The position numbers were made by a program, and so were the translations under genes. From Lactiplantibacillus brownii (lineage in GTDB: Bacteria > Bacillota > Bacilli > Lactobacillales > Lactobacillaceae), in NCBI RefSeq assembly GCF_031085375.1, contig NZ_JAVCWF010000001.1, positions 1,426,001-1,490,000 of the forward strand: a DNA stretch of 64,000 nucleotides, given 5' to 3'. A model generated the notes under the pieces. The model was not told where the DNA came from. It saw nothing but the letters and a program-made list of their open reading frames with translations, and did not search any database. Shown in pieces: positions 1-64,000 of this stretch. Position 1 is the first letter of the stretch; each line of letters opens with the position of its first letter.

Positions 1-1
1 G

Positions 2-1306
2 GCTGCTAGTGAAGCGGCTGAAAGTACGACTAGTGAGGCCGAAGCAACGACTGATAGTGGTCGTGAAGCGCTGAGTGAAACCGCGACTAGTGAAGTGGCC
101 GCCAGTGTGACATCACTGAGTTCTGAAGCGCCAGCGGCACCAGAAAGTGTGGCACCTACCAGTGCTGTCCCTGACTCGTCAGCACCCGCGTCTAGTGCAC
201 CGGTTTCGATTGCCAGCAGTGCAGCAGAATCGGTCACACCAGCCTCAGCAACGACTGTCGCTAGCGAAGCGGCACCAGTCTCGGCTGAACCAACGGACAC
301 ACCTGCGCCTGAGACAACGCTTGTTGCTGAGGAGCCACCAACCACTAGTGACACCGATGAGTCAGAACCAACCGAAGCTGAACGTTATGACGAAGGCTTG
401 AAAAAGTCCCGAAAAACGTTTGGCGACCGAATCAACGCTTTCTTAGCCAATTTCCGACACGTGGATGAAGGCTTCTTTGATGAATTGGAAGATACCTTAA
501 TTGAGTCCGATGTTGGTTATGAAACCGCCATGCGTATCAGTGATGAGCTTCGTGACGAGGTCAAATTAAAGAACGCTAAAAGTAAAAAAGAAATTTCCAG
601 TGTGATTGTTGAAAAGCTTGTCGACATGTACGGCGAAGCTGGCCGCGGTGAAGATAACGCGATCCATCTGGCTAAGTCGGGACCGACAGTGATTCTATTT
701 GTCGGTGTCAATGGGGCTGGAAAAACGACGACCGTTGGTAAGATGGCCAATATGTATAAGCAACAAGGCAAAAAAGTCTTACTAGCAGCTTGTGACACTT
801 TCCGGGCTGGCGCCATCCAACAACTTCAAGTTTGGGGTAAACGAGATGGCGTGGATGTCGTTGCGGGGCCAGAAAAGACTGACCCAGCCTCAGTTTGTTT
901 TGATGCGGTCAAGAAAGCTAAAGCCGAAAATTACGATATCTTGTTTGTCGATACGGCGGGACGGTTGCAAAATAAGGTCAACTTGATGAATGAATTGGAA
1001 AAGATCAAACGTGTGATCACGCGTGAAATTCCAGCGGCACCGCAAGAAGTTTTATTAGTCTTGGATGCCACGACTGGGCAGAATGCGTTGAATCAAGCGA
1101 AGTTGTTCAAGCAATCCACGGCAGTGACCGGTATTGTTTTGACAAAGCTGGATGGTACCGCTCGTGGTGGGATTGTGCTGGCAATCCGCAATGAGTTGCA
1201 TCTCGCAGTGAAGTACGTTGGTTTGGGTGAAAAGGTGACCGACTTACGGCCATTTAATGCCAATGATTTTGTTTACGGGTTATTTAAAGATGTGATCGCC
1301 GGTTAA
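2..1306 (+). CDS. ftsY: Signal recognition particle receptor FtsY (5' end cut by window edge)
   Basis: Membrane-associated SRP receptor GTPase that docks ribosome-SRP complexes at the Sec translocon. The frame is open from base 2 with no start codon, so the gene begins upstream; the GTG at 95 is just an internal Val codon in a low-complexity stretch. About the first 120 visible residues are Ala/Ser/Thr/Glu/Pro rich and acidic, the long disordered A-region seen in some Lactobacillales. The NG domain follows: helical N domain, P-loop GVNGAGKTTT, DTFRAGA, DTAGRL, TKLDGTARGG, ending in the membrane-binding tail region FVYGLFKDVIAG. A strong terminator follows, which separates it from ylxM-ffh. 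The NG assignment is certain; only the true N-terminus is unknown. Confidence 0.97.
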   Translation, partial: AASEAAESTTSEAEATTDSGREALSETATSEVAASVTSLSSEAPAAPESVAPTSAVPDSSAPASSAPVSIASSAAESVTPASATTVASEAAPVSAEPTDTPAPETTLVAEEPPTTSDTDESEPTEAERYDEGLKKSRKTFGDRINAFLANFRHVDEGFFDELEDTLIESDVGYETAMRISDELRDEVKLKNAKSKKEISSVIVEKLVDMYGEAGRGEDNAIHLAKSGPTVILFVGVNGAGKTTTVGKMANMYKQQGKKVLLAACDTFRAGAIQQLQVWGKRDGVDVVAGPEKTDPASVCFDAVKKAKAENYDILFVDTAGRLQNKVNLMNELEKIKRVITREIPAAPQEVLLVLDATTGQNALNQAKLFKQSTAVTGIVLTKLDGTARGGIVLAIRNELHLAVKYVGLGEKVTDLRPFNANDFVYGLFKDVIAG

Positions 1307-1313
1307 TTGGTTT

Positions 1314-1355
1314 GAGAACGATTTTTCGAATGACGGAAGATCGTTCTCATTTTTT
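1314..1355 (+). terminator. Rho-independent terminator of ftsY
   Basis: A 9-bp stem, GAGAACGAT (1314-1322) with ATCGTTCTC (1340-1348), is followed by ATTTTTT. Confidence 0.85.
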
Positions 1356-1377
1356 GGCTAGAAATGGCGGCTGAGAG

Positions 1378-1406
1378 TTGACGTTTCTAAGAAAAATCGG
1401 TAATCT
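1378..1406 (+). promoter_or_regulatory. Candidate sigma-A promoter of ylxM-ffh
   Basis: TTGACG (1378-1383), a 17-base spacer and TAATCT (1401-1406), placed between the ftsY terminator and the ylxM ribosome binding site AAAGGAG. Confidence 0.5.
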
Positions 1407-1449
1407 AAGTTAGTGTGCAGTTAGCGTCTTTTAACCAAAGGAGCGTCCC

Positions 1450-1797
1450 ATGGAAATTGAAAAAAATTACCGGATTAATTCGCTATTTGAATTCTATGAA
1501 CCGTTACTGACTAGCAAGCAAAAAGCTTATATTCAGTTATATTATGGTGACGATTATTCATTGGGCGAGATTGCGGAAGAGTTCTCAGTGTCGCGCCAAG
1601 CGGTCTATGATAATATCAAACGCACGGAAAAAATTCTCGAAGGTTACGAAGCTAAATTGCATTTATATCAGGCTTTTGTCGAGCGTAACCACGAGGTGGA
1701 TGCTATTTCGGCATATATTAAGCAGCACTATCATGGTGATGCAGAACTAATTAAGATGATTCAACAACTAGTCAACTTAGAAGCTGACTCAGAATAA
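1450..1797 (+). CDS. ylxM: UPF0122 helix-turn-helix protein YlxM
   Basis: 115-residue small helical protein of the YlxM/p13 family, encoded next to ffh in most Firmicutes and implicated in SRP function. The central part ([21 protein letters not shown], about residues 35-55) reads as a sigma-70 region 4-like helix-turn-helix. AAAGGAG lies seven bases before the ATG. It ends 23 bases before ffh, so the two are very likely cotranscribed. Function at the SRP is family knowledge; the sequence itself shows only the helix-turn-helix fold. Confidence 0.92.
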
Positions 1798-1820
1798 AAA
1801 TGAAGGTTAGGTGAACACTG

Positions 1821-3275
1821 ATGGCATTTGAAGGCCTAACAGAACGTTTACAAAAAGCAATGACCAATCTCCGACGGAAAGGGAAAGTTTCCGAAAGCGA
1901 CTTACGAGACACCATGCGGGAAATCCGGCTGGCCTTACTCGAAGCCGATGTTAACTTTACCGTCGTCAAGGATTTCGTTAAAACTGTGCGCGAACGCGCT
2001 TTAGGGGCAAAAGTCCTAGAAGGGTTAAATCCGGCACAACAAATTGTTAAAATCGTTAACGAAGAATTAACGAAGACGATGGGTGAGACGGCAGTGCCGT
2101 TGAACAAATCGGCTAAGATTCCAACGGTCATTATGATGGCTGGGCTACAAGGGGCCGGGAAAACGACCACGGTCGGGAAACTGGCTTTAAAGCTTAAAAA
2201 TGAACAAGACGCGCGGCCATTAATGATTGCGGCCGATGTTTACCGACCAGCGGCGATTCAACAATTGCAACAGGTCGGTCAACAAATCGAGGTACCCGTT
2301 TTTGAAATGGGGACCGACGTTGATCCGGTAGAAATTGTGCGTCAAGGGATGGCTCAAGCGGAAGCTAATCATAACGATTATGTCTTTATTGATACCGCTG
2401 GGCGGTTGCAGATCGACGAACAATTAATGACCGAATTAGCCAACATTAAAGATTTAGTTCATCCAGACGAAATCCTATTAGTCATCGATGCCATGACTGG
2501 TCAAAACGCAGTCAATACGGCTGAGGGCTTTGATCAGAAGCTAGATGTCACTGGGGTCGTTTTAACGAAGTTAGATGGGGATACCCGTGGTGGGGCTGCG
2601 TTATCAATTCGGGCCGTCACTGGTAAACCGATCAAGTTCGTCGGTCAAGGTGAAAAAATGACCGACCTCGATGTCTTCCATCCCGACCGTATGGCGGATC
2701 GGATTTTAGGCATGGGGGACATGTTGACGCTGATTGAAAAGGCGCAACAACAGTACGATGAAAAAGAAGCCGAACAAATGAATCAAAAGATTCGGGAGAA
2801 CAGCTTTGATTTCAACGACTTCATCGACCAATTGGACCAAGTCGATAAAATGGGGAACATGGAAGACATTATGAAGATGATTCCTGGAATGGCAAACAAT
2901 CCAGCGATGAAGAACTTCAACATGGACCCGAAAGATATTGCGCATATTCGGGCAATCGTTTATTCGATGACGCCCAAGGAAAAAGAAGATCCAGATGTAC
3001 TGAATCCTTCACGTCGCCGGCGGATTGCGGCAGGTGCTGGACGACCAATTCATGAGGTCAACCGGATGATCAAGCAGTTCAATCAAACTAAAAAGATGAT
3101 GAATCAGATGTCCAAAGGAAACTTTGCCGGCATGGAAGGTTTGATGGGCGGTGCCGGTGGTGGTGGCGGTATCGGTGGTAAGATGCAACAAATGGCCATG
3201 AAACGGATGGTCCGCACCACCAAGAAGAATAAAAAGAAGCGGTTAGCCAAAGCAATGCGGCGCCGGAAACGTTAA
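1821..3275 (+). CDS. ffh: Signal recognition particle protein Ffh
   Basis: SRP54 GTPase, which binds signal peptides and SRP RNA and delivers ribosomes to FtsY. 484 residues. The N domain is followed by the G domain with P-loop GLQGAGKTTT (about 108-117), DVYRPAA, DTAGRL and TKLDGDTRGG. The methionine-rich M domain runs from about residue 300 (many Met, then SRRRRIAAGAGRP and a Gly-rich linker). The C-terminus is strongly basic, as expected for RNA binding. The start has a GGTTAGGTGA ribosome binding site. Only about 95 bases, with a promoter, separate it from rpsP. Confidence 0.98.
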   Translation: MAFEGLTERLQKAMTNLRRKGKVSESDLRDTMREIRLALLEADVNFTVVKDFVKTVRERALGAKVLEGLNPAQQIVKIVNEELTKTMGETAVPLNKSAKIPTVIMMAGLQGAGKTTTVGKLALKLKNEQDARPLMIAADVYRPAAIQQLQQVGQQIEVPVFEMGTDVDPVEIVRQGMAQAEANHNDYVFIDTAGRLQIDEQLMTELANIKDLVHPDEILLVIDAMTGQNAVNTAEGFDQKLDVTGVVLTKLDGDTRGGAALSIRAVTGKPIKFVGQGEKMTDLDVFHPDRMADRILGMGDMLTLIEKAQQQYDEKEAEQMNQKIRENSFDFNDFIDQLDQVDKMGNMEDIMKMIPGMANNPAMKNFNMDPKDIAHIRAIVYSMTPKEKEDPDVLNPSRRRRIAAGAGRPIHEVNRMIKQFNQTKKMMNQMSKGNFAGMEGLMGGAGGGGGIGGKMQQMAMKRMVRTTKKNKKKRLAKAMRRRKR

Positions 3276-3310
3276 TTTAAAACTATTTTTAGCCTGTCAA
3301 GAAAAAAACC

Positions 3311-3339
3311 TTTACAAGCTATTGATTTACTGGTATATT
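3311..3339 (+). promoter_or_regulatory. Candidate promoter of rpsP operon
   Basis: TTTACA (3311-3316), an exact 17-base spacer and TATATT (3334-3339), located 33 bases before the rpsP ATG. Confidence 0.65.
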
Positions 3340-3371
3340 ATTACCTGTTAAAGAATTCGGGAGGTGTTTAA

Positions 3372-3644
3372 ATGTCAGTCAAGATTCGTCTAAAGCGGAT
3401 GGGTTCAAAGAAAAATCCATTTTACCGGATTGTTGTCGCTGATTCACGTTCACCACGTGATGGTCGTTTTATCGCCCAAGTCGGCACATACAACCCACTT
3501 ACAGAACCAGCCCAAGTTAAACTTGAAGAGGAAGATATCCTCGGTTGGTTGAACAATGGTGCTCAACCTTCAGATACGGTTAAGAATATCTTATCCAAGG
3601 CCGGTATCATGAAGAAGTATCATGAAGCTAAGTTCACTAAATAA
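3372..3644 (+). CDS. rpsP: 30S ribosomal protein S16
   Basis: 90-residue small-subunit protein needed for 30S assembly. The N-terminal [28 protein letters not shown] motif (residues 3 onward) is diagnostic of bS16. Ribosome binding site GGGAGGTG. It leads the rpsP-khpA-rimM-trmD-rplS group, the conserved Firmicutes order. Confidence 0.98.
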
Positions 3645-3661
3645 TAAAGCGGTAATAGATC

Positions 3662-3919
3662 ATGGCAGATATTAAAGCTTTAATCAAAACGGTCGTCACA
3701 CCGTTGGTACAATATCCCGCTGATATTGCGATTGATTTCAAAGAAACAAATCGTTACTTGGAATATAACTTAACCGTTAATTCTGAGGATATTGGTCGGG
3801 TCATTGGTCGGCAGGGACGCGTTGCTTCGGCAATTCGGACGATTGTGTATAGTGTCCGAGTTTCAGGACCTAAACGAGTTCGTCTTACGATCGAAGATGG
3901 ACAGAAAAAAAACTCTTGA
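3662..3919 (+). CDS. khpA: KH-domain RNA-binding protein KhpA
   Basis: 85-residue single-KH-domain protein (YlqC/KhpA). The GXXG loop lies in VIGRQGRVASAIRTI (about residues 44-58). KhpA acts with KhpB/Jag in cell-length control and binds many RNAs; that is family knowledge. It follows rpsP by 17 bases. A 9-bp stem beginning in its last codons, followed by a T-run, may reduce transcription into rimM. Confidence 0.95.
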   Translation: MADIKALIKTVVTPLVQYPADIAIDFKETNRYLEYNLTVNSEDIGRVIGRQGRVASAIRTIVYSVRVSGPKRVRLTIEDGQKKNS

Positions 3920-3955
3920 GCGAAGCAGTGATGTTTTGTTCGAGAGCTTTTTTAT
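3913..3955 (+). terminator. Terminator-like hairpin overlapping the khpA stop
   Basis: Stem CTCTTGAGC (3913-3921) pairs with GTTCGAGAG (3938-3946) with two G-U pairs, then CTTTTTTT. Because rimM-trmD follow in the same direction, it may attenuate rather than fully stop transcription. Confidence 0.5.
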
Positions 3956-3990
3956 TACAAAAATAATGATTAAATATAAGGAGGCAACCA

Positions 3991-4515
3991 ATGGATTATT
4001 TTCGAGTAGGTACCTTAGTAAATACCCATGGCATTCGTGGTGAAGTTAAAGTCGTTGTGATTACGGACTTTCCAGAGAAGCGTTTTGTTAAAGGGGAGCA
4101 ATTGATTATGTTCAAAGACGCGGCCGCAACCACCGGTGGCATTACGGTCACGATTGATAAGGCGCGTGAACAAAAAGGACTCTTTTTCCTGACATTTAAA
4201 GGGTTCGACAACATCAATGACGTTGAAAAATATAAGGGCTGGACGTTAAAAGTTGCGGCTGAAGCCTTACAAGACTTACCAGCAGGTGAATACTATTACC
4301 ATCAAATTATTGGGTTAAAAGTGGTCACTAGTGATGGTGAAACCATTGGTAAGGTCAAAGAAATTCTGGCTCCTGGGGCTAATGATGTCTGGGTCGTCCA
4401 GCGTGATCACGGCCAAGCAGATGTGCTACTGCCAAAGATTCCCCAAGTTATCAAGAAAGTTGATCTAGACACTGGTCAGGTTACCGTTGACTTGATGGAA
4501 GGGTTGATCGACTAA
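3991..4515 (+). CDS. rimM: Ribosome maturation factor RimM
   Basis: 174-residue 16S rRNA processing factor that helps 30S 3' domain assembly around S19. N-terminal RimM barrel ([15 protein letters not shown]), then a PRC-barrel half containing the [12 protein letters not shown] motif. AAGGAGG precedes the ATG by a good spacing. The TAA stop overlaps the trmD ATG (TAATG), so the two are translationally coupled. Confidence 0.97.
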
Positions 4516-5255
4516 TGCGGATTGATATTCTAAGCTTGTTCCCGCACATGTTTGATGGTCCATTACATGAATCGATGATTGGCAATGCCGTTGAAAACAA
4601 CGTGATCGATGTAGGTGTCACTGATTTTCGTGATTATACGACCGACAAGCACAATCACGTTGATGACTATCCTTATGGCGGCGGGGCAGGAATGCTGTTG
4701 CAACCCCAACCGATTTTCGATGCCTTGGCGGATGTACAAACGAAGCATCCAGCTAAGGGGCGAGTTATCTTACTTGATCCGGCCGGCTATCAGTTTAATC
4801 AAACGGTTGCGGAAGATTTCGCCAAAGAAGACCATTTAACCTTTATTTGTGGTCATTATGAAGGCTATGATGAACGTATCCGTTCACTGGTGACCGATGA
4901 AGTCTCACTCGGTGATTATGTCCTCACTGGTGGGGAATTAGGTGCCATGGTCATGATCGATGCTACGGTGCGGTTAATTCCAGGTGTTTTAGGCAATGCT
5001 GAATCGGCACCTGGGGATTCATTTTCAACTGGATTATTGGAATATCCACAATACACGCGTCCGGCCGATTTTCGGGGCTTGAAGGTACCAGATATCCTAT
5101 TGAGCGGGGATCATGGTAAAATTGATGACTGGCGCTTAGAGCAAGCTTTAAAGCGAACCTATGAACGTCGTCCCGACATGCTGAAGAAGTTAAAGCTCAG
5201 TGGCAAGGCGCGCCAAATGTTGGCGGATATTCAAGCGGATGCTACTGATTTATAA
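4515..5255 (+). CDS. trmD: tRNA (guanine-37-N1)-methyltransferase TrmD
   Basis: SPOUT-class enzyme that makes m1G37 in tRNAs to prevent frameshifting. 246 residues, the usual length. The trefoil-knot SAM site is visible in YGGGAGML (about 56-63), [12 protein letters not shown] and the [15 protein letters not shown] segment; the C-terminal RRPDMLKKL region is typical. Its start codon overlaps the rimM stop. Confidence 0.98.
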
Positions 5256-5372
5256 AGAAGTCCTTGCACCGGCCATCTGAGTATGTTAATCTATTTATTG
5301 GCTATCATGCCCATTAACGACATTCCGCTGACCAAAGTTGTCACGAATATCGGCGAAAGGAAGAAACATATT
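5256..5372 (+). promoter_or_regulatory. Candidate rplS leader
   Basis: 117-base stretch between trmD and rplS. It holds a small hairpin in which GACA (near 5319) can pair with TGTC (near 5340), enclosing TTCCGCTGACC, and a GGCGAAAGGAAG ribosome binding site. Firmicutes L19 genes often carry an autogenous leader of this size here; I see a compatible but weak fold. Confidence 0.35.
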
Positions 5373-5729
5373 ATGCGTCAAAACCAATTGATCGAAAAGA
5401 TCACCAATGACCAACTCCGCACTGATATCCCTGATTTCCGTGCCGGAGATACTGTTCGTATTCACGCCCGTGTTGTTGAAGGCACGCGTGAACGGATCCA
5501 ATTATTTGAAGGTGTCGTTATCAAACGTCACGGTTCAGGTATCAGCGAAACCTATACTGTTCGTAAGATCAGTAACGGTGTCGGTGTTGAACGGACTTTC
5601 CCATTACACACACCTCGTGTAGCGGCTATTGATGTTGTACGTCAAGGTCGGGTACGTCGTGCTAAGTTGTACTACTTACGCGACTTACATGGTAAGGCTG
5701 CTCGGATCCCAGAACGTCGTCGCGGCTAA
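5373..5729 (+). CDS. rplS: 50S ribosomal protein L19
   Basis: 118-residue bL19 at the 30S-50S interface. The start is set at the ATG at 5373 ([10 protein letters not shown]) because the family begins there and GAAAGGAAG lies just upstream; the in-frame ATG at 5283 would add 30 residues foreign to L19. Motifs [16 protein letters not shown] and [15 protein letters not shown] are diagnostic. A strong terminator follows. Confidence 0.97.
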
Positions 5730-5784
5730 ATCACAGCAAATTAGCTTTAATTGGGTGGCTTAGGTCACTGATTAAGGATAAAAG

Positions 5785-5820
5785 TCGGTTACTGATTAAT
5801 TTCAGTAATCGATTTTTTTT
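5785..5820 (+). terminator. Terminator of the rpsP-rplS operon
   Basis: 11-bp stem TCGGTTACTGA (5785-5795) / TCAGTAATCGA (5802-5812) with a 6-base loop and eight T residues. Confidence 0.9.
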
Positions 5821-5966
5821 CGTCTTTAGTTAATTTTTGACCAAACAATGCTATGATAAAACTAAAATCGATATTTCAAGATGTGGGCCTCTGAGTGTTG
5901 CCTACCAATTAGTTAGAGATCAGTGCTAAGAAATATCGCAGCTTGTGGTACGGAGGGGACACTTCT

Positions 5967-6089
5967 GTGAAAAATATATTAAGCCTCAATCCAGCCTTAG
6001 CGGAATCCATGTTGATCTGGCTCATAGTCAGCACCGGGATTACGGTGATTGTTTTTCTAATGGTTTGGTTATGGAAACGACGTAAATGA
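5967..6089 (+). CDS. 40-residue single-span membrane peptide
   Basis: Small ORF starting at GTG with CGGAGGGG at the ideal distance. It encodes a short polar N-terminus (MKNILSLNPALAE), one hydrophobic span of about 20 residues (SMLIWLIVSTGITVIVFLMV) and a basic end (WLWKRRK), predicted N-out/C-in by the positive-inside rule. I do not recognise the family. The remaining gene-free sequence from 5821 to 6246 shows only this ORF and a promoter near 6183. Confidence 0.6.
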   Translation: MKNILSLNPALAESMLIWLIVSTGITVIVFLMVWLWKRRK

Positions 6090-6182
6090 CCGATATTTCT
6101 CAGTGATTCCAAGGCCAAAAGTTCTAATGAGTGAAGTTTAGGGATTGGCCATTTAACAAATAAATTTGTTTTGAATTATCAC

Positions 6183-6211
6183 TTGTTTCACGCTGAACCA
6201 TTATCTATACT
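6183..6211 (+). promoter_or_regulatory. Candidate promoter of YxeA-like gene
   Basis: TTGTTT (6183-6188), a 17-base spacer and TATACT (6206-6211). Confidence 0.5.
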
Positions 6212-6246
6212 CAAGATAACTAAACAGAGAGATGGAGTGGGGTAAA

Positions 6247-6633
6247 GTGACTAAGCAACGGCGTGAGCGGTTAACCGAGGGTATAGAAATTGTCCTGCTG
6301 ATAGCAGTCGTCGGATTAAATATCTGGTGGATGGTCTATCGCTACGGTGGTGAAACTTATTATGTACAAAACGGGAAAGCTTTGAACTCATATTCGATCA
6401 GTTTACCAACTGGGGTTGCTGGGACCGGACATACCTATTTAGGCTTGGGAATTAATCGACATGGTGCGAAACGACGAATCAAGTTCAGGACCGATGCAGT
6501 AGCGCCGGCCCCGTTTAGTAAAAGCAAGATTGTCAAAGTAACGGTCAATGCCCACTATGGTGTGACTAATTATGAACCGGTGAAGAATGCTAAGCGGCTG
6601 CCAGTATCTGTACGCAATCAATTGGTTAGTTAA
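6247..6633 (+). CDS. YxeA-like secreted/membrane-anchored protein (DUF1093)
   Basis: An N-terminal membrane anchor (IEIVLLIAVVGLNIWWMVY, about residues 13-31) is followed by a roughly 95-residue extracytoplasmic domain. The pattern YYVQNGKAL ... GHTYLGLGINRHGAKRRIKF ... VKVTVNAHYGVTNYEPV resembles the YxeA family, small OB-like proteins of unknown role. GTG at 6247 is preferred because GGAGTGGGG sits directly upstream; an in-frame ATG at 6232 has no good ribosome binding site. The family call is from pattern memory, moderately sure. Confidence 0.7.
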   Translation: MTKQRRERLTEGIEIVLLIAVVGLNIWWMVYRYGGETYYVQNGKALNSYSISLPTGVAGTGHTYLGLGINRHGAKRRIKFRTDAVAPAPFSKSKIVKVTVNAHYGVTNYEPVKNAKRLPVSVRNQLVS

Positions 6634-6739
6634 TTATTGACTTCACCGCTATCAACTGCCGGGTACTATCAGCCGAGTCGTGACTAGGCATTCGCTAGCA
6701 TGACGGGTATACTAGCAGTAACAGAGGGGGATTCAATTT

Positions 6740-7606
6740 ATGAAGGAAAAAGAAGTATTCCATATCAATGGTTACATTGGGCTAGTCTTAGCCATCCTAT
6801 TTGTACTCGCTGGTGGCTGGTTAGTTTGGCAGGGGAGCGTTGGCAATCAGATGGTCAGTGTTTTACTAGGTGGTCTGTTGATCGTCATTGCTGGTTTTGG
6901 TGCCAGTTCCTTAACTATCGTGGGCCCCAATGAAGCGCGTGTCTTAACGTTTTTTGGTAAATATATCGGGACGATTCGTGACTCTGGTCTGTTCATGACG
7001 GTGCCACTAACAAGTAAGTCTTCAATTTCGTTACGGGTTCGAAATTTTAATAGTGCTATTTTAAAGGTGAATGACTTACGCGGTAATCCCGTTGAAATTG
7101 CCGCAGTGATTGTGTTCAAAGTCGTTGATACAAGTATGGCGTTATTTGCTGTAGATGATTATGAGCAATTTGTTGAAATTCAAAGTGAATCCGCGGTTCG
7201 GCACGTGGCGTCTGAATATCCTTATGATACCTTCGATGATGATAAGAAGCTTACTTTGCGGAGCAATCCTACTGAAGTTTCAGATCGACTGACAGAGGAA
7301 TTACAAGATCGGTTAAATGTTGCTGGGGTTGAAATTGTGGAAACACGATTGACACATCTGGCATACGCTACTGAAATTGCTAGCGCTATGCTACAACGGC
7401 AACAGTCTTCTGCCATTCTGTCGGCTCGAAAGGTGATTGTTGAAGGGGCCGTTTCAATTACAGAAGATACGATTAAACGTTTAGAGAAAGATACTGGTAT
7501 GCAGTTGTCGGATGATAAAAAGTTGCAACTGATTAATAATATGATGGTCACCATTATATCGGAGCGCGGGACGCAACCGATCGTTAACACTTCTAAGGTG
7601 GAGTAG
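6740..7606 (+). CDS. SPFH/Band 7 domain membrane protein
   Basis: 288-residue stomatin/prohibitin-like protein. Two N-terminal hydrophobic spans (about 10-30 and 36-55) precede the SPFH core beginning GPNEARVLTFFGKYIGT, with the usual VRHVASEYPYDTF and coiled-coil-prone C-terminal region (LQRQQSSAILSARKVIVEGA). These proteins scaffold membrane microdomains; the substrate or partner is unknown. GAGGGGG ribosome binding site. It stands alone with its own terminator. Confidence 0.88.
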   Translation: MKEKEVFHINGYIGLVLAILFVLAGGWLVWQGSVGNQMVSVLLGGLLIVIAGFGASSLTIVGPNEARVLTFFGKYIGTIRDSGLFMTVPLTSKSSISLRVRNFNSAILKVNDLRGNPVEIAAVIVFKVVDTSMALFAVDDYEQFVEIQSESAVRHVASEYPYDTFDDDKKLTLRSNPTEVSDRLTEELQDRLNVAGVEIVETRLTHLAYATEIASAMLQRQQSSAILSARKVIVEGAVSITEDTIKRLEKDTGMQLSDDKKLQLINNMMVTIISERGTQPIVNTSKVE

Positions 7607-7644
7607 AAACACTGGCGTACCAACGTTTATAGCACCTTAAGTTT

Positions 7645-7681
7645 AGAACCGACTCTCTGAAAAAGAGGGCCGGTTCTTTTT
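7645..7681 (+). terminator. Terminator of the SPFH gene
   Basis: AGAACCG (7645-7651) pairs with CGGTTCT (7671-7677); an inner CTCT/AGAG stem and a T5 run follow the usual layout. Confidence 0.85.
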
Positions 7682-7814
7682 GTGGTACCGTTTTGGCAAT
7701 GTTTATGATTAGACACCTGAGTCAGCCTTTGAATCGTGAAAAAATATCAGAAAGGTTGTTTGTTGTTGAATAGCTATCAGAATGCTCCAAAAAATTACCA
7801 TCGCAGTGAAAACA

Positions 7815-7842
7815 TGACATTTGTCACTTAAAACTCATGACA
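7815..7842 (+). promoter_or_regulatory. Operator-like palindrome upstream of the ABC/two-component unit
   Basis: Perfect inverted repeat TGACA-TT-TGTCA (7815-7826) and a further TGACA at 7838-7842. The position, about 80 bases before the first gene, suits binding by the response regulator encoded at the operon end. No clear -35/-10 pair was fixed in the 298-base gap 7607-7904. Confidence 0.4.
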
Positions 7843-7904
7843 AACTGAACTACCGGCTACTCAGCTGCTTTGTTAATCTTAGAGTATCCAAGGGAGATGA
7901 AGAG

Positions 7905-8792
7905 ATGCAACCAATCATTCAAGCAGAACATGTCAGCTTTAGTTACGGCAAGCACGCGGTTTTAAAAGATCTTAGTCTAACCATTAATCCTGGTGAAATT
8001 ATTGGCCTAATTGGCGAAAATGGCGCAGGTAAAACGACGCTCTTAAATTTGTTGCTGGGAATACGGACGATAAAGGATGGTCGGTTGACACTGTTTGGTC
8101 AAGAGCCAGGTGGACCGTTGGCCAAACAAAACATTGGGTCAATGTTACAAGGCGATTTATCTATTCGTGGGATCACCGTAGTGGAACTTTTAACCATGGC
8201 AGCAACACACTATCCGATGGCGTTACAACCAAACCAGTTAATGGCTGAGCTGGCCTTGACTGAATTAGCACACCGACAATTGACAACCTTGTCAGGTGGG
8301 CAGTTGCGGCGAGTCACTTTCGCGTTAGCGTTAATCGGTAATCCTGAACTTTTATTTTTGGATGAGCCAACGGTGGGGATGGACACCAATGCCCAACAGG
8401 CGTTTTGGACGCGTGTCAAGGTGTTAAAAGCCCAAGGGAAAACGCTAATTATTACGAGCCACTATTTACCTGAGATTGAGCAAGTGGCTGATCGAATCTT
8501 GTTATTACAAAATGGTCGTTTTACCTTTCAAGGCACGTTTGCCGAATTACAGCGGCAATATCAACAAGTCAAAATTGAATTTCAAACTGCACTAGCCCTG
8601 TCAACTTTTGAAGCATTAGCTGGGGTGACAGCCGTGACTCAAGTTAATACCGTGGTTCAGATCAGTAGTACAGACGGTGATCGAACCTTGCAAGCATTGG
8701 TACCTTATTTGCCACAACTGCATCAAGTGACCCTCAATCGAGAATCATTAGCCGCTATTTTTGTTCATTTAACCCAGGAGGCCCGCGCATGA
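7905..8792 (+). CDS. ABC-2 type exporter, ATP-binding protein
   Basis: 295-residue ATPase that drives the adjacent permease. Walker A GENGAGKTT, Q-loop region, signature LSGGQLRR, Walker B ELLFLDEPTVGMD and switch His in ITSHY are all present. The start ATG at 7905 follows GGGAGATGA; an in-frame ATG at 7821 would add an unrelated 28 residues. It overlaps the permease by four bases (ATGA). The exporter-kinase-regulator order resembles Bacillus YvfRSTU-type peptide or antibiotic response modules; the substrate is unknown. Confidence 0.93.
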   Translation: MQPIIQAEHVSFSYGKHAVLKDLSLTINPGEIIGLIGENGAGKTTLLNLLLGIRTIKDGRLTLFGQEPGGPLAKQNIGSMLQGDLSIRGITVVELLTMAATHYPMALQPNQLMAELALTELAHRQLTTLSGGQLRRVTFALALIGNPELLFLDEPTVGMDTNAQQAFWTRVKVLKAQGKTLIITSHYLPEIEQVADRILLLQNGRFTFQGTFAELQRQYQQVKIEFQTALALSTFEALAGVTAVTQVNTVVQISSTDGDRTLQALVPYLPQLHQVTLNRESLAAIFVHLTQEARA

Positions 8793-9547
8793 AAACAGTG
8801 CTAGCACAATTAAAATTCGACAGTCGACGACTGATTTTACGTAATTTTTCATTTCAATTTTTTTCAATTCTGATGCCGGCGGGCTTTTATTTATTGTTTA
8901 CCAAAGTGATGGTGTCCGGGACGGCTTCAGAGCGTTTTAGCTTACAATATATGGCTAGCATGATTGTGTATAGTGGGACGATTAATGGGTTATTTGGGAT
9001 TGCGGCAATTTTAATGCATGATCGTGAAAAAGGGTTGCTACAATGGTATCAATTGACGCCATCGGGGGTTCAGCCATACTATTTATCCATGGGATTTTGG
9101 AGTATGGCGATGAATGGGATTGCTATCATGGTGTTAGGCACACTAGCAGTGGTAGTTAATCAGGTCAGTCTGACAGGCAGTCAATGGTTAGCAGTAGCAG
9201 GTGTTGCACTAATTGGTCAACTGCCAACCTTATTGTTGGGAGTCTTGATTTCATTCATAAATCGGCCGGAAACCTTGAGTGTGGTGAGTAATCTCATAAC
9301 GTTTCCGATGGCGATTATCAGCGGGTTATGGTGGCCCATGTCGATGTTACCCAGTTGGTTACAACCAATTGGTAAATTGATGCCAACTTATTTTGTGAAC
9401 AATTGGTTGGGTGCAGTGGCAACTCATGCTACACTTGAAACAACAAATGTCATTGGTGTGGGGGCATGGATTGGCATATTGTTAATACTCGTGATTGGTA
9501 CCACCCGCCAGTTACTTAAACGGGGTGATGGGATTGTCAAAGCCTAA
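8789..9547 (+). CDS. ABC-2 type exporter, permease
   Basis: 252-residue membrane protein with about six hydrophobic spans, including the ABC-2 signature region in the last third (SVVSNLITFPMAIISGLWWPMSMLP). AGGAGG lies in the end of the ATPase gene. It overlaps both the upstream ATPase and the downstream kinase, so the four genes form one tight operon. Transport direction is inferred to be export from the family. Confidence 0.9.
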   Translation: MKTVLAQLKFDSRRLILRNFSFQFFSILMPAGFYLLFTKVMVSGTASERFSLQYMASMIVYSGTINGLFGIAAILMHDREKGLLQWYQLTPSGVQPYYLSMGFWSMAMNGIAIMVLGTLAVVVNQVSLTGSQWLAVAGVALIGQLPTLLLGVLISFINRPETLSVVSNLITFPMAIISGLWWPMSMLPSWLQPIGKLMPTYFVNNWLGAVATHATLETTNVIGVGAWIGILLILVIGTTRQLLKRGDGIVKA

Positions 9548-10652
9548 GTGGTTGGCTCGAATTAAAGATCTTGAATGGACTAGCTATATTTGGCTCGGTT
9601 ACTTACCTTATTCGGTGGCAATCTATTTACCTGCAAAAACTGCACAGGATTGGTTTTGGTTGAGTCTGTTAGCCATCTTCTTGGTATTGTATATTTTAGT
9701 TGTCGAGAAAAGCACTTGGCGACCAGTGACGATTCCACTGGAATTATTGATTACTGGCTTGTTTTCGATTTTTAAAACGAATAATTACTTGATTATTTTT
9801 CCTGGTTGGCAAATTTCGTTTATTTTGGCGCAACATCCTAAAAAATATTTCTATTGGTTTTTGACTGGCTACTATGGGTTCATTCTAGCCAGTCTGATCG
9901 AGGTCTATCAATCGGACCCTAATATGTTCGGTTGGCATAACGGTGATATCATGGGCTTGGTTTTCCCGATTTTATCGCCATTATTATCTTATACGCTATC
10001 TCGATCGATTGTCCGCCAGCGTCAGCTTCGTCAAACCAATCGTCGGTTACAAACGATTATTCAGCGGGATGAACGGGATCGCATTGCCAGAGACTTGCAT
10101 GACACGCTCGGCCAAAGTTTTTCGATGATCACATTGAAAACGGAACTGGCTAAGAAGTTACTGGTAAAGGCTCCGAATAAAGTTGGTCCCGAACTTGACG
10201 ATATTGAACGGACGAGTCGTGAAAATTTACAATTGGTGCGTTCGATTGTGAATGACCTACATCAGAAATCAATCAGTGAAGTGTTACTTGAACAAAATCA
10301 GAACTTATTAGCGGCGAATGTTTGGCTGGTGACGACTGGTGAAAAGCAAGCAATTCAGTGGCCAACGACAGTTCAAGGTATCTTTGCGGCAACTTTAGTT
10401 GAAGCATTGACCAATGTGATTCGACATGCCCATGCCCAGCAAGTTCAGCTGGGTTTTAGTGAAGTAGCAACGCAATATCAAGTTGTGGTACAGGATAATG
10501 GTCGGGGTGGGCCTTTAGAACGAGCCGGAGCGAATGGTATTACTGGGATGCGGGCACGTTTATTGGCAGCACATGGCACGTTTGAAATTGGACAGTCAGG
10601 CCATGGAACTAGATTAATATTATCGTTACCTAAAGAGGAGTATCAGCAATGA
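9528..10652 (+). CDS. NarL/DesK-type sensor histidine kinase
   Basis: About 374 residues. Several hydrophobic segments in the first 160 residues form a membrane sensor with little extracellular sequence. A HisKA_3 dimerisation domain follows, with the phospho-acceptor His in RIARDLHDTLGQ (about residue 191), then a HATPase_c domain with an N box (ALTNVIRHAHA) and G box (DNGRGG). The start is within the permease gene; ATG 9528 is preferred, TTG 9534 is possible. Partner regulator overlaps by ATGA. Confidence 0.9.
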   Translation: MGLSKPKWLARIKDLEWTSYIWLGYLPYSVAIYLPAKTAQDWFWLSLLAIFLVLYILVVEKSTWRPVTIPLELLITGLFSIFKTNNYLIIFPGWQISFILAQHPKKYFYWFLTGYYGFILASLIEVYQSDPNMFGWHNGDIMGLVFPILSPLLSYTLSRSIVRQRQLRQTNRRLQTIIQRDERDRIARDLHDTLGQSFSMITLKTELAKKLLVKAPNKVGPELDDIERTSRENLQLVRSIVNDLHQKSISEVLLEQNQNLLAANVWLVTTGEKQAIQWPTTVQGIFAATLVEALTNVIRHAHAQQVQLGFSEVATQYQVVVQDNGRGGPLERAGANGITGMRARLLAAHGTFEIGQSGHGTRLILSLPKEEYQQ

Positions 10653-11257
10653 TCACAATTTATTTGGCAGAAGATCAGAGTATGCTGAACTCTGCCTTAA
10701 CGCAATTATTAGAATTAGAAGACGATCTACACGTGGTGGGATCGGCCGGTGATGGTCAAACGGCCTGGGATGAGTTGCAACAGTTGCAACCGCAAGTGGC
10801 CATTTTGGATATTGAAATGCCGGGATTATCTGGCTTAGATGTTGCTGACTGTCTTCAAAATAGTCAGCTGACAACTAAGGTGATTATTTTGACGACGTTT
10901 GCTCAAAAAGCGTATTTTGAGCGGGCGGTGCAAGCTCGAGTTGCTGGGTATTTGTTGAAGGATAGCCCTAGTGATGACTTGATTGCCGCAATCCGAAAAG
11001 TCATGCTTGGACAGACGATTTATGCGCCGGAATTAGTGGTCAATATGTTATCTGCTAGTCAAAATCCGTTAACTGACCGCGAACTGGCCGTTTTAAAAGC
11101 GGCGGCGCAAGGGTTACCGACTAAGGAGATTGCAGGTGACTTGTATTTATCCGCCGGCACGGTGCGTAATTATTTGTCAGCCATATTTAGCAAACTCGGC
11201 GTACATAATCGACTTGAAGCCATTAGTGTGGCTGAGCATAATAAGTGGTTGAGTTAG
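10649..11257 (+). CDS. NarL/LuxR-family response regulator
   Basis: 202 residues. The receiver domain has the acidic pair EDQ near the N-terminus, phosphorylation Asp54 in ILDIEMPG, Thr in ILTTF and Lys in LLKDSPSD. The C-terminal LuxR helix-turn-helix starts at LTDRELAVLKAAAQGLPTKEIA. Likely controls its own operon through the palindrome near 7815-7842 (inference). Ends before a bidirectional terminator. Confidence 0.93.
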   Translation: MITIYLAEDQSMLNSALTQLLELEDDLHVVGSAGDGQTAWDELQQLQPQVAILDIEMPGLSGLDVADCLQNSQLTTKVIILTTFAQKAYFERAVQARVAGYLLKDSPSDDLIAAIRKVMLGQTIYAPELVVNMLSASQNPLTDRELAVLKAAAQGLPTKEIAGDLYLSAGTVRNYLSAIFSKLGVHNRLEAISVAEHNKWLS

Positions 11258-11331
11258 CCGTATATTGAACAATATTTTACCATTTAACGTTTCAGAGCCT
11301 AGTGGTATTCCCAATTCTAAAGCTGAAAATG

Positions 11332-11375
11332 AAAAGCCTCACGTTGACCGAGATTGGTCAGTGTGAGGCTTTTTT
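11332..11375. terminator. Bidirectional terminator
   Basis: Long hairpin: AAAAGCCTCAC ... GTGAGGCTTTTTT with inner TGACC/GGTCA. It serves the response regulator (plus) and the convergent oxidoreductase (minus). Confidence 0.9.
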
Positions 11376-11386
11376 GGGGGACAGGC

Positions 11387-12313
11387 TCATGATTGATCGT
11401 AACTTAACAGGATGCGGCCATGTGAATGTTGATTTTTTGAGGCTAATTGGGCTTGAATGACCGCTTGATAGTCAAAGACTTGCTGGATGACACTAATCAG
11501 TTGTTTAGTTTCTAAAAGTGTCAAAATTCGCTTGTAATCGTTTAGGCCGATGTTTCCTTGACCAAAGTAGAACTTTTGCGTTGGGCGTGCAGGCGAATAA
11601 TGTGGCCGTGAAAGGGACAGCAATTGCAACTCATTAAAATGCGTGGTGATCTGGTTCAACAAGGTCAGTGATCCAACTGTGTCAATCACTTTATTAACAG
11701 TCGGGAGCTCTTTGAGTTGGATGGACAGGTCGTTTTCGTAATTGATGACATAGTCGGCACCGAGCTGGCTTAAAAAGTCGCGGTTAGTTGAATGACCAAG
11801 GGCAATAACGGTTGCACCAATCCGTTTCAAGAATTGGATTAAATAGACCCCTACACCGCCAGAAGCACCGGTAATCAGGACGGTATCATGAGAAGTAGCG
11901 TTGATTTTTCGAACGGCATAGTAAGCGGCGTCAGCGCCACCAATGATGGTTGCGGCAGCGGCTAGGGAAACGTTGGCTGGTACTTCAAACAATAATGGTG
12001 GCAACATTGAGTTGATGAGTTCGGAATTGGCGCCAGCTGGGTTGGTCCCGATAACACGTTTTCCAATCAAATTTTTATCCCTGAGTAGGCCCACACGTTC
12101 AACAATGCCAGCGAAGCCATAACCAATTGTGATAGGGAGTTGAACGGGGCGGATCTGTTGTAATTTACCTTCTTCAGTCAGCCAATCATAAGGTAGCACC
12201 GGGGTGAATTTGGTGCGGACAATGGCTGAGAGTGGGGTTAAAGTTGGTTCCTTGACGGATTGGATTCTCAAGTCTTGGCTGCCTTGGTAGGAAACTTGCT
12301 GAATTGTTTTCAA
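11387..12313 (-). CDS. Zinc-independent MDR-family NADP(H) oxidoreductase
   Basis: 308-residue quinone oxidoreductase-like enzyme. N-terminal GroES-like fold, then a Rossmann fold with GASGGVGVYLIQFLKRIGATVIA (about 146-168); no structural zinc cysteines are seen, consistent with the quinone/enal reductase branch. It starts at TTG 12313 with AAAGGAG 12 bases upstream, a slightly long spacing. The substrate is not deducible. Confidence 0.85.
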   Translation of the reverse strand: MKTIQQVSYQGSQDLRIQSVKEPTLTPLSAIVRTKFTPVLPYDWLTEEGKLQQIRPVQLPITIGYGFAGIVERVGLLRDKNLIGKRVIGTNPAGANSELINSMLPPLLFEVPANVSLAAAATIIGGADAAYYAVRKINATSHDTVLITGASGGVGVYLIQFLKRIGATVIALGHSTNRDFLSQLGADYVINYENDLSIQLKELPTVNKVIDTVGSLTLLNQITTHFNELQLLSLSRPHYSPARPTQKFYFGQGNIGLNDYKRILTLLETKQLISVIQQVFDYQAVIQAQLASKNQHSHGRILLSYDQS

Positions 12314-12613
12314 TTTGATGAATAGCTCCTTTGATTAGTTGTTCAAGCAACTTTATGAGATTTTGTCGCTTGTTTGGGTAGGTTGTCATAATGATGGCCT
12401 GCTTTTATTTTTATCAAACAACCATGACGTTTGATGACACTTAATATAATTGAAATGGGGCCAAATTAAAAATTAGTCTACTGATAAATTGATCAGTAGA
12501 CTAATCGCAACTAATTAGCAGTCGAATGAGCTATTTTAAAGTGATAAGTGGATACTGATTTGTGTTGTCAGGCAATACAATCTGTTGGAAAGTTCAAAGG
12601 AGGGGGATCAAAG
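12314..12613. other. 300-base gap with terminator, otherwise unassigned
   Basis: Contains the leader of the minus-strand oxidoreductase (AAAGGAG near 12335) and the terminator at 12465-12505. Nothing else was recognised. Confidence 0.5.
12465..12505 (-). terminator. Terminator of the Xre/TPR regulator gene
   Basis: 14-bp perfect stem ATTAGTCTACTGAT (12472-12485) / ATCAGTAGACTAAT (12492-12505). Read on the minus strand it is followed by TTTTTAATTT. Confidence 0.8.
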
Positions 12614-13480
12614 CTAGATTGGATATGTCTCGACAACAAATATTTCCGCTAAGGTTTGACTCTTGAGCAATAGATCATCGTTGGGCCGCTTTAGTGCTTG
12701 GTGAACTTTGGCGAGCAAGAAAAATAAATCTGCTAGCATGTAATGAGAATCATGATCAGTTGTCCATTTGATTCCCTCAGCGATAACGTTTGCGGCAAGT
12801 TGATACTGGCCTGCTTCATAGCACGAAAGGCCATATTGGTAGAACAAAATATTAGTGTTTTCACTAGTTTTGGTAACGCGCTGCTGACGAACCCGATTAA
12901 GATGCGTTTCAAACTCGGACAGTCCAGCTTCAGTTTGGTGGGAGCGACAGGTTAAAAAGGCGATTGCCGTCAAGATAAGCAATTCATTTGGTGTAATCAT
13001 TGACTGATGTCTGGTGAAAGTCTCATTCAAAGCAAGGTTTAAATAGCGTAAGCCGGTGCGTGCATTTTGAGTGACTTGGTAAGCCGCGATGCCATAGTAG
13101 TAATAATAGGTTTGATTATCTTCGTCACGATAAATGGTATCAGTGATGCTAGTCTGTGAAAGGTAATCAAGCATCTGAGGATAACGATGGTCATTGCATA
13201 ACTGTTTGATTTTTTGATTAAAGCCAGCTAAGTGATCAATGGTTGGGTAGTCCTTTAGAACGAGATGATCCATAGAGAGATGTAAACGTTGGCACAACTT
13301 TGATAAGAGAATCACGTTGGGCACATAGTTGCCCTGTTCGAGACTGCTTATCATGGATTGTGAACAGATGCCTTGTGATAATTGTTTTTGAGAGAGTCGG
13401 TTCTGTTTGCGCGCCTGGGCTAACCGGTTTCCCAGTAATTGTGGCAGTGTATGATCAGGCTGAGCCGGGATAGCGATCAA
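12614..13480 (-). CDS. Xre-type transcriptional regulator with helical repeat domain
   Basis: 288 residues. N-terminal helix-turn-helix (LGNRLAQARKQNRLSQKQLSQGICSQSMISSLEQG, about 17-51), then a TPR-like all-helical domain like that of Rgg/PlcR/NprR peptide-sensing regulators. The start is unusual: TTG 13480 lies only one or two bases after AAAGGAA, and a TGA sits just upstream in frame, so an ATC start four codons in cannot be excluded. It is divergent from a 57-residue membrane peptide, a common arrangement for Rgg-type regulators, but that peptide lacks an obvious pheromone form. Confidence 0.8.
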   Translation of the reverse strand: MIAIPAQPDHTLPQLLGNRLAQARKQNRLSQKQLSQGICSQSMISSLEQGNYVPNVILLSKLCQRLHLSMDHLVLKDYPTIDHLAGFNQKIKQLCNDHRYPQMLDYLSQTSITDTIYRDEDNQTYYYYYGIAAYQVTQNARTGLRYLNLALNETFTRHQSMITPNELLILTAIAFLTCRSHQTEAGLSEFETHLNRVRQQRVTKTSENTNILFYQYGLSCYEAGQYQLAANVIAEGIKWTTDHDSHYMLADLFFLLAKVHQALKRPNDDLLLKSQTLAEIFVVETYPI

Positions 13481-13605
13481 TTCCTTTCAAAATAGTGTTT
13501 TGAGCTTAGGTGAATTTTAGGCGTTGAATGCAAATCTTTGATGTTATTATTGCAAATTTTAGGTTGAATAGTTGTAAACTCACCATGGACTGAGGAGGGA
13601 AATTA

Positions 13606-13779
13606 ATGCCATTAGTATTTTGGACTTTAGTGTTAGCTGTTTTATTTCACACGACTGTAACTACGATGTTCTATGGTTTATTTGGCACATTTGTTGTTTT
13701 ATGGTTGCTTCGAGTCGTTCTAATGATTTCCTTGTTAGGATTGGCTTATCGATTCGGTAAAAAAAGATGCCGAAATTAG
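13606..13779 (+). CDS. 57-residue two-span membrane peptide
   Basis: ATG at 13606 with a near-perfect GAGGAGGG ribosome binding site. It encodes two hydrophobic spans (about residues 3-18 and 24-48) and a basic tail GKKRCRN. It is divergently placed from the Xre/TPR regulator, so coregulation is plausible. No family recognised. Confidence 0.65.
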   Translation: MPLVFWTLVLAVLFHTTVTTMFYGLFGTFVVLWLLRVVLMISLLGLAYRFGKKRCRN

Positions 13780-13816
13780 ATTGAATAGTCAAGTATGGTG
13801 ATCTGTGAGATGCTGA

Positions 13817-13844
13817 GTTCAGCTTAATGCTGGACTTTTTGTTT
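13817..13844 (+). terminator. Terminator of the 57-residue peptide gene
   Basis: GTTCAGC (13817-13823) / GCTGGAC (13829-13835), a 5-base loop and a T5 run. Confidence 0.7.
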
Positions 13845-14130
13845 TCGATAATATTCGAATTCAAAGTTGAAAGTACTGTTAAGCCGTGATTCAGACCGTG
13901 CTATCAAATGAATTGTTAGCAATTAATATCAGTTATATCGGTGGCAAGTTAACTAATATTGTGACATAATTCTGGTAATTAGTGAGGCAACTGCTGTGGC
14001 GGATGGCATAATCAGTCAGCAATCACCAAGTGATCATGTGGCTGATCTGGAGGAGGTAATCATTAACTAAAACGTAGAAAAGTGTTGCAATCTGTAGAAA
14101 AAAATAACCACGCACCCACAGAGAGTAAAT
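13845..14130. other. Gene-free stretch with remnants
   Basis: No ORF. A good GGAGGAGGT near 14050 is followed within 20 bases by a stop and no start codon, suggesting a decayed gene. Nothing else was recognised. Confidence 0.4.
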
Positions 14131-14293
14131 ATGGAGGTGGCGTGCTTGATTATGATTAAAGCTAGTGAATTGTTACCACAATTCGAATACTGTAAAAATC
14201 CGCAAGATGTCTTTCCAAACTTAAAGTCGTATTATTTATTACCACCTTGATGATCAAATCGCTGACATTGATAGCGTCCTAAATTATAATTAG
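14131..14293 (+). pseudogene. Broken small ORF with a hairpin over its ribosome binding site
   Basis: The frame from ATG 14131 (or TTG 14146 / ATG 14152) reads ...MIKASELLPQFEYCK... and stops at 14250. Shifting frame near 14230 continues with IIYYHLDDQIADIDSVLNYN to a TAG at 14293. The two pieces look like one soluble protein of about 55 residues split by a frameshift. CACGC-ACC (14109-14118) can pair with GGTGGCGTG (14136-14144), hiding GGAGGTGG. Family not recognised. Confidence 0.45.
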
Positions 14294-14330
14294 AAGTGTA
14301 CTTACAAACTAAAAGGCAACACTAATTTGG

Positions 14331-15494
14331 ATGGTGATGATGCTGATAATTCGGACACAAAAAGTAAGACTTTATCCTAATCATCATATGGAGAAAGTTC
14401 TCAATAGACTCTGTGATTATCGTAGATACTGCTGGAATGAGGGATTGGCTACATGGAATGATATATATGAATTGCATACGCTTGACTCCAACAGTGTCCG
14501 TCCCAATGCTTATTCAGTTCGGAATGAATTAGTCACGAATAAAGCCGATTGGCAATATGAGTTGTCAGCACGTACGCTACAATTGGCTATTTCTGATTTA
14601 GGTAATGCTTGGCAGAACTTCTTTGATAAATCGGAACCTGATTGGGGTAAACCAACCTTTAAGTCAAAAAAAGCCGCGCGGCAAGGCTTTAAAACCGACC
14701 GGGCTAAAATTGTCGCTGGTAAGCTTCGCTTGGATAAGGCACGTGGTGTTAAAGATTGGTATGACATTAGGCTTAGCAAGCATGCCGATTTGTCAGGCAC
14801 GCTAAAGGTGGTCAGCATTTACCGCGAAAACGGGAAGTATTGGGCTAGTCTTCCGTTAGAAGCTGAACTTGATGCCAAACAGCGAACAGGTGATAATTCA
14901 GCCGTTGATGTGAATGTCGGTCATTTGAACTACACTGCGGGTGTTATTGATACCTTGCCGAAACGTTTAAGTAAGTTATATCAACGGATTAAATTTTATC
15001 AGAAGTAGTTAGCTCATAAGCGTGTTGTGAATGGAAATAAGGCAACTAAAAGTAATAACTATGGTGTAATGAGAGCCAAATTACAACGTGATTATCATAA
15101 AGTTGCTAATATCCAGCATGATATTATGCAAAAATTTACGACAAAACTGGTCAATGAATATGACAAAATCGTGATTGAAGACCTGTCCGTCAAAGATATG
15201 CAGATGAGTCATGTTGCTTCTAAAGGCTTGCAACGGTCAATGTTTGGCTACTTCCAGCAAATATTAACTTATAAATGCGACTGGTATGGTAAAGAGCTGA
15301 TTTTGGCAGATCGACAATACCCTTCAACCCAACGCTGTTCAAAGTGTGGTCATATCAAGTCTGGGAACGATAAAATCACGCTGCAAGGTAATGCGACACA
15401 TCAGACTAAGCATAATGAATATGTTTGTTATGGCTGTGGTGCCGTACGTGATCGTGATGAAAATGCGGTTGCTAATCTACTAGCTTTAACCTAA
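14331..15494 (+). pseudogene. tnpB: IS200/IS605-family TnpB (RNA-guided nuclease) with internal TAG
   Basis: One continuous frame interrupted by a single TAG at 15006-15008. The upstream part has the OrfB N-terminal domain (TQKVRLYPNHHMEKVLNRLCDYRR) and RuvC-I Asp in AVDVNVGHLNY. The downstream part has RuvC-II Glu in KIVIEDLSVKDM, a zinc ribbon CSKCG ... CYGCG and RuvC-III Asp in DRDENAVANLL. All catalytic acids survive, so only the nonsense codon disables it; GTG or ATG restarts after the stop (15027) would give a fragment lacking the first RuvC Asp. No TnpA is present, so the element is OrfB-only. Confidence 0.88.
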
Positions 15495-15610
15495 AGAATA
15501 ATAACTTAATGGGGCTGGCTAAGTCCTAAAGCTGTCATAGTTGGTCAATGTGATTACTCCAATTTGGAATATCGGAATACTGGCGTGATAACGGCAGCAA
15601 GCAAAATCAA

Positions 15611-15668
15611 GAAAGGAAATATGTAACCTTTCTAAATGTGGAAACCAGTCATGGTTTTCTACATTTCT
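15611..15668 (+). other. Paired hairpins downstream of tnpB (possible element right end)
   Basis: GAAAGG ... CCTTTC forms a small hairpin (about 15613-15634). It is followed at once by a 13-bp stem between AAATGTGGAAACC and GGTTTTCTACATTT (about 15636-15668). IS605-type right ends and omega RNAs carry subterminal hairpins here. The element ends were not fixed. Confidence 0.35.
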
Positions 15669-15692
15669 CCATATTTTGCATAGCAGGTAAAT

Positions 15693-16202
15693 ATGCGTAA
15701 AAAGAAGTTAATTTTAATCGGTGGGCCGATGGGTATCGGTAAGACGACGCTGGGAAAATATTTGGTGAATCACTGTTTGACCAATGCGGTACTGCTGGAT
15801 GGCGATTGGTGTTGGTATATGCATCCGTGGCTGGTTAATGACGAGAATAAGCAAATGGTCATGCGTAATAGCCAGTTTTTATTGAATTCGTTTATTGCCA
15901 ACAGCAATTTAGAAACGATTGTCTTTGTTTGGGTGATGCATCAACAAGCCATTATTGATGACCTATTAGCTGGACTAACGGGTGACTTTGACGTGTATTC
16001 ATTTTCGTTGATTGCGAGTGAAGCTGAACTCACAAAACGTTTCAGCCAGGATATTAATGCTGGGATTCGGCAGCCAAGTGCCTTATCGGATGCCCTGAGT
16101 CGCTTGCCACTATATGCTAAGGTCGCGTCGACAAAGATTGATGTGACTGGGAAGTGCTACCAACAAATCGCTCCAGTAATTTTAGCTGCAGTGGGGAAAT
16201 GA
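15693..16202 (+). CDS. P-loop AAA/kinase-like protein
   Basis: 169 residues. Walker A GGPMGIGKTTLGKYL (about 10-24) and an LLDGDWCW segment at the position of the second acidic strand, like shikimate/gluconate kinase-type NMP kinases. A C-terminal KIDVTGK motif is common to small nucleoside or antibiotic kinase-like AAA_33 proteins. The ribosome binding site GCAGGT is weak. The substrate is unknown. Confidence 0.75.
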   Translation: MRKKKLILIGGPMGIGKTTLGKYLVNHCLTNAVLLDGDWCWYMHPWLVNDENKQMVMRNSQFLLNSFIANSNLETIVFVWVMHQQAIIDDLLAGLTGDFDVYSFSLIASEAELTKRFSQDINAGIRQPSALSDALSRLPLYAKVASTKIDVTGKCYQQIAPVILAAVGK

Positions 16203-16235
16203 GTTTGCCGACAAGTTACGGCACAGCACATGGGT

Positions 16236-16862
16236 TTAAACCATTTTTCTCAAATAAGCTAATAGTTTTTCATCTGTTCCGTGCTTGAAAATGAAGTCAA
16301 AAACCGCTTGCTTTTGATAGATTGGTTGTGTAAAGTCAGCGTCTAGGCCAGCAAGAATTGTTAGCAGACTAGTTTGTGATAATTGCTTGATATGTTGAAG
16401 CTGAGCGGCATCATATTCCTTACGGCTGGCCGCGGATTGTGGGTAACCGACTGCCATAGGACCGTCAAACAATTTTTCCAAAGTGAATTTTAAGTTGAGT
16501 TCACCAGCCCAGCCAAAATTCAGTCCTAAGGGTAATGACGCACAGTTGCCACGATTGATGCGACCAAATAAATAGGCATCACTAGGCGTAGGTAAATAGC
16601 CACTGACCACGTTGGGCAAACTATTACAAGCAATCGCCATGCCGTTGCCAGAGCTGCAGCCGGTGACCACGTAATCAACTGCGTGGGTATTGAGTAATAG
16701 GCCAACTAACAGTGAAATTTGCACGTAGGATAACTTTGGGTCTTGTTCAAAGACGCCAAAATTGATCACCTCATTGTTTTTGCCGGCTGCTTGCTGAGTG
16801 GCTTGAAACAGTAACGCATTTTTACTGATTTGGGTCGTTGCCTGAATAACTGCGATTTTCAA
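16236..16862 (-). CDS. RpiB/LacA/LacB family sugar-phosphate isomerase
   Basis: About 208 residues. The segment AVDYVVTGCSSGNGMAIACNSLPNV matches the family active-site loop (the usual GTGxGxxxxANK region). Size and C-terminal helical extension fit the RpiB-like group larger than LacA/LacB. TTG 16862 gives MKIAVIQAT with AAAGGAG ten bases upstream; a GTG at 16871 lies too close to the ribosome binding site. The substrate is not deducible. Confidence 0.8.
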   Translation of the reverse strand: MKIAVIQATTQISKNALLFQATQQAAGKNNEVINFGVFEQDPKLSYVQISLLVGLLLNTHAVDYVVTGCSSGNGMAIACNSLPNVVSGYLPTPSDAYLFGRINRGNCASLPLGLNFGWAGELNLKFTLEKLFDGPMAVGYPQSAASRKEYDAAQLQHIKQLSQTSLLTILAGLDADFTQPIYQKQAVFDFIFKHGTDEKLLAYLRKMV

Positions 16863-17038
16863 GATTAGCACAGCTCCTTTGAAGTGGATGAATCACTAAG
16901 CTAAAACTATTGTAATCCTTTTCGCCTGGTCTGATGATTGAAATTGGCACACTTATTCAGAAGTTGTGGTGACCAGTCCCTAAAGGGTGTCAATTTTTAG
17001 TATAATAAAGATAATTATGACAAAGGGCGAGGTGCCTT

Positions 17039-17545
17039 ATGGAAACGATTAAAGTTTCACAAACATTATCTGTCAGCAATCATCGGGTCTTTTCGTCCGA
17101 TTTAAATGAACATGATACGGTTTTCGGCGGCAAAATTTTAGCCGCAATTGATGATAATTCATCTATCCCAGCTTCTCGCGTGGCGCGCATTGAAACGGTA
17201 ACGGCTTCCGTGGATCAGGTCAATTTTATTTTGCCATTCCGGTTGCAAGATTCGATGTGTACCGAATCATACGTCTCTGGTGTCGGTCATCGGTCCATCG
17301 AAGTATTTACCAAAATCATTGGTGAACACTTAAAAACGGGAGAACGTTTCTTGGGTTTGACTTGCTTTTCTTCATTTGTCGTCATGGAGCGTCAGATCAC
17401 GCTACCGGCGATCGTGCCAGATAGCGAGGAGTATCGATTCGTCTGTGCAGGCTATGAAGCGCGACAGGCCGAACGAATGGTCAAACTAAAGCGGCAAGAA
17501 CAGTTTAATCAACAGATCAGTCTAGCGTTTCCGTGGACAAATTGA
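17039..17545 (+). CDS. Hotdog-fold acyl-CoA thioesterase
   Basis: 168 residues resembling the YkhA/YciA/BACH acyl-CoA thioesterases: SSDLNEHDTVFGGKILAAIDD (about 20-40) holds the N/D-x-x-G-T-x-F-G-G motif that contacts CoA and the catalytic Asp. GCGAGGTG ribosome binding site. An A/T-rich TATAAT lies near 17000. It converges on pepD with a shared terminator. Confidence 0.85.
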   Translation: METIKVSQTLSVSNHRVFSSDLNEHDTVFGGKILAAIDDNSSIPASRVARIETVTASVDQVNFILPFRLQDSMCTESYVSGVGHRSIEVFTKIIGEHLKTGERFLGLTCFSSFVVMERQITLPAIVPDSEEYRFVCAGYEARQAERMVKLKRQEQFNQQISLAFPWTN

Positions 17546-17548
17546 TCA

Positions 17549-17599
17549 AAAACCACTAATCGAGCGTGCCGTTACTGGCAAGGCTTGATTAGTGGTTTT
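17549..17599. terminator. Bidirectional terminator
   Basis: AAAACCACTAATC (17549-17561) pairs with GATTAGTGGTTTT (17587-17599), flanked by A and T runs; shared by convergent genes. Confidence 0.9.
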
Positions 17600-17607
17600 A
17601 AGTTAAC

Positions 17608-19047
17608 TTACAAATTTAAATCTGTGTGGTAATTCAATGGCGATAAATCGGTACTCTGTGTGATCAGGTTCGCGGACAACTGTTGAAAAGCCGTCAGGGC
17701 AATCTTAGCAGCTTGTTCGTTCGCTGCCGTTAAAGTGGCTGGCAGTTCAGCTGGAGCGACATTTGCGAGCTGGTCATCGGTTTTGATCAAATGGTGCCCA
17801 AGTTGAATCGCGGTTTCTTTTTGTACCGTATTCAACAACGGATGCAAGTCATGATAGTGGGCGTCCACTAAGACTCCAGCCAGCTTGAAAATCCAGTAGG
17901 CTGACTGATCATCATATTTTTCGGTAGCCAACTGATAGGCAACAGGGGTCGTGTCAACATTACTATAGAATGGCACGTAGACACTTTCAGCCGCGACGCC
18001 CATCGCTAACCAGTGGATGCCACGAGTCCCAGCCGGCTGATCCGGCCGAATTTGTAAAACGTGGGATTCTTGTGTTTTGGCTAAACTTATTGGTCGGTAA
18101 CGGTGCTTTTCAGCCTCAGTGCCGGCGCCAACTGGATCGAATGGGGTCCCTTCATAATGAGACGCCAAGTAATGTTGGGCTTCATCAATATGAATGAGAC
18201 GATTGGCACGTTGCACAAATGGCAAATCGAATGATTCCGGTTGTTGGTCGATTTCGGGTGTGAAATATTTTTGCCCGTACCAAACACGTGGGGTGTTGTA
18301 ATGCAAATCAGACAGATCCGCGGTGCCAAAAACTTCTCGGAAGTTTAAGCCGTTAGCCATGGACGCTAATTGATGATCAACGACAAAATCACGAATACCT
18401 TTCGCATATAAAAAGTTTTCATGGTCAGCGTAGTCGACTTCTTGAATCGCTAACTGGTTGCCAACGACAGCGTAAGCATCATCGGGAATTCGTTGAGCGA
18501 CCCAGTAATGACCCGCGCCAGTTTCCAAATACCAAACTTCATCTGCGTCACTAAACAGCACGCCGTTCGTTTCATAAGTCCCGTGTGCCTCAATAATTTG
18601 GCCTAAGCGTTCGACACCTTCACGCGCAGAAGTGATATAAGGTAGCGTTACCGTTACCATGGCTTCTTCACCGATACCGTCTTGGACGTAAGGATCGGCG
18701 GCCAAAACGCGAGCGTTGCAGTAGGCACTCTCGGTCGCACTCATCGCGACACCGTGTTCGTTAATACCGTCTTCTTCAAATAGCCCGTATTTGGGCGTCC
18801 ATTCTGGTGTGGCCGTGTACTTTGCCCGAATCTTAGGCAAGGTCATGGTGAAGGGATGGTCGGCGTCATTTGACTTGAATTCTTGCGGCGCGTTAAACTC
18901 CGCGTGTGGATGAACCACAAACTGTTTGGCCCAAGCCGCTTTTGAATCTTCATTGCGGCCAATCATGGTCGAACCATCCGCGGTGGCGTTCTTACCAATC
19001 AAAATACTGGTACAAGCTGAATAAGGATTAAACTGGTGTGTCAGCAT
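17608..19047 (-). CDS. pepD: C69-family dipeptidase
   Basis: 479-residue Ntn-hydrolase that cleaves dipeptides in the cytoplasm. The catalytic Cys is in SACTSILIGK (residue 12), exposed after propeptide removal, followed by ADGSTMIGRNEDS typical of PepDA. Start ATG 19047 follows GAAAGAAGG; an upstream in-frame ATG at 19068 lacks a ribosome binding site. Peptide use suits an amino-acid-auxotrophic lactobacillus. Confidence 0.92.
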   Translation of the reverse strand: MLTHQFNPYSACTSILIGKNATADGSTMIGRNEDSKAAWAKQFVVHPHAEFNAPQEFKSNDADHPFTMTLPKIRAKYTATPEWTPKYGLFEEDGINEHGVAMSATESAYCNARVLAADPYVQDGIGEEAMVTVTLPYITSAREGVERLGQIIEAHGTYETNGVLFSDADEVWYLETGAGHYWVAQRIPDDAYAVVGNQLAIQEVDYADHENFLYAKGIRDFVVDHQLASMANGLNFREVFGTADLSDLHYNTPRVWYGQKYFTPEIDQQPESFDLPFVQRANRLIHIDEAQHYLASHYEGTPFDPVGAGTEAEKHRYRPISLAKTQESHVLQIRPDQPAGTRGIHWLAMGVAAESVYVPFYSNVDTTPVAYQLATEKYDDQSAYWIFKLAGVLVDAHYHDLHPLLNTVQKETAIQLGHHLIKTDDQLANVAPAELPATLTAANEQAAKIALTAFQQLSANLITQSTDLSPLNYHTDLNL

Positions 19048-19131
19048 AAAGAACCTTCTTTCTATCAAAACCCCATTAAAATTTCACTAAACTTATTCTA
19101 TCATTTAACTGTATCAATGGGGGTTTTTCGC

Positions 19132-19137
19132 TATAAT
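19132..19137 (+). promoter_or_regulatory. -10 element of the yitT-like gene
   Basis: TATAAT at 19132-19137, about 36 bases before the ATG; the -35 is poor. Confidence 0.4.
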
Positions 19138-19172
19138 AAGTGCAGCGAGAAAACTGTAAAGAAGGTTTGGCA

Positions 19173-20066
19173 ATGTCACATATTTCGAATCCACGGTTAG
19201 CATTCTTATGGCAATTAGTGATCATGGTTGCTTCCGCGTTAGTTTCTGCATTTGCATTAAATGAGTTCTTGATCCCGGCAAATACGTTTAGCGGTGGGGT
19301 CAACGGGATTGCTCAGATTCTCTATTCAGCTGGTAAGGGAATCGGTTTTCAGATCAATACCGGGTATTACATTTTACTTTTCAATATTCCGATTGCGCTA
19401 TTAGGCTGGTTCAAATTAGGCCATCGGTTTACGATCATGAGTTTTATCACGGCCTTTCTCACCTCGGCTGCGGCAGTGGTCCTGCCGGTCGTCAACATTG
19501 CGCATAATCCATTGTTAGGCGCATTATTTGGCGGAATCCTGACCGGGGTCGGCATTGGAATCACGATGCGGTATGGTTTTTCGACTGGTGGTTTTGATAT
19601 TATTGTTTTGGTCTTAGAGCGACTAACCGGCCGCACGGTGGGTAGTTTGATGTTTTTGATCAATTTTGCCATAATTCTGATGTCTGGGGTTTTATTTAGT
19701 TGGGAAAATGCGTTATTTACGATTATTTCCATCTACGCTTCGACACGGATGGTCGATTTGATCCACACGCGTCATCAGAAGTTGACAGCTATCATTGTGA
19801 CGACGCAAGCTGAGGCGGTCGCGAAAGCAATTCAAACCGCCATTTTACGTGGGGTCACGATTGCGGATTCTCACGGTGGCTATTCCGGTCAGCCCAACGC
19901 GACGTTAATGGTCGTGCTCAGTCGTTATGAACTATTTGCGTTACAGGCGGCGGTACAGCAAACCGATGATCATGCGTTCATCAATATTTTAAATACGGTC
20001 GATACATCGGGATTATTTATGAATGAACGGCAACAAGCTGAACAACGGAAGAGTTTACAAAATTAG
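19173..20066 (+). CDS. YitT-family membrane protein
   Basis: 297 residues. Five or six hydrophobic spans (YitT/DUF161 region: NEFLIPANTFSGGVNGIAQIL, GILTGVGIGITMRYGFSTGG) are followed by a cytoplasmic DUF2179 domain (residues about 215-290, with ILRGVTIADSHGGYSG). Role unknown in the family. Start at ATG 19173 after AAGAAGG. Confidence 0.9.
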   Translation: MSHISNPRLAFLWQLVIMVASALVSAFALNEFLIPANTFSGGVNGIAQILYSAGKGIGFQINTGYYILLFNIPIALLGWFKLGHRFTIMSFITAFLTSAAAVVLPVVNIAHNPLLGALFGGILTGVGIGITMRYGFSTGGFDIIVLVLERLTGRTVGSLMFLINFAIILMSGVLFSWENALFTIISIYASTRMVDLIHTRHQKLTAIIVTTQAEAVAKAIQTAILRGVTIADSHGGYSGQPNATLMVVLSRYELFALQAAVQQTDDHAFINILNTVDTSGLFMNERQQAEQRKSLQN

Positions 20067-20119
20067 AAAGTTAAGATATGATTAGATTCTATAAAGACAA
20101 ATAGAGGAGCGTGACAACG

Positions 20120-20314
20120 ATGCCAATCGTACACATTGATTTAATTGCTGGTCGTTCACAAGCACAACTTAAAGGTTTAGCGAAGGACGTCACAGCGGCT
20201 GTCAGCAAAAATACTGGCGCGCCCGCTGAACATATTCATGTTATTTTGAACGAAATGCAAAAAGACCGTTACAGTGTTGGTGGCGTGTTAAAGAGTGACG
20301 AAACAGCTGAATAA
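20120..20314 (+). CDS. 4-oxalocrotonate tautomerase family enzyme
   Basis: 64 residues beginning MPIVHIDL, so that Met removal exposes the catalytic Pro1 typical of the family. Other family features are [16 protein letters not shown] and the C-terminal YSVGG. GAGGAG lies ten bases before the ATG; an in-frame GTG at 20111 is too close to it and would block Pro1. Physiological substrate unknown. Confidence 0.92.
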
Positions 20315-20327
20315 GTTGTCTTGTCCG

Positions 20328-20358
20328 AACCGGCCTAGTTTTAGTGGCCGGTTTTTTT
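20328..20358 (+). terminator. Terminator of the tautomerase gene
   Basis: AACCGGCC (20328-20335) / GGCCGGTT (20346-20353) with a T7 run. Confidence 0.92.
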
Positions 20359-20395
20359 GAAAGTTGCATCGTTGTCTAAAAAGTGAGGTTAGATC

Positions 20396-21724
20396 GTGAA
20401 CGAACAAATTACCCAGGCTGACTTGACTGCTGAAAATCATTTAATGATTGGTGGCGTCGATACCCTGGCACTAGCAAAGAAGTATCAGACACCACTATAC
20501 GTTTATGATACCGGTGAGATTCGGTCAGAAATTAAGGCTTTCAAACAGGTTTTTGAAGCCAATCAAGTTGATTATCAAATAAGTTATGCTAGCAAGGCTT
20601 TCTCAACAGTTGCCATGTATCAAGTTATCGCGCAAGAAGGGATCCATTGTGATGTCGTTTCTGGCGGCGAGCTTTACACGGCTAAGCAAGCCGGATTCCC
20701 AATGTCACGGGTGTCCTTTCATGGCAATAATAAGTCTGAAGCAGAGTTGACGATGGCCCTTGATAACGGCGTTGGCTGTATCATCGTTGATAACTTTTAT
20801 GAATTGAAACTATTATCCAAGCTAGCAGCGGCACGTGCCCAACAGACGACGATTATGCTCCGCGTCGCACCCGGAATTTCGGCGCACACGCATGAGTACA
20901 TTTCGACAGGGCAGGCCGACTCCAAATTTGGCTTTGATTTGAACAGTGGTCAAGCAGATCTTGCGGTCAAGCAAGCCCAAGCCGCACCATTCTTAGATTT
21001 AGTTGGGATTCATTGTCATATTGGCTCACAAATTTTTGAACTGAATGGGTTCAAAATGATTGTCGATAAACTGGTCACGTTATTTGCGCGTTGGCAGCGA
21101 GAGCTGAACTTTTATCCGCGTATTATCAATGTTGGTGGGGGCTTCGGGGTGAAGTACACTTCAGCCGATCAGCCATTATTACCCACTGAGTTTGTGGATG
21201 CCATCATCAAAGAAACGGTGGCCCAGACGCAGGCCCAGCAAGTGCCAATGTTAGAAATCTGGATTGAACCCGGGCGTTCACTAGTCGCAACCGCTGGAAT
21301 GACACTTTATACTATCGGCTCGTCTAAAGAGATTCCAGGTATTCGCAAGTATCTCGCGGTTGATGGTGGGATGGGTGACAATATTCGACCAGCACTTTAT
21401 CATGCAAAATATGAGGCCGTGTTAGCGAAAGATCCCACGTTACCAAGTGAAGAAGTGGTCTCAATTGCAGGCAAATACTGTGAATCGGGCGACATGTTGA
21501 TCTGGGATCAGCAGTTACCTGCGACTAAACCCGGCGATGTGCTGGCCGTCCTAGATACGGGAGCGTACGGCTACTCAATGGCTAGCAACTATAATCGAAA
21601 TCCACGACCAGCCGTTGTGTTCTGTGAGGATGGCCATAGTCAAGTCGTCGTTCAACGCGAAACATATACTGATCTGACGCGCTTAGATGTCCCTCTGATA
21701 ACAAAAACGAAAACAGGCCATTAA
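20396..21724 (+). CDS. lysA: Diaminopimelate decarboxylase
   Basis: PLP enzyme for the last step of lysine synthesis (meso-DAP to L-lysine). 442 residues. The PLP Lys is in SYASKAF; other family motifs are HGNNKSEAEL, HCHIGSQI, GGGFGVKY, EPGRSLVATAG and the catalytic CESGDML. The GTG start has AAGTGAGG at a suitable distance. Single-gene unit with its own terminator; no other lysine genes are nearby. Confidence 0.96.
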   Translation: MNEQITQADLTAENHLMIGGVDTLALAKKYQTPLYVYDTGEIRSEIKAFKQVFEANQVDYQISYASKAFSTVAMYQVIAQEGIHCDVVSGGELYTAKQAGFPMSRVSFHGNNKSEAELTMALDNGVGCIIVDNFYELKLLSKLAAARAQQTTIMLRVAPGISAHTHEYISTGQADSKFGFDLNSGQADLAVKQAQAAPFLDLVGIHCHIGSQIFELNGFKMIVDKLVTLFARWQRELNFYPRIINVGGGFGVKYTSADQPLLPTEFVDAIIKETVAQTQAQQVPMLEIWIEPGRSLVATAGMTLYTIGSSKEIPGIRKYLAVDGGMGDNIRPALYHAKYEAVLAKDPTLPSEEVVSIAGKYCESGDMLIWDQQLPATKPGDVLAVLDTGAYGYSMASNYNRNPRPAVVFCEDGHSQVVVQRETYTDLTRLDVPLITKTKTGH

Positions 21725-21731
21725 CCCTTTG

Positions 21732-21758
21732 ACGAGAATGAAAAATTCTCGTTTTTTT
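21732..21758 (+). terminator. Terminator of lysA
   Basis: ACGAGAAT (21732-21739) / ATTCTCGT (21745-21752) with a T7 run. Confidence 0.92.
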
Positions 21759-21769
21759 GTTTAAAAGGC

Positions 21770-21810
21770 TTGTTTTTTGAGCTATTCAGGATTATAGTGT
21801 GTACATACAC
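21770..21810 (+). promoter_or_regulatory. Promoter and candidate operator of the MarR-hydrolase unit
   Basis: TTGTTT (21770-21775), a 17-base spacer and TATAGT (21793-21798), directly followed by a perfect inverted repeat GTGTA-CA-TACAC (21799-21810). The location over the transcription start suits autorepression by the MarR protein. Confidence 0.5.
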
Positions 21811-21836
21811 GATAGCAAAAAAGGAAGTGTTCAAAA

Positions 21837-22286
21837 ATGACAGCTCACCATTTTACAAGGACGTGCGCCTACTTTACGGCTGCGAGATACATGCGAAGTA
21901 TCGAACAAGTTGCGGATGCGGTGTATGCCCCAACTGGAATGAAACCGGCCTATGCTTACATTATGATGACGATTGAGGATCAGCATCCGTTGACGATCAA
22001 GACAATTGCAACCGAGCTTGGTTACGAGCGTTCAACGGTCTCACGGATGGTCAAAACGTTGGCACAAAAAAAACTCGTTATTTTAGCGACTAAGGGGCGG
22101 GCGACAACTGTTGATTTAGGTCCTGCCAGCGACGCTTTTTTAACCGTGGCGAATGCGTGTCTGGTTAAGTTCGGTCAAGTAACGGATGATTATCTGGGAT
22201 CGGATAAAGCCGCAATGACCAAATTGTTAACCAAAAATAACGAAAAACTAAGGAGTTCATCTCATGACAATTTATCAAACGATTAA
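21837..22286 (+). CDS. MarR-family transcriptional regulator
   Basis: 149 residues with a winged helix-turn-helix (TIKTIATELGYERSTVSRMVKTLAQKKLV, about 53-81). AAAAAGGAAG lies about ten bases upstream. Its 3' end overlaps the hydrolase gene by 23 bases, so the two are coupled and the hydrolase is the likely regulated target. Ligand unknown; family members sense phenolics or oxidants. Confidence 0.88.
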   Translation: MTAHHFTRTCAYFTAARYMRSIEQVADAVYAPTGMKPAYAYIMMTIEDQHPLTIKTIATELGYERSTVSRMVKTLAQKKLVILATKGRATTVDLGPASDAFLTVANACLVKFGQVTDDYLGSDKAAMTKLLTKNNEKLRSSSHDNLSND

Positions 22287-23106
22287 CGTTGATGGCTTAA
22301 AGATTTTTTATCGCGAAGCAGGGTCGCCAAATAAACCGACGATGTTACTATTGCATGGGTTCCCATCTGCTAGTCATATGTTCCGAAATTTAATACCGGC
22401 ACTGGCAGATCGGTTTCACTTGATTGCGCCAGACTTTCCGGGTTTTGGTCAGTCGAGTGCCCCAAGTCGAGAGACTTTTGATTATACCTTTGAGCATCTG
22501 AGTGCCGTCATCACCGATTTTGTGGCGGCGTTGAAGTTAGACCAATTTTACCTTTATGTGTTTGATTATGGGGCGCCAATTGGGTTTCGAATTGCGATGC
22601 AGCATCCGGATTGGATTCAAGGTATCGTTAGTCAAAATGGCAATATTTATCAAGAAGGTTTAGGGCCTAAGTGGGCTACACGGCAAGACTTCTGGGATCA
22701 CCCCACGCAAGCAAAACGTGACGGTTATCGAACCGCATTTGCTCCCAAGACAATTATTGGTCAGTATACTTTTGGAACGCAACCTCAGCGAGTATCACCC
22801 GATGGTTATATGTTGGACATTGCGTATACGCAAACGCCTGGTTACGCTGAACGACAACTGGATCTAATCTTTGACTATCAAAATAATATTAAAGCTTATC
22901 CACAATTCCAAGCTTATCTACGGACCTATCAGCCAAAATTGTTGGCTGTTTGGGGGAAAAATGATCCGTCATTCATTTATCCAGGTGCTGAAGCCTTCAA
23001 GCGTGATGATCAAAATACTGACGTTGAATTAGTGGATAGTGGTCATTTTGCACTGGAGACTCATGCTGAAGTGATTGCCACGATGATCAAAACCTATTTT
23101 GAATAA
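22264..23106 (+). CDS. Alpha/beta hydrolase, epoxide hydrolase/dehalogenase-like
   Basis: 280 residues. The oxyanion-hole HGFPSASHMFRNL and the nucleophile elbow YVFDYGAPIG (Asp101 instead of Ser) place it with haloalkane dehalogenase/epoxide hydrolase-like enzymes; the catalytic His is in DSGHFALETH near the C-terminus. AAGGAG inside the marR gene serves as its ribosome binding site. The natural substrate is unknown. Confidence 0.87.
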   Translation: MTIYQTINVDGLKIFYREAGSPNKPTMLLLHGFPSASHMFRNLIPALADRFHLIAPDFPGFGQSSAPSRETFDYTFEHLSAVITDFVAALKLDQFYLYVFDYGAPIGFRIAMQHPDWIQGIVSQNGNIYQEGLGPKWATRQDFWDHPTQAKRDGYRTAFAPKTIIGQYTFGTQPQRVSPDGYMLDIAYTQTPGYAERQLDLIFDYQNNIKAYPQFQAYLRTYQPKLLAVWGKNDPSFIYPGAEAFKRDDQNTDVELVDSGHFALETHAEVIATMIKTYFE

Positions 23107-23252
23107 GGCAAAATGGGTGAAGACGAGGGCGGCCGACAACCAGTTAGCTTGATGCAGCGTCAAAAAGTTGTATCACTTAAATTTTAGCAACAGTTAGTTG
23201 TGCATGGCATCGAGATGAGTTCATGCGCCAAAAGAGGAAATGAGGCTGAATC

Positions 23253-23921
23253 ATGAGAATTAATGTTTTACAACATACCCCTAATGAGGGGCCTGGTGCC
23301 ATTCAAGCTTGGTCACAAGCGCATGGTCATGAAATGCTTATCTATCACCCTTATCAATTTGGTATCTTACCAACTGCCGCCGAGACGGACTTACTGGTTA
23401 TTTTGGGTGGGCCAATGAGTCCCAATGATGATCTGGACTGGATTAAAGCTGAACGGACGTTGATCAAGGAACTATTAGTGGCTGATAAACCGATATTTGG
23501 GGCTTGTTATGGCGCTCAGCAGATTACCAAGGCGTTGGGCTATCCCGTGACAAAAGCTCCCGCTAAGGAAGTTGGCTGGGCACCCGTTTATCGTAAAAGT
23601 ACGAGGATTCCTGGCATTCCAGCTAAGCTAATGGCATTACATCGGCATGAAGAAATGTTTGAGATTCCTGATGGTGCAGAACGCTTATTTTCAAGTGACC
23701 GAGTGCCAAATCAAGGGTTTGTGCTCGGACAGCACGTCGTCGGCTTACAACTTCATTTTGAACCACAGGCGGATGATGTCCGTGAAATCGTGGTGAATGA
23801 TGGCGCCTATACCACTGGTTCTGCATTGGGACAATCACCGGCCGATATTCTCGCCACAGCGGTCCCCGCAGAAAATCGCGAGGTGATGTTCAAAATTATG
23901 ACGTATTTGACAGAAGCTTGA
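23253..23921 (+). CDS. Class I glutamine amidotransferase-like protein
   Basis: 222 residues resembling GuaA-like stand-alone amidotransferases. The triad is intact: Cys85 in GACYGAQQ, His168 and Glu170 in LQLHFEPQ. The oxyanion strand LLVILGGPMSP is present. An AGAGGAAATGAGG region precedes the ATG. Acceptor substrate unknown. Confidence 0.85.
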   Translation: MRINVLQHTPNEGPGAIQAWSQAHGHEMLIYHPYQFGILPTAAETDLLVILGGPMSPNDDLDWIKAERTLIKELLVADKPIFGACYGAQQITKALGYPVTKAPAKEVGWAPVYRKSTRIPGIPAKLMALHRHEEMFEIPDGAERLFSSDRVPNQGFVLGQHVVGLQLHFEPQADDVREIVVNDGAYTTGSALGQSPADILATAVPAENREVMFKIMTYLTEA

Positions 23922-24102
23922 TCAGGCGGACAGTTGTTACCGACAACTAGTTAATTGGTACTGGCTTGTTGGGACTTTTATGGTTTGAAGACTAGTTGTC
24001 GTCAGGACCTTAACAAATTACTAAATTTTGACCGTTGGCGCTAGTTAAATGAGACAGATAAGACTATATTATTAACTAGCTTATAACTAGGGGTCTGATT
24101 GT

Positions 24103-24867
24103 ATGGGGAATCCACGGCAACGCGCAGCAATAATTGGTTATCATCTCATCGTGACTATTTTGACGCTATGGTCAGCAGTCAACGTGATCATGATGACGTT
24201 TCATATCTGGGACTGGCAAACCGAAATGATTATCGCAAACAGCCTATTGGCGGTTTTTGCGGTTGACTATTTTGTCCGCTTCACAACCGCCCATGACCGT
24301 AAAGCTTTCTTGATTCATTCGGCATTTGATCTTATGGGAATCATTCCAATGCATCCGGTCTTTGCCTTGTTTCGATTGGGACGGCTCGCGCGAATGATTC
24401 AATATCATCATTTGTTTTGGCGGCTAGGCTGGGATGGTCAATGGACCCATGATTTTCATCGCTTTGTTTATAGTACCGGCTTTATTTATCTGTTTTCCAT
24501 TAGTATTGCGATTATTGTTTTGAGTGCCTTGTTATTTTCAGTTTTTGAACACCAAAGTTTGTCGAATTCATTATGGCGGGCGGTCACGACAGCCACGACG
24601 GTGGGGTATGGTGACGAAACACCACATACGCCCGTTGGCAAGATTATTGCGGCGGCCTTGATGTTTGGTGGGATTGGTTTTATTGGGTTGTTAACGAGTA
24701 CGATTACTGATTTCTTCACGACACAAACGAGTCAAAATTTGGGTCAACAGGATGATGCGAAGCAGACCGACATGAAATTATTACTTACTAAAATTGATGA
24801 GTTAACCCAGAAAGTCGACCAATTACAGACGGAAGTCAAACAGCTCAAAACTCCTAAGCGACGCTAG
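24103..24867 (+). CDS. Voltage-gated-like potassium channel
   Basis: 254 residues. Four hydrophobic segments (voltage-sensor-like, with RLGRLARMIQYH on the S4-like helix) are followed by a pore module with the K+ selectivity filter TTATTVGYGDETPHT (about 164-178). A C-terminal coiled coil (LLLTKIDELTQKVDQLQTEVKQLK) could assemble the tetramer. Confidence 0.9.
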   Translation: MGNPRQRAAIIGYHLIVTILTLWSAVNVIMMTFHIWDWQTEMIIANSLLAVFAVDYFVRFTTAHDRKAFLIHSAFDLMGIIPMHPVFALFRLGRLARMIQYHHLFWRLGWDGQWTHDFHRFVYSTGFIYLFSISIAIIVLSALLFSVFEHQSLSNSLWRAVTTATTVGYGDETPHTPVGKIIAAALMFGGIGFIGLLTSTITDFFTTQTSQNLGQQDDAKQTDMKLLLTKIDELTQKVDQLQTEVKQLKTPKRR

Positions 24868-24963
24868 TGTTCGTAAGTCTCCCAAATGAAGCCTTTAACT
24901 GTCCCCGCAACGCCGAGTGCGCTAGATTAAAGGTGTAAAGTAAGCAATTGGGGAGCGACGAAT

Positions 24964-25293
24964 ATGAAAAGTCATCAGGAGATTTTAGTCTGGCTGACGG
25001 GTTTGCGTGATAATGGTCACACTTGGCGGTGGCTGATTGTGTTTACAATGAGCTTGTTTTTGTTCCTTGGCGGCTGCGGTTGGCAAGCACAAGCAAGTGT
25101 GACGTCGTCAACAACTGCGGCACCAGCAACTAAAGTAGAATTGTATGATAGCCGGACTGGTGCGATGTTGTCTATGGCAACTAAGCATGATACGAATGCC
25201 AATCGGGTTAATCAAATTGGGTTAGCCTTTCTGACCGCCGGCGTCATTGGTGGCAGTTTTTGTTGGTATCGACTAAAAAGATCTAGAAAATAA
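24964..25293 (+). CDS. Small exported or lipoprotein-like protein
   Basis: 109 residues, unrecognised. A hydrophobic stretch at about 23-42 ends in FLGGCGWQAQAS, a possible lipobox (LGGC) or Ala-x-Ala signal peptidase site, after an unusually long N-region. A second hydrophobic span (LAFLTAGVIGGSFCWY) and basic tail end the protein; there is no LPxTG. GGGGAG ribosome binding site. Confidence 0.6.
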   Translation: MKSHQEILVWLTGLRDNGHTWRWLIVFTMSLFLFLGGCGWQAQASVTSSTTAAPATKVELYDSRTGAMLSMATKHDTNANRVNQIGLAFLTAGVIGGSFCWYRLKRSRK

Positions 25294-25324
25294 AAAAGCT
25301 TGGGTTAAGTCCCAAACTTTTTTT
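25293..25324. terminator. Bidirectional terminator
   Basis: AAGCTTGGG (about 25297-25305) pairs with CCCAAACTT (25311-25319) with one mismatch, flanked by A6 and T7 runs; shared by convergent genes. Confidence 0.75.
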
Positions 25325-25350
25325 GTGTCTCAAAATTGACAGTGTTTCGA

Positions 25351-26160
25351 TTATTCAGCCAGCTCAAAGTAGTCATTCAAGTAACGGGCCACGCCGTTTT
25401 GATCATTGTCATAAGGCGTAATATCGTCAGCGGCGGCCTTAATGGCGGCGGTGCCATTAGACATGGCGACACCTAGACCAGCATATTGCAACATTTCTAA
25501 ATCGTTGTGTTCGTCACCGAAAGCAATGATATTTTCACGGGCAATTTGGAAATGGTTTGCTAAATAAGCCATACCTTTAGCCTTGTGGACGCCCTTAGAA
25601 GTAATCTCAAGAATCGCATTCGGGCCGCCCCAAACGCCAACATCTACTAAATCGCCAAAACGATCATTGATCCAATCGATGATTGCCGTGCGTTTGTCAA
25701 GTTGTACGAGTAAGACGAGTGAATTTGGATTACGTGTCAAGGTAGTCGGTGTCAGTCGAGGGCTATTGGCAATTTCCGGGAAGAATTTACCGGCGACGAG
25801 ATCTTGTCCAGCTGTCATGGTGCTGTGTTTATTTTCAGCAATGATCTCATTAATCCCTAAACGTTCCCGATATTTGACCAGTGCGAGGACGATCGCCTTG
25901 TTCAGGGTAAATTGATACTCAGGCGCCCAAGCTTGGTGAGGTAAATGGCCCAATGAGCCGTTGAAATTGATCATTGGACTCGTTAACCGTAACCCATCAT
26001 AAATGGCTTGTGAGCCTTGATAAGAACGGCCAGTAATAATGCTAACAATGTGACCAGCGTTTTGTAGGCGTTGCATCGTTTGGATTGTTGGTTGATTTAA
26101 CTTAGAATCAGCGTTGAGTGTGGTTCCGTCTAAATCTAGTGCGATTAATTTGCGGATCAT
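25351..26160 (-). CDS. Cof-type HAD-IIB phosphatase
   Basis: 269 residues. Motif I ALDLDGTTLN (nucleophile Asp), motif II IITGRS and motif IV FGDEHNDLEML are all present, with a C2B cap as in YidA/Cof sugar-phosphate or nucleotide phosphatases. ATG 26160 follows GAGGTGA by eight bases; a GTG at 26172 would overlap that ribosome binding site. Confidence 0.92.
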   Translation of the reverse strand: MIRKLIALDLDGTTLNADSKLNQPTIQTMQRLQNAGHIVSIITGRSYQGSQAIYDGLRLTSPMINFNGSLGHLPHQAWAPEYQFTLNKAIVLALVKYRERLGINEIIAENKHSTMTAGQDLVAGKFFPEIANSPRLTPTTLTRNPNSLVLLVQLDKRTAIIDWINDRFGDLVDVGVWGGPNAILEITSKGVHKAKGMAYLANHFQIARENIIAFGDEHNDLEMLQYAGLGVAMSNGTAAIKAAADDITPYDNDQNGVARYLNDYFELAE

Positions 26161-26305
26161 TGAAAAAGTCACCTCAGTTTTCAGAATTATGCTTAGTGAG
26201 TTAAATTAGCATATTTTCTGAAAGAATGCGACTATCCATCTAAGCAATCGGCCAAAAATGTGGTAATCTAGTTGAGAAAGAATTTCGTTTTAGGAGGAGT
26301 TTTGG

Positions 26306-27673
26306 TTGAACTTACCAGCAGGATTTGTGACAAAATATCAAAAATTAATGGGAGCCGCCGCACCCGATTTTTTCGCGGCGCTCACCGGATCCGTTGAAAA
26401 AGGTTTTCGTATTAATCCAATGAAGCCAACGACCCCCGCCATGCAAGCCAAGATGACGGCGCCAATTCCTTATAGCCCCATCGGTTATTATGGCAAGGTC
26501 AACGGGAACGCTTTGGAGCATCTGGCAGGGGCCGTTTATAGCCAAGAGCCGAGTGCCATGACCGTGGGTGAAGTGGCTAAGCCGCAGTTGAATGAGCGTG
26601 TTCTCGATTTATGTGCCGCACCAGGTGGTAAAACAACGCACTTGCTCAGTTATTTAAACCAGACGGGCCTTTTAGTGACTAATGAGATCAACCCAAAACG
26701 GGTGACGGCTTTAGGCGATAATGTCGAACGTTACGGTGCGCGTAATACGGTGATTACCAATGAAACACCCGTCCATTTAGCCAAAGCCTTACCTGGATTT
26801 TTTGACCGGATCTTAGTCGATGCCCCTTGCTCCGGCGAAGGCATGTTTCGTAAAGATCCCGCTGCGATGCAGTATTGGACGCCCGATTATCCAGCCGAAT
26901 GTGCGATCCGGCAACGCGAAATTCTGACTGAAACCGTCAAAATGTTGCGTCCCGGTGGTCATTTGATCTATTCAACTTGTACGTTTGCACCAGAAGAAGA
27001 TGAGCAAATGATGGCCTGGCTATTACAAACTTATCCTGAATTTGAGCTAGAACCCATTGAAAAGACCGCTGGTATGGTGGACGCCAAACCAGAATGGGCC
27101 GATGGTAATCCAGAGCTGACCAAAGCTGTCCGCCTGTTTCCGCATTTGATGCGTGGTGAAGGGCATTTTATTGCCAAACTAGTTTATCGTGGGGCCGAAG
27201 AGGTCAAAATGCCAAAGCTGGTTCGCAATAATCTCAAACCTGAGCAGCGTCAATTATGGGAAAAGTATGTGGCCCAGTCGCAACTCTCAGGCTTAGAGGC
27301 GTTGGTGTTACAAGCCCATGGTGATCAACTTTACGGAATCCCGGCAATGATGCCCGTCACCCGACGGCTAAAAATCTTCCGACCTGGAATTCAGTTGGGA
27401 GTCTTCAAAAAGAATCGCTTCGAGCCTAGTTATGCTTTGGCCTTGGCGAGTGCTGATCTAGCTTTGCCAAAATTGGCGATTAACCATGATCAATGGGAAC
27501 AATATGTGCATGGCGAAACATTTTCATTAGCAACGACTGAACCGACTGGATTTACGGTACTGACCTGCGCGGGGTTACCAGTTGGCTTTGGCAAGGTCGT
27601 TGGTCGAACCGTGAAGAATTTCTTTCCCAAGGGATTACGTTTCTTAGCGACGGATGAGAATACCGTTTTATAG
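26306..27673 (+). CDS. rsmF: rRNA m5C methyltransferase, RsmF/RsmB-type (NOL1/NOP2/Sun)
   Basis: 455 residues. The SAM-binding motif I region DLCAAPGGKTTHLLSYL (about 110-126) and both Cys residues of the m5C mechanism (DAPCSGEGMF and YSTCTF) are present. A C-terminal PUA-like extension (from about 330) matches RsmF/YebU rather than RsmB; there is no NusB-like N-domain. TTG start with a strong AGGAGGAG six bases upstream. Confidence 0.9.
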   Translation: MNLPAGFVTKYQKLMGAAAPDFFAALTGSVEKGFRINPMKPTTPAMQAKMTAPIPYSPIGYYGKVNGNALEHLAGAVYSQEPSAMTVGEVAKPQLNERVLDLCAAPGGKTTHLLSYLNQTGLLVTNEINPKRVTALGDNVERYGARNTVITNETPVHLAKALPGFFDRILVDAPCSGEGMFRKDPAAMQYWTPDYPAECAIRQREILTETVKMLRPGGHLIYSTCTFAPEEDEQMMAWLLQTYPEFELEPIEKTAGMVDAKPEWADGNPELTKAVRLFPHLMRGEGHFIAKLVYRGAEEVKMPKLVRNNLKPEQRQLWEKYVAQSQLSGLEALVLQAHGDQLYGIPAMMPVTRRLKIFRPGIQLGVFKKNRFEPSYALALASADLALPKLAINHDQWEQYVHGETFSLATTEPTGFTVLTCAGLPVGFGKVVGRTVKNFFPKGLRFLATDENTVL

Positions 27674-27711
27674 GAAATTATGTCCAATTGACGATAAAAT
27701 AGCAAAATTAA

Positions 27712-27756
27712 ATCGCATGACAATCAAGCGGCAATTACCGTTGATTGTCATGCGAT
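27712..27756. terminator. Very long hairpin between convergent genes
   Basis: ATCGCATGACAATCAA (27712-27727) plus CGG pairs with CCG plus TTGATTGTCATGCGAT (27738-27756), 19 bp with one bulged G and a 6-base loop. Neither side has a strict T-run, though the minus side reads ATTTAATTTT. It may terminate both rsmF and the zinc-ribbon gene. Confidence 0.5.
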
Positions 27757-27762
27757 TAATTA

Positions 27763-27933
27763 TTAATTGGGCGTTTTTTCACGTAACACTTCAATACAGT
27801 CCACGCAATATGGGACGGCATTGTGTTTCAGAAAAACTTGGATTTCAGTAAGCGTGTGGGGTGGAATTTCTAATAGAAAGTAAGCTTCATCCCACTTTTT
27901 GAGAATCTTGCCACAGTTTTGGCAGACTAACAT
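27763..27933 (-). CDS. 56-residue zinc-ribbon protein
   Basis: ATG at 27933 with a strong CGGAGGTGG ribosome binding site. The protein has two CxxC knuckles, CQNC (residues 4-7) and CVDC (43-46), separated by 35 residues, the geometry of a small zinc ribbon. No family recognised. It lies tail-to-tail with rsmF. Confidence 0.7.
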   Translation of the reverse strand: MLVCQNCGKILKKWDEAYFLLEIPPHTLTEIQVFLKHNAVPYCVDCIEVLREKTPN

Positions 27934-28150
27934 GTTGACCACCTCCGAGTTTTTAACCCTAATATTAGCGAAACTTACGATAATGGGATACGATTAACAT
28001 TTGTTAAGACGTTTCCCGAATCAGGGACAGGTCAGTTTTAATTTCATAAAATTTGGTTATAAATGGGATGAAACAACCACTAACCCGTTGATCACTGGTA
28101 TGCTAGGGTGCAGTTAGGCATAATTAACTTGTGAAAGCGAGAATTGGTAA

Positions 28151-28324
28151 ATGTTAAACAAGAATGGACGGATTGCGCTGGGCGTTGCCGGACTAATCGA
28201 AGTTATTTTGCTAATTTGGCAATGGGGCGCAGTCTTTACGAATTTATATACAATTGCTTTGATTGGACTCGTGATCTGGTTGAACGAAAAACAACGAAAA
28301 CAGCACGACGATAGTGAAAAATGA
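28151..28324 (+). CDS. 57-residue two-span membrane peptide
   Basis: ATG 28151 to TGA 28324. Two hydrophobic spans (about 8-24 and 27-44) and a charged tail EKQRKQHDDSEK. The ribosome binding site is weak. It is 34 bases upstream of the LURP-type gene on the same strand and may be cotranscribed. No family recognised. Confidence 0.5.
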   Translation: MLNKNGRIALGVAGLIEVILLIWQWGAVFTNLYTIALIGLVIWLNEKQRKQHDDSEK

Positions 28325-28358
28325 AGGATCCTAGTGGCAGCTGAGGGGGGCGTCAGGT

Positions 28359-28862
28359 GTGCGAAAGTTATATTTAAATCAGAAAGTTTGGTCCATGCGG
28401 GACAAGTTTGCAGTGTTGGATGCCCAATCACGCCCCGTTTATCGGGCGGTGGGGAGTTTGTTCAAAATTCCTAAACAGTTTGAAATTCTCAATTTAGAGG
28501 ACAAAGTTTTAGCAACTGTGACCAAAAAGCCATTTGCGTGGCGTCCCGCATTCAAGCTAGAGCTAGGGAATCAGCAAGCTGCAACGATTCGCAAGCAGTG
28601 GACGCTTTTTAAACCGCGTTATGAACTCTCAGCGGTGGGACTCACGGTGACGGGCGACTTTTGGGATATGAATTTTAAAGTCGTCCGCCAGGGGCGCATC
28701 ATTGGTAGCGTGTCGAAACGTTGGTTTAGTGTTGGCGACAAGTATGAGATGACAGTGCAAGATCAAGCCGATGAGTTGTTGCTCGTTGGTTTGGTCATTG
28801 CGATTGATTACGTTAAGCGTACCGAAGCCGCGATAGCCAGTCGTTCAGCAACTAGCCAATAA
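28359..28862 (+). CDS. LURP-one-related/YxjI-type protein (DUF567)
   Basis: 167 residues with a tubby-like beta-barrel signature: repeated short strands such as KLYLNQKVWSMRDKFAVLD, YELSAVGLTVTGDFWDMNFKV and SVSKRWFSVGDKYEM. Bacterial role unknown. GTG start preceded by GAGGGGGG. Confidence 0.85.
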   Translation: MRKLYLNQKVWSMRDKFAVLDAQSRPVYRAVGSLFKIPKQFEILNLEDKVLATVTKKPFAWRPAFKLELGNQQAATIRKQWTLFKPRYELSAVGLTVTGDFWDMNFKVVRQGRIIGSVSKRWFSVGDKYEMTVQDQADELLLVGLVIAIDYVKRTEAAIASRSATSQ

Positions 28863-28877
28863 GGGAAAAGCAAGTCA

Positions 28878-28927
28878 AAAAAAGATTGATAACGATGCTC
28901 ACTGCGAGCGGGTTATCAATCTTTTTT
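28878..28927. terminator. Bidirectional terminator
   Basis: AAAAAAGATTGATAAC (28878-28893) / GTTATCAATCTTTTTT (28912-28927), between the LURP-type gene and fni. Confidence 0.92.
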
Positions 28928-28958
28928 AATCAGTTGAACCATATCAGTAACTAGCTGA

Positions 28959-29993
28959 TTATAAGCTTTTTGTATAAGCCAATAGTTGTGGCGAATAAAT
29001 CAGCTTGTCAGTCATTTGAGATAAATCTGATAGTTGCTTAGCACCAACTAGTGCCATTAACAAGCGTAATTGGTATTGCCAACTATTTAGCATTGCGATG
29101 ACTTCGTCGTCCGTGTGATGTAATAGGGCGTGTAGTACGACGCCAGCGATACCAACGGCATCTGCGCCAAGCATTAACGCTTTTAAAACATCGAGTGGAT
29201 GTCGAATGCCCCCAGCCGCAAAGATCGTTAAATCTTTGGGATGGTTTTTTACTGCGAGCAACGATTCGACCGTTGAGAGACCGTATGAACTGAGATAGCT
29301 CATTTCACGCAAGGGTCGGCGCCGATTCTCGATTTCAGCAAAATTAGTCCCGCCGTGTCCGCCTAAATCTAAGTAACGGACGCCGGCTGCATAGAGTTGT
29401 TGCATGGTTGGTTTAGAGATACCGAAGCCGACTTCTTTAACGATGACGGGTAAGGCTAATTCGGCGACCAATTGTTGAATGTTTGCCAGCCATTTGAAAT
29501 CACGATCACCTTCTGGCATCACGATTTCCTGGACCACATTTAAGTGCAGTTCCAAGGCATCAGCGTGTAACATTTCGATGGCAGTGTGAGCGGCGGTTAA
29601 AGAATGTCCGGCACCTAAATTACCAAAAATGAGACCATTCGGATTGTTAGTGCGCATCGCACTGAAGGTTGGGGCCAGACTAGGATCTTTAATGGCCACG
29701 CTTTGAGAACCAGTTGCAATAGGCAATTTGCATGCAGCTGCGATTTTTCCTAGGCGCGCATTGAGTTTGCCCGTTTGGATTGACCCACCAGTCATAGCTT
29801 CAATGTATAACGGTGAGGACCAATGCCACGGGCCAATCGTGGTTGCGGTTGAAATTTCGGCCACTGTCGTTTCGGGCAAAGCGTCGTGTCGAATCCGGAT
29901 TTGGTCAAAATCACTGGGCTGTTCGGCGTGATAGTATTTTTCTGCCAGTGAGACATGTTCGTCTTTACGATGTGATTGTTTACTTTGTGGCAT
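28959..29993 (-). CDS. fni: Type 2 isopentenyl-diphosphate delta-isomerase
   Basis: 344-residue FMN-dependent enzyme converting IPP to DMAPP, last step of the mevalonate branch. Seen motifs: [13 protein letters not shown] near the N-terminus, the glycine-rich FMN loop [15 protein letters not shown] and [23 protein letters not shown] ribosome binding site. Last gene of the mvk-mvaD-mvaK2-fni operon. Confidence 0.96.
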
Positions 29994-30072
29994 GTGGCCA
30001 CCTCCAATGATGTGACTAAAAAAGTGAGACAGGTAGCTGGGCGATTACCGAGCCACCTGTCTCACATTTGGA

Positions 30073-31158
30073 CTACGAAATAGGATTATCTGCGACGGTA
30101 TGTACATTTAAGTTTAACCGTTCGATGCCGTCATTTGCCCAAGCCTGTAAGAGTGGTTGGGGATTGATGGCGCGATCAATTAACACAATGCCACAGTCAC
30201 CACCACCGGCACCCGAAGTCTTGGCAGCGGCACCAGCCGTTTCGGCAATCGAAATCATCCGTTTTAGGATTGGCGTTTCAATCGTCACCTGACTAAAATC
30301 GCCAAGTGATTGTAAAAGGGTCCGGTTTCGCCGTAATTCAGTTTGGATCGTTGCCAGATCACCAGCATGAAAGCCTGCGATCATCCGCTTGAGGCAGGCC
30401 TTACTATCCTGTAGAAAAGTTTGATATTCGCCACGTTGTTTGGCTTTGACCAAGGCAACTTTGTCGACTAAATGTGAGGTAGAAGCGGGCGAGCCGGTCC
30501 AACCAATCATCAAGCGCAAGTCACTGGGTGGCGTTAAGAGGTCGATTTTTAAATCCGGCCAGTCCATGGCTAATAATGCCGTCAAAGACGTTTTTTGCCG
30601 TTGAACTTGTAGCCAGTCACGGTCAAACGAGTGATAGGCGATCCAACCACCATAAACACTGGCAGCGATGTCTCCTAATGACCCATTACCTTGGACGGAG
30701 AGGTGCGCGATGGCCGCTAACTTGAATAATTTATTTTTATCCATCGGTAAACGATAGAATTGGCACAAGGCCTTGACCGTCGCAACGGTTACGGCAGCCG
30801 AAGAGCCTAGACCGTATTTTTTACCATCAGCGCTATCTAGCTCACTGTTAATTCCCAAATGGTAGACGCCTAAATTGCGACCAGCTTCGTGGGCGTAACT
30901 TTCAGTTAAATTGATGGCAGAGAGAATATAGTGAAAGGGATTATCCCGGTTGTCAAACACCATTTCGTCACCTTGGCGACGCCAGAAGATTGAATTTTCT
31001 TGGTACTGTTTTGAAACGATACTCCCGAAAGTGTCACTTGGTGAAATCGTCGCTGTAACAAATTGATCTAACGCCACGATAATGGCTGGAAATCCATGCT
31101 CCACTACTGCATATTCCCCCGCAATGTAGAGCTTTCCAGGTGCTTTCACCGTAATCAT
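30073..31158 (-). CDS. mvaK2: Phosphomevalonate kinase
   Basis: 361-residue GHMP kinase making mevalonate diphosphate. N-terminal MITVKAPGKLYIAGEYAVVE, ATP loop KYGLGSSAAVTVATVKAL, C-terminal AKTSGAGGGDCGI. ATG 31158 has AAAGGA ten bases upstream; upstream in-frame ATGs at 31176 and 31197 are less likely. Sits between mvaD and fni. Confidence 0.95.
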   Translation of the reverse strand: MITVKAPGKLYIAGEYAVVEHGFPAIIVALDQFVTATISPSDTFGSIVSKQYQENSIFWRRQGDEMVFDNRDNPFHYILSAINLTESYAHEAGRNLGVYHLGINSELDSADGKKYGLGSSAAVTVATVKALCQFYRLPMDKNKLFKLAAIAHLSVQGNGSLGDIAASVYGGWIAYHSFDRDWLQVQRQKTSLTALLAMDWPDLKIDLLTPPSDLRLMIGWTGSPASTSHLVDKVALVKAKQRGEYQTFLQDSKACLKRMIAGFHAGDLATIQTELRRNRTLLQSLGDFSQVTIETPILKRMISIAETAGAAAKTSGAGGGDCGIVLIDRAINPQPLLQAWANDGIERLNLNVHTVADNPIS

Positions 31159-31225
31159 GCCATCATGTCCTTTCATGGTCGAGCGTATACTGCTCACCAG
31201 TCAATATAAATAAAATTATTTTTAA

Positions 31226-32206
31226 TTAAGCTTCGGTTATTGAAATCCCAGGTCCGGGTTGGGCAATAATCAGTTGATCTGCGCGAAAGTGGCGTTGCAA
31301 CGCCGTGGTAATGGCTTTGGTATCCTTGCTAGCACAGATGATTTTAACGTTCGGGCCCGCATCCAAAGTATAATAACAGTTAATCCCCTGGGCGCGCAAG
31401 TCCTGAACGGCGTTAATGGTCGTCAACGTCTCGGCAGTGAAGTAGTTAAAAGCCGGTTGTGCGCTGAGATTTAAGGCGTGCATCCGCATCGCATTAGTTT
31501 CTGCCAACGTGCCAACCGCTGTTAGATCACGATCAGCAATGGCTTGGCGCATGGCGATGAGATCACGATTAGCAGTCTGCACCCAGGCCGGATAATAGGG
31601 CGAAGTTGCAACAACCCGTTGCATTCCGGCGGTCGAGCTGATGGGTTTTTTGGTTGCTTTTAAGACGACTGCGATCATTTGAATATCCCAATCAACAGGA
31701 TCTTGGAGTGGCTCGGCGTATGAACTCAAGTCATCTTCGCCAGCATGCCATTCGACGAAGCCACCAAAGATAGAGCGTGTGGCAGAGCCCGAGCCCCGAC
31801 GTGCCAACCGGCTGAGATCAGTCAGTGAGAGCTTTAAGCCAGCAGCGCGACTCCCAGCTGCGGCCAATGCTGCGAAACCGGAAGCTGATGAAGCGAGGCC
31901 AGCAGAAGTGGGGACGTGGTTGCGCGTTTTGACGATAGCACGAGCTGATTGGCCGCTTTTAGCTCGAATCAAATCCAAAAATTTGACGATTCGTTGGGCT
32001 TTTACTGGCGACAATTGAGTGTCATTGAACGTAATTTGGTCTTCGCTGGCGTGAGTCGAAAACTGCACACTGGTCTCGGTGTAAAAATGATCTAACGTTA
32101 AAGAGATGCTGCCATTTTGCGGTAACATCAGTTTTGGATCCTTTTTACCCCAATATTTGACCAACGCAATGTTGGTGTGGGCTTTGGCAATAACTATTTT
32201 TGACAT
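31226..32206 (-). CDS. mvaD: Diphosphomevalonate decarboxylase
   Basis: 326-residue GHMP-fold enzyme turning mevalonate diphosphate into IPP. Motifs: ALVKYWGKKD, PTSAGLASSASGFAALAAA and catalytic Asp region TLDAGPNVKIIC. GGAGG is 6-10 bases upstream. Only 12 bases from mvk. Confidence 0.96.
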   Translation of the reverse strand: MSKIVIAKAHTNIALVKYWGKKDPKLMLPQNGSISLTLDHFYTETSVQFSTHASEDQITFNDTQLSPVKAQRIVKFLDLIRAKSGQSARAIVKTRNHVPTSAGLASSASGFAALAAAGSRAAGLKLSLTDLSRLARRGSGSATRSIFGGFVEWHAGEDDLSSYAEPLQDPVDWDIQMIAVVLKATKKPISSTAGMQRVVATSPYYPAWVQTANRDLIAMRQAIADRDLTAVGTLAETNAMRMHALNLSAQPAFNYFTAETLTTINAVQDLRAQGINCYYTLDAGPNVKIICASKDTKAITTALQRHFRADQLIIAQPGPGISITEA

Positions 32207-32218
32207 GACTCCTCCAAA

Positions 32219-33157
32219 TTAATCGGTTGGCAACAAAGGCTCGACCCAGGTGGCCGTTGCACCAGCTGCCGATAGTTTTTGTGACAGGGTGTTGGCGATC
32301 TCGGCCTCTGGAACGACAGCTAACATGCAGCCGCCTTGACCACTACCCGTCAGCTTCGCTGCAACGGCCCCATTTTGGCGGGCCACGGCTAATAGTTGCT
32401 CTAATGCGGGATGACTGACGCCGAGTGACCGCAGATCATCTTGTGCAGCGTTGATCGCTGTCGCAAGCGCCGCTAAGTTTCCCGTTGCGAGTGCGGTTCG
32501 TGTTTGGCGAGTCAGGCGGCCTAAGTCGTCGATGCGTGTTTGAATGGTCTCACCTTCGACCATCAATAGGTTACGAACGGTTGCAACCGCAACTTTGGTC
32601 TGGCTCTTGATGCCGGTATCTGCGATGACTAAGTAGCCTGGCAATTTGACTGGAATTGGGTAATTTTCGCGTCCTTTGATAAACCAAACTGGAGCTGTCG
32701 CACTGGCCGTGGCCACGTCTAAGCCACTCGGTTGACCGTGCGTATAACTTTCAGCGATATTAGCGGTTTTAAGCAATACTTGTTGTGGTAATGGTCGTTC
32801 AAAGAAATCATAAAAAGCCCGTGTGACCGCTACGGCCGCCGCTGCTGATGAGCCCATCCCACGTTCTGACGGAATATCACTAGTAATATGGATGTCAAAG
32901 CCTTGATCAGGCGCATCAAAGCGTAATAATAGTGTTTTAATCAGTGCTTGAATCCCGCCTAAATTAGCACTCATCGACTGAAAATCACCATTAAAGTAAC
33001 GGCTTTTAACCGTTTGTGCGGTCGTCTGCTGATGAATGACGGCTTGCATTTGGATCGTTGAAATTGGGAGCGCAATTGCGGGTTGACCATAAACCACGCC
33101 ATGCTCGCCAATTAGAATAATTTTGGCATGACTAGTGCCGGTAGCTAGATTTTTCAA
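32219..33157 (-). CDS. mvk: Mevalonate kinase
   Basis: First gene of the lower mevalonate operon. The GHMP motifs are HAKIILIGEHGVVYG, RGMGSSAAAAVAVTRAF and KLTGSGQGGCML. TTG 33157 (MKNLATGTS) is chosen: AGAAAGG lies upstream and a good promoter lies within the alternative N-terminal extension from 33247. About 312 residues, the usual length. No HMG-CoA reductase or synthase in this window. Confidence 0.92.
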   Translation of the reverse strand: MKNLATGTSHAKIILIGEHGVVYGQPAIALPISTIQMQAVIHQQTTAQTVKSRYFNGDFQSMSANLGGIQALIKTLLLRFDAPDQGFDIHITSDIPSERGMGSSAAAAVAVTRAFYDFFERPLPQQVLLKTANIAESYTHGQPSGLDVATASATAPVWFIKGRENYPIPVKLPGYLVIADTGIKSQTKVAVATVRNLLMVEGETIQTRIDDLGRLTRQTRTALATGNLAALATAINAAQDDLRSLGVSHPALEQLLAVARQNGAVAAKLTGSGQGGCMLAVVPEAEIANTLSQKLSAAGATATWVEPLLPTD

Positions 33158-33196
33158 TCGTGTCGCTGCCTTTCTAAATGGATTAATAATAGGATA

Positions 33197-33225
33197 ATAA
33201 TACCGTATAATTCCCGTTTTGACCA
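33197..33225 (-). promoter_or_regulatory. Promoter of the mevalonate operon
   Basis: On the minus strand TGGTCA (33225-33220), an exact 17-base spacer and TATTAT (33202-33197), about 30 bases before the mvk start. Confidence 0.65.
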
Positions 33226-33247
33226 TATATGAAGCGATGTGGGTCAC

Positions 33248-33650
33248 AGAATCACAAAAGATTAAACAAAACTTACTAACTCATGACGTCAATCAGGGTT
33301 GACGCAGCGGCCTGGGTTTTAGTGTCACTTGGCTAGGCAAGCTTTGGGTGCTGTGATATATTAGAGAATGATAAAATATTAGTGGCAAAAATATGAAAGA
33401 TTAGCTGGCGTGCTAAAAAATCCAGCGTGGTTAGCAATGAACTCGGTTGCAAGGTGACAATGACTGCTAGTTTTGACACTCAATTACTTTTAAAATGATT
33501 GGGACTGCCTTTGACCAACGAAATCACGTTCATGTGACCATAATTGTTGGGGTGGCTATGCTATAATTTAAGTCGAATCAAAAAAACGACAGCCCAAAGT
33601 TTTTAGCGGCTGGGCGTTTAAATCTTAATCACTGATTTGGGGCAATAACC
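33248..33650. other. Intergenic region between mvk and dinG
   Basis: 403 bases with no ORF. It holds the dinG extended -10 at 33559-33567 and a leader where CAGCC/GGCTG can pair. The middle part is unassigned. Confidence 0.5.
33559..33567 (+). promoter_or_regulatory. Extended -10 promoter of dinG
   Basis: TGCTATAAT (33559-33567), perfect extended -10; no convincing -35. Confidence 0.5.
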
Positions 33651-36452
33651 ATGAAACCAAACACGACCTATGCCGTTGTGGATATTGAGACCACCGGTAC
33701 TAGTGTTAAGGATGGCGATCGTATCATCCAGATTGGCTGTGCGTTCGTTAAAAACAATAAAATAATTAATACTTTTGCTGCGGATGTTAATCCGCTGACA
33801 ACCGTGCCACCAGTTATTGAAAATTTGACTGGGATCAGTAATGCGCGTGTCCGTAAAGCGCCACCATTTGATGACTTGGCAGGGACGATTTATAGCTTAC
33901 TGCAGGGAACCGTGTTCGTTGCACATAACGTTAACTTTGACTTGCCGTTTATTAATGCTGAATTGCAGCGGGTTGGGTACCCAGAGTTACCGATTCAAGC
34001 CGTCGATACGGTCTCGTTAAGTCAGATTTTACTGCCGACCGCACCAAGCTTTCGACTACGCGATTTAAGTGGACTATTAAACATTGAGCACGATCATCCG
34101 CATGCGGCGGATAGTGATGCCATTGCCACGGCGCATTTATTCATTTTTCTCCAAAAACGCCTGGCTCATTTACCTTTGATCACGTTGCAGCAAATGGTGC
34201 AATTGACGCCGGAGTTGCCGCGAGAAACCGCGGAGTTATTTGCTTATGCCCTGCAACAGGGTAAAAAGCAACCCGGCCGCTTGCCGAAAGAACTGATGAT
34301 TCGTAATGGGCTGGCTTTGCGCAAAAAGGCGCTGCCACAACAAGCAGTTGGGCGTAAAAAGTTACGTTATCCCGTGACCAAGGCGCAGAAAATGCAGCTG
34401 TTCGGTGATGATTTAACTTATCGGCCACAGCAAGCCCGGATGATGAATCAAATTTATCGGCATTACACGAAAGCGGCTACCACGTCCGAACCGTTGATGA
34501 TTGAAGCACCGACCGGGACTGGAAAGACGCTGGGATACTTGTTACCTTTGGCTTATTTAGCACAAGGTGATCGCCAAGTGATCGTCAGTACGGCGACGAC
34601 AGTATTGCAAACCCAACTGCTGGATCAAGGAGTCCAGTTGTTGAATACCTTACTGCCAGAACCAGTGACTGCAGTGGTGATCAAGGGAAATCAGCACTAT
34701 GTTGACTTGGATCGTTTTGCTCGCGGACTCGCGCTCCATGAGCATTCCAAACAAACGCAGTTGTTAAAGTTACGAGTATTGGTTTGGTTGACGACGACCA
34801 CGACGGGTGACCTGGACGAATTACATTTGACGACTTACCAAGCCCCATATTTTACGGAAATTGCGCATCACGGGGTCGCTTCGTTGAAGGCGGATGACCC
34901 ATTCTTTAAAGATGACTTCTTACGTTTTCGAGACCAGCTGACGGCCCAAGCCACATTTATCATTACGAATCATGCTTATTTGATGCGGCATGTGGCCCAG
35001 TTAGGGAGTCGGCAACAACAGCCGTTGCTCGTCTTGGATGAAGCTCAGCATTTAGCAGATGGTGTCTTACATGAGTCACGGCAACGATTTAACTTTAACT
35101 TTTATATGGCGGCCTGCCATAGCTTGACGAGTCGGATCGATCAAGAACACGGTTTGAATTTACGTGCCTTGTTCGCGGAGCAACCGCAAGCCGACTATCG
35201 GTTGAAATTATTAGATAATTCATTAAATGATACTGATTTGCATTTTCAACAATTGCAAGCAGCATTGGCACGGACCTTTGTGCCACATCAAAAGGGCGGC
35301 AGTCAGCCCGTTGAGATTTCAATCACGACGGAAGCTGTGACGAGCTTTTTCGCGGAAAATAACGGGCTCGTGCGACAATTGCAAACGGCGATTGAAAATT
35401 GTTTCTTACAATTTCAACAGTTAAATGAACAGTATCAACATGATCAAGGCGAAATTTTACCACCAGAACAACATGTGTTAGATGATTTCTTTAATCGCAT
35501 GCAAGATCTGCGGCAAGCTTATGATCTATTGCGAACTTGGTTGATGCCAGCAACGCGCGAACAACGCGTATTCTGGATCAGTCTCAATCAATGGCATGAT
35601 CGTGGAAGCTTGACGATGTCTGGAAGCTTGATCGATACGAAGGGCTATTTTAAGTCACAATTGTATCCATACTTCACAGCACCGTTATTTACCGGGGCCA
35701 CCTTATTTGCCACCGGCAAGTCGCAGTATGTCTATAGCCAGTTGGACTTAGCGCCTAAGACGACGGTCCATCATCGGTTATCGACACCGTTCGACTTGGA
35801 GAAACAAGCCCGTTTACTCATTGCCACGGATGCTACGGCCGCCGAAGAACCCAGCGGTAAACAACGGGTCGCTTATCTGACACGAGCCATTCATGATATT
35901 GTCACTGCCGCACCCAAACAGACGTTGATCTTGTTTAATTCCTTAAATTTGATTGAGGCAGTTTTTTACAGCTTGCATCAAACGGGGCTCAGCTCGGATC
36001 GTGAGCTGTTAGCGCAAGGTGTCAACGGGAGTCGTGAAAAGTTATTGCGGCGTTTCATGCAAGGTGACAATGCCATCTTGCTCGGTGCGGCAAGTTTCTG
36101 GGAAGGCATAGATTTGCCACAGGAACAGTTGGAATTATTAATTGTGACGCAGATTCCATTCGAATCGCCTGATCAGACGACTACTAAGGCACGGTACCAA
36201 CAATTGCGCCAAGCCAAAGTCAATCCTTTCTATAACGAAGCGTTACCAAAAGCGGCTTTGAAATTGCGTCAAGGAATCGGCCGGTTGATTCGCACGGATC
36301 AGGATACTGGTGCGGCGGTGATTTTAGATGATCGCCTCGTCACCAAACGCTATGGTCAGACCATTTTAAAGGTGCTACCTAAGGCGATGCCGCCAGTGGA
36401 AGGGTCAGTAGCTGAAATTACGGCTGCTTTACAAAAGTTTTTCCAAAAGTGA
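33651..36452 (+). CDS. dinG: DnaQ-like exonuclease fused to DinG-type helicase
   Basis: 933 residues. N-terminal DEDDh 3'-5' exonuclease (VDIETTGTSVKDGDRIIQIG, with FVAHNVNFDLPFI and HAADSDAIA), then an XPD-like superfamily 2 helicase: Walker A EAPTGTGKT (about 284-293), DEAQH (about 463), GAASFWEGIDLP and the QGIGRLIR motif VI. The segment where E. coli DinG has its Fe-S cysteines lacks Cys, as in other Gram-positive DinG proteins, where exonuclease activity dominates. First gene before ypmB and aspB. Confidence 0.95.
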   Translation: MKPNTTYAVVDIETTGTSVKDGDRIIQIGCAFVKNNKIINTFAADVNPLTTVPPVIENLTGISNARVRKAPPFDDLAGTIYSLLQGTVFVAHNVNFDLPFINAELQRVGYPELPIQAVDTVSLSQILLPTAPSFRLRDLSGLLNIEHDHPHAADSDAIATAHLFIFLQKRLAHLPLITLQQMVQLTPELPRETAELFAYALQQGKKQPGRLPKELMIRNGLALRKKALPQQAVGRKKLRYPVTKAQKMQLFGDDLTYRPQQARMMNQIYRHYTKAATTSEPLMIEAPTGTGKTLGYLLPLAYLAQGDRQVIVSTATTVLQTQLLDQGVQLLNTLLPEPVTAVVIKGNQHYVDLDRFARGLALHEHSKQTQLLKLRVLVWLTTTTTGDLDELHLTTYQAPYFTEIAHHGVASLKADDPFFKDDFLRFRDQLTAQATFIITNHAYLMRHVAQLGSRQQQPLLVLDEAQHLADGVLHESRQRFNFNFYMAACHSLTSRIDQEHGLNLRALFAEQPQADYRLKLLDNSLNDTDLHFQQLQAALARTFVPHQKGGSQPVEISITTEAVTSFFAENNGLVRQLQTAIENCFLQFQQLNEQYQHDQGEILPPEQHVLDDFFNRMQDLRQAYDLLRTWLMPATREQRVFWISLNQWHDRGSLTMSGSLIDTKGYFKSQLYPYFTAPLFTGATLFATGKSQYVYSQLDLAPKTTVHHRLSTPFDLEKQARLLIATDATAAEEPSGKQRVAYLTRAIHDIVTAAPKQTLILFNSLNLIEAVFYSLHQTGLSSDRELLAQGVNGSREKLLRRFMQGDNAILLGAASFWEGIDLPQEQLELLIVTQIPFESPDQTTTKARYQQLRQAKVNPFYNEALPKAALKLRQGIGRLIRTDQDTGAAVILDDRLVTKRYGQTILKVLPKAMPPVEGSVAEITAALQKFFQK

Positions 36453-36463
36453 CAGCGAAAGTG

Positions 36464-36491
36464 TTCCGGGATGACCGGAATTTGCTATAAT
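36464..36491 (+). promoter_or_regulatory. Promoter of ypmB-aspB with inverted repeat
   Basis: TTCCGG-GATGA-CCGGAA (36464-36480) overlaps the -35 zone; TG-C-TATAAT follows (TATAAT 36486-36491). The repeat could be an operator or a minimal terminator of dinG. Confidence 0.45.
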
Positions 36492-36524
36492 GGGTTATTG
36501 CTTTTTTGAAAGGATCGAGTGAAT

Positions 36525-37025
36525 ATGAGAGTGCAACGCAAACAGCGACCAGAACGATTGATTATGATTATTCTATTAGTCGTTTTAGCCCTGATCGTCA
36601 TCGCCTATGGAACCCTGTGGGTCGCTCAACGACCAATGCATACAGCGCAAAAGACGGCGTATAGTTTAGCGACCAGTAAGGCTAAGCTAAAGACGACCAC
36701 AGCGTTTTCCCAATATAATGGCAATGAGAGCTACTATGTCGTGACTGGAACTTCCAGTAAAAACGTCCCAGTCTATGCTTTGATCAATACGAATAAACAT
36801 CACAAAACAACCGTTGTCAAACAGTCCGCTGGTATTACGCGGACAAAGGCGTTGAAAAAGGTCTGGTCAAAGCAAAATCCTAGCAAGGTGATCAAAGCCA
36901 CGTTGGGCCAGTATGATGGTGAAGTTGTCTGGGAAATCACTTATTTAAATCAGAAAAAGGCGCTCTGTTATGAAGTTTTACAATATTCAAACGGTAGCCA
37001 ATTAAAATCAATTATTAATATTTAA
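36525..37025 (+). CDS. ypmB: YpmB-like membrane-anchored protein (DUF5590/PepSY-like)
   Basis: 166 residues with one N-terminal span (LIMIILLVVLALIVIAYGTLWV, about 12-33) and an extracytoplasmic part with two PepSY-like halves. Named from position between dinG and aspB, the Bacillus order, as well as size. GAAAGGA precedes ATG 36525 (a GTG at 36519 is an alternative). Confidence 0.8.
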   Translation: MRVQRKQRPERLIMIILLVVLALIVIAYGTLWVAQRPMHTAQKTAYSLATSKAKLKTTTAFSQYNGNESYYVVTGTSSKNVPVYALINTNKHHKTTVVKQSAGITRTKALKKVWSKQNPSKVIKATLGQYDGEVVWEITYLNQKKALCYEVLQYSNGSQLKSIINI

Positions 37026-37048
37026 TTTGTAAAGGAGCTCGGTCAGCT

Positions 37049-38257
37049 ATGGAATTATCGCGTAAAGTTATGCAAATTCAGCCATCCGCAACGCTAAAGA
37101 TTAGCGCTCAGGCCAAACAAATGATTGCTGACGGAGTCGATGTGATCAATTTAGGCATCGGCGAGCCAGATTATCAAACGCCTGCTAATATCAAACAAGC
37201 CGCTATTGAGAGCATTAATAATGGTCAAGCCAGTTTTTATACGCCGGCAACCGGATTACCGGCCTTGAAACAAGCAATCAGTCGGCGCATCGAGGCGGAT
37301 CACGGCTATCATTTTGAACCTAATCAGATTGTGGTCACGGATGGGGCTAAGATGGCGCTGTTTACGCTATTCCAAGTGATTTTAAATCCAGAAGATGAAG
37401 TGCTCTTGCCAGTGCCGTATTGGGTCAGTTATTCTGAACAAGTGAAGCTTGCTAGCGGGGTGCCAGTTGAAGTGGGCACTGATCGTCAGTTGCGGTTTAC
37501 GGTGGCTGATCTGGAAGCACAACGTACGCCTAAAACGAAAGCCTTGGTGTTAAATTCACCACAAAATCCATCAGGCTTAGTTTTTAGCCGTGCGGAATTG
37601 ACGGCAATCGTTAATTGGGCGGTACAACACGATATTTTGATCGTCGCGGATGAAATCTATGAGAAGTTGTTGTATAACGGCAATCACTTTACGTCTGTCT
37701 TAGAATTAGGTCAGGCTAACATGGATCATGTCATCCTGATCAACGGGGTTTCCAAAGCTTATTCAATGACTGGTTGGCGGATCGGCTATGCAGCCGGCCC
37801 ACAACCAATCATGGCTAAGATGGGGATTGTTTTGGGACATGCCGCCAGCAATCCAGCCGCGGTTTCACAATATGCCGCGATTGAAGCATTTAGCGGTGAT
37901 CAAAGTTCAGTTGAAACGATGCGTCAAGGCTTTGAGGCACGCTTGAATGAGCTGTATCCGTTGATTGCGGCGTTACCGGGCTTTAAGTTACCTGGTGGTA
38001 AGCCAGCAGGGGCGTTTTACTTATTCCCAGATGTGACTGAAACGCTGCGTTTAACCGGCTATGCCGATGCAACCGCATTCGTCACTGCCGTTTTGAACGA
38101 AGCTCACGTTGGTCTTGTTCCGGGCGAGGCATTTGGCTTACCTGGACATATCCGAATCAGTTATGCGACCGATATTGACTCATTACGTACGGCTTATCAA
38201 CGGCTAAAAGATTTTATTGAAACTAAAATGGCTCAGCAGCCAGCACCAAAGCTGTAG
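37049..38257 (+). CDS. aspB: Class I aspartate/aromatic aminotransferase
   Basis: 402-residue PLP aminotransferase. NLGIGEPDY at the N-terminus, NSPQNPSG, ADEIYEKLLY and PLP Lys in NGVSKAYSMTGWRIGY are all present. It sits directly after ypmB (24 bases), in the conserved dinG-ypmB-aspB order. Confidence 0.94.
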   Translation: MELSRKVMQIQPSATLKISAQAKQMIADGVDVINLGIGEPDYQTPANIKQAAIESINNGQASFYTPATGLPALKQAISRRIEADHGYHFEPNQIVVTDGAKMALFTLFQVILNPEDEVLLPVPYWVSYSEQVKLASGVPVEVGTDRQLRFTVADLEAQRTPKTKALVLNSPQNPSGLVFSRAELTAIVNWAVQHDILIVADEIYEKLLYNGNHFTSVLELGQANMDHVILINGVSKAYSMTGWRIGYAAGPQPIMAKMGIVLGHAASNPAAVSQYAAIEAFSGDQSSVETMRQGFEARLNELYPLIAALPGFKLPGGKPAGAFYLFPDVTETLRLTGYADATAFVTAVLNEAHVGLVPGEAFGLPGHIRISYATDIDSLRTAYQRLKDFIETKMAQQPAPKL

Positions 38258-38272
38258 GCTAGTAATGAACAA

Positions 38273-38310
38273 CCAAGGGAGTGGGCTAAATTTGGCTCAC
38301 TCCCTTGATT
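38273..38310 (+). terminator. Hairpin between aspB and dnaD
   Basis: CAAGGGAGTG (38274-38283) / CACTCCCTTG (38298-38307) with an inner extension; only a weak T-rich tail (ATTGTTA), so partial read-through into dnaD is likely. Confidence 0.5.
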
Positions 38311-38328
38311 GTTAGAAATGGAGTAATT

Positions 38329-39057
38329 ATGGATCAACTCACACAAGCAATTATCAATGGTGGTCAAACGACGATTGCCAATGTTTTGCTAGAACATTAC
38401 CGCGAACTGGGGCTAACTAATGCGGAATTGCTAGTTTATTTGCAATTTAAACGTTTGATGGACCAAGGGGATACTTTTCCTGATGCAAATCAGGTGGCAG
38501 AGAGTCTTGGAGAGACTAGCAACACGGTTTTTCAACATTTACATGAAATGCTTGCCAAGAAGCTCCTGACAATTGAATCAGTCACCGCTAATGATCAAAA
38601 AATTCATGATCGGTATAATTTTGATGGCTTATATGAAAAATTAGCCGTGGCGCTGACACGGACTCCTAAGACTGAAACTGCAACGGTGGTTGAAAACAAC
38701 GAAAATTCACGGCAGAAGGTTTTTAAGTCGATTGAAACGGAATTCGGTCGGGCGTTGTCACCGATGGAAATGGAAAGTATTAGTAAGTGGTTTGATGAGA
38801 ATCATTATGACCCTGAAATCATTGAATTGGCTTTGCGTGAAGCCGTCTTACGTCAGGTTTATAATTTAACTTATATGGATCGTATTTTGTTGAACTGGCA
38901 GAAGCGTCATTTAACCACAGCGGCCCAAATTGAAGCCGACAAGCAACGTGGTATTGAGAATCGCTTGAATTCTGCACCTAAGCCGCAACGCCAGACCGGC
39001 GCTAACGCGGGTCCCAAGATTCCTTTATTTAAACTTGGTGAAGATCAATCAAAATAG
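38329..39057 (+). CDS. dnaD: DnaD-family DNA replication initiation protein
   Basis: 242 residues. N-terminal winged-helix (DnaD_N) with YLQFKRLMDQGDTFPDANQVAESLGETSNTVFQHL, and a C-terminal DnaD_DnaB_II domain (FGRALSPMEMESISKWFDENHYDPEIIELALREAV). It helps load helicase during PriA- or DnaA-dependent initiation. ATG 38329 has ATGGAG upstream. Convergent with pbp1A. Confidence 0.93.
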   Translation: MDQLTQAIINGGQTTIANVLLEHYRELGLTNAELLVYLQFKRLMDQGDTFPDANQVAESLGETSNTVFQHLHEMLAKKLLTIESVTANDQKIHDRYNFDGLYEKLAVALTRTPKTETATVVENNENSRQKVFKSIETEFGRALSPMEMESISKWFDENHYDPEIIELALREAVLRQVYNLTYMDRILLNWQKRHLTTAAQIEADKQRGIENRLNSAPKPQRQTGANAGPKIPLFKLGEDQSK

Positions 39058-39070
39058 TTTAGTCCACATG

Positions 39071-39118
39071 AAAAAGGCCGCTCAAATCGCAAATAATTGC
39101 GATTTGAGCGGCCTTTAG
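39071..39118. terminator. Bidirectional terminator
   Basis: Perfect 20-bp stem (39073-39092 with 39097-39116, arm begins AAAGGCCGCTC) and a 4-base loop between convergent dnaD and pbp1A. Confidence 0.95.
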
Positions 39119-39129
39119 TCGATAACGAC

Positions 39130-41427
39130 TTATTGGTTTTGATTATTATCAGCAGGCTGTTCAGCCGAGCTAGAGGCAGCTGAAGAGGAGCTTTCAGCTG
39201 AACTGCTCGATTCTGAACTAGCACTGGATGAAGATTCCGAACTTTCACTTGAAGATGATTCTTCAGAGCTGGAAGATTCGGACGAAGAACTAGAAGATTC
39301 ACTGGATGAAGCTTCTTTTTTGGACTCTGAACTGCTGGCTTCACGACTAGTCGTGGTAGACGCTGCTGAGGAGTTTGTCCCAGAGGCGGCTTCAGCCGAA
39401 GAGAAGAGATGACCAACAACGTACAATTCTTCAATCCCATTCTTTTTGACTGTGCCAACGGAGCTTGGTTTGGTCCAATCAGAATTTGGTGAGTGTTCTT
39501 GGAGATAAGTCATCATTTCACGGTAAATATTCTGTGAAATCTTGGAAGTCGTGGAATTAATGTAACCGTTAGCGGAATAAGGCTTATCGAACCCAGTCCA
39601 AACGGCTACTGAGTAATTCTTAGTGTAGCCGGCCATCCAAGAATCGATCTCGGCATCAGAAGGCACTTTACTCTTGAAGTTGCTAGGGTAATTATCGGTC
39701 CCAGTCTTCCCAGCTTGGTAAACGCCGCTAATTTTAGCGGTCGTAGCCGTCCCGGTTGAGCTATTAATGACATCTTTTAGCATGTTGGTGATCATATAAG
39801 CAGTTGACTTCTTCATCACACGCTTGCCGTTGCTACTATAACTGGTCGTCCGGTTATCTTGGGTCACAATCTTATTAATATAATAAGGCTTGTGATAGGT
39901 TCCACCGTTAGCAAATGCTGCGTAGGCTCCCGCAACTTGCAGTGAAGAGACGTTGGCCCCAATGGCATTAGCGTATTCGACCGTTTTGAGATTCATGCCT
40001 AAGTTATTGGCAAATTCCTTGGCTTTAGTCCGACCAACTTGTTGCAAAGTCTTGACCGCTGGAATATTTCGCGATTGGACTAAGGCTTGGCGCATCGTCA
40101 TGTTGCCAAGTGTCTTGTTATCAAAGTCATGGACGGTAATATTTGTTCCGGGATACTTATAACTCGTATCCGCAACTGCCTTGTAGGTTGGCCAACTATG
40201 ATACTCAATGGCAGGCCCGTAATCCAAGATTGGCTTCATGGTGGAGGCGTTAGAGCGGTCTGTTTGGACAGCATGGTTCGTCCCATAAGTCACATTACCG
40301 TTCTTGCGGGCGCCAACCATTGCCGAAATCTTACCCGTGTACGAGTCGACGACTGAAACGCCTAACTGGAAGCGATTGGCCGCAGTATCATTAGGGTAAC
40401 TGACATATTGTGAGGTGTTTGCAATATCGTAAAGTCGTTGTTGCGCGTTCATATTTAAGTTGGTATAAACTTTCAAGCCATCGTTCTGATAGTCATAGCC
40501 CTTAGCCGTTAAATCAGCGATGACTTCCTTCAAATAAGCATCAACAACTTTATGTTTTTGTTGTGCGACAATGCTAGCACGTTCTGAGCTGGAGGCGAGG
40601 CCGGTTTGAACATTAACTTTTTCTGCGGCCGTTTCCTGTTGCTTAGTGATCACTTTATTGTCGTACATCGCTTCAAGCACTAAATTCCGTCGGCTCGTGG
40701 CATATTTTGGATATTGGATTGGATCGTAATAGGTGGGCGACTGAGGCATCCCGGCTAGCAAGGCCAATTGACTCAAATTAAGGTTTTTCAGCGAAGTACC
40801 GTAGTAGTAATGTGCCGCGGTGCCCATCCCATAGATTCCGTTACCCATGTAGACTTTGTTAATGTAGTATTCTAGAATTTGCGATTTGCTAAAATGTTTT
40901 TCAACATTTAGTGCCAGCCAAGCTTCTTGTGCTTTGACTTTCAAGTTACGATCAGAAGTTTTGGTAGAGAAAACGGATAGTTTAACGAGTTGCATGGTTA
41001 GGGTACTCCCACCTTGCATCCCCAGTGAGCTACCTTTCAAGTTACCTAATGCTGCGCCAATGATCCGGTAATAATCGACCCCTTTATGTTGATAGAAACG
41101 CCGGTCTTCAATTGAGACCACGGCACTTTTCAACGCGGTCGGAATATTTGCTGATTTGACGTATTCGCGATTGCTAGCACCTAAGTTAGCGATTAACTTG
41201 CCATTGGCATCGTAGACCCGCGTGGCATTTTCGCTCTTGAGCTTGCTTTCTGAAATGGTTGGTGAGTTCTGCGCGTAGTAGAAAAATAAGCCAACACCAG
41301 CCAAGCCGCCGATGACGATTAGAGCGACGATGGTTAAAATGATTCGTCGGAACCAATGCTTTTTGGGTGGCTGTTGTCGGTTGCGATTGCGCGCAACCCG
41401 TGAATCTTGATCATTGTTACCTGCCAT
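39130..41427 (-). CDS. pbp1A: Class A penicillin-binding protein 1A
   Basis: 765-residue bifunctional peptidoglycan synthase. Basic cytoplasmic N-terminus, one span (about 28-51), GT51 glycosyltransferase (catalytic Glu107 in EDRRFYQHKG; QGGSTLTMQL), transpeptidase with SxxK at Ser395 (STMK), SRN 451-453 and KTGT at 573. From about residue 676 a tail of some 90 residues is almost pure Ser/Glu/Ala, likely a wall-spanning linker. Follows recU by 26 bases, the conserved recU-pbp1 pair. Confidence 0.96.
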   Translation of the reverse strand: MAGNNDQDSRVARNRNRQQPPKKHWFRRIILTIVALIVIGGLAGVGLFFYYAQNSPTISESKLKSENATRVYDANGKLIANLGASNREYVKSANIPTALKSAVVSIEDRRFYQHKGVDYYRIIGAALGNLKGSSLGMQGGSTLTMQLVKLSVFSTKTSDRNLKVKAQEAWLALNVEKHFSKSQILEYYINKVYMGNGIYGMGTAAHYYYGTSLKNLNLSQLALLAGMPQSPTYYDPIQYPKYATSRRNLVLEAMYDNKVITKQQETAAEKVNVQTGLASSSERASIVAQQKHKVVDAYLKEVIADLTAKGYDYQNDGLKVYTNLNMNAQQRLYDIANTSQYVSYPNDTAANRFQLGVSVVDSYTGKISAMVGARKNGNVTYGTNHAVQTDRSNASTMKPILDYGPAIEYHSWPTYKAVADTSYKYPGTNITVHDFDNKTLGNMTMRQALVQSRNIPAVKTLQQVGRTKAKEFANNLGMNLKTVEYANAIGANVSSLQVAGAYAAFANGGTYHKPYYINKIVTQDNRTTSYSSNGKRVMKKSTAYMITNMLKDVINSSTGTATTAKISGVYQAGKTGTDNYPSNFKSKVPSDAEIDSWMAGYTKNYSVAVWTGFDKPYSANGYINSTTSKISQNIYREMMTYLQEHSPNSDWTKPSSVGTVKKNGIEELYVVGHLFSSAEAASGTNSSAASTTTSREASSSESKKEASSSESSSSSSESSSSEESSSSESSESSSSASSESSSSAESSSSAASSSAEQPADNNQNQ

Positions 41428-41453
41428 GATGTTCTCCTTTTACTAGGTGATAA

Positions 41454-42062
41454 TTAACCCTCAATGATTTTATCAATGACATCCAAATAAGGAATGAGGG
41501 GATTAATATGATAGTGTAACTCAGTTGCCAGTTGTTCAATGTCCGTGAGTGGAATTGATTTACGGCCACCGGTTGCTTGATGATCCCAATAATGAAAGAG
41601 GTCGGTCGCTGTTAATAAAAACAAGCGATTCAACTCTGCAAAACGAATAATGACAAAACAAATCCCATCTTGTGCTAAACATTTACGCATGTGTTCGATT
41701 TGATGTTCATGAAAGTTTTTGAGTGGAAACGCGGTTTTACTTTTAGTCTCCTTAGCCTCAAAATCTAAGTATCTCCCACGGTAAACCCCGTTGTAGTCAG
41801 TCGTTGAAGCTTGCTTGAAGTAGGCTTCACGAATGACAGCGGCACTCCGGTTTGGATAATCAACTTTAACGATCTGGATCGGGATTGGTTTTTTATGAAT
41901 AACTGCGATATTATTTTCCAAATAATAGGTATTACTACTATTGAGTTCTGCTTCCAGACTCATGCCCCGATCACCGAAGTTAACATTGGCAAACTTGGTG
42001 GACTTTGATTTAGAATGAGAGGGTTGGCGATAAGCTTTGCCGTTTGGATAACGAATCGTCAC
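41454..42062 (-). CDS. recU: Holliday junction resolvase RecU
   Basis: 202 residues. RecU core with GMSLEAELNSSN, the catalytic region YRGRYLDFEAKETKSKTAFPLKN (Asp/Glu/Lys cluster) and EHMRKCLAQDGICFVIIRF. It resolves recombination intermediates. AGGAGG upstream and promoter on the minus strand (42088-42116). Confidence 0.96.
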   Translation of the reverse strand: MTIRYPNGKAYRQPSHSKSKSTKFANVNFGDRGMSLEAELNSSNTYYLENNIAVIHKKPIPIQIVKVDYPNRSAAVIREAYFKQASTTDYNGVYRGRYLDFEAKETKSKTAFPLKNFHEHQIEHMRKCLAQDGICFVIIRFAELNRLFLLTATDLFHYWDHQATGGRKSIPLTDIEQLATELHYHINPLIPYLDVIDKIIEG

Positions 42063-42087
42063 ATTATCAACCTCCTAATAATGTCAT

Positions 42088-42116
42088 ATTTTACCATTAA
42101 CCAGCCGAATGTGAAA
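42088..42116 (-). promoter_or_regulatory. Promoter of recU-pbp1A
   Basis: Minus strand TTTCAC (42116-42111), a 17-base spacer and TAAAAT (42093-42088). Confidence 0.55.
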
Positions 42117-42166
42117 TAACTGTGACGTTTCGAGGACGCAATAAATAGGAAAAAGGAGAATTTTCT

Positions 42167-42736
42167 GTGAGTCGATTATGGATGAGTGGCTATCGAAGTT
42201 ATGAATTAGATGTTTTTAGTGACCAAGATGATAAATTAAAAGTGATTAAATATGCACTAACCAGTTACTTGACGGAACAGATTGAAGACGGTGTCGATTG
42301 GCTCATTACCGGTGGTCAGCTGGGTGTTGAACAGTGGTGTGCGGAAGTCGGGCTCGATTTAAAAAAGACTTATCCTGAATTAAAAGTGGCCATCATGCTA
42401 CCATACGCCGAATTTGGGGGCCGTTGGAACGAAACCAATCAAGCTAAATTACAAGTGTTATTGGCAGATGTTGATTTTCATGCGTCAGTTAGTAAACAAA
42501 CTTATGAAAATCCACAACAATTAAAAAATTATCAAGAATTCATGTTAACCCATACAGATGCGGCCGCTTTGGTGTATGATCCTGATAACCCCGGAAAACC
42601 AGCGTATGACTATGATATTATTCGGTCGTTCAATGGGGAGCATCCGTATCCTTTGACGATCATCGACTTCGATTGGTTACAAGAAAGTGCGAATGAGTAT
42701 GCAGAAAAGCAGAATAATGGTTTTAATTTTGAATAA
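42167..42736 (+). CDS. ypsA: YpsA/SLOG-family protein (DUF1273)
   Basis: 189-residue Rossmann-like SLOG protein; family members bind ADP-ribose-like ligands. GYRSYELDVF near the start, GVDWLITGGQLGVEQWCAEV and ALVYDPDNPGKPAYD are family features. It is the gene before gpsB, as in Bacillus, where YpsA influences cell division. GTG start with AAAAAGGAG. Confidence 0.92.
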   Translation: MSRLWMSGYRSYELDVFSDQDDKLKVIKYALTSYLTEQIEDGVDWLITGGQLGVEQWCAEVGLDLKKTYPELKVAIMLPYAEFGGRWNETNQAKLQVLLADVDFHASVSKQTYENPQQLKNYQEFMLTHTDAAALVYDPDNPGKPAYDYDIIRSFNGEHPYPLTIIDFDWLQESANEYAEKQNNGFNFE

Positions 42737-42741
42737 AGTCT

Positions 42742-42749
42742 GCTACAAT
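42742..42749 (+). promoter_or_regulatory. Extended -10 of gpsB
   Basis: TG-C-TACAAT (TACAAT 42744-42749). Confidence 0.45.
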
Positions 42750-42810
42750 GTTTTAAGTAATACGGATGCCGTCTGGGTATCGCGCGAATAACAATGAGGT
42801 GTTTTTAAAT

Positions 42811-43152
42811 ATGGCTAAACGTAATTTTACTCCCAAAGACATCCTGCAAAAAGAATTCAAACCAAAGATGCGGGGCTATGATCCTGCTGACGTGGATGGC
42901 TTCTTGGATAATGTCATTAAGGACTATGAGTCATTTACTAAAGATAACCAACAACTTTCAGATGAAAACGAACGGTTGCGGTCCAAAGTCGATGAGCTAA
43001 CTAAGCAAGTCGCCGTTGGTGCAACCAGTCCATCTTCACAACCAACTAGTACGGTAACGAATATGGATATTCTGAAACGTTTGTCTAATTTGGAACGCCA
43101 CGTCTTTGGTGCCCAATTAGATAATAATCAAAATGAATCACATCGTCTATAA
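42811..43152 (+). CDS. gpsB: Cell division protein GpsB
   Basis: 113-residue DivIVA-like coiled-coil adaptor. N-terminal [28 protein letters not shown] lipid/PBP-binding module, then a coiled coil, a Ser/Thr-rich linker and a C-terminal trimerising helix ([17 protein letters not shown]). ATG 42811 follows ATGAGGTG; the upstream ATG at 42766 lies in the leader. GpsB guides PBP1A, whose gene lies nearby. Confidence 0.95.
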
Positions 43153-43161
43153 CAGTGATTC

Positions 43162-43557
43162 AATGTAAATTCTGGGTAATCGCGGTCGGCTTAAGTCGGC
43201 TGAGGAAGGTCCATGCCCGCACAAGCTGCGATGCTTGTAGTGTTCGTGCTCGGTGAAAAAATAAGCTGGGGAACCGATTTTATCGGTTACGGCGGAAAAA
43301 ACGGCTAAGGCGCAAGCTATGCCCGAGTATTCCTGAAAAGTGCCACAGTGACGATACTTAATTGGAAACGATTAAGTTGGAACGCGGTAAACCCCTCGAG
43401 CGGGCAACCCAAACTACGGTAGGGGCGCTTCACATAAGTAAATGAACTAAATGTGGGGGGAGATCCTTGTGATCTCGAGATAGATGATTGCCGCCTAACT
43501 AACAGACGCCTGTGCTTTAGTTAGGTACAAAACATGGCCTACAGGAATTTACATTTA
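43162..43557 (+). ncRNA. rnpB: RNase P RNA, type B
   Basis: Catalytic RNA that trims the 5' end of pre-tRNA. The conserved core is visible: GAGGAAGGTCCATGC near 43200, GTAGTGTTCGTGCT, GTGCCACAGTGACG, GTGGAACGCGGTAAACCCC-like block near 43380 and AGATGATTGCCGCC near 43485. Helix P1 pairs AATGTAAATTC (43162-43172) with GAATTTACATT (43545-43555). The layout (bacillus type) matches its place between gpsB and ypsC. Confidence 0.97.
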
Positions 43558-43563
43558 GACAGG

Positions 43564-43600
43564 AAACTAGGACAAAAGCTTGCTTTTGCCCTAGTTTTTT
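43564..43600 (+). terminator. Terminator of rnpB
   Basis: AAACTAGG (43564-43571) / CCTAGTTT (43590-43597), inner CAAAAG/CTTTTG, T6 run. Confidence 0.9.
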
Positions 43601-43740
43601 AATACGGCCAGTTAACTTACTTTGAAATATGCTAGACTAGAGTGCAAGGACTGCGTTAGCTAACGTTTATTTGGTCGACAGTCATCAATAATTTAATCAC
43701 AATAAGGAAAAAATAACTGAAACTCAATCAGGAGGAACAC

Positions 43741-44889
43741 ATGCAAGAATTTAGATTATTAGCAACCTGTGCTAGTGGGATGGAAGCACTCGTTGGTCGT
43801 GAATTACGTGATCTCGGCTATCAAACCCAAGTCGAAAATGGTCGCGTTCGTTTTAATGGGACGATCCAAGATATTTTACGGACAAATATTTGGTTACGTA
43901 CTGCTGATCGTGTGAAGATCATTGTCGGTGAGTTTAATGCTTATACGTTTGATGAATTATTCGAAAAAACATTGGCTTTGCCTTGGGATCAGCTCTTACC
44001 AATGGATGCCGAATTTCCAGTTGAAGGGAAATCACGGAATTCCAAATTACACAGTGTTCCTGACGTTCAATCGATTGTCAAAAAAGCGATTGTGAATCAA
44101 TTAGCGGCCACCTATCATCGTAATGGGCATCTGCCAGAAACTGGGGCTTTATTCCCATTGGAAGTTGCGATCAATAAAGATAAAGTGTTGTTGACCTTGG
44201 ATACGACGGGTAGCAGTTTGTTCAAGCGTGGCTACCGGCTAGAAAAAGGGGGCGCGCCCCTCAAAGAAAACATGGCCGCAGCGTTGGTCATGTTGGCGAA
44301 ATGGTATTCTGACAATCCATTTGTCGACCCAGTTTGTGGTTCTGGAACGATTCCAATCGAAGCCGCTTTATTGGCACGTAATATTGCACCAGGGATTAAA
44401 CGGGCGTTTGCCTGTGAAAAATGGGATTGGGTCCCAGCTGGTTTAAGTCAAGATTTACGCGATGAGGCTAAATCTAAGATCAATAATGATATTGAGCTGG
44501 ATATTAGCGGATACGATATTGATGGCAAGATGATTGATATTGCGAAACTCAATGCCCAAGAAGCTGGTGTTTTACACGATATCAACTTCAAGCAATTAGC
44601 CGTTAAAGACTTTACCACCGACAAAGTTAACGGGGTTATTATTGCCAACCCACCTTATGGGGAACGATTGAGTGATCGTGATACGGTCCGGATCTTGTAT
44701 CGTCAGATGGGTCAAGTTTATGCTAAGCTGCCTAGCTGGAGTAAGTATATTTTAACGAGTGATCTCGAATTTGAAGATTACTTTGGTAAGAAAGCCACGA
44801 AGCGTCGTAAGCTCTATAATGGGGCATTACGAACGGATTACTTCCAGTATTGGGGTAAACGGATTCGCCCAGCGCGGCCTGAAGCTTAG
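43741..44889 (+). CDS. ypsC: THUMP-domain RNA methyltransferase (RlmL/YpsC type)
   Basis: 382 residues. N-terminal THUMP domain, then a class I methyltransferase with DPVCGSGTIPIEAALLARN (SAM loop), GYDIDGKMIDIAKLNA and the base-flipping/catalytic ANPPYGERL, diagnostic of N2-guanine methyltransferases of 23S rRNA. GGAGG upstream. Follows rnpB as in Bacillus ypsC. Confidence 0.92.
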   Translation: MQEFRLLATCASGMEALVGRELRDLGYQTQVENGRVRFNGTIQDILRTNIWLRTADRVKIIVGEFNAYTFDELFEKTLALPWDQLLPMDAEFPVEGKSRNSKLHSVPDVQSIVKKAIVNQLAATYHRNGHLPETGALFPLEVAINKDKVLLTLDTTGSSLFKRGYRLEKGGAPLKENMAAALVMLAKWYSDNPFVDPVCGSGTIPIEAALLARNIAPGIKRAFACEKWDWVPAGLSQDLRDEAKSKINNDIELDISGYDIDGKMIDIAKLNAQEAGVLHDINFKQLAVKDFTTDKVNGVIIANPPYGERLSDRDTVRILYRQMGQVYAKLPSWSKYILTSDLEFEDYFGKKATKRRKLYNGALRTDYFQYWGKRIRPARPEA

Positions 44890-44905
44890 TCAGAAAATCG
44901 CTATT

Positions 44906-44957
44906 AAAAAATACCAGTCACATTCCCAAAATTGGGACGATGTGACTGGTATTTTTT
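44906..44957. terminator. Bidirectional terminator
   Basis: AAAAAATACCAGTCACA (44906-44922) / TGTGACTGGTATTTTTT (44941-44957). Confidence 0.92.
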
Positions 44958-44995
44958 TGACTTGAGTGACATTCACGGTGTAAGGCTAAAAACAG

Positions 44996-45751
44996 TTATT
45001 CGGTTAAATAATAGTCAAAAAAGTTTGCGATTTTTTCCATCAGTGGAATTTTGACCAAATGTTTGGCCTGATAACCAGTGATGAACGCCACTTGCTCCGC
45101 ATAAGTTTCTGGATGGATGCGATCAAAAAAGTCACGCGACTGGGCATAAGGAATGCGCTCATCATCGGTACCATGCCAAAATAGCAACGGACGGCCCGCA
45201 ATTGTTTCTGGATGTAAGGCCAGGTCGTAATGGTCGATCCAACTCGTTAGTAGGCGCATGTCTGTTGGCAAGTAAAGCTGATGTTTCGCTGCCGATTCAC
45301 GAACTAACTGGGCATACGCATTTAAATTTGGCGTGCCCATAATGATGGTGGCCGCCTTGATTTCAGGATGTTGAGTCAACAATGCCCCGGTTGTCATGCC
45401 ACCCATTGAATAGCCGCCAACGCCGATTTGATTGGCTTTGATGAGTTGTCGCTGCCGATAGAACTCAATGATCAGCTGAAACTCGGCTAGATTGCCCTGA
45501 ATACTGTTCCAGAATGTGAACGAGGGCAACGTGCTGATTGGTTGTTGCCGTTGCCCATGATTCATGGCATCCGGCAATACGACCCGAATATTCTTTTGCG
45601 CTAGCTTACGTGCCTGGGTTAGGACCAATTCTTTTTCAGAACGCCAGCCATGATAAAAAACGACCAATGGCGTCGCTTGATACCGGAAGTCGTCATTGAC
45701 GACCTCTAGAATTGGCACATCTTGTAATTTTCTTTGCAGAATTTCAACCAT
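44996..45751 (-). CDS. Alpha/beta hydrolase (YitV-like esterase)
   Basis: 251 residues. Oxyanion HGWRSEKEL, nucleophile Ser in GGYSMGGMTTG (about residues 116-126), acid in WHGTDDERIPYAQS and a late His in KHLVKI. Resembles prolyl-oligopeptidase-type esterases such as YitV. No clear ribosome binding site; an AT-rich leader lies upstream. Substrate unknown. Confidence 0.82.
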   Translation of the reverse strand: MVEILQRKLQDVPILEVVNDDFRYQATPLVVFYHGWRSEKELVLTQARKLAQKNIRVVLPDAMNHGQRQQPISTLPSFTFWNSIQGNLAEFQLIIEFYRQRQLIKANQIGVGGYSMGGMTTGALLTQHPEIKAATIIMGTPNLNAYAQLVRESAAKHQLYLPTDMRLLTSWIDHYDLALHPETIAGRPLLFWHGTDDERIPYAQSRDFFDRIHPETYAEQVAFITGYQAKHLVKIPLMEKIANFFDYYLTE

Positions 45752-45933
45752 TGCAATAATCTCACTTTATTATTTTATAACATAACTGTGACAGAAATTA
45801 TTATAAAAGACAACCGAAATGCTTATGTAGTGATTAGAACTGGATTTTATTGGTGTTTCATGACGATCTAAATAAGCTGGTGCATCGTAGCCATCATATC
45901 TATCAAAATAATTTACTAATTACCTGTCTCCGC

Positions 45934-46086
45934 TGACCAGCTTGTTTGCTGTGAGGCAGACCTGCAGCCAAGAGCCGGTCTGCAGGGCGCTTTCAAGCCG
46001 AGAGACCACGTCTTAAAAGTCGGCCAGACACTAACCTGGGAAGAATCACCCAGCTAAGTGTCTCGACACGGCAAACGAGTTGGTCA
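45934..46086 (+). ncRNA. Candidate structured RNA A (four-way junction)
   Basis: Closing helix of 20 bp between TGACCAGCTTGTTTGCTGTG (45934-45953) and the arm 46067-46086, including three G-U pairs that would be A-C mismatches on the other strand, so the transcript is plus. Inside: helix GCAGACC/GGTCTGC (45956-45962 with 45977-45983), with a mutually exclusive CCTGCAG/CTGCAGG (45961-45967 with 45980-45986); GCCGA/TCGGC (45997-46001 with 46020-46024); AGACACT/AGTGTCT (46026-46032 with 46057-46063) enclosing CTGGG/CCCAG. Family not recognised. No strong promoter fixed. Confidence 0.65.
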
Positions 46087-46188
46087 ACTCCGACGCTAAA
46101 TAGTGACTTAACTAAGGGAACATTGATAAACCCAGTATCAACGAAAGATTAATTAACATTAGTATCACTAATTACAGTGCAGGGCGGG

Positions 46189-46310
46189 CTGGATGATGCT
46201 CAGTGGTGAAATTTTCCTTTGCTGGTGAATTTCCAGCTTAGGAAAAGCCCGGCTTGTGAGACCGATCTTTGGCTCACAAACATGGCCACCACGTTCCAGC
46301 ATCAATCCAG
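46189..46310 (+). ncRNA. Candidate structured RNA B (junction fold)
   Basis: Closing helix CTGGAT-GATGCT (46189-46200) with AGCATC-A-ATCCAG (46298-46310, one bulged A), continued by GTGGTG/CACCAC (46203-46208 with 46287-46292). Two internal hairpins: TTTTCCT/AGGAAAA (46212-46218, 46240-46246) enclosing GCTGG/CCAGC, and TTGTGAG/CTCACAA (46254-46260, 46273-46279). Strand assumed the same as RNA A. Confidence 0.5.
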
Positions 46311-46565
46311 ACCAACCGAAACGGCAAGCCAAGTGGATACTGTTAAATATAGTAGCTACAATTAATAAATTTTTGTTAAAGAAAATTTTGATTGGGGCCA
46401 ATCCTATCGACGAACAGTGTCTGACAACCCGCCAAAAAACGGAAGGCTCGTTTTTGACGTCACTGAGAACTAACCATGGTCATAATCTGCGTTGTACTCA
46501 CAAATTGCTTGTGCCATAATTATTGAAGGCTGAGATAAATTCAAGGAGATAAATGAGGTGTATAG

Positions 46566-47129
46566 ATGTCTGATGAGGCTTTCATCAAAAAGATTTTGCG
46601 AACCACGCCAGAATTGTGGGAAATATTAACTTTAATTCGACGGTTGCAACTTAAACAAGGTTATTTGGCAGCTGGCAGTATTCGTAACGCGGTTTGGCAA
46701 ACGCTAAGCCAGCAATCCGTGACATTGATCAGTGATGTTGATGTCGTCTTCTTTGATCCAGATCGACCGGTCAGTGATGATTTGGTCTTATTTAACCAGC
46801 TAACGACATGGGCGCCACAGTATCAGTGGCAAGTTAAAAATGAAGTTTACATGGCGCATTATGATTTTGATGATGGCCCAGAGTTTCGGTCGGTAGCGGA
46901 TGCTATTGGACAATTTGTGGAAGTTCCAACCTGTATTGGCGCACGACTAATGGCTGATGATGAAATCGACTTAATCGCGCCACATGGGACCCGTGAGCTG
47001 TTGCAACTACAATGCCGGCCAATACCATTCTATCGACAAGATGCACGTCATTTAGCCGTTTATCAGCAACGAATGCGGCGGAAGCAATGGCAGCGGCTCT
47101 GGCCAAATTTAAAAGTTGATGACTACTAA
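46566..47129 (+). CDS. Nucleotidyltransferase-fold protein (DUF925 type)
   Basis: 187 residues. AAGSIRNAVWQ and SDVDVVFFD (Asp pair, about 58-66) give the metal-binding core of the NTP_transf_6 family. A third acidic position follows near DDEIDLIAP. Function unknown; ATGAGGTG ribosome binding site. Lies just downstream of the structured RNA region. Confidence 0.82.
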   Translation: MSDEAFIKKILRTTPELWEILTLIRRLQLKQGYLAAGSIRNAVWQTLSQQSVTLISDVDVVFFDPDRPVSDDLVLFNQLTTWAPQYQWQVKNEVYMAHYDFDDGPEFRSVADAIGQFVEVPTCIGARLMADDEIDLIAPHGTRELLQLQCRPIPFYRQDARHLAVYQQRMRRKQWQRLWPNLKVDDY

Positions 47130-47220
47130 GTGTTAGCCGTCTCTGTGGCCAAGCACGTGCCAGACCAAGCTAACTGGATACTTATAAAGCTACACCACAA
47201 TAGGCAATGGGAGGAATATC

Positions 47221-47550
47221 ATGGATTTAAAAACGCATCAGGATTGGTTAGTCCATTTCTACAAACAACGACAGTGGTATCAATATTCACCATTTATTCG
47301 CTTGAATTTTTTGACTGAAGAAGTGGGTGAAGTATCACGAGCGATTCGAGCGTTTGAAATTGGGCGTGACCATCCGGGTGACCCAAAGATGACGGCCCCA
47401 GAACTCACGGCTAATCTGAAGGAAGAGTTGGCGGATGTTTTAGATCAAGTTTTAATTATGAGTCGTCAATATGAAATTGAGCCAGAAGAATTGTTGCGGG
47501 CAAGTGAGGCTAAATTACAGGCCCGGTTTAAATCTACTGGCCGTGACTGA
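47221..47550 (+). CDS. MazG-like nucleotide pyrophosphohydrolase
   Basis: 109-residue all-alpha NTP-PPase. LTEEVGEVSRAIRA and LKEELADVLDQVLIM carry the ExxE ... ExxD Mg2+ motif. Members hydrolyse noncanonical or excess NTPs. GGGAGG ribosome binding site. Confidence 0.9.
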   Translation: MDLKTHQDWLVHFYKQRQWYQYSPFIRLNFLTEEVGEVSRAIRAFEIGRDHPGDPKMTAPELTANLKEELADVLDQVLIMSRQYEIEPEELLRASEAKLQARFKSTGRD

Positions 47551-47630
47551 AATAGGTTATCAACAAAGGATTAATTGTATTTTAATTGGTTAGTGCAAGA
47601 AGTCATTAAATTCGACTGGAGATGATAACC

Positions 47631-48113
47631 ATGGGAGAAGTATTGCTGGTTATTGATATGCAAAACGGTTTGCGTGATACATTTGATTATGCGGATGTTC
47701 TGGCAAAGATCAATAGGCGTATTGCCGCCTATCATGCGGCTAAACGACCGGTTATTTTTATGCAACATACGGATGCTGAGCTAAGTTACGGGAGTACTGC
47801 GTGGCAATTAGATGCTGCCTTGGCACGCCAATCAACGGATATCGTGATACTAAAGACCCATTCAGATTCTTTCTTTGAAACTAGGTTGACAACGCGGTTG
47901 CAGCACTTAGCGGTTAAAGATGTTGAAGTCTGTGGTCTACAAACAGAATATTGCATTGATACTGCCATCAGAGTCGGCCATTCACGTGGGTTTTATATGG
48001 CAACCATTAGCGGCCTATCGACCACCTATGCGGCTAATGGTTTAACTGCCAGTCAAATTCGGCGACATCATGAAAGTATTTGGGCCGGAAGTTTTGCCAC
48101 GGTGCAACATTAA
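47631..48113 (+). CDS. Isochorismatase-like cysteine hydrolase
   Basis: 160 residues. Asp in LLVIDMQNG, Lys in LKTHSDSFFET and Cys in CGLQTEYCIDTAI give the catalytic triad of the nicotinamidase/isochorismatase family. GGAGATGATAACC ribosome binding site selects the ATG at 47631. Substrate not deducible. Confidence 0.9.
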   Translation: MGEVLLVIDMQNGLRDTFDYADVLAKINRRIAAYHAAKRPVIFMQHTDAELSYGSTAWQLDAALARQSTDIVILKTHSDSFFETRLTTRLQHLAVKDVEVCGLQTEYCIDTAIRVGHSRGFYMATISGLSTTYAANGLTASQIRRHHESIWAGSFATVQH

Positions 48114-48147
48114 GTCCGGCATCACTTGAGCGACTAATTTGCAAATA

Positions 48148-49143
48148 TCAGCTCTGTTTTGAGTTGGGTTGTTTGGGTGTCAGCTTTCCTGGTAGTGTCA
48201 TAACGTCCGTCTGCATGACGCTAAATTGGGACCACATAACCGTGTTAATTTCTTGGGTGAGCTGATAAATTTCTAAGGCAGTCATGGTTGGGGGTACCGT
48301 TAATGTGACGGTTAACATGATTAAGCTACCATCATAATGAGCCTTTAAAAAGTTGACTTGTTGGACACCTGGCAGATGTTCTAATTGTTGTTGGTACCGA
48401 GCTTCAAGATAGGGATCGAAGTAATCGACTAGATTCAAACTACTCTCTCGGAAGATTTTTAAACCGGTATTCAGAATGTAAAGTCCTAGTGCGATACTGA
48501 TGAGACTATCTAGCCAGTAGAGTTTTAGCAAGGTTGTGCAGACGATGGTGATAATGGTGACTAGACTGGTTAAGGCATCAGTAAAAGTATCACGACTGGC
48601 CGCAATTAGCGCCGCGTTCTTCAATTTGCGGCTCCAAAAATGATTGAAGCCCCACAAGATGAGTAGCAGTAAGAATGAAACTAGTGCACCAATTTCAGCG
48701 ACACCACTGGTTAATGGCGTATCTGAATGCTGAATTAACTTGAGGCCCCCTTTGAACACAATATCGACGGCAATAGCAATCATGGTTACGCCGGCCAGTA
48801 GGGTGTAAATTGTTTCAAAACGGAAACGCGATTGTTGAATTCTTGGCCCTAATGATTTTTGTTCTGCTGGAGATATTGGGGCACCCAGTAAGTCGTCATC
48901 ATGCGTTTTAGTGGCAATGAATAATCCGGTCATTAGCAAACCAGTTGATAGGATTCCCGATAGATTATTGAAAGCATCCGCACGTAAGGTTTGCGAATGA
49001 CCTAATTTTGCAAACCAATGTTCAATTAAAAATAAGCTTAGATAGACGGCCACGTTACCATAGAGGTGGTGACGAGCAGTTCGGAGATTGGCAACAACAT
49101 GTTGCTGAATCGTTTGCCAATTTTGTGGTTTATTTGATGACAT
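48148..49143 (-). CDS. Cation diffusion facilitator-type transporter with degenerate TM2 site
   Basis: 331 residues, six hydrophobic spans and a C-terminal domain (ZT_dimer-like, EHLPGVQQVNFLKAHYDGSL). The TM5 site DTFTDALTSL is intact, while the TM2 site reads RADAFNNLSGIL (Gly where a second Asp is usual) and the HPYGHGR-type loop is replaced by SLGPRIQQSRFRFE. Metal specificity unknown; may be Mn/Fe-type or altered. GTGAGG upstream. Confidence 0.85.
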   Translation of the reverse strand: MSSNKPQNWQTIQQHVVANLRTARHHLYGNVAVYLSLFLIEHWFAKLGHSQTLRADAFNNLSGILSTGLLMTGLFIATKTHDDDLLGAPISPAEQKSLGPRIQQSRFRFETIYTLLAGVTMIAIAVDIVFKGGLKLIQHSDTPLTSGVAEIGALVSFLLLLILWGFNHFWSRKLKNAALIAASRDTFTDALTSLVTIITIVCTTLLKLYWLDSLISIALGLYILNTGLKIFRESSLNLVDYFDPYLEARYQQQLEHLPGVQQVNFLKAHYDGSLIMLTVTLTVPPTMTALEIYQLTQEINTVMWSQFSVMQTDVMTLPGKLTPKQPNSKQS

Positions 49144-49282
49144 GCCTAATTGCGCCTCACAAACATGATTGAACTTGATGTCAATTTAGCTCAAATATAA
49201 CACGAGTCCATGCAAGTGGCGCTGACGATATATTGATTAGCTAGTATCATTACTAACCTCGTGGAAAACTAAGAACGGTCTC

Positions 49283-49318
49283 AAAAAAGGCGCCAGTGCA
49301 TTCGCACTGACGCCCTTT
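49283..49318 (-). terminator. Terminator of the multi-span membrane protein gene
   Basis: Minus-strand stem GGCGTCAGTGC / GCACTGGCGCC with GAAT loop, then T6. Confidence 0.9.
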
Positions 49319-49336
49319 AATATGTGACTTCAATAA

Positions 49337-50464
49337 CTAATAACTGTAACTGCTGTAGGCGGCCATTAAGGTAATATAGTAATAACTACCTAAAATAACG
49401 AGCCAAATGGAAACCCAAATGATGCCAGCAGCAACGTGGAAAGTCCGTAGATGATAGCGGAAACGATCAAAAGTATCCGGTTCAGCTATCGTAAACGGTA
49501 GATTAGTGGTTTTTAAGCTGTGTAAATAATCATAGTTGCGTTGTGGCCAACAGAAACCCACGATTTCGACCAAGCAGAGCGCAATTAAAGCCATAATTGC
49601 ACCCGGAAAGACCGCAGTCAGATCAACGGAGAAGGCTGGCGCGATAATATTACGGTATAAGATCCAGATGGCAATGAGCCCCATCAAATAACCGATGATT
49701 CGAAGCGTGTGCCAAGTAATCACTTTAGTCTTTAAAGCGGGCTGATGTTTGACTAACGCTTTAGTCGCTTGATAATGGCGTTGACCGAAGCGAATTTCGT
49801 GCTTGTCGACCAATAAATAACGATATTGGTGTAAATAGGCTAATTGCACTAGACCAACGACTAATGCGATAACTGGAATCGCTGCGACCAGGGCCATCAC
49901 TAAGTCTTGAATGGAAATAGTGGGTTCTGTGCCAACGGCTAAAATACGAGTGGCCCATAAGACCAAGCCAGCAGCGGCAATGGCCAAGGTTCCCCAGATT
50001 TGTCGCCGACGATAGTGTTTAAAGGCTTCACCACTAGCCAAAACGAAAGCTTGTTTGGCAGTGGACTGCTTGGCCCAGTATTGATAGCTTTGACTAGTCC
50101 AAACGAGTGGATAGACCATCAACAATGCGGCACCAAGGACAACTAAGATGGCGCTCGTCCATGAAAGCTGAGTTGGAAAAACGAGCAAGTCGAGCTTAGT
50201 TTCCAACAAGTAAAAGCTAACTAACCACAGAATCAGGCCGAGCCATAAGCTGATTTGACTCATGAGAAAAAGTCGTTTGAGCCCTGGCTGAGCGGCGGTT
50301 ACTGTTTGACGAGCCTGTTGAAAAAGCTTGAATTTAGCAGAGCGCTTTTTCGGTGCGGTCGTTGGTTCGAGATACGGATGCTGCCAGTTGAGATAAAATA
50401 GGCCCGCACCTGTGATTAGGAGTACCAATGTGACAATGGTGCAAATGATAATTGACATAGACAT
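49337..50464 (-). CDS. Multi-span membrane protein of unknown function
   Basis: 375 residues with about nine hydrophobic spans, in a pattern of one N-terminal span, a basic loop (PKKRSAKFKLFQQARQ), then paired spans separated by cytoplasmic loops. AAAGGACTT ribosome binding site. No motif recognised. It has its own terminator and is transcribed alone. Confidence 0.75.
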   Translation of the reverse strand: MSMSIIICTIVTLVLLITGAGLFYLNWQHPYLEPTTAPKKRSAKFKLFQQARQTVTAAQPGLKRLFLMSQISLWLGLILWLVSFYLLETKLDLLVFPTQLSWTSAILVVLGAALLMVYPLVWTSQSYQYWAKQSTAKQAFVLASGEAFKHYRRRQIWGTLAIAAAGLVLWATRILAVGTEPTISIQDLVMALVAAIPVIALVVGLVQLAYLHQYRYLLVDKHEIRFGQRHYQATKALVKHQPALKTKVITWHTLRIIGYLMGLIAIWILYRNIIAPAFSVDLTAVFPGAIMALIALCLVEIVGFCWPQRNYDYLHSLKTTNLPFTIAEPDTFDRFRYHLRTFHVAAGIIWVSIWLVILGSYYYITLMAAYSSYSY

Positions 50465-50647
50465 AAGTCCTTTAAAATAAATTATAGTGTAACGCTTGTT
50501 CCAGTGTAAAACTAATTATCGCTTAAAATGGGGTGACTTGTAAACCTTGGGATTTTCTTAAGTTCTTTGTACGTTGGGGTCGCTAGGTCATAAAACTTTT
50601 TCATGGTAACGAACCACGATGATTTTTCGGAGGATTAAAGTTATTTC

Positions 50648-50675
50648 TTTACTTACAAAAAGTAAGTGATATACT
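50648..50675 (+). promoter_or_regulatory. Promoter and operator-like palindrome of the nitroreductase gene
   Basis: TTTACT (50648-50653), a 16-base spacer and TATACT (50670-50675). ACTTAC-AAAAA-GTAAGT (50651-50667) fills the spacer, as in promoters of redox- or quinone-sensing repressors such as YodB/HxlR types. Confidence 0.6.
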
Positions 50676-50709
50676 AAGTTTATCAAATTAAATCAGGAGT
50701 CGATTACTT

Positions 50710-51312
50710 ATGGAAAAACAATTTATTCAATTACAAACGAAACGTCGTACAATTTACGCTTTAGGCAAGCAGGTCAAGCAAACAAATTCAGAACTAGTGG
50801 CTTTGATTGAGGCAGCTATCAAGAATGCGCCATCTGCTTTCAACAATCAGACAACGCGTGCCGTCATTTTATTCAACCAATATCATGACCAATTGTGGGA
50901 TATGACCGCTGATCGATTAAAAACGGAAGTACCAACTGAAGCAGCTTATCAGAAAACGGTTGCCAAGTTAAATGGCTTTAAGGCCGCCTATGGGACGATC
51001 TTGTACTTTACGGATACTGATGTTGTTAAACAAAATGAAGCTGATTTCCCCTTATATGCGGCTAACTTTGCCGACTGGTCTGAACAGGCCCAAGGCAATG
51101 CCCAATATAGTGTTTGGACAGCCTTGGCTGAAAATGGTGTTGGTGCCAATTTGCAACATTACAATCCACTGATTGATGATCAAGTTACTGCAGCGTATGA
51201 TATTCCAGCTAATTGGCGATTACGGGGCCAAATGCCATTTGGTTCTATTGAAGCGCCAGCCGGTGAGAAAGATTTCATGGCGGATGCCGATCGATTCAAG
51301 GTTTTCGAATAA
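50710..51312 (+). CDS. Nitroreductase-family flavoprotein
   Basis: 200 residues. N-terminal KRRTIYALGKQV and APSAFNNQTTRAVILF (FMN contact), C-terminal AENGVGANLQHYNPLID and MPFGSIEAPAGEK place it in the YdgI/YfkO oxidoreductase subgroup. Predicted FMN/NAD(P)H dependent, detoxifying quinones or nitro compounds. CAGGAG ribosome binding site. Confidence 0.92.
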   Translation: MEKQFIQLQTKRRTIYALGKQVKQTNSELVALIEAAIKNAPSAFNNQTTRAVILFNQYHDQLWDMTADRLKTEVPTEAAYQKTVAKLNGFKAAYGTILYFTDTDVVKQNEADFPLYAANFADWSEQAQGNAQYSVWTALAENGVGANLQHYNPLIDDQVTAAYDIPANWRLRGQMPFGSIEAPAGEKDFMADADRFKVFE

Positions 51313-51335
51313 ATTAGTATGAAATGAACACAAAG

Positions 51336-51382
51336 AGGTTAGTAGCTATTCAGAGTGACTGAGTGGCTACTAACCTTTTTTG
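51336..51382 (+). terminator. Terminator of the nitroreductase gene
   Basis: AGGTTAGTAGC (51336-51346) / GCTACTAACCT (51366-51376) then T5. Confidence 0.88.
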
Positions 51383-51630
51383 GTGTGCTTTTTTCAATTG
51401 TTAGGATGATAGCCACTTGACTATTGGCTAAGCCCAACCATTTGGAAATGTATTTATTTCCAAAGTGAATTTGACAGAGAATTTTTATTCATAATGTAGT
51501 AATGAAATCAATAACTAAATACACAAATTTATAAAATCTAATTAATACTTTTTTGAATTGTAATAGATAGTCTAGTATAATACGGAAGTTATTTAAGAAT
51601 GTGTATTGATTTTGAACATCGGAGGAGTTT
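51383..51630. other. AT-rich gap before the membrane glycosyltransferase-like gene
   Basis: The gap has lower GC than its neighbours and ends in a promoter at 51553-51581. No ORF seen. Confidence 0.5.
51553..51581 (+). promoter_or_regulatory. Promoter of the ArnT-like gene
   Basis: TTGAAT (51553-51558), exact 17-base spacer, TATAAT (51576-51581). Confidence 0.7.
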
Positions 51631-53334
51631 ATGAATTATAAAACAAGTTGGTTTGGGAGGCAAAAGAGATTTAATGTCCCTCAATTATTCAGTGTACTTA
51701 TTATCATCTTTTTTGGGATAGCTTTAATACACAAGTTAGGTACAGTGCCGAATTTAGAAATAGATGAGGTTACTTACATGAACGAAATACGTTCACTTGT
51801 AAAGTATGGGACCGACATCCATGGCTTGTCGTGGCCAGTCTATTTTGCTGGGATTTTTGGATATGGTCAGTCTGTTGAATACGCATATTTTGCGTTACCG
51901 CTCATAAAAGTCATTGGCTTTTCTATTGCCAAGGTTAGATTACCAATGGTTCTGCTGACGTTGTTGACAATGGCGATGCTAGTTTGGCTTGTGTACGATC
52001 AAGAAAAGCAAAAGAGTCTAGGATTCTGGCTCATGTTAAGCCTGAGTTGTTCACCATGGATTTTTATTTCTGCAAGGTGGATTTTGGATTGTAATATTGC
52101 CCCCGTAACATTTGTATTAGGATTAATCCTTTTGTGCCAAGCTTGGCGATTTGAGGCTCGTGGCGGTCGAATTGCTTGCTATACGTTGTCGGCACTACTT
52201 ATTGCTTTTTCTGTTGCTGGATACATGGCTGGTTGGTTGTATATACCAATTGTGCTGATTCTGGTGGTCATTTATGCCCTGAAACGACATGTTATGTCAG
52301 AAAAAGTAATTGTTTCATATGGCATCCTTATTTTGGCTTGTGTCATGCCCCTGATTGCTTTTGCCTATAATTTTCTTATTGTGAAGCGTGCAACTCCGGG
52401 ACATTTCTTTTGGTTCTCGTATCCGCCAATGCCAATTTTAAGGGGAACATCATTTATTAATTTCCAAGATCCACATCTTTTTAAATTAATGTTTCTAAAT
52501 TTTATCACGGGTATAAATAACTATATCAGTGGCAATGACGGTCTAGCGTGGAATTCAGTTGGGCCGTATGGGGTTGTTTTCCCATTTTTATTAATTCTTG
52601 CCATCTTGGGTATCTTAACGCCCAGAGACTTATTGAACGAAAATACGTATCACTTTAAGAATATTATCATTATTTCATTGATTGCATTTTTACCGTTGAT
52701 GTTTGTTATTACCCCCAATTATAATCATTGGAACTTTGTAAATTGGCTATTAGCGATTTTAATTGGTTTTGGTTTTTACTATCTACAAGAAAGATTAGCC
52801 AACAAGTTGGCCATAGTTATCGCGCTGACCACAGCATTTACGATGCTTATGTTTGTTAACCTTGGTTACTACGGTCGTTTGAATAATGGAACGTCGTACT
52901 TTACGAGTCGCGATGTCAGCAGAGGCAATCTTAGAACGATTGATCATCTTTTGAAACCTAAGAATAAGCATTCACCAAGACTATTTATATTAGATCTGAG
53001 AGTGAAGTCACTTCAAGCTTATGCAATGTTGGCAGATGTGCAACCGATTTCTAATCAGACCATGCTATCGCGATCTGACGATAAACAGAACTTTGATCTT
53101 ATTAATATGAGTTCTCACCATCGATACGGAAACATTTATGATAGTAGTCTGTTGCAAAAGAAGTATCGAAAAGGCGACTATCTGCTAGTGCGCACGGATG
53201 ATCAGGGACTTGTTCGTAGCCATGATGGAAAATTCATGGTTAAGGAAAATGTGCAACATAAAGAATCAAAATATCGTGTTATTCAACGATTGAGTTACAT
53301 GAATATTCCTTTTATGTTATTGCGTGAAGATTAG
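51631..53334 (+). CDS. Multi-span glycosyltransferase-like protein (GT39/ArnT-type fold)
   Basis: 567 residues. About a dozen hydrophobic spans, then a C-terminal extracytoplasmic domain (from about 440). EIDEVTYMNEIR just after the first span recalls the DE/DD motif of GT-C lipid-sugar transferases. AT-rich codon use differs from flanking genes, hinting at acquisition. GGAGGAG ribosome binding site. Donor and acceptor unknown. Confidence 0.75.
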   Translation: MNYKTSWFGRQKRFNVPQLFSVLIIIFFGIALIHKLGTVPNLEIDEVTYMNEIRSLVKYGTDIHGLSWPVYFAGIFGYGQSVEYAYFALPLIKVIGFSIAKVRLPMVLLTLLTMAMLVWLVYDQEKQKSLGFWLMLSLSCSPWIFISARWILDCNIAPVTFVLGLILLCQAWRFEARGGRIACYTLSALLIAFSVAGYMAGWLYIPIVLILVVIYALKRHVMSEKVIVSYGILILACVMPLIAFAYNFLIVKRATPGHFFWFSYPPMPILRGTSFINFQDPHLFKLMFLNFITGINNYISGNDGLAWNSVGPYGVVFPFLLILAILGILTPRDLLNENTYHFKNIIIISLIAFLPLMFVITPNYNHWNFVNWLLAILIGFGFYYLQERLANKLAIVIALTTAFTMLMFVNLGYYGRLNNGTSYFTSRDVSRGNLRTIDHLLKPKNKHSPRLFILDLRVKSLQAYAMLADVQPISNQTMLSRSDDKQNFDLINMSSHHRYGNIYDSSLLQKKYRKGDYLLVRTDDQGLVRSHDGKFMVKENVQHKESKYRVIQRLSYMNIPFMLLRED

Positions 53335-53502
53335 ATGGCACTTTATTTTATCAATATTGAGTTTAACGGGACACTTCTGCTAAGAAAATTGGCCGGAGTG
53401 CTTTTACTTTCTAAAGAAATGGTCAAACCGCTTTAGTTCGCCAACGCAACCAAATGGGCGTATGCTAGAATAGAATTTAGAATGGTTGTGGAGGGTGTCA
53501 GG

Positions 53503-54612
53503 ATGCAAAAACAAGTAACGATTATTGGTAGTGGAATTGTTGGCGCGGTCACTGCTTACTATTTAAGTGCCGATCCCACGCTTAATGTCACAATTTATGA
53601 TGAAGGAATTGGGCAAGCCACTAAGAACTCGGCGGGAATTATTTCACCGTGGTTATCAAAGCGGCGTAATCAGCGTTGGTATCGCTTAGCTAAAGCAGGT
53701 GCGGCCCTTTATCCAGAAATTGTTCAGGACACGCAGATGGGTTATTCAGTTTACCAGCAAGCCGGGACAATTGTGACGCGCCATAATCAGGCAGACTTAG
53801 ATGCGCTGTACGACTTAGCGCTCGAACGTCGACAACAAGCGCCACAGATCGGTGATGTTGAAAAATTAACCGCCGCTGAAGTGCAAGCTCGGATTCCCTT
53901 GCTCACCAATCCTGAACCAGGGGTCTTTATTAGTGGCGGGGCCCGCGTCGATGGTGATAAGTTTGCTCATAATCTTTTGAAATACGCTGAAAAACGCAAT
54001 CTGGTTCGGCATAAGGGCAAAGTGACCTTGGGTGATCAGGGACAACTCTTGACCCCGCATGGTCAGCAAGCTTATGATACGTTGATCTTGGCGGTCGGCG
54101 CTTGGTTAAAGCCGTTACTATTGCCAATGGGAATCGTGGCGGATGTTCGACCACAAAAAGGCCAATTAATTGAATTAGAATTACCCGAATCTTGGGGCGA
54201 TGACGTGCCGGTATTGATGCCAGAAGGTGAGCGTGACTTTATTCCGTTTACGCGCAGCAAACTAGTCGTTGGTGCGACTCATGAAAATGACATGGGTTAT
54301 GATTTACAAGTTTCCGAACTAGTGGAAGATGATTTACTCGCGAGTGGTATTAAGCTGGATAGTCGCCTAACGAAGGCTGAAATTAGCCAGATCAAGGTTG
54401 GCACGCGTGCTTATACACGTGACTTTGCCCCATTTTTTGGACCATTGCCAGACAATCCACATATTTTAGTGGCCAGTGGGTTAGGTTCTTCTGGTCTGAC
54501 AACCGGTCCAATGGTTGGTAAATTACTGGCAGACTATGTGCGGACTGGTCAGCAAACGGGTTGGGACCAATATCAACGACCCATTGAGACTTATTTGGAA
54601 CCTGCGGATTAA
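53503..54612 (+). CDS. FAD-dependent amino-acid oxidoreductase (DadA-like)
   Basis: 369 residues. Rossmann GSGIVGAVTAYYL at the start, SAGIISPWL (FAD-binding) and C-terminal GLGSSGLTTGPMVGKLLA are typical of the DAO family (glycine oxidase or D-amino-acid dehydrogenase). ATG 53503 chosen with GGAGGGTG upstream. Convergent with and overlapping the RNase H gene by four bases. Confidence 0.88.
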   Translation: MQKQVTIIGSGIVGAVTAYYLSADPTLNVTIYDEGIGQATKNSAGIISPWLSKRRNQRWYRLAKAGAALYPEIVQDTQMGYSVYQQAGTIVTRHNQADLDALYDLALERRQQAPQIGDVEKLTAAEVQARIPLLTNPEPGVFISGGARVDGDKFAHNLLKYAEKRNLVRHKGKVTLGDQGQLLTPHGQQAYDTLILAVGAWLKPLLLPMGIVADVRPQKGQLIELELPESWGDDVPVLMPEGERDFIPFTRSKLVVGATHENDMGYDLQVSELVEDDLLASGIKLDSRLTKAEISQIKVGTRAYTRDFAPFFGPLPDNPHILVASGLGSSGLTTGPMVGKLLADYVRTGQQTGWDQYQRPIETYLEPAD

Positions 54613-54995
54613 GGTGTCAAATGTAGCCCTTGTTGTGCTAACTCGTGTGCCCCACGGTTTTGACTTTCAGGAATCCACTGGGTAATTGCGACGGTACATT
54701 GGTCTTGCAGTTGTAGCAGCGTTTGCAATTCGACATTGAAGTTTTTACTGTAACCTTTGCTAACACTTTCGGCAACGATTTTACTGTCGGTGTAAAAGAA
54801 AACGGTTTGTGCTGGTCCGAATTGCGTTAAGATTTCTTTAAAACCAGCAATGGCAGCTAAGAATTCCGCGGTATGGTTATCACAATCTGGTAAAATTTGT
54901 TTGAACTGTTGCTGCTGACCGGCATTGATTAGTAATAGACCTGCGGCACTATGGTCCGTCGTTGGCTCAGTAGCGGCATCCGTATATAATTGCAT
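54609..54995 (-). CDS. RNase H-fold protein
   Basis: 128 residues of RNase HI type 1-like fold: Asp6 in YTDAATEP, Glu44 in HTAEFLAAI, Asp70 in YTDSKIV. The last acidic position reads NRGAHELA (His117 for Asp), which other RNases H tolerate. GGAGTGAG ribosome binding site. Neighbours ebsA, as seen in other lactic bacteria. Confidence 0.85.
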   Translation of the reverse strand: MQLYTDAATEPTTDHSAAGLLLINAGQQQQFKQILPDCDNHTAEFLAAIAGFKEILTQFGPAQTVFFYTDSKIVAESVSKGYSKNFNVELQTLLQLQDQCTVAITQWIPESQNRGAHELAQQGLHLTP

Positions 54996-55030
54996 TAAAG
55001 CTCACTCCATTGTGAAAGGAATTTAAATCT

Positions 55031-55417
55031 GTGAATAATTCTAAGCATACCTTTAAATATCAACCAAATCTAGCTTCTAGTCTGATTGTTTGGTCATGGA
55101 CATTATTGATCTTAATGGTTGGCATTGTTTGGTGGTTGGAAACCTTAAAGTTTAAATGGCCATTAGCCTTAATTTTCGGCATTTTTATCGTCGTCAGTGC
55201 GGCGCAGATTGGGTTGCGTCGGGTCACGATTGATCGAAATTTGATGATTTTCAGTACGGTTTTCAATCGTTCTTGGTTAGTCATTCCACGGGATCAACTG
55301 GAATTGATTACCGCTGTAAAAGGTGGGGTACAAGTCCGGATCGATGGCAATGATTATCAATTTCTGATGCCGAAGAAAAGTCGTAATCAATTGATAAATT
55401 TAGCACAAAATAATTAA
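55031..55417 (+). CDS. ebsA: EbsA-family membrane protein
   Basis: 128 residues. FKYQPNLASSLIVWSWTLLILMVGIVWWLE covers the first span; a second span follows and then a soluble C-terminal domain. The family (named after enterococcal EbsA) is membrane associated; role unclear. GTG start with GAAAGGAATTT. Confidence 0.78.
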   Translation: MNNSKHTFKYQPNLASSLIVWSWTLLILMVGIVWWLETLKFKWPLALIFGIFIVVSAAQIGLRRVTIDRNLMIFSTVFNRSWLVIPRDQLELITAVKGGVQVRIDGNDYQFLMPKKSRNQLINLAQNN

Positions 55418-55429
55418 TAACCGAACTTT

Positions 55430-55472
55430 AACGACCAAATCAAAACAAATGTTTAGATTTGGTCGTTTTTTT
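55430..55472 (+). terminator. Terminator of ebsA
   Basis: AACGACCAAATC (55430-55441) / GATTTGGTCGTT (55456-55467) then T7. Confidence 0.9.
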
Positions 55473-55485
55473 GTGCAAAAACCGT

Positions 55486-55491
55486 TATAAT
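55486..55491 (+). promoter_or_regulatory. -10 of fhs
   Basis: TATAAT at 55486-55491, 34 bases before ATG; weak -35. Confidence 0.4.
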
Positions 55492-55524
55492 TAAACTATC
55501 TTAATTAAAGGGGCGTTTTTTTGA

Positions 55525-57180
55525 ATGAAAGATATCGAAATCGCACAAAAAGTGACACCGGCACCAATTACTGAAATTGCGGCAAAAGCTGGTTTATCTG
55601 TGGAAGATATTGATCAATATGGTAGTGCCAAAGCCAAATTGAAATTACCATTACCACGGAAGACGACAAAACGAAAACTGATCCTGGTGACGTCGATTAA
55701 TCCGACGCCGGCTGGTGAAGGCAAGTCGACCGTGACGATTGGTTTAGGCGACGCGCTGACTAAAATTGGCAAATCAACGATGATCGCGCTGCGGGAACCT
55801 TCTTTAGGACCAGTCATGGGCATGAAAGGTGGCGCCACAGGTGGTGGCTACTCTCAAGTGATTCCGATGGAAGACATCAATTTACATTTTACCGGCGACA
55901 TGCACGCTTTAACGGCGGCCAATAATACCTTGGCCGCATTGATTGATAACCATATCCAACAAGGCAATGCTTTAGGAATCGATCAACGTCGGATTCAATG
56001 GAAACGAACATTGGATATTAACGATCGGACCCTACGTCGAATCGTGATCGGTTTGGGTGGGCCAACGTCAGGCGTGCCGCGTGAAGATGGGTTTGATATC
56101 ACGGTGGCCAGTGAATTAATGGCGATTTTGTGCCTATCAGAAAACATTGCTGATTTAAAGACACGAATCAAACGGATCGTCATTGGTTATACGCGTGATC
56201 GTCAACCAGTCACGGTGGCGGATTTAAAGGTTGGTGGCGCCATTGCGTTACTTTTAAAGGACGCGTTGCGGCCTAATCTCGTGCAAACACTGGCTCACAC
56301 GCCTGCAATGGTGCATGGTGGTCCATTCGCCAACATTGCACACGGCTGTAACAGTGTTTTAGCGACACAGGCTGGCTTGAACTTGGCCGATTATACGGTC
56401 ACTGAAGCTGGTTTTGGTGCCGACCTTGGTGGCGAGAAGTTTATGGATATCAACGTTCCCGCTGTTGGTCAGGCGCCTAATGCGGTCGTAATCGTGGCCA
56501 CGATTCGAGCATTGAAGATGCATGGTGGCGTGGCTTTGGCTGACCTAGGAACTGAAAATGTTGAAGCGCTCAAACAAGGTGCCGCCAACTTGGGTCATCA
56601 TATTCATGCAATGCAACAATATGGTGTGCCAGTGGTTGTGGCAATTAATGAATTTACGGCCGATACTGAGCACGAAATCCAGGCAGTCAAAGATTATTGT
56701 GCTAACTTGGGTGTGAAAGCAGTCTTAGCGGATGTCTGGGGTCAAGGTGGCGCTGGAGCAACTGATTTAGCCAAAACAGTTGTTGAATTAGCTGATCAAA
56801 AGAGTGACTTTAAACCGTTGTATGCGGCAAGTGACTCGATTGAAGCTAAAGTTAATGCCGTCGTGACTAAAATTTACGGTGGTGCCAACGTCGAATACTC
56901 TGGTAAGGCTAAACGACAATTGCGGTCATTTGCGAAATATGGCTGGGATCAATTGCCAGTTTGTATGGCAAAAACGCAATACTCATTGAGTGATAATCCT
57001 AAGCTGTTGGGCGCACCGACCGGCTTTACGATTAAAGTGCGTGAATTCGTGCCTAAATTGGGCGCCGGGTTTATCGTGGCATTAACAGGTAATGTGTTAA
57101 CCATGCCAGGCTTACCAAAGCATCCAGCGGCTTTAGATATGGATATCACGGATGAGGGTAAAATCTCTGGGTTGTTTTAA
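55525..57180 (+). CDS. fhs: Formate-tetrahydrofolate ligase
   Basis: 551 residues. Makes 10-formyl-THF from formate, ATP and THF. P-loop [11 protein letters not shown] (about 63-73), [24 protein letters not shown] and [10 protein letters not shown] are diagnostic. AAAGGGG upstream. Single gene with its own terminator. Confidence 0.97.
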
Positions 57181-57203
57181 AATCTAAATTTCAACGTAAA
57201 ATG

Positions 57204-57232
57204 GTCGGCAGCTCAATCTGTCGGCTATTTTT
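57204..57232 (+). terminator. Terminator of fhs
   Basis: GTCGGCAG (57204-57211) / CTGTCGGC (57218-57225) with two G-U pairs, then TATTTTTA. Confidence 0.65.
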
Positions 57233-57267
57233 ATTGAGGTGGTCGATATCCTAAATTGCCCGATGTC

Positions 57268-57276
57268 TGGTATAAT
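57268..57276 (+). promoter_or_regulatory. Extended -10 of lspA-rluD
   Basis: TG-G-TATAAT ending at 57276. Confidence 0.5.
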
Positions 57277-57308
57277 TGAACAAGTTTAGTGAATTGTGAG
57301 GGTATGAT

Positions 57309-57758
57309 ATGTGGATTTATTGGTGTTTAATGTTTGCGTTAGTCGTTATTGATCAGCTGATTAAATCAGTCATCGTCCGCCAAATTGCCTTGGGGGCGAC
57401 TAAAACGGTGGTACCGGGATTGCTGTCATTAACAAATTTACATAATAATGGGGCGGCTTGGAGTATTTTGCAAGGTAAGCTGGGCTTTTTCTATTTGATC
57501 TCGATCGTGGCTTTAGGCGTGATGGTGTATTTGTTATGGCGACTACGGACGCATCGATTATATGAATTTGGGATTGTCTTGATGATTGCAGGGACTTTAG
57601 GCAATTTTATTGATCGAATTCGAATCGGTTACGTCGTCGATATGTTTCAATTAGATTTTATTAATTTTCCAATTTTTAACTTTGCAGATTCTTGTTTGAC
57701 CGTCGGGGTTGTTTTAATCCTGATCGCGGTTTTACGAGATGAAAGCTTTGATAAATAA
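57309..57758 (+). CDS. lspA: Lipoprotein signal peptidase II
   Basis: 149-residue four-span aspartyl protease. Conserved blocks DQLIKSV, NNGAAWSI, GNFIDRIRIGYVVDM and FNFADSCLTVG contain the catalytic Asp pair. Followed at 20 bases by rluD, a widely conserved pair. Confidence 0.96.
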   Translation: MWIYWCLMFALVVIDQLIKSVIVRQIALGATKTVVPGLLSLTNLHNNGAAWSILQGKLGFFYLISIVALGVMVYLLWRLRTHRLYEFGIVLMIAGTLGNFIDRIRIGYVVDMFQLDFINFPIFNFADSCLTVGVVLILIAVLRDESFDK

Positions 57759-57778
57759 GTCATAAAGGAGTCGATTGT

Positions 57779-58702
57779 TTGGCCGGAGCAACAACAAGGC
57801 AACAGTACACTGTGACTGATCAAACAGGCCGTTTGGATAAGGTCTTAGCCAGTTTACAAACGATTTGGACACGGTCACAGCTTGATAAATTAATTAAAAC
57901 GGACCAAATTACGGTCAATGGAAAGCTGGTACCTAGCAAGACGCCAGTCAGCACAGGCGATATCATTGTGGTTGCGGCGCAGACGGTTCAAACGACCGAG
58001 TTGGTGCCTGAAAATATACCACTGGATATTGTGTATGAAGATGACGATGTGATCGTGGTCAATAAACCTCAGGGAATGGTCGTGCATCCAGCACCGGGAC
58101 ATCCAGATCATACGTTGGTCAATGCTTTGTTGTACCACAGCCCACTTTCCACCATTAACGGGGAATTTCGACCGGGGATTGTGCACCGTATCGATAAAGA
58201 TACCTCTGGATTATTGATGGTCGCGAAGAATGATCATGCCCATCGCTCGTTGGCGGCTCAGCTAAAAGCTAAAACCAATTTGCGCGAATATGTGGCCTTA
58301 GTGCATGGTGTGATCAAGGAAGCGACCGGAACCATTAATGCACCGCTTGGTCGTTCGCCTAAAGATCGTAAAAAGCAAGCAATCGTGGCGACCGGTCGCG
58401 CGGCTGTAACCCATTTTAAGGTCTTGAAACGCTACCAGCATTATACCTTGATTGCTTGCCGGCTTGAAACGGGTCGGACCCATCAAATTCGGGTTCACCT
58501 GCAATCTATCGGGCATCCGCTTGTGGGTGATCCGCTGTATGGTCCTAAAAAAACGATCAAGGGGCATGGGCAGTTTTTGCATGCCCGTTTGTTGGGCTTT
58601 AAGCACCCGGTAACCGGTGAAATGTTGACTTTTGAGGCGCCATTACCACCGATCTTTAAAGCAACTTTAGCAAAGCTTGACAAAACTGATCTGAATCATT
58701 AA
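57779..58702 (+). CDS. rluD: RluD-family pseudouridine synthase
   Basis: 307 residues. S4 domain (RLDKVLASL...) and catalytic HRIDKDTSGLLMVAKN with Asp. TTG start 57779 has AAAGGAG eight bases upstream. Targets 23S rRNA by family. Separated from pyrR by the attenuator. Confidence 0.93.
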   Translation: MAGATTRQQYTVTDQTGRLDKVLASLQTIWTRSQLDKLIKTDQITVNGKLVPSKTPVSTGDIIVVAAQTVQTTELVPENIPLDIVYEDDDVIVVNKPQGMVVHPAPGHPDHTLVNALLYHSPLSTINGEFRPGIVHRIDKDTSGLLMVAKNDHAHRSLAAQLKAKTNLREYVALVHGVIKEATGTINAPLGRSPKDRKKQAIVATGRAAVTHFKVLKRYQHYTLIACRLETGRTHQIRVHLQSIGHPLVGDPLYGPKKTIKGHGQFLHARLLGFKHPVTGEMLTFEAPLPPIFKATLAKLDKTDLNH

Positions 58703-58703
58703 T

Positions 58704-58813
58704 CTAACAGTAATGAGAGTCCTTTAATCCGGCCCAGAGAGACTGAAAGGCACACTGTTAGCAATAACTTTCGTCGACGGTCGTGACAGCCTATGTCCGG
58801 CCGTCTTTCTTTG
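58704..58813 (+). promoter_or_regulatory. PyrR-type attenuator leader
   Basis: CTAACAGT (58704-58711) pairs with ACTGTTAG (58754-58761) around AGTCCTTTAATCCGGCCCAG and GAGAGACTGAAAGG, the PyrR-binding loop type. Then a terminator, GACGG (58776-58780) / CCGTC (58801-58805) with inner GACA/TGTC, and TTTCTTT. Against the remembered consensus ARUCCNGNGAGGYU the loop-closing U-G pair is replaced by C-A. Confidence 0.75.
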
Positions 58814-58845
58814 TAATGGCAAGTAACTCAAAAAGGGCAATTTAA

Positions 58846-59385
<540 letters not shown>

Positions 59386-59416
59386 TTTATTAATTCAAAA
59401 GTGAGAAGGGATCGAC

Positions 59417-60499
59417 ATGGCAGACCGCTACTTGATTCTTGAAGACGGCAGTGCCTACCTGGGTGAGGGTTTCGGTTCACCAGCGGTTTCTACCGGTGAG
59501 ATCGTGTTCAATACGAGCATGACGGGTTATCAAGAGATCATTACGAATCAAATCTATCATAATCAAATTATTGCGTTTACCCAGCCAACAATTGGCAGTT
59601 ATGGGATCAACCATGATAGTTATGAATCGATTTTACCAACAGTTAAAGGTGTGGTGGTACGCGATGTTGCTAGTATTTCAACCAATCGTCAGCGTCGTTG
59701 GTCACTGGACCAATATTTAAAACAACAAAATATTCCGGGAATTAGTCATATTGATACGCGCCACTTAGCCAAGCAACTGCGCGCAAGTGGTCCTATGAAA
59801 GCCAGCATCGTGGACGTGGCAGATGCCCATGCTTTTGATCAACTGGGGGCCACCGTCTTGACTAATCAACAAGTTGCTGCGGTGGCGACGCCCAAACCAT
59901 TTCCTAATCCAGATACTGGTTTGAACGTCATCGTCATTGATTTTGGGTTAAAACACGGAATTTTGCGTGAATTAAGCAAACGCTCCTGCAACGTGACGGT
60001 ATTACCCTATACTGCGACGACTGAGGAAATTATTAATTTAGATCCAGATGGTGTCGTGTTGTCGACAGGTCCTGGGAAGCCACAGGATTTGCCAGATAGT
60101 GTACTCACGATGATTCAAAACATTCAAAATCGGATTCCGTTATTTGCGATTGGCCTCGGTCATGAATTATTTGCTATGGCTAATGGGGCTCAAATTATGA
60201 AATTGTCGCCAGAACATCATGGCGCCAATCATCCGATTCGCGAGGTTATTACAAATCAAATTATTTATGCATCACAAGGTCAGGGCTATGCCGTGAACCC
60301 AGATACGATCGACCGCAATAAATTGATCACGACTTTTGTTGATTTAATAGATGGCACGATCCAAGGGTTACGTTATCGGGATTTTCCAGCATTTTCGGTA
60401 CAGTTTTTCCCAGATGGTGCTCCCGGCCCAACTGAAACGCGGGATATTTTTGATGAATTTGTCGAATCAATGCAACAAGCAAGGGGGCCCGTTTGGTGA
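59417..60499 (+). CDS. carA: Carbamoyl phosphate synthase small-subunit-like pseudoenzyme
   Basis: 360 residues. The overall CarA fold is recognised from FNTSMTGYQEIITN and DTRHLAKQLRASG (N-domain) and FAIGLGHELFAMANGAQ, HHGANHPI and SVQFFPDGAPGP (amidotransferase domain). The catalytic Cys (GICLGHQ) is Gly246, the His region SQNHGY is SQGQGY (Gln289), and QYHPEASPGP is QFFPDGAPGP (Phe331, Asp333), so all three glutaminase residues are lost. The frame is open and translated signals are good. It overlaps carB by GTGA. Confidence 0.9.
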   Translation: MADRYLILEDGSAYLGEGFGSPAVSTGEIVFNTSMTGYQEIITNQIYHNQIIAFTQPTIGSYGINHDSYESILPTVKGVVVRDVASISTNRQRRWSLDQYLKQQNIPGISHIDTRHLAKQLRASGPMKASIVDVADAHAFDQLGATVLTNQQVAAVATPKPFPNPDTGLNVIVIDFGLKHGILRELSKRSCNVTVLPYTATTEEIINLDPDGVVLSTGPGKPQDLPDSVLTMIQNIQNRIPLFAIGLGHELFAMANGAQIMKLSPEHHGANHPIREVITNQIIYASQGQGYAVNPDTIDRNKLITTFVDLIDGTIQGLRYRDFPAFSVQFFPDGAPGPTETRDIFDEFVESMQQARGPVW

Positions 60500-63057
60500 A
60501 TAATCAAGTCATTTCAAAAGTGTTAATTATTGGCGCGGGCCATAACGATATTGGTCGTGAAGGGCAACATGACGCGGCTGTGACGCAGATTGGTAGTGCC
60601 ATTCGTAAGCTGGGAATCGCTGTTATTTTGGTTGATAACAATCCCTTTTCAGTGGCGGCGGAAAATAATTTTGCGGATAAAGTCTACATTGAACCTTTAA
60701 CAGTGGGTTCATTGACCAAAATTATTCAGACGGAACAACCGGATGGCTTGATTCCGTCATTAGGTGGGATTCAAGGTGTCAATTTGATTCAAGGCCTGAT
60801 TCGAAATAATGTCTTGAAAAACAATCAGCTGCGGCTATTGCAGTGGTCACCTGAAATGATTGACATGGTTGTGAACCCGGCTTTGATGAGTAATCGCTTG
60901 AAGGATCTGACTCAGCCGGTAATTGCGTCACAGGTCGTGGCTAGTCAAGCCGAGGCGGATCAAGTGATTCGCACGGTCGGTTTTCCGGTGATCGTGAAGT
61001 CAGTCGCCCCACGTATTGAAGCTAGTCGCCAACTCTGTGAAGATGAAGAAGACTTCCAACAGGCATTAGCAAAAGGATTCAAATTATCAGCCACCAAACA
61101 ATGTATCGTGGAACAAAGCATCGTGGGCTATAAAGAGATCGAGTTTGTGGGGGTTCGTGATCATAAAGGAACCGCGTTGCTAGTCGCTGGCATGGAAAAC
61201 TTTGATCCAGTTGGGATTCATTCAGCGGATTCAATTGTATTTGCGCCAACCCAAACGATTACTGATCAGGAGTATCAACAGTTTCGTTCGGCAACTTTGA
61301 AAATCATGCAAGCGCTGCACATTGTGGGTTCTTGTCATGTGCAATTTGCGTTAGACCCAACGACGCAACAGTATTATGTGATCAAGGTCACGCCATACTT
61401 TGATCGGGCGATGGCGTTAGCTGCTCGCGCAACCGGTTATCCGTTAGCGACAATCGTGGCTAATTTGATGGCTAACTTGAGTTTAGCTGAGATCAAGTTA
61501 CCCGCAGCTTATCGAAAACAGACCGCGTTGATCGAGCCAGTGTTGGACCATATCGTTTGTCGGATTCCAATTTGGCCCTTTAATGTGTTGAAAAAGGTCA
61601 GTCATCAATTGGATACGGTCATGGAATCCACCGGGTCGGTGATTGGAATTGGTCGTTCGACTGAAGAAGCGTTGTTGAAGGGCTTGCGGGCAACCGACGA
61701 GTCTCGCTATCACGTGATTGCCAATCAACCGCAACGGTATTCAGAAGGTGAACTGATCCAACGGTTGATTCATCCGCAAGCTGGGCGCATGTTAGTCTTG
61801 TTGGAGGCACTGAATCGTGGTTACCAGATTGATGAATTGGCCGAACTGACTAAAATTGATGCTTTTTATTTTTATAAATTAAGTCATATTATTGCGATTG
61901 AAAAAGCTTTGCGTACGCATCCATTCGATGTCCACGCGCTTGGTCGTGCGAAGTATTTTGGGTTTACTGACGAGGATGCCGCTGCTGCTTGGCAAGTCAC
62001 CCCGGCGGAAGTGGCTCATTTTGCGATTGAAAATGAAATTCAAGCTACCTTCAAAGAGGTTGAGCCCACTGCTGGTGAGTTTACTGAACAAACGAATACG
62101 TACTATTCAACTTATGAATTTGATAATGAAAGTTCACAATTGGCTGGCAATCGGGCCGTTGTGATTGGTACAGGTGCCAACCGTATTGGGACCAACCATG
62201 CCAATGATTATTTAGTGTCGCAACTCTTGTTCTATCTTAAAAAAGCCGATTATCAGACCATTTTAATCAATGCTAATCCGAACAGTGTTGCCATGACCCC
62301 ACAGCTGGCGCATAAGCGGTACATTGAACCCAAACAAGTTTCTGATATCCTAAACGTTTTGGCGATTGAAAAACCGGCGGTGATCTTTACCACGTATCAC
62401 GATTATCGGCTGGGACAGCAATTGACAAAATTAGGTTATCAAGTGGTACAGATCAACAATAGCCTGCCACGCGAGCAGATCAAGACGAACGATTCGCCGG
62501 CGGTTGAAGTGATTACGGATGGTAGTGATGTTGCAATCTTTGGTATTAGTGAGATTATTGCGGGTAATAACTTGCGGTCAGGTGTACGCGGTTCAGTTGA
62601 AGTTTTTCCGATTCAAGATAAGGCGGAAAATCAGGCAATTAAGGCGTTGAGCACTGAAATTAAGCAACGCGTCTTAGCTTTTGGCGTTCCCGGATTGTAT
62701 ACGATTCGCTTGACGATTGTTGATGCGGCGTTACATTTGGCAACAATCGAACCAATGAGTTTGGCGACGATGGCGTTGATTAGCAAAGCGAGTGGCTCCA
62801 GTGTGACGCGGTTACTCTTGCATGTTAAATTAGGTGAAGCTCTCGACAAAGTGATGTACGATTATCCAGACTTGGCTAAGTTGGCGACGATTTTTGTGCA
62901 GGCCAACACCTTTCCATATAATCAGTTGCAGATTTATGACGAAGCTGAAACCACCGGTGAGCCTGGACATGCGACCGGGACCGTCATTGCACATGGTAAA
63001 ACATTGAAGGAAGCCTTGGAAGCTCTGAATGCAGGCAACGAAAGTACTGATTTTTAA
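60496..63057 (+). CDS. carB: Carbamoyl phosphate synthase large-subunit-like pseudoenzyme, shortened
   Basis: 853 residues against about 1060 in active enzymes. The first half keeps the shape, but the ATP-grasp glycine loop RPSFTLGGTGGG is KSVAPRIEASRQ (about 168-179) and the metal-binding EMNPR is KVTPY (297-301). The second half starts at NRAVVIGTGANRIG (about 552) but lacks about 90 residues of its ATP-grasp (between NNSLP and VEVITDG), and EVNPR is IEPMS (751-755). The C-terminal allosteric domain is missing. GTG 60496 overlaps the carA stop; TTG 60493 is an alternative. Confidence 0.9.
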   Translation: MNNQVISKVLIIGAGHNDIGREGQHDAAVTQIGSAIRKLGIAVILVDNNPFSVAAENNFADKVYIEPLTVGSLTKIIQTEQPDGLIPSLGGIQGVNLIQGLIRNNVLKNNQLRLLQWSPEMIDMVVNPALMSNRLKDLTQPVIASQVVASQAEADQVIRTVGFPVIVKSVAPRIEASRQLCEDEEDFQQALAKGFKLSATKQCIVEQSIVGYKEIEFVGVRDHKGTALLVAGMENFDPVGIHSADSIVFAPTQTITDQEYQQFRSATLKIMQALHIVGSCHVQFALDPTTQQYYVIKVTPYFDRAMALAARATGYPLATIVANLMANLSLAEIKLPAAYRKQTALIEPVLDHIVCRIPIWPFNVLKKVSHQLDTVMESTGSVIGIGRSTEEALLKGLRATDESRYHVIANQPQRYSEGELIQRLIHPQAGRMLVLLEALNRGYQIDELAELTKIDAFYFYKLSHIIAIEKALRTHPFDVHALGRAKYFGFTDEDAAAAWQVTPAEVAHFAIENEIQATFKEVEPTAGEFTEQTNTYYSTYEFDNESSQLAGNRAVVIGTGANRIGTNHANDYLVSQLLFYLKKADYQTILINANPNSVAMTPQLAHKRYIEPKQVSDILNVLAIEKPAVIFTTYHDYRLGQQLTKLGYQVVQINNSLPREQIKTNDSPAVEVITDGSDVAIFGISEIIAGNNLRSGVRGSVEVFPIQDKAENQAIKALSTEIKQRVLAFGVPGLYTIRLTIVDAALHLATIEPMSLATMALISKASGSSVTRLLLHVKLGEALDKVMYDYPDLAKLATIFVQANTFPYNQLQIYDEAETTGEPGHATGTVIAHGKTLKEALEALNAGNESTDF

Positions 63058-63066
63058 TTTTTTATC

Positions 63067-63099
63067 AAAGACTTGATCAACTCGATCGGGTCTTTTTTT
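63067..63099 (+). terminator. Terminator of the pyrR-carA-carB operon
   Basis: AAAGAC-TTGATC ... GATCGG-GTCTTT, T7. Confidence 0.8.
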
Positions 63100-63124
63100 A
63101 GGGGGATTTTCCGGTTTTGCCATC

Positions 63125-63153
63125 GTGACAACGGTTACAATTATCTTTATAAT
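63125..63153 (+). promoter_or_regulatory. Promoter of the histidine phosphatase gene
   Basis: GTGACA (63125-63130), 17-base spacer, TATAAT (63148-63153). Confidence 0.65.
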
Positions 63154-63190
63154 TGATTAGTAGTGAAATTCAATCAAGGAGTGGCTAAAG

Positions 63191-63781
63191 ATGTCTAAAA
63201 CACTGTATTTAATGCGTCATGGTCAGACGCTATTCAATGAATTACATAAAATCCAAGGGGCGTGTGATTCGCCACTGACGGCACGTGGTATTGCGGATGC
63301 CCAACAAGTTGGGCGAAACTTTCGTGAGCACGCGGTGCACTTTGATCAGGCTTATTGTTCAACACAAGAACGTGCCAGTGATACATTGGAATTGATCACG
63401 GATCAGCCTTACAAACGCTTGAAAGGGCTTAAGGAATGGGAGTTTGGCGTTTTTGAAGGTGAAAGTGAGCGTTTAAATCCACAGCCGGATCCTATCCGAC
63501 ACTCGCACGGCGATTTCTTCGTTCAATATGGGGGTGAATCGGATCAACAAGTTCAGGATCGAGTGGTCAAAACGTTACAAACTATCATGGCTCAGCCGGA
63601 TCATCAGCACGTTTTGGCAGTCAGCCATGGTGGTGCTTGTTTTATGTTTTTACGTCGCTGGTTACCATTTGAAGAAATTCAGCGGCGACAAATTAAACTC
63701 ACCAACTGTGCGGTCTTAAAATTTAGTTATGATGCTGGCCAGTTTACTTTTGAACAATGTTTTCAACTCGCGAAAGCATAG
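63191..63781 (+). CDS. Histidine phosphatase family protein
   Basis: 196 residues. LMRHGQTLFNE (phospho-His), Arg in the SPLTARG segment, Glu in EWEFGVFEGE and second His in AVSHGGACF complete the site. Phosphoglycerate-mutase-like; substrate unknown. CAAGGAG upstream. Confidence 0.9.
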   Translation: MSKTLYLMRHGQTLFNELHKIQGACDSPLTARGIADAQQVGRNFREHAVHFDQAYCSTQERASDTLELITDQPYKRLKGLKEWEFGVFEGESERLNPQPDPIRHSHGDFFVQYGGESDQQVQDRVVKTLQTIMAQPDHQHVLAVSHGGACFMFLRRWLPFEEIQRRQIKLTNCAVLKFSYDAGQFTFEQCFQLAKA

Positions 63782-63854
63782 CGAGCCAATTGTTACTTCT
63801 TTAAATTAAAATTATGTAAACTAATTATTGGAGACAGGGCACAGGAGGTCTAAA

Positions 63855-64000
63855 ATGACTAATATTTATGATAACGACCGCTTTTTTGAAAAATATCAAC
63901 AAATGGCCCGGAGCCAACAAGGTTTAGCAGGTGCCGACGAGTGGCCGACTTTAGAAAAACTATTGCCCGATTTTAACGGTCAGTCCGTGTTAGATTTAGG
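63855..64000 (+). CDS. SAM-dependent methyltransferase (3' end cut by window edge)
   Basis: Only 48 residues visible. MTNIYDNDRFFEKYQQMARS, then motif I start SVLDLG, typical of class I methyltransferases. AGGAGG upstream. Continues past the window. Confidence 0.75.
   Translation, partial: MTNIYDNDRFFEKYQQMARSQQGLAGADEWPTLEKLLPDFNGQSVLDL

Follow-up and report, generated by a model that had tools for sequence, protein, structure and literature searches.

The glutaminase-like domain of vertebrate carbamoyl-phosphate synthase (CPS) 1 has its catalytic cysteine replaced and is dead as a glutaminase, and the enzyme still produces carbamoyl phosphate, from ammonia. Within the same pathway, PMC6022934 describes an inactive dihydroorotase of Pseudomonas putida that is required for the assembly of aspartate carbamoyltransferase (ATCase). 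PMC3582564 treats PyrR1 and PyrR2 of Lactiplantibacillus plantarum and cites Arsene-Ploetze 2006 for inorganic-carbon control of the pyr operon through PyrR2. In such portions of the literature as were accessible, searches under CPS pseudoenzyme, PyrR2 and the locus names returned nothing on the gene pair discussed below, and no CPS-derived partner of PyrR was found.

The pyrR2-carA'-carB' locus

The window analysed here is a stretch of 64,000 nucleotides from Lactiplantibacillus brownii, in which a small- and a large-subunit homologue of CPS, here termed carA' and carB', lie downstream of a pyrR gene (Table 1). The start of carB' overlaps the stop of carA', and its frame is open for 854 codons from a TTG at 60493, or for 853 from a GTG at 60496, the latter being the length given in a preliminary description of this DNA. 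Elsewhere in the genome, the other PyrR gene sits in a true pyr operon, and two further CPS score above the TIGR01369 cut-off. Promoter and terminator scans gave no signal clearly exceeding shuffles.

Table 1. Features of the pyrR2-carA'-carB' locus (positions within the window).
Feature	Position	Strand	Basis
Putative PyrR-binding leader, diverged, with terminator-like hairpin, 5' of pyrR2	58717..58812	+	RF00515, 26.7 bits (gathering 54)
pyrR2, PyrR-family regulator/uracil phosphoribosyltransferase, 174 aa	58861..59385	+	NF003548, 275.6 bits (cut-off 218)
carA', dead small-subunit homologue of CPS, 360 aa	59417..60499	+	Profile scores, lost residues, model against 1cs0_B
carB', dead and shortened large-subunit homologue of CPS, 854 aa, or 853 if begun at GTG 60496	60493..63057	+	
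carB' metal site of the first ATP-grasp, with KVTPY at codons 298-302 replacing E299-x-N301-P-R303	61384..61398	+	
carB' oligomerisation-domain region, codons 401-545	61693..62127	+	Least relaxed conservation relative to true CPS
carB' second-half remnant, codons 546-854, second ATP-grasp partly missing, allosteric domain absent	62128..63054	+	

The leader match was obtained in a search of 176 bases (E 0.046) and was not recovered at E<=1 in a 10-kb search. No PyrR element reaching the gathering threshold was found beside pyrR2 in this locus or in nine loci of relatives, and the core of the leader is largely conserved across 16 leaders. A pyrR gene also precedes carA'B' in L. plantarum (L014). 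By exclusion we infer this to be PyrR2 (lp_1782), since pyrR1, lp_2704, is numbered close to the pyr gene lp_2700.

Fold and active-site residues of CarA' and CarB'

Site residues are given in E. coli numbering throughout. A model of carA' (m04be45e86ded) matches E. coli CarA (1cs0_B) with a TM of 0.93, and the protein exceeds the curated scores of both NF009475 (467.8, against 221) and TIGR01368 (372, against 307.35), so that automatic pipelines label it as CPS. It carries the substitutions C269G, Q273E, N311G, H312Q, H353F and S47I, and is left with neither the catalytic cysteine nor the catalytic histidine (269 and 353) of the glutaminase. The aspartate at triad position E355 is not counted as damage, because the true PyrAA of the same genome has aspartate there too.

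CarB' is 204 residues shorter than the 1058-residue PyrAB of the same genome, to which it is 40% identical over residues 6-599. It has the preATP-grasp, ATP-grasp and oligomerisation domains of CPS, and its Pfam matches comprise CPS D1, D2 and D3 as well as other ATP-grasp families, with the allosteric MGS domain absent from among them. Its AlphaFold2 model aligns to residues 3-936 of E. coli CarB (1jdb_K). The shortening by about 200 residues and the missing allosteric domain, both claimed previously, are thereby borne out. In the alignment, the first site is altered at R129 (to P), R169 (to K), G175/G176 (to I/E), E299 (to K), N301 (to T) and R303 (to Y), and retains E215, N236, H243, Q285 and R306. 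The preliminary description was thus correct as to the first glycine loop and, among the metal ligands, as to E299 and N301, but not as to Q285, which is kept. At the second site, which could be aligned with less certainty (two alignments disagreed on the position of S792), R715 and H754 fall in a gap, and Q829, E841, N843, R845 and R848 are all non-canonical, in agreement with the damaged and internally deleted second ATP-grasp that had been reported.

By sequence, conserved catalytic residues have been lost from each of the three active sites in the complex, which supports the earlier assertion that the combination is incompatible with carbamoyl phosphate synthesis. CarB' is likewise predicted to be incapable of this reaction because its TIGR01369 score of 600.5 bits falls far under the curated cut-off of 1027, because L. 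brownii has its two other CPS, and because 16 of 58 genomes bearing the pair have no CPS above that cut-off, a measure by which a pass does not prove activity and a fail does not prove absence.

Conservation, ancestry and distribution

The pair is an old, family-wide pseudoenzyme rather than the lesion of one strain. It is present without stops in 20/20 other genomes of the genus, which rules out a strain-specific lesion or assembly error. The frame of carB' persists in 15 loci with 83-94% identity (14 under Lactiplantibacillus titles and one a metagenome-assembled genome titled uncultured Lactobacillus), and none of the 16 genus-level loci read has a broken frame. Across these 16 loci, median dN/dS over pairs with estimable dS was 0.012 for carA', 0.033 for carB' and 0.040 for pyrR2, indicating strong purifying selection. 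Among the 120 best-listed CarA matches, position 269 is glycine in every one and H353 is retained in none. The 120 CarB matches listed comprise 34 short ones, all with E299K, and 86 long ones, all canonical at the 12 first-site and eight second-site positions tabulated. Within carB', relaxation is greatest in the catalytic domains, while constraint on the oligomerisation region is not relaxed (conservation 0.60 in codons 401-545, against 0.63 in true CPS); pN is lowest in codons 361-450.

In trees using six of the 16 genus-level rows, the core pairs form one clade (support 100/100 for CarA and 96/92 for CarB) spanning at least ten genera. An unrooted CarA tree of 47 rows, from which G085, G142, G119 and most Lactiplantibacillus rows were omitted as near-copies, splits dead from live rows at one branch in 74% of bootstraps. 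With ten outgroup rows added, the dead label needs four changes, at least two of them forced by starred branches, and a single origin for all PyrR-linked dead CPS is overall unsupported. The residues lost are not the same in other PyrR-linked pairs. In the core clade itself, position 299 is arginine in Pediococcus, G024 and Weissella, and N301 is retained by some. Sizes among the PyrR-linked relatives range from full length down to about 577 residues, which makes these proteins a graded natural record of enzyme death, with full-length proteins having a single dead site at one end and proteins of about half length at the other.

Across the family, the pair is carried by 58 of 111 genomes, in 21 of 40 genera. 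One or two stops within the matched stretch were flagged in 13 of the 58 matches; in the four such loci read (G024, G025, G026 and G027) we take the flags to be gene ends, because frames of 818-847 residues are open there. Above-cut-off CPS is equally common with the core pair (42/58) and without it (38/53; Fisher p 1.0). The copies in G030 and G076 pass the TIGR01369 cut-off but are degenerate. Of the 16 genomes without a CPS above cut-off, 13 also have neither PyrB (ATCase) nor PyrC (dihydroorotase) above cut-off.

PyrR is present in all 58 pair-bearing genomes, within 6 kb of the pair in 50 and elsewhere in the genome in eight, against 48 of the 53 genomes without the pair (one-sided Fisher p 0.022, kinship uncorrected). 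The five genomes in which PyrR is missing at E<=1e-25 also lack the core pair, but they come from three genera only, and one of them (G029) shows a weaker PyrR match; the association with PyrR presence is accordingly a weak one. In some relatives the gene order is rluD-pyrR-permease-carA-carB, and adjacency to pyrR may reflect inherited gene order. PyrR RNA elements (E<=0.001) occur in ten of the 13 genomes without CPS and PyrB above cut-off, none being found in G063, G083 and G102; two of the 13, G033 and G035, were examined for context, and in both the elements sit upstream of genes for nucleobase permeases.

Possible roles and comparison with described systems

A dead copy has been kept in relatives, some of which have no recognisable working enzyme or pathway, and for this reason its job is probably regulatory. 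With moderate confidence, we favour the reading that carA'-carB' is a conserved pseudo-CPS acting as a putative non-catalytic partner of the PyrR-controlled pyrimidine regulon. Having kept the CPS fold without the glutaminase Cys/His, the key phosphorylation-site residues and the allosteric domain, the pair may serve as a protein-binding partner of this regulon, which takes in the pyr operon and the permeases for nucleobases. In a remodelled pocket, the CarA'-CarB' assembly would accommodate a small ligand, for which bicarbonate, carbamate or carbamoyl phosphate, or a nucleotide, are candidates, and it would alter the activity or level of PyrR. This reading is favoured by the uniform residue losses, the low dN/dS, the proximity to pyrR, the genomes in which CPS, PyrB and PyrC all fall below cut-off, the PyrR RNA elements upstream of permease genes and the constrained oligomerisation region, and the sub-threshold resemblance of the leader to a PyrR site may point the same way. 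Against it stand the possibly inherited gene order, the eight genomes with PyrR elsewhere and the three in which no PyrR RNA element was found.

A more specific and distinctly tentative proposal is that CPS was turned into the sensor by which the PyrR regulon responds to inorganic carbon. Bicarbonate, carbamate or a related ligand would be bound, with no reaction following, by the scaffold of CarA' and the bicarbonate half of CarB', and PyrR activity would be set in this way. Both of these parts are retained in every size class seen. If true, such a sensor would explain the response of L. plantarum PyrR2 to inorganic carbon.

We regard as rather unlikely that the pair is a neofunctionalised enzyme, whose remodelled pockets run another reaction, perhaps one that needs no metal, or else bind and hydrolyse another substrate. 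Conservation of the replacement residues, G269 and E273 in CarA' (115 of the 120 best-listed) and K299, Y303, P129 and K169 in CarB' (in the 34 short matches listed), would suit such an enzyme; the joint loss of residues at all three catalytic sites, the relaxation of precisely the catalytic domains, and the variation at 299 and 301 and among other PyrR-linked pairs argue against it. Slightly less probable still is a structural or allosteric subunit that assembles with true CPS or ATCase and stabilises or tunes it. The Pseudomonas dihydroorotase (PMC6022934) offers a same-pathway precedent, the oligomerisation region remains constrained, and 42 of the 58 genomes do carry an above-cut-off CPS. 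However, an above-cut-off CPS is no commoner alongside the pair than in its absence, and a regulatory subunit of CPS is unlikely given the 16 genomes without one above cut-off, as is an ATCase scaffold given the 13 that lack both CPS and PyrB above cut-off. Pseudogenes being lost and retained by chance, a reading to which the reductive-looking size series and the flagged stops lend some colour, are ruled out for practical purposes by the open frames, the purifying selection and a single core clade across so many genera. A functional CPS with unusual residues is equally implausible, since its fold, subunit pairing and remaining first-site residues are set against a CarA' without nucleophile and a CarB' without E299, N301 and R303 and with an incomplete second ATP-grasp.

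Many lactic acid bacterial genes annotated as carbamoyl-phosphate synthase would then not be CPS, a misannotation by which metabolic models are led astray over auxotrophy and dependence on CO2. Should the pair work with PyrR, it would add a further component to a textbook attenuation system and offer a testable answer to how pyrimidine genes and inorganic carbon are linked in these bacteria.

Relative to described systems, carA'B' has the two-subunit fold and gene order of CarA/CarB and PyrAA/PyrAB (TIGR01368/TIGR01369), but differs in lacking catalytic residues at all three sites, the allosteric domain and a complete second ATP-grasp. A dead glutaminase is shared with vertebrate CPS1; unlike in CPS1, both phosphorylation sites of CarB' are damaged. 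To the PyrR attenuation system (RF00515) the locus is tied by pyrR2, which directly precedes the pair, and by the presence of PyrR in all 58 pair-bearing genomes; its leader gives a sub-threshold match to the PyrR element. L. plantarum PyrR2 belongs, by the exclusion given above, to the orthologous set of genes. The dead dihydroorotase of Pseudomonas (PMC6022934) is likewise an inactive homologue kept in the pyrimidine pathway; it assembles ATCase, whereas carA'B' persists where no above-cut-off PyrB is found.

The altered CPS pair and its leader

Reading of the locus supports the 853 open codons claimed for the shortened CarB homolog: carB' runs for 853 codons from GTG 60496, or 854 from TTG 60493, its start overlapping the 3' end of carA'. 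Among named relatives, the 3.35-Mb genome is closest to Lactiplantibacillus species. Two further CPS genes of this genome, of which one belongs to the true pyr operon and the other lies at a separate locus, score above the curated large-subunit cut-off. The core of the leader candidate is largely conserved among 16 loci compared, and the leader of the true pyr operon scores 54.1 bits with the same model; we regard the pyrR2 leader as a probable, rather than proven, PyrR-binding leader.

Features and loci discussed in the text
Feature	Location	Strand	Remarks
lspA, rluD, pyrR, carA-like, carB-like, in order	57309-63057	+	lspA and rluD named by eye
pyrR2 leader candidate, between rluD and pyrR2	58717-58812		RF00515 match, 26.7 bits, below gathering score
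Second aspartate carbamoyltransferase of the window genome	G000:C1:2105010-2105903		outside the pyr operon; 292 bits, above cut-off
CPS of G072	G072:C1:715884-719021		above cut-off, one in-frame TAG
Full-length PyrR-linked CarB (G064, G100)	L087:1403-4567; L088:4428-7628
CarB-like of 577-579 aa (G039, G054)	L037:6256-7995; L038:3816-5549		follows pyrR, pyrB, carA
Dead CPS run of G045	L098:1797-10048

Residues are given in E. coli numbering, and catalytic residues are those described as such for CPS. The preliminary description had the first glycine loop and metal ligands of CarB' replaced, which is true of the loop (G175I, G176E) and of ligands E299 and N301 (E299K, N301T) but not of Q285; R129P, R169K and R303Y occur as well, and E215, N236, H243, Q285 and R306 are retained. 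The damage it reported in the second ATP-grasp is also found, with R715 and H754 in a gap and Q829, E841, N843, R845 and R848 changed, in a less certain part of the alignment. CarB' scores 600.5 bits with TIGR01369 (cut-off 1027) and 575.7 with NF003671 (cut-off 599). In CarA', C269 is replaced by G, H353 by F, Q273 by E and S47 by I, while D at 355 is no damage because the true PyrAA of this genome has it too. CarA' exceeds both curated small-subunit cut-offs and is therefore labelled CPS by automatic annotation.

These changes recur. Among the best 120 of 7296 CarA homologues, all have G269 and none H353. The 120 CarB matches listed of 3992 comprise 34 short and 86 long proteins, the latter canonical at all 20 tabulated positions (86/86). 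Every short match listed carries K299 and K169 and retains E215, H243 and R306; P129 occurs in 33 of the 34, and position 303 is Y in 33 and F in one. Beyond the listed matches, members of the core clade of pseudo-CPS pairs differ: position 299 is R in four Pediococcus, in G024 and in Weissella oryzae, and of these the Pediococcus and G024 retain N301; R306 is absent in G021, G026, G027 and G036, and E215 in one Pediococcus.

Constraint and distribution

Selection was estimated on 16 loci: the window, 14 with Lactiplantibacillus in the title and a MAG whose title reads uncultured Lactobacillus. Median dN was 0.027 for carA', 0.103 for carB' and 0.086 for pyrR2; median dN/dS was 0.012, 0.033 and 0.040, computable in 92, 25 and 65 of 120 pairs, respectively, with synonymous sites near saturation. 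Conservation of a dead glutaminase subunit above that of PyrR is the strongest sign of function. Between chosen subsets of 21 pseudo and 23 true CarB (two degenerate full-length rows excluded from the latter), mean top-residue frequencies by region from N- to C-terminus were 0.52 vs 0.85, 0.58 vs 0.83, 0.60 vs 0.63, 0.55 vs 0.85 and 0.39 vs 0.75. Only the third, the oligomerisation region, lacks relaxation, which fits a protein-binding role.

Within the genus, the 20 other genomes all carry the pair without internal stops. Calling it where a frame below 910 aa scored at least 772 bits with a pseudo-CarB model, we found it in 58 of 111 family genomes and 21 of 40 genera; G072 (861 aa, 675 bits) was excluded as a true CPS carrying an internal stop. 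One or two stops were flagged in the matched stretch of 13 of the 58 rows, and in the four read the stop was the end of an 818-847-aa frame. PyrR (E<=1e-25) occurs in 106 of the 111 genomes, including all 58 with the pair; in 50 of these 58 it lies no more than 6 kb from carB'. At L027 and L029 (G022, G025), carA'-carB' directly follows rluD with no pyrR between, and PyrR is located elsewhere.

Independence from the pyrimidine pathway

CPS exceeds its cut-off in 80 of the 111 family genomes, 42 of 58 with the pair and 38 of 53 without, a score that does not certify activity: G076, among the 38, holds a CPS copy above cut-off yet degenerate. CPS being equally frequent in both groups (Fisher p 1.0), the pair is not tied to it. 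PyrB exceeds its cut-off in 88 of the 111. Sixteen pair genomes lack CPS above cut-off, and 13 of these, in nine genera, also lack PyrB above its own. PyrC is likewise absent above cut-off from all 13 (G095 has a weaker full-length match), by a cut-off that 3 of 14 control genomes also miss. G071, G135 and G144 have PyrB and no CPS above cut-off; their carbamoyl phosphate may come by another route.

PyrR RNA elements (E<=0.001) occur in 13 of the 16 pair genomes without CPS above cut-off, exceeding the gathering score in eight, and in 10 of the 13 without CPS and PyrB above cut-off. In G033 and G035, four elements, two below gathering score, are found upstream of permease genes, two of the Xan_ur_permease and two of the cytosine/purine type, with a nucleoside 2-deoxyribosyltransferase-family gene between element and permease at L045 of G035; PyrE is above cut-off in G033 and not in G035. 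No element was detected at this threshold in G063, G083 and G102, which counts against CarA'B' being a non-catalytic partner of the PyrR regulon, unless the model misses elements there, as it misses pyrR2's own leader at E<=0.001.

Other dead CPS and a proposed role beside PyrR

Twenty further loci, picked as low-scoring CPS, PyrR-adjacent or encountered before, yielded additional degenerate pairs. CarA C269G is found in 19, the exception (G076) retaining Cys with H353 replaced by L and E355 by N, and also in G023, G028, G030, G039, G054 and the second copy of G034. CarB outside the core clade measures 1054-1067, 791-801, 643 (G065) or 577-579 aa (G039, G054). In G064 and G100, 12 of 12 tabulated first-site residues are intact and the second site is destroyed, possibly an early stage of reduction. 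G039 and G054, from another family of the order, have pyrB above the TIGR00670 cut-off and the CarB-like protein as their only CarB match. In G045, also of another family, the only CPS match has lost catalytic residues from CarA and from each of the two CarB sites. The genes that share its run are pyrR, a carbamoyltransferase, a dihydroorotase-like amidohydrolase and a dihydroorotate dehydrogenase. On a CarA tree rooted with ten outgroup rows, the dead label requires four changes, at least two forced by starred branches; CPS death beside PyrR was therefore probably repeated.

CarA'B' is a genuine, widespread pseudo-CPS, of which we found no description in the literature searched. The sequences show that catalytic residues have been lost, that selection on the pair is purifying, that it is linked to PyrR and that it does not depend on the CPS pathway; the fold is predicted to be retained. 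The reading with most support, as yet unproven, is that the pair has a regulatory function together with PyrR. PMC3582564, citing Arsene-Ploetze 2006, connects PyrR2 of L. plantarum with control of the pyr operon by inorganic carbon. PMC7911632 gives lp_1782 as pyrR2 and lp_2704 as pyrR1; by exclusion, the PyrR ahead of carA'B' in L. plantarum (L014) would be PyrR2. CarA'B' would bind PyrR or alter its output, and its remodelled first site may hold a ligand. In CarB, the amino half, which uses bicarbonate according to PMC6022934, is retained in every size class compared. What speaks against a bicarbonate site is that the core clade has lost E299 and R303, and that G070, G082, G080 and G139 lack even H243. 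As in CPS, CarA' and CarB' would assemble as a heteromer.
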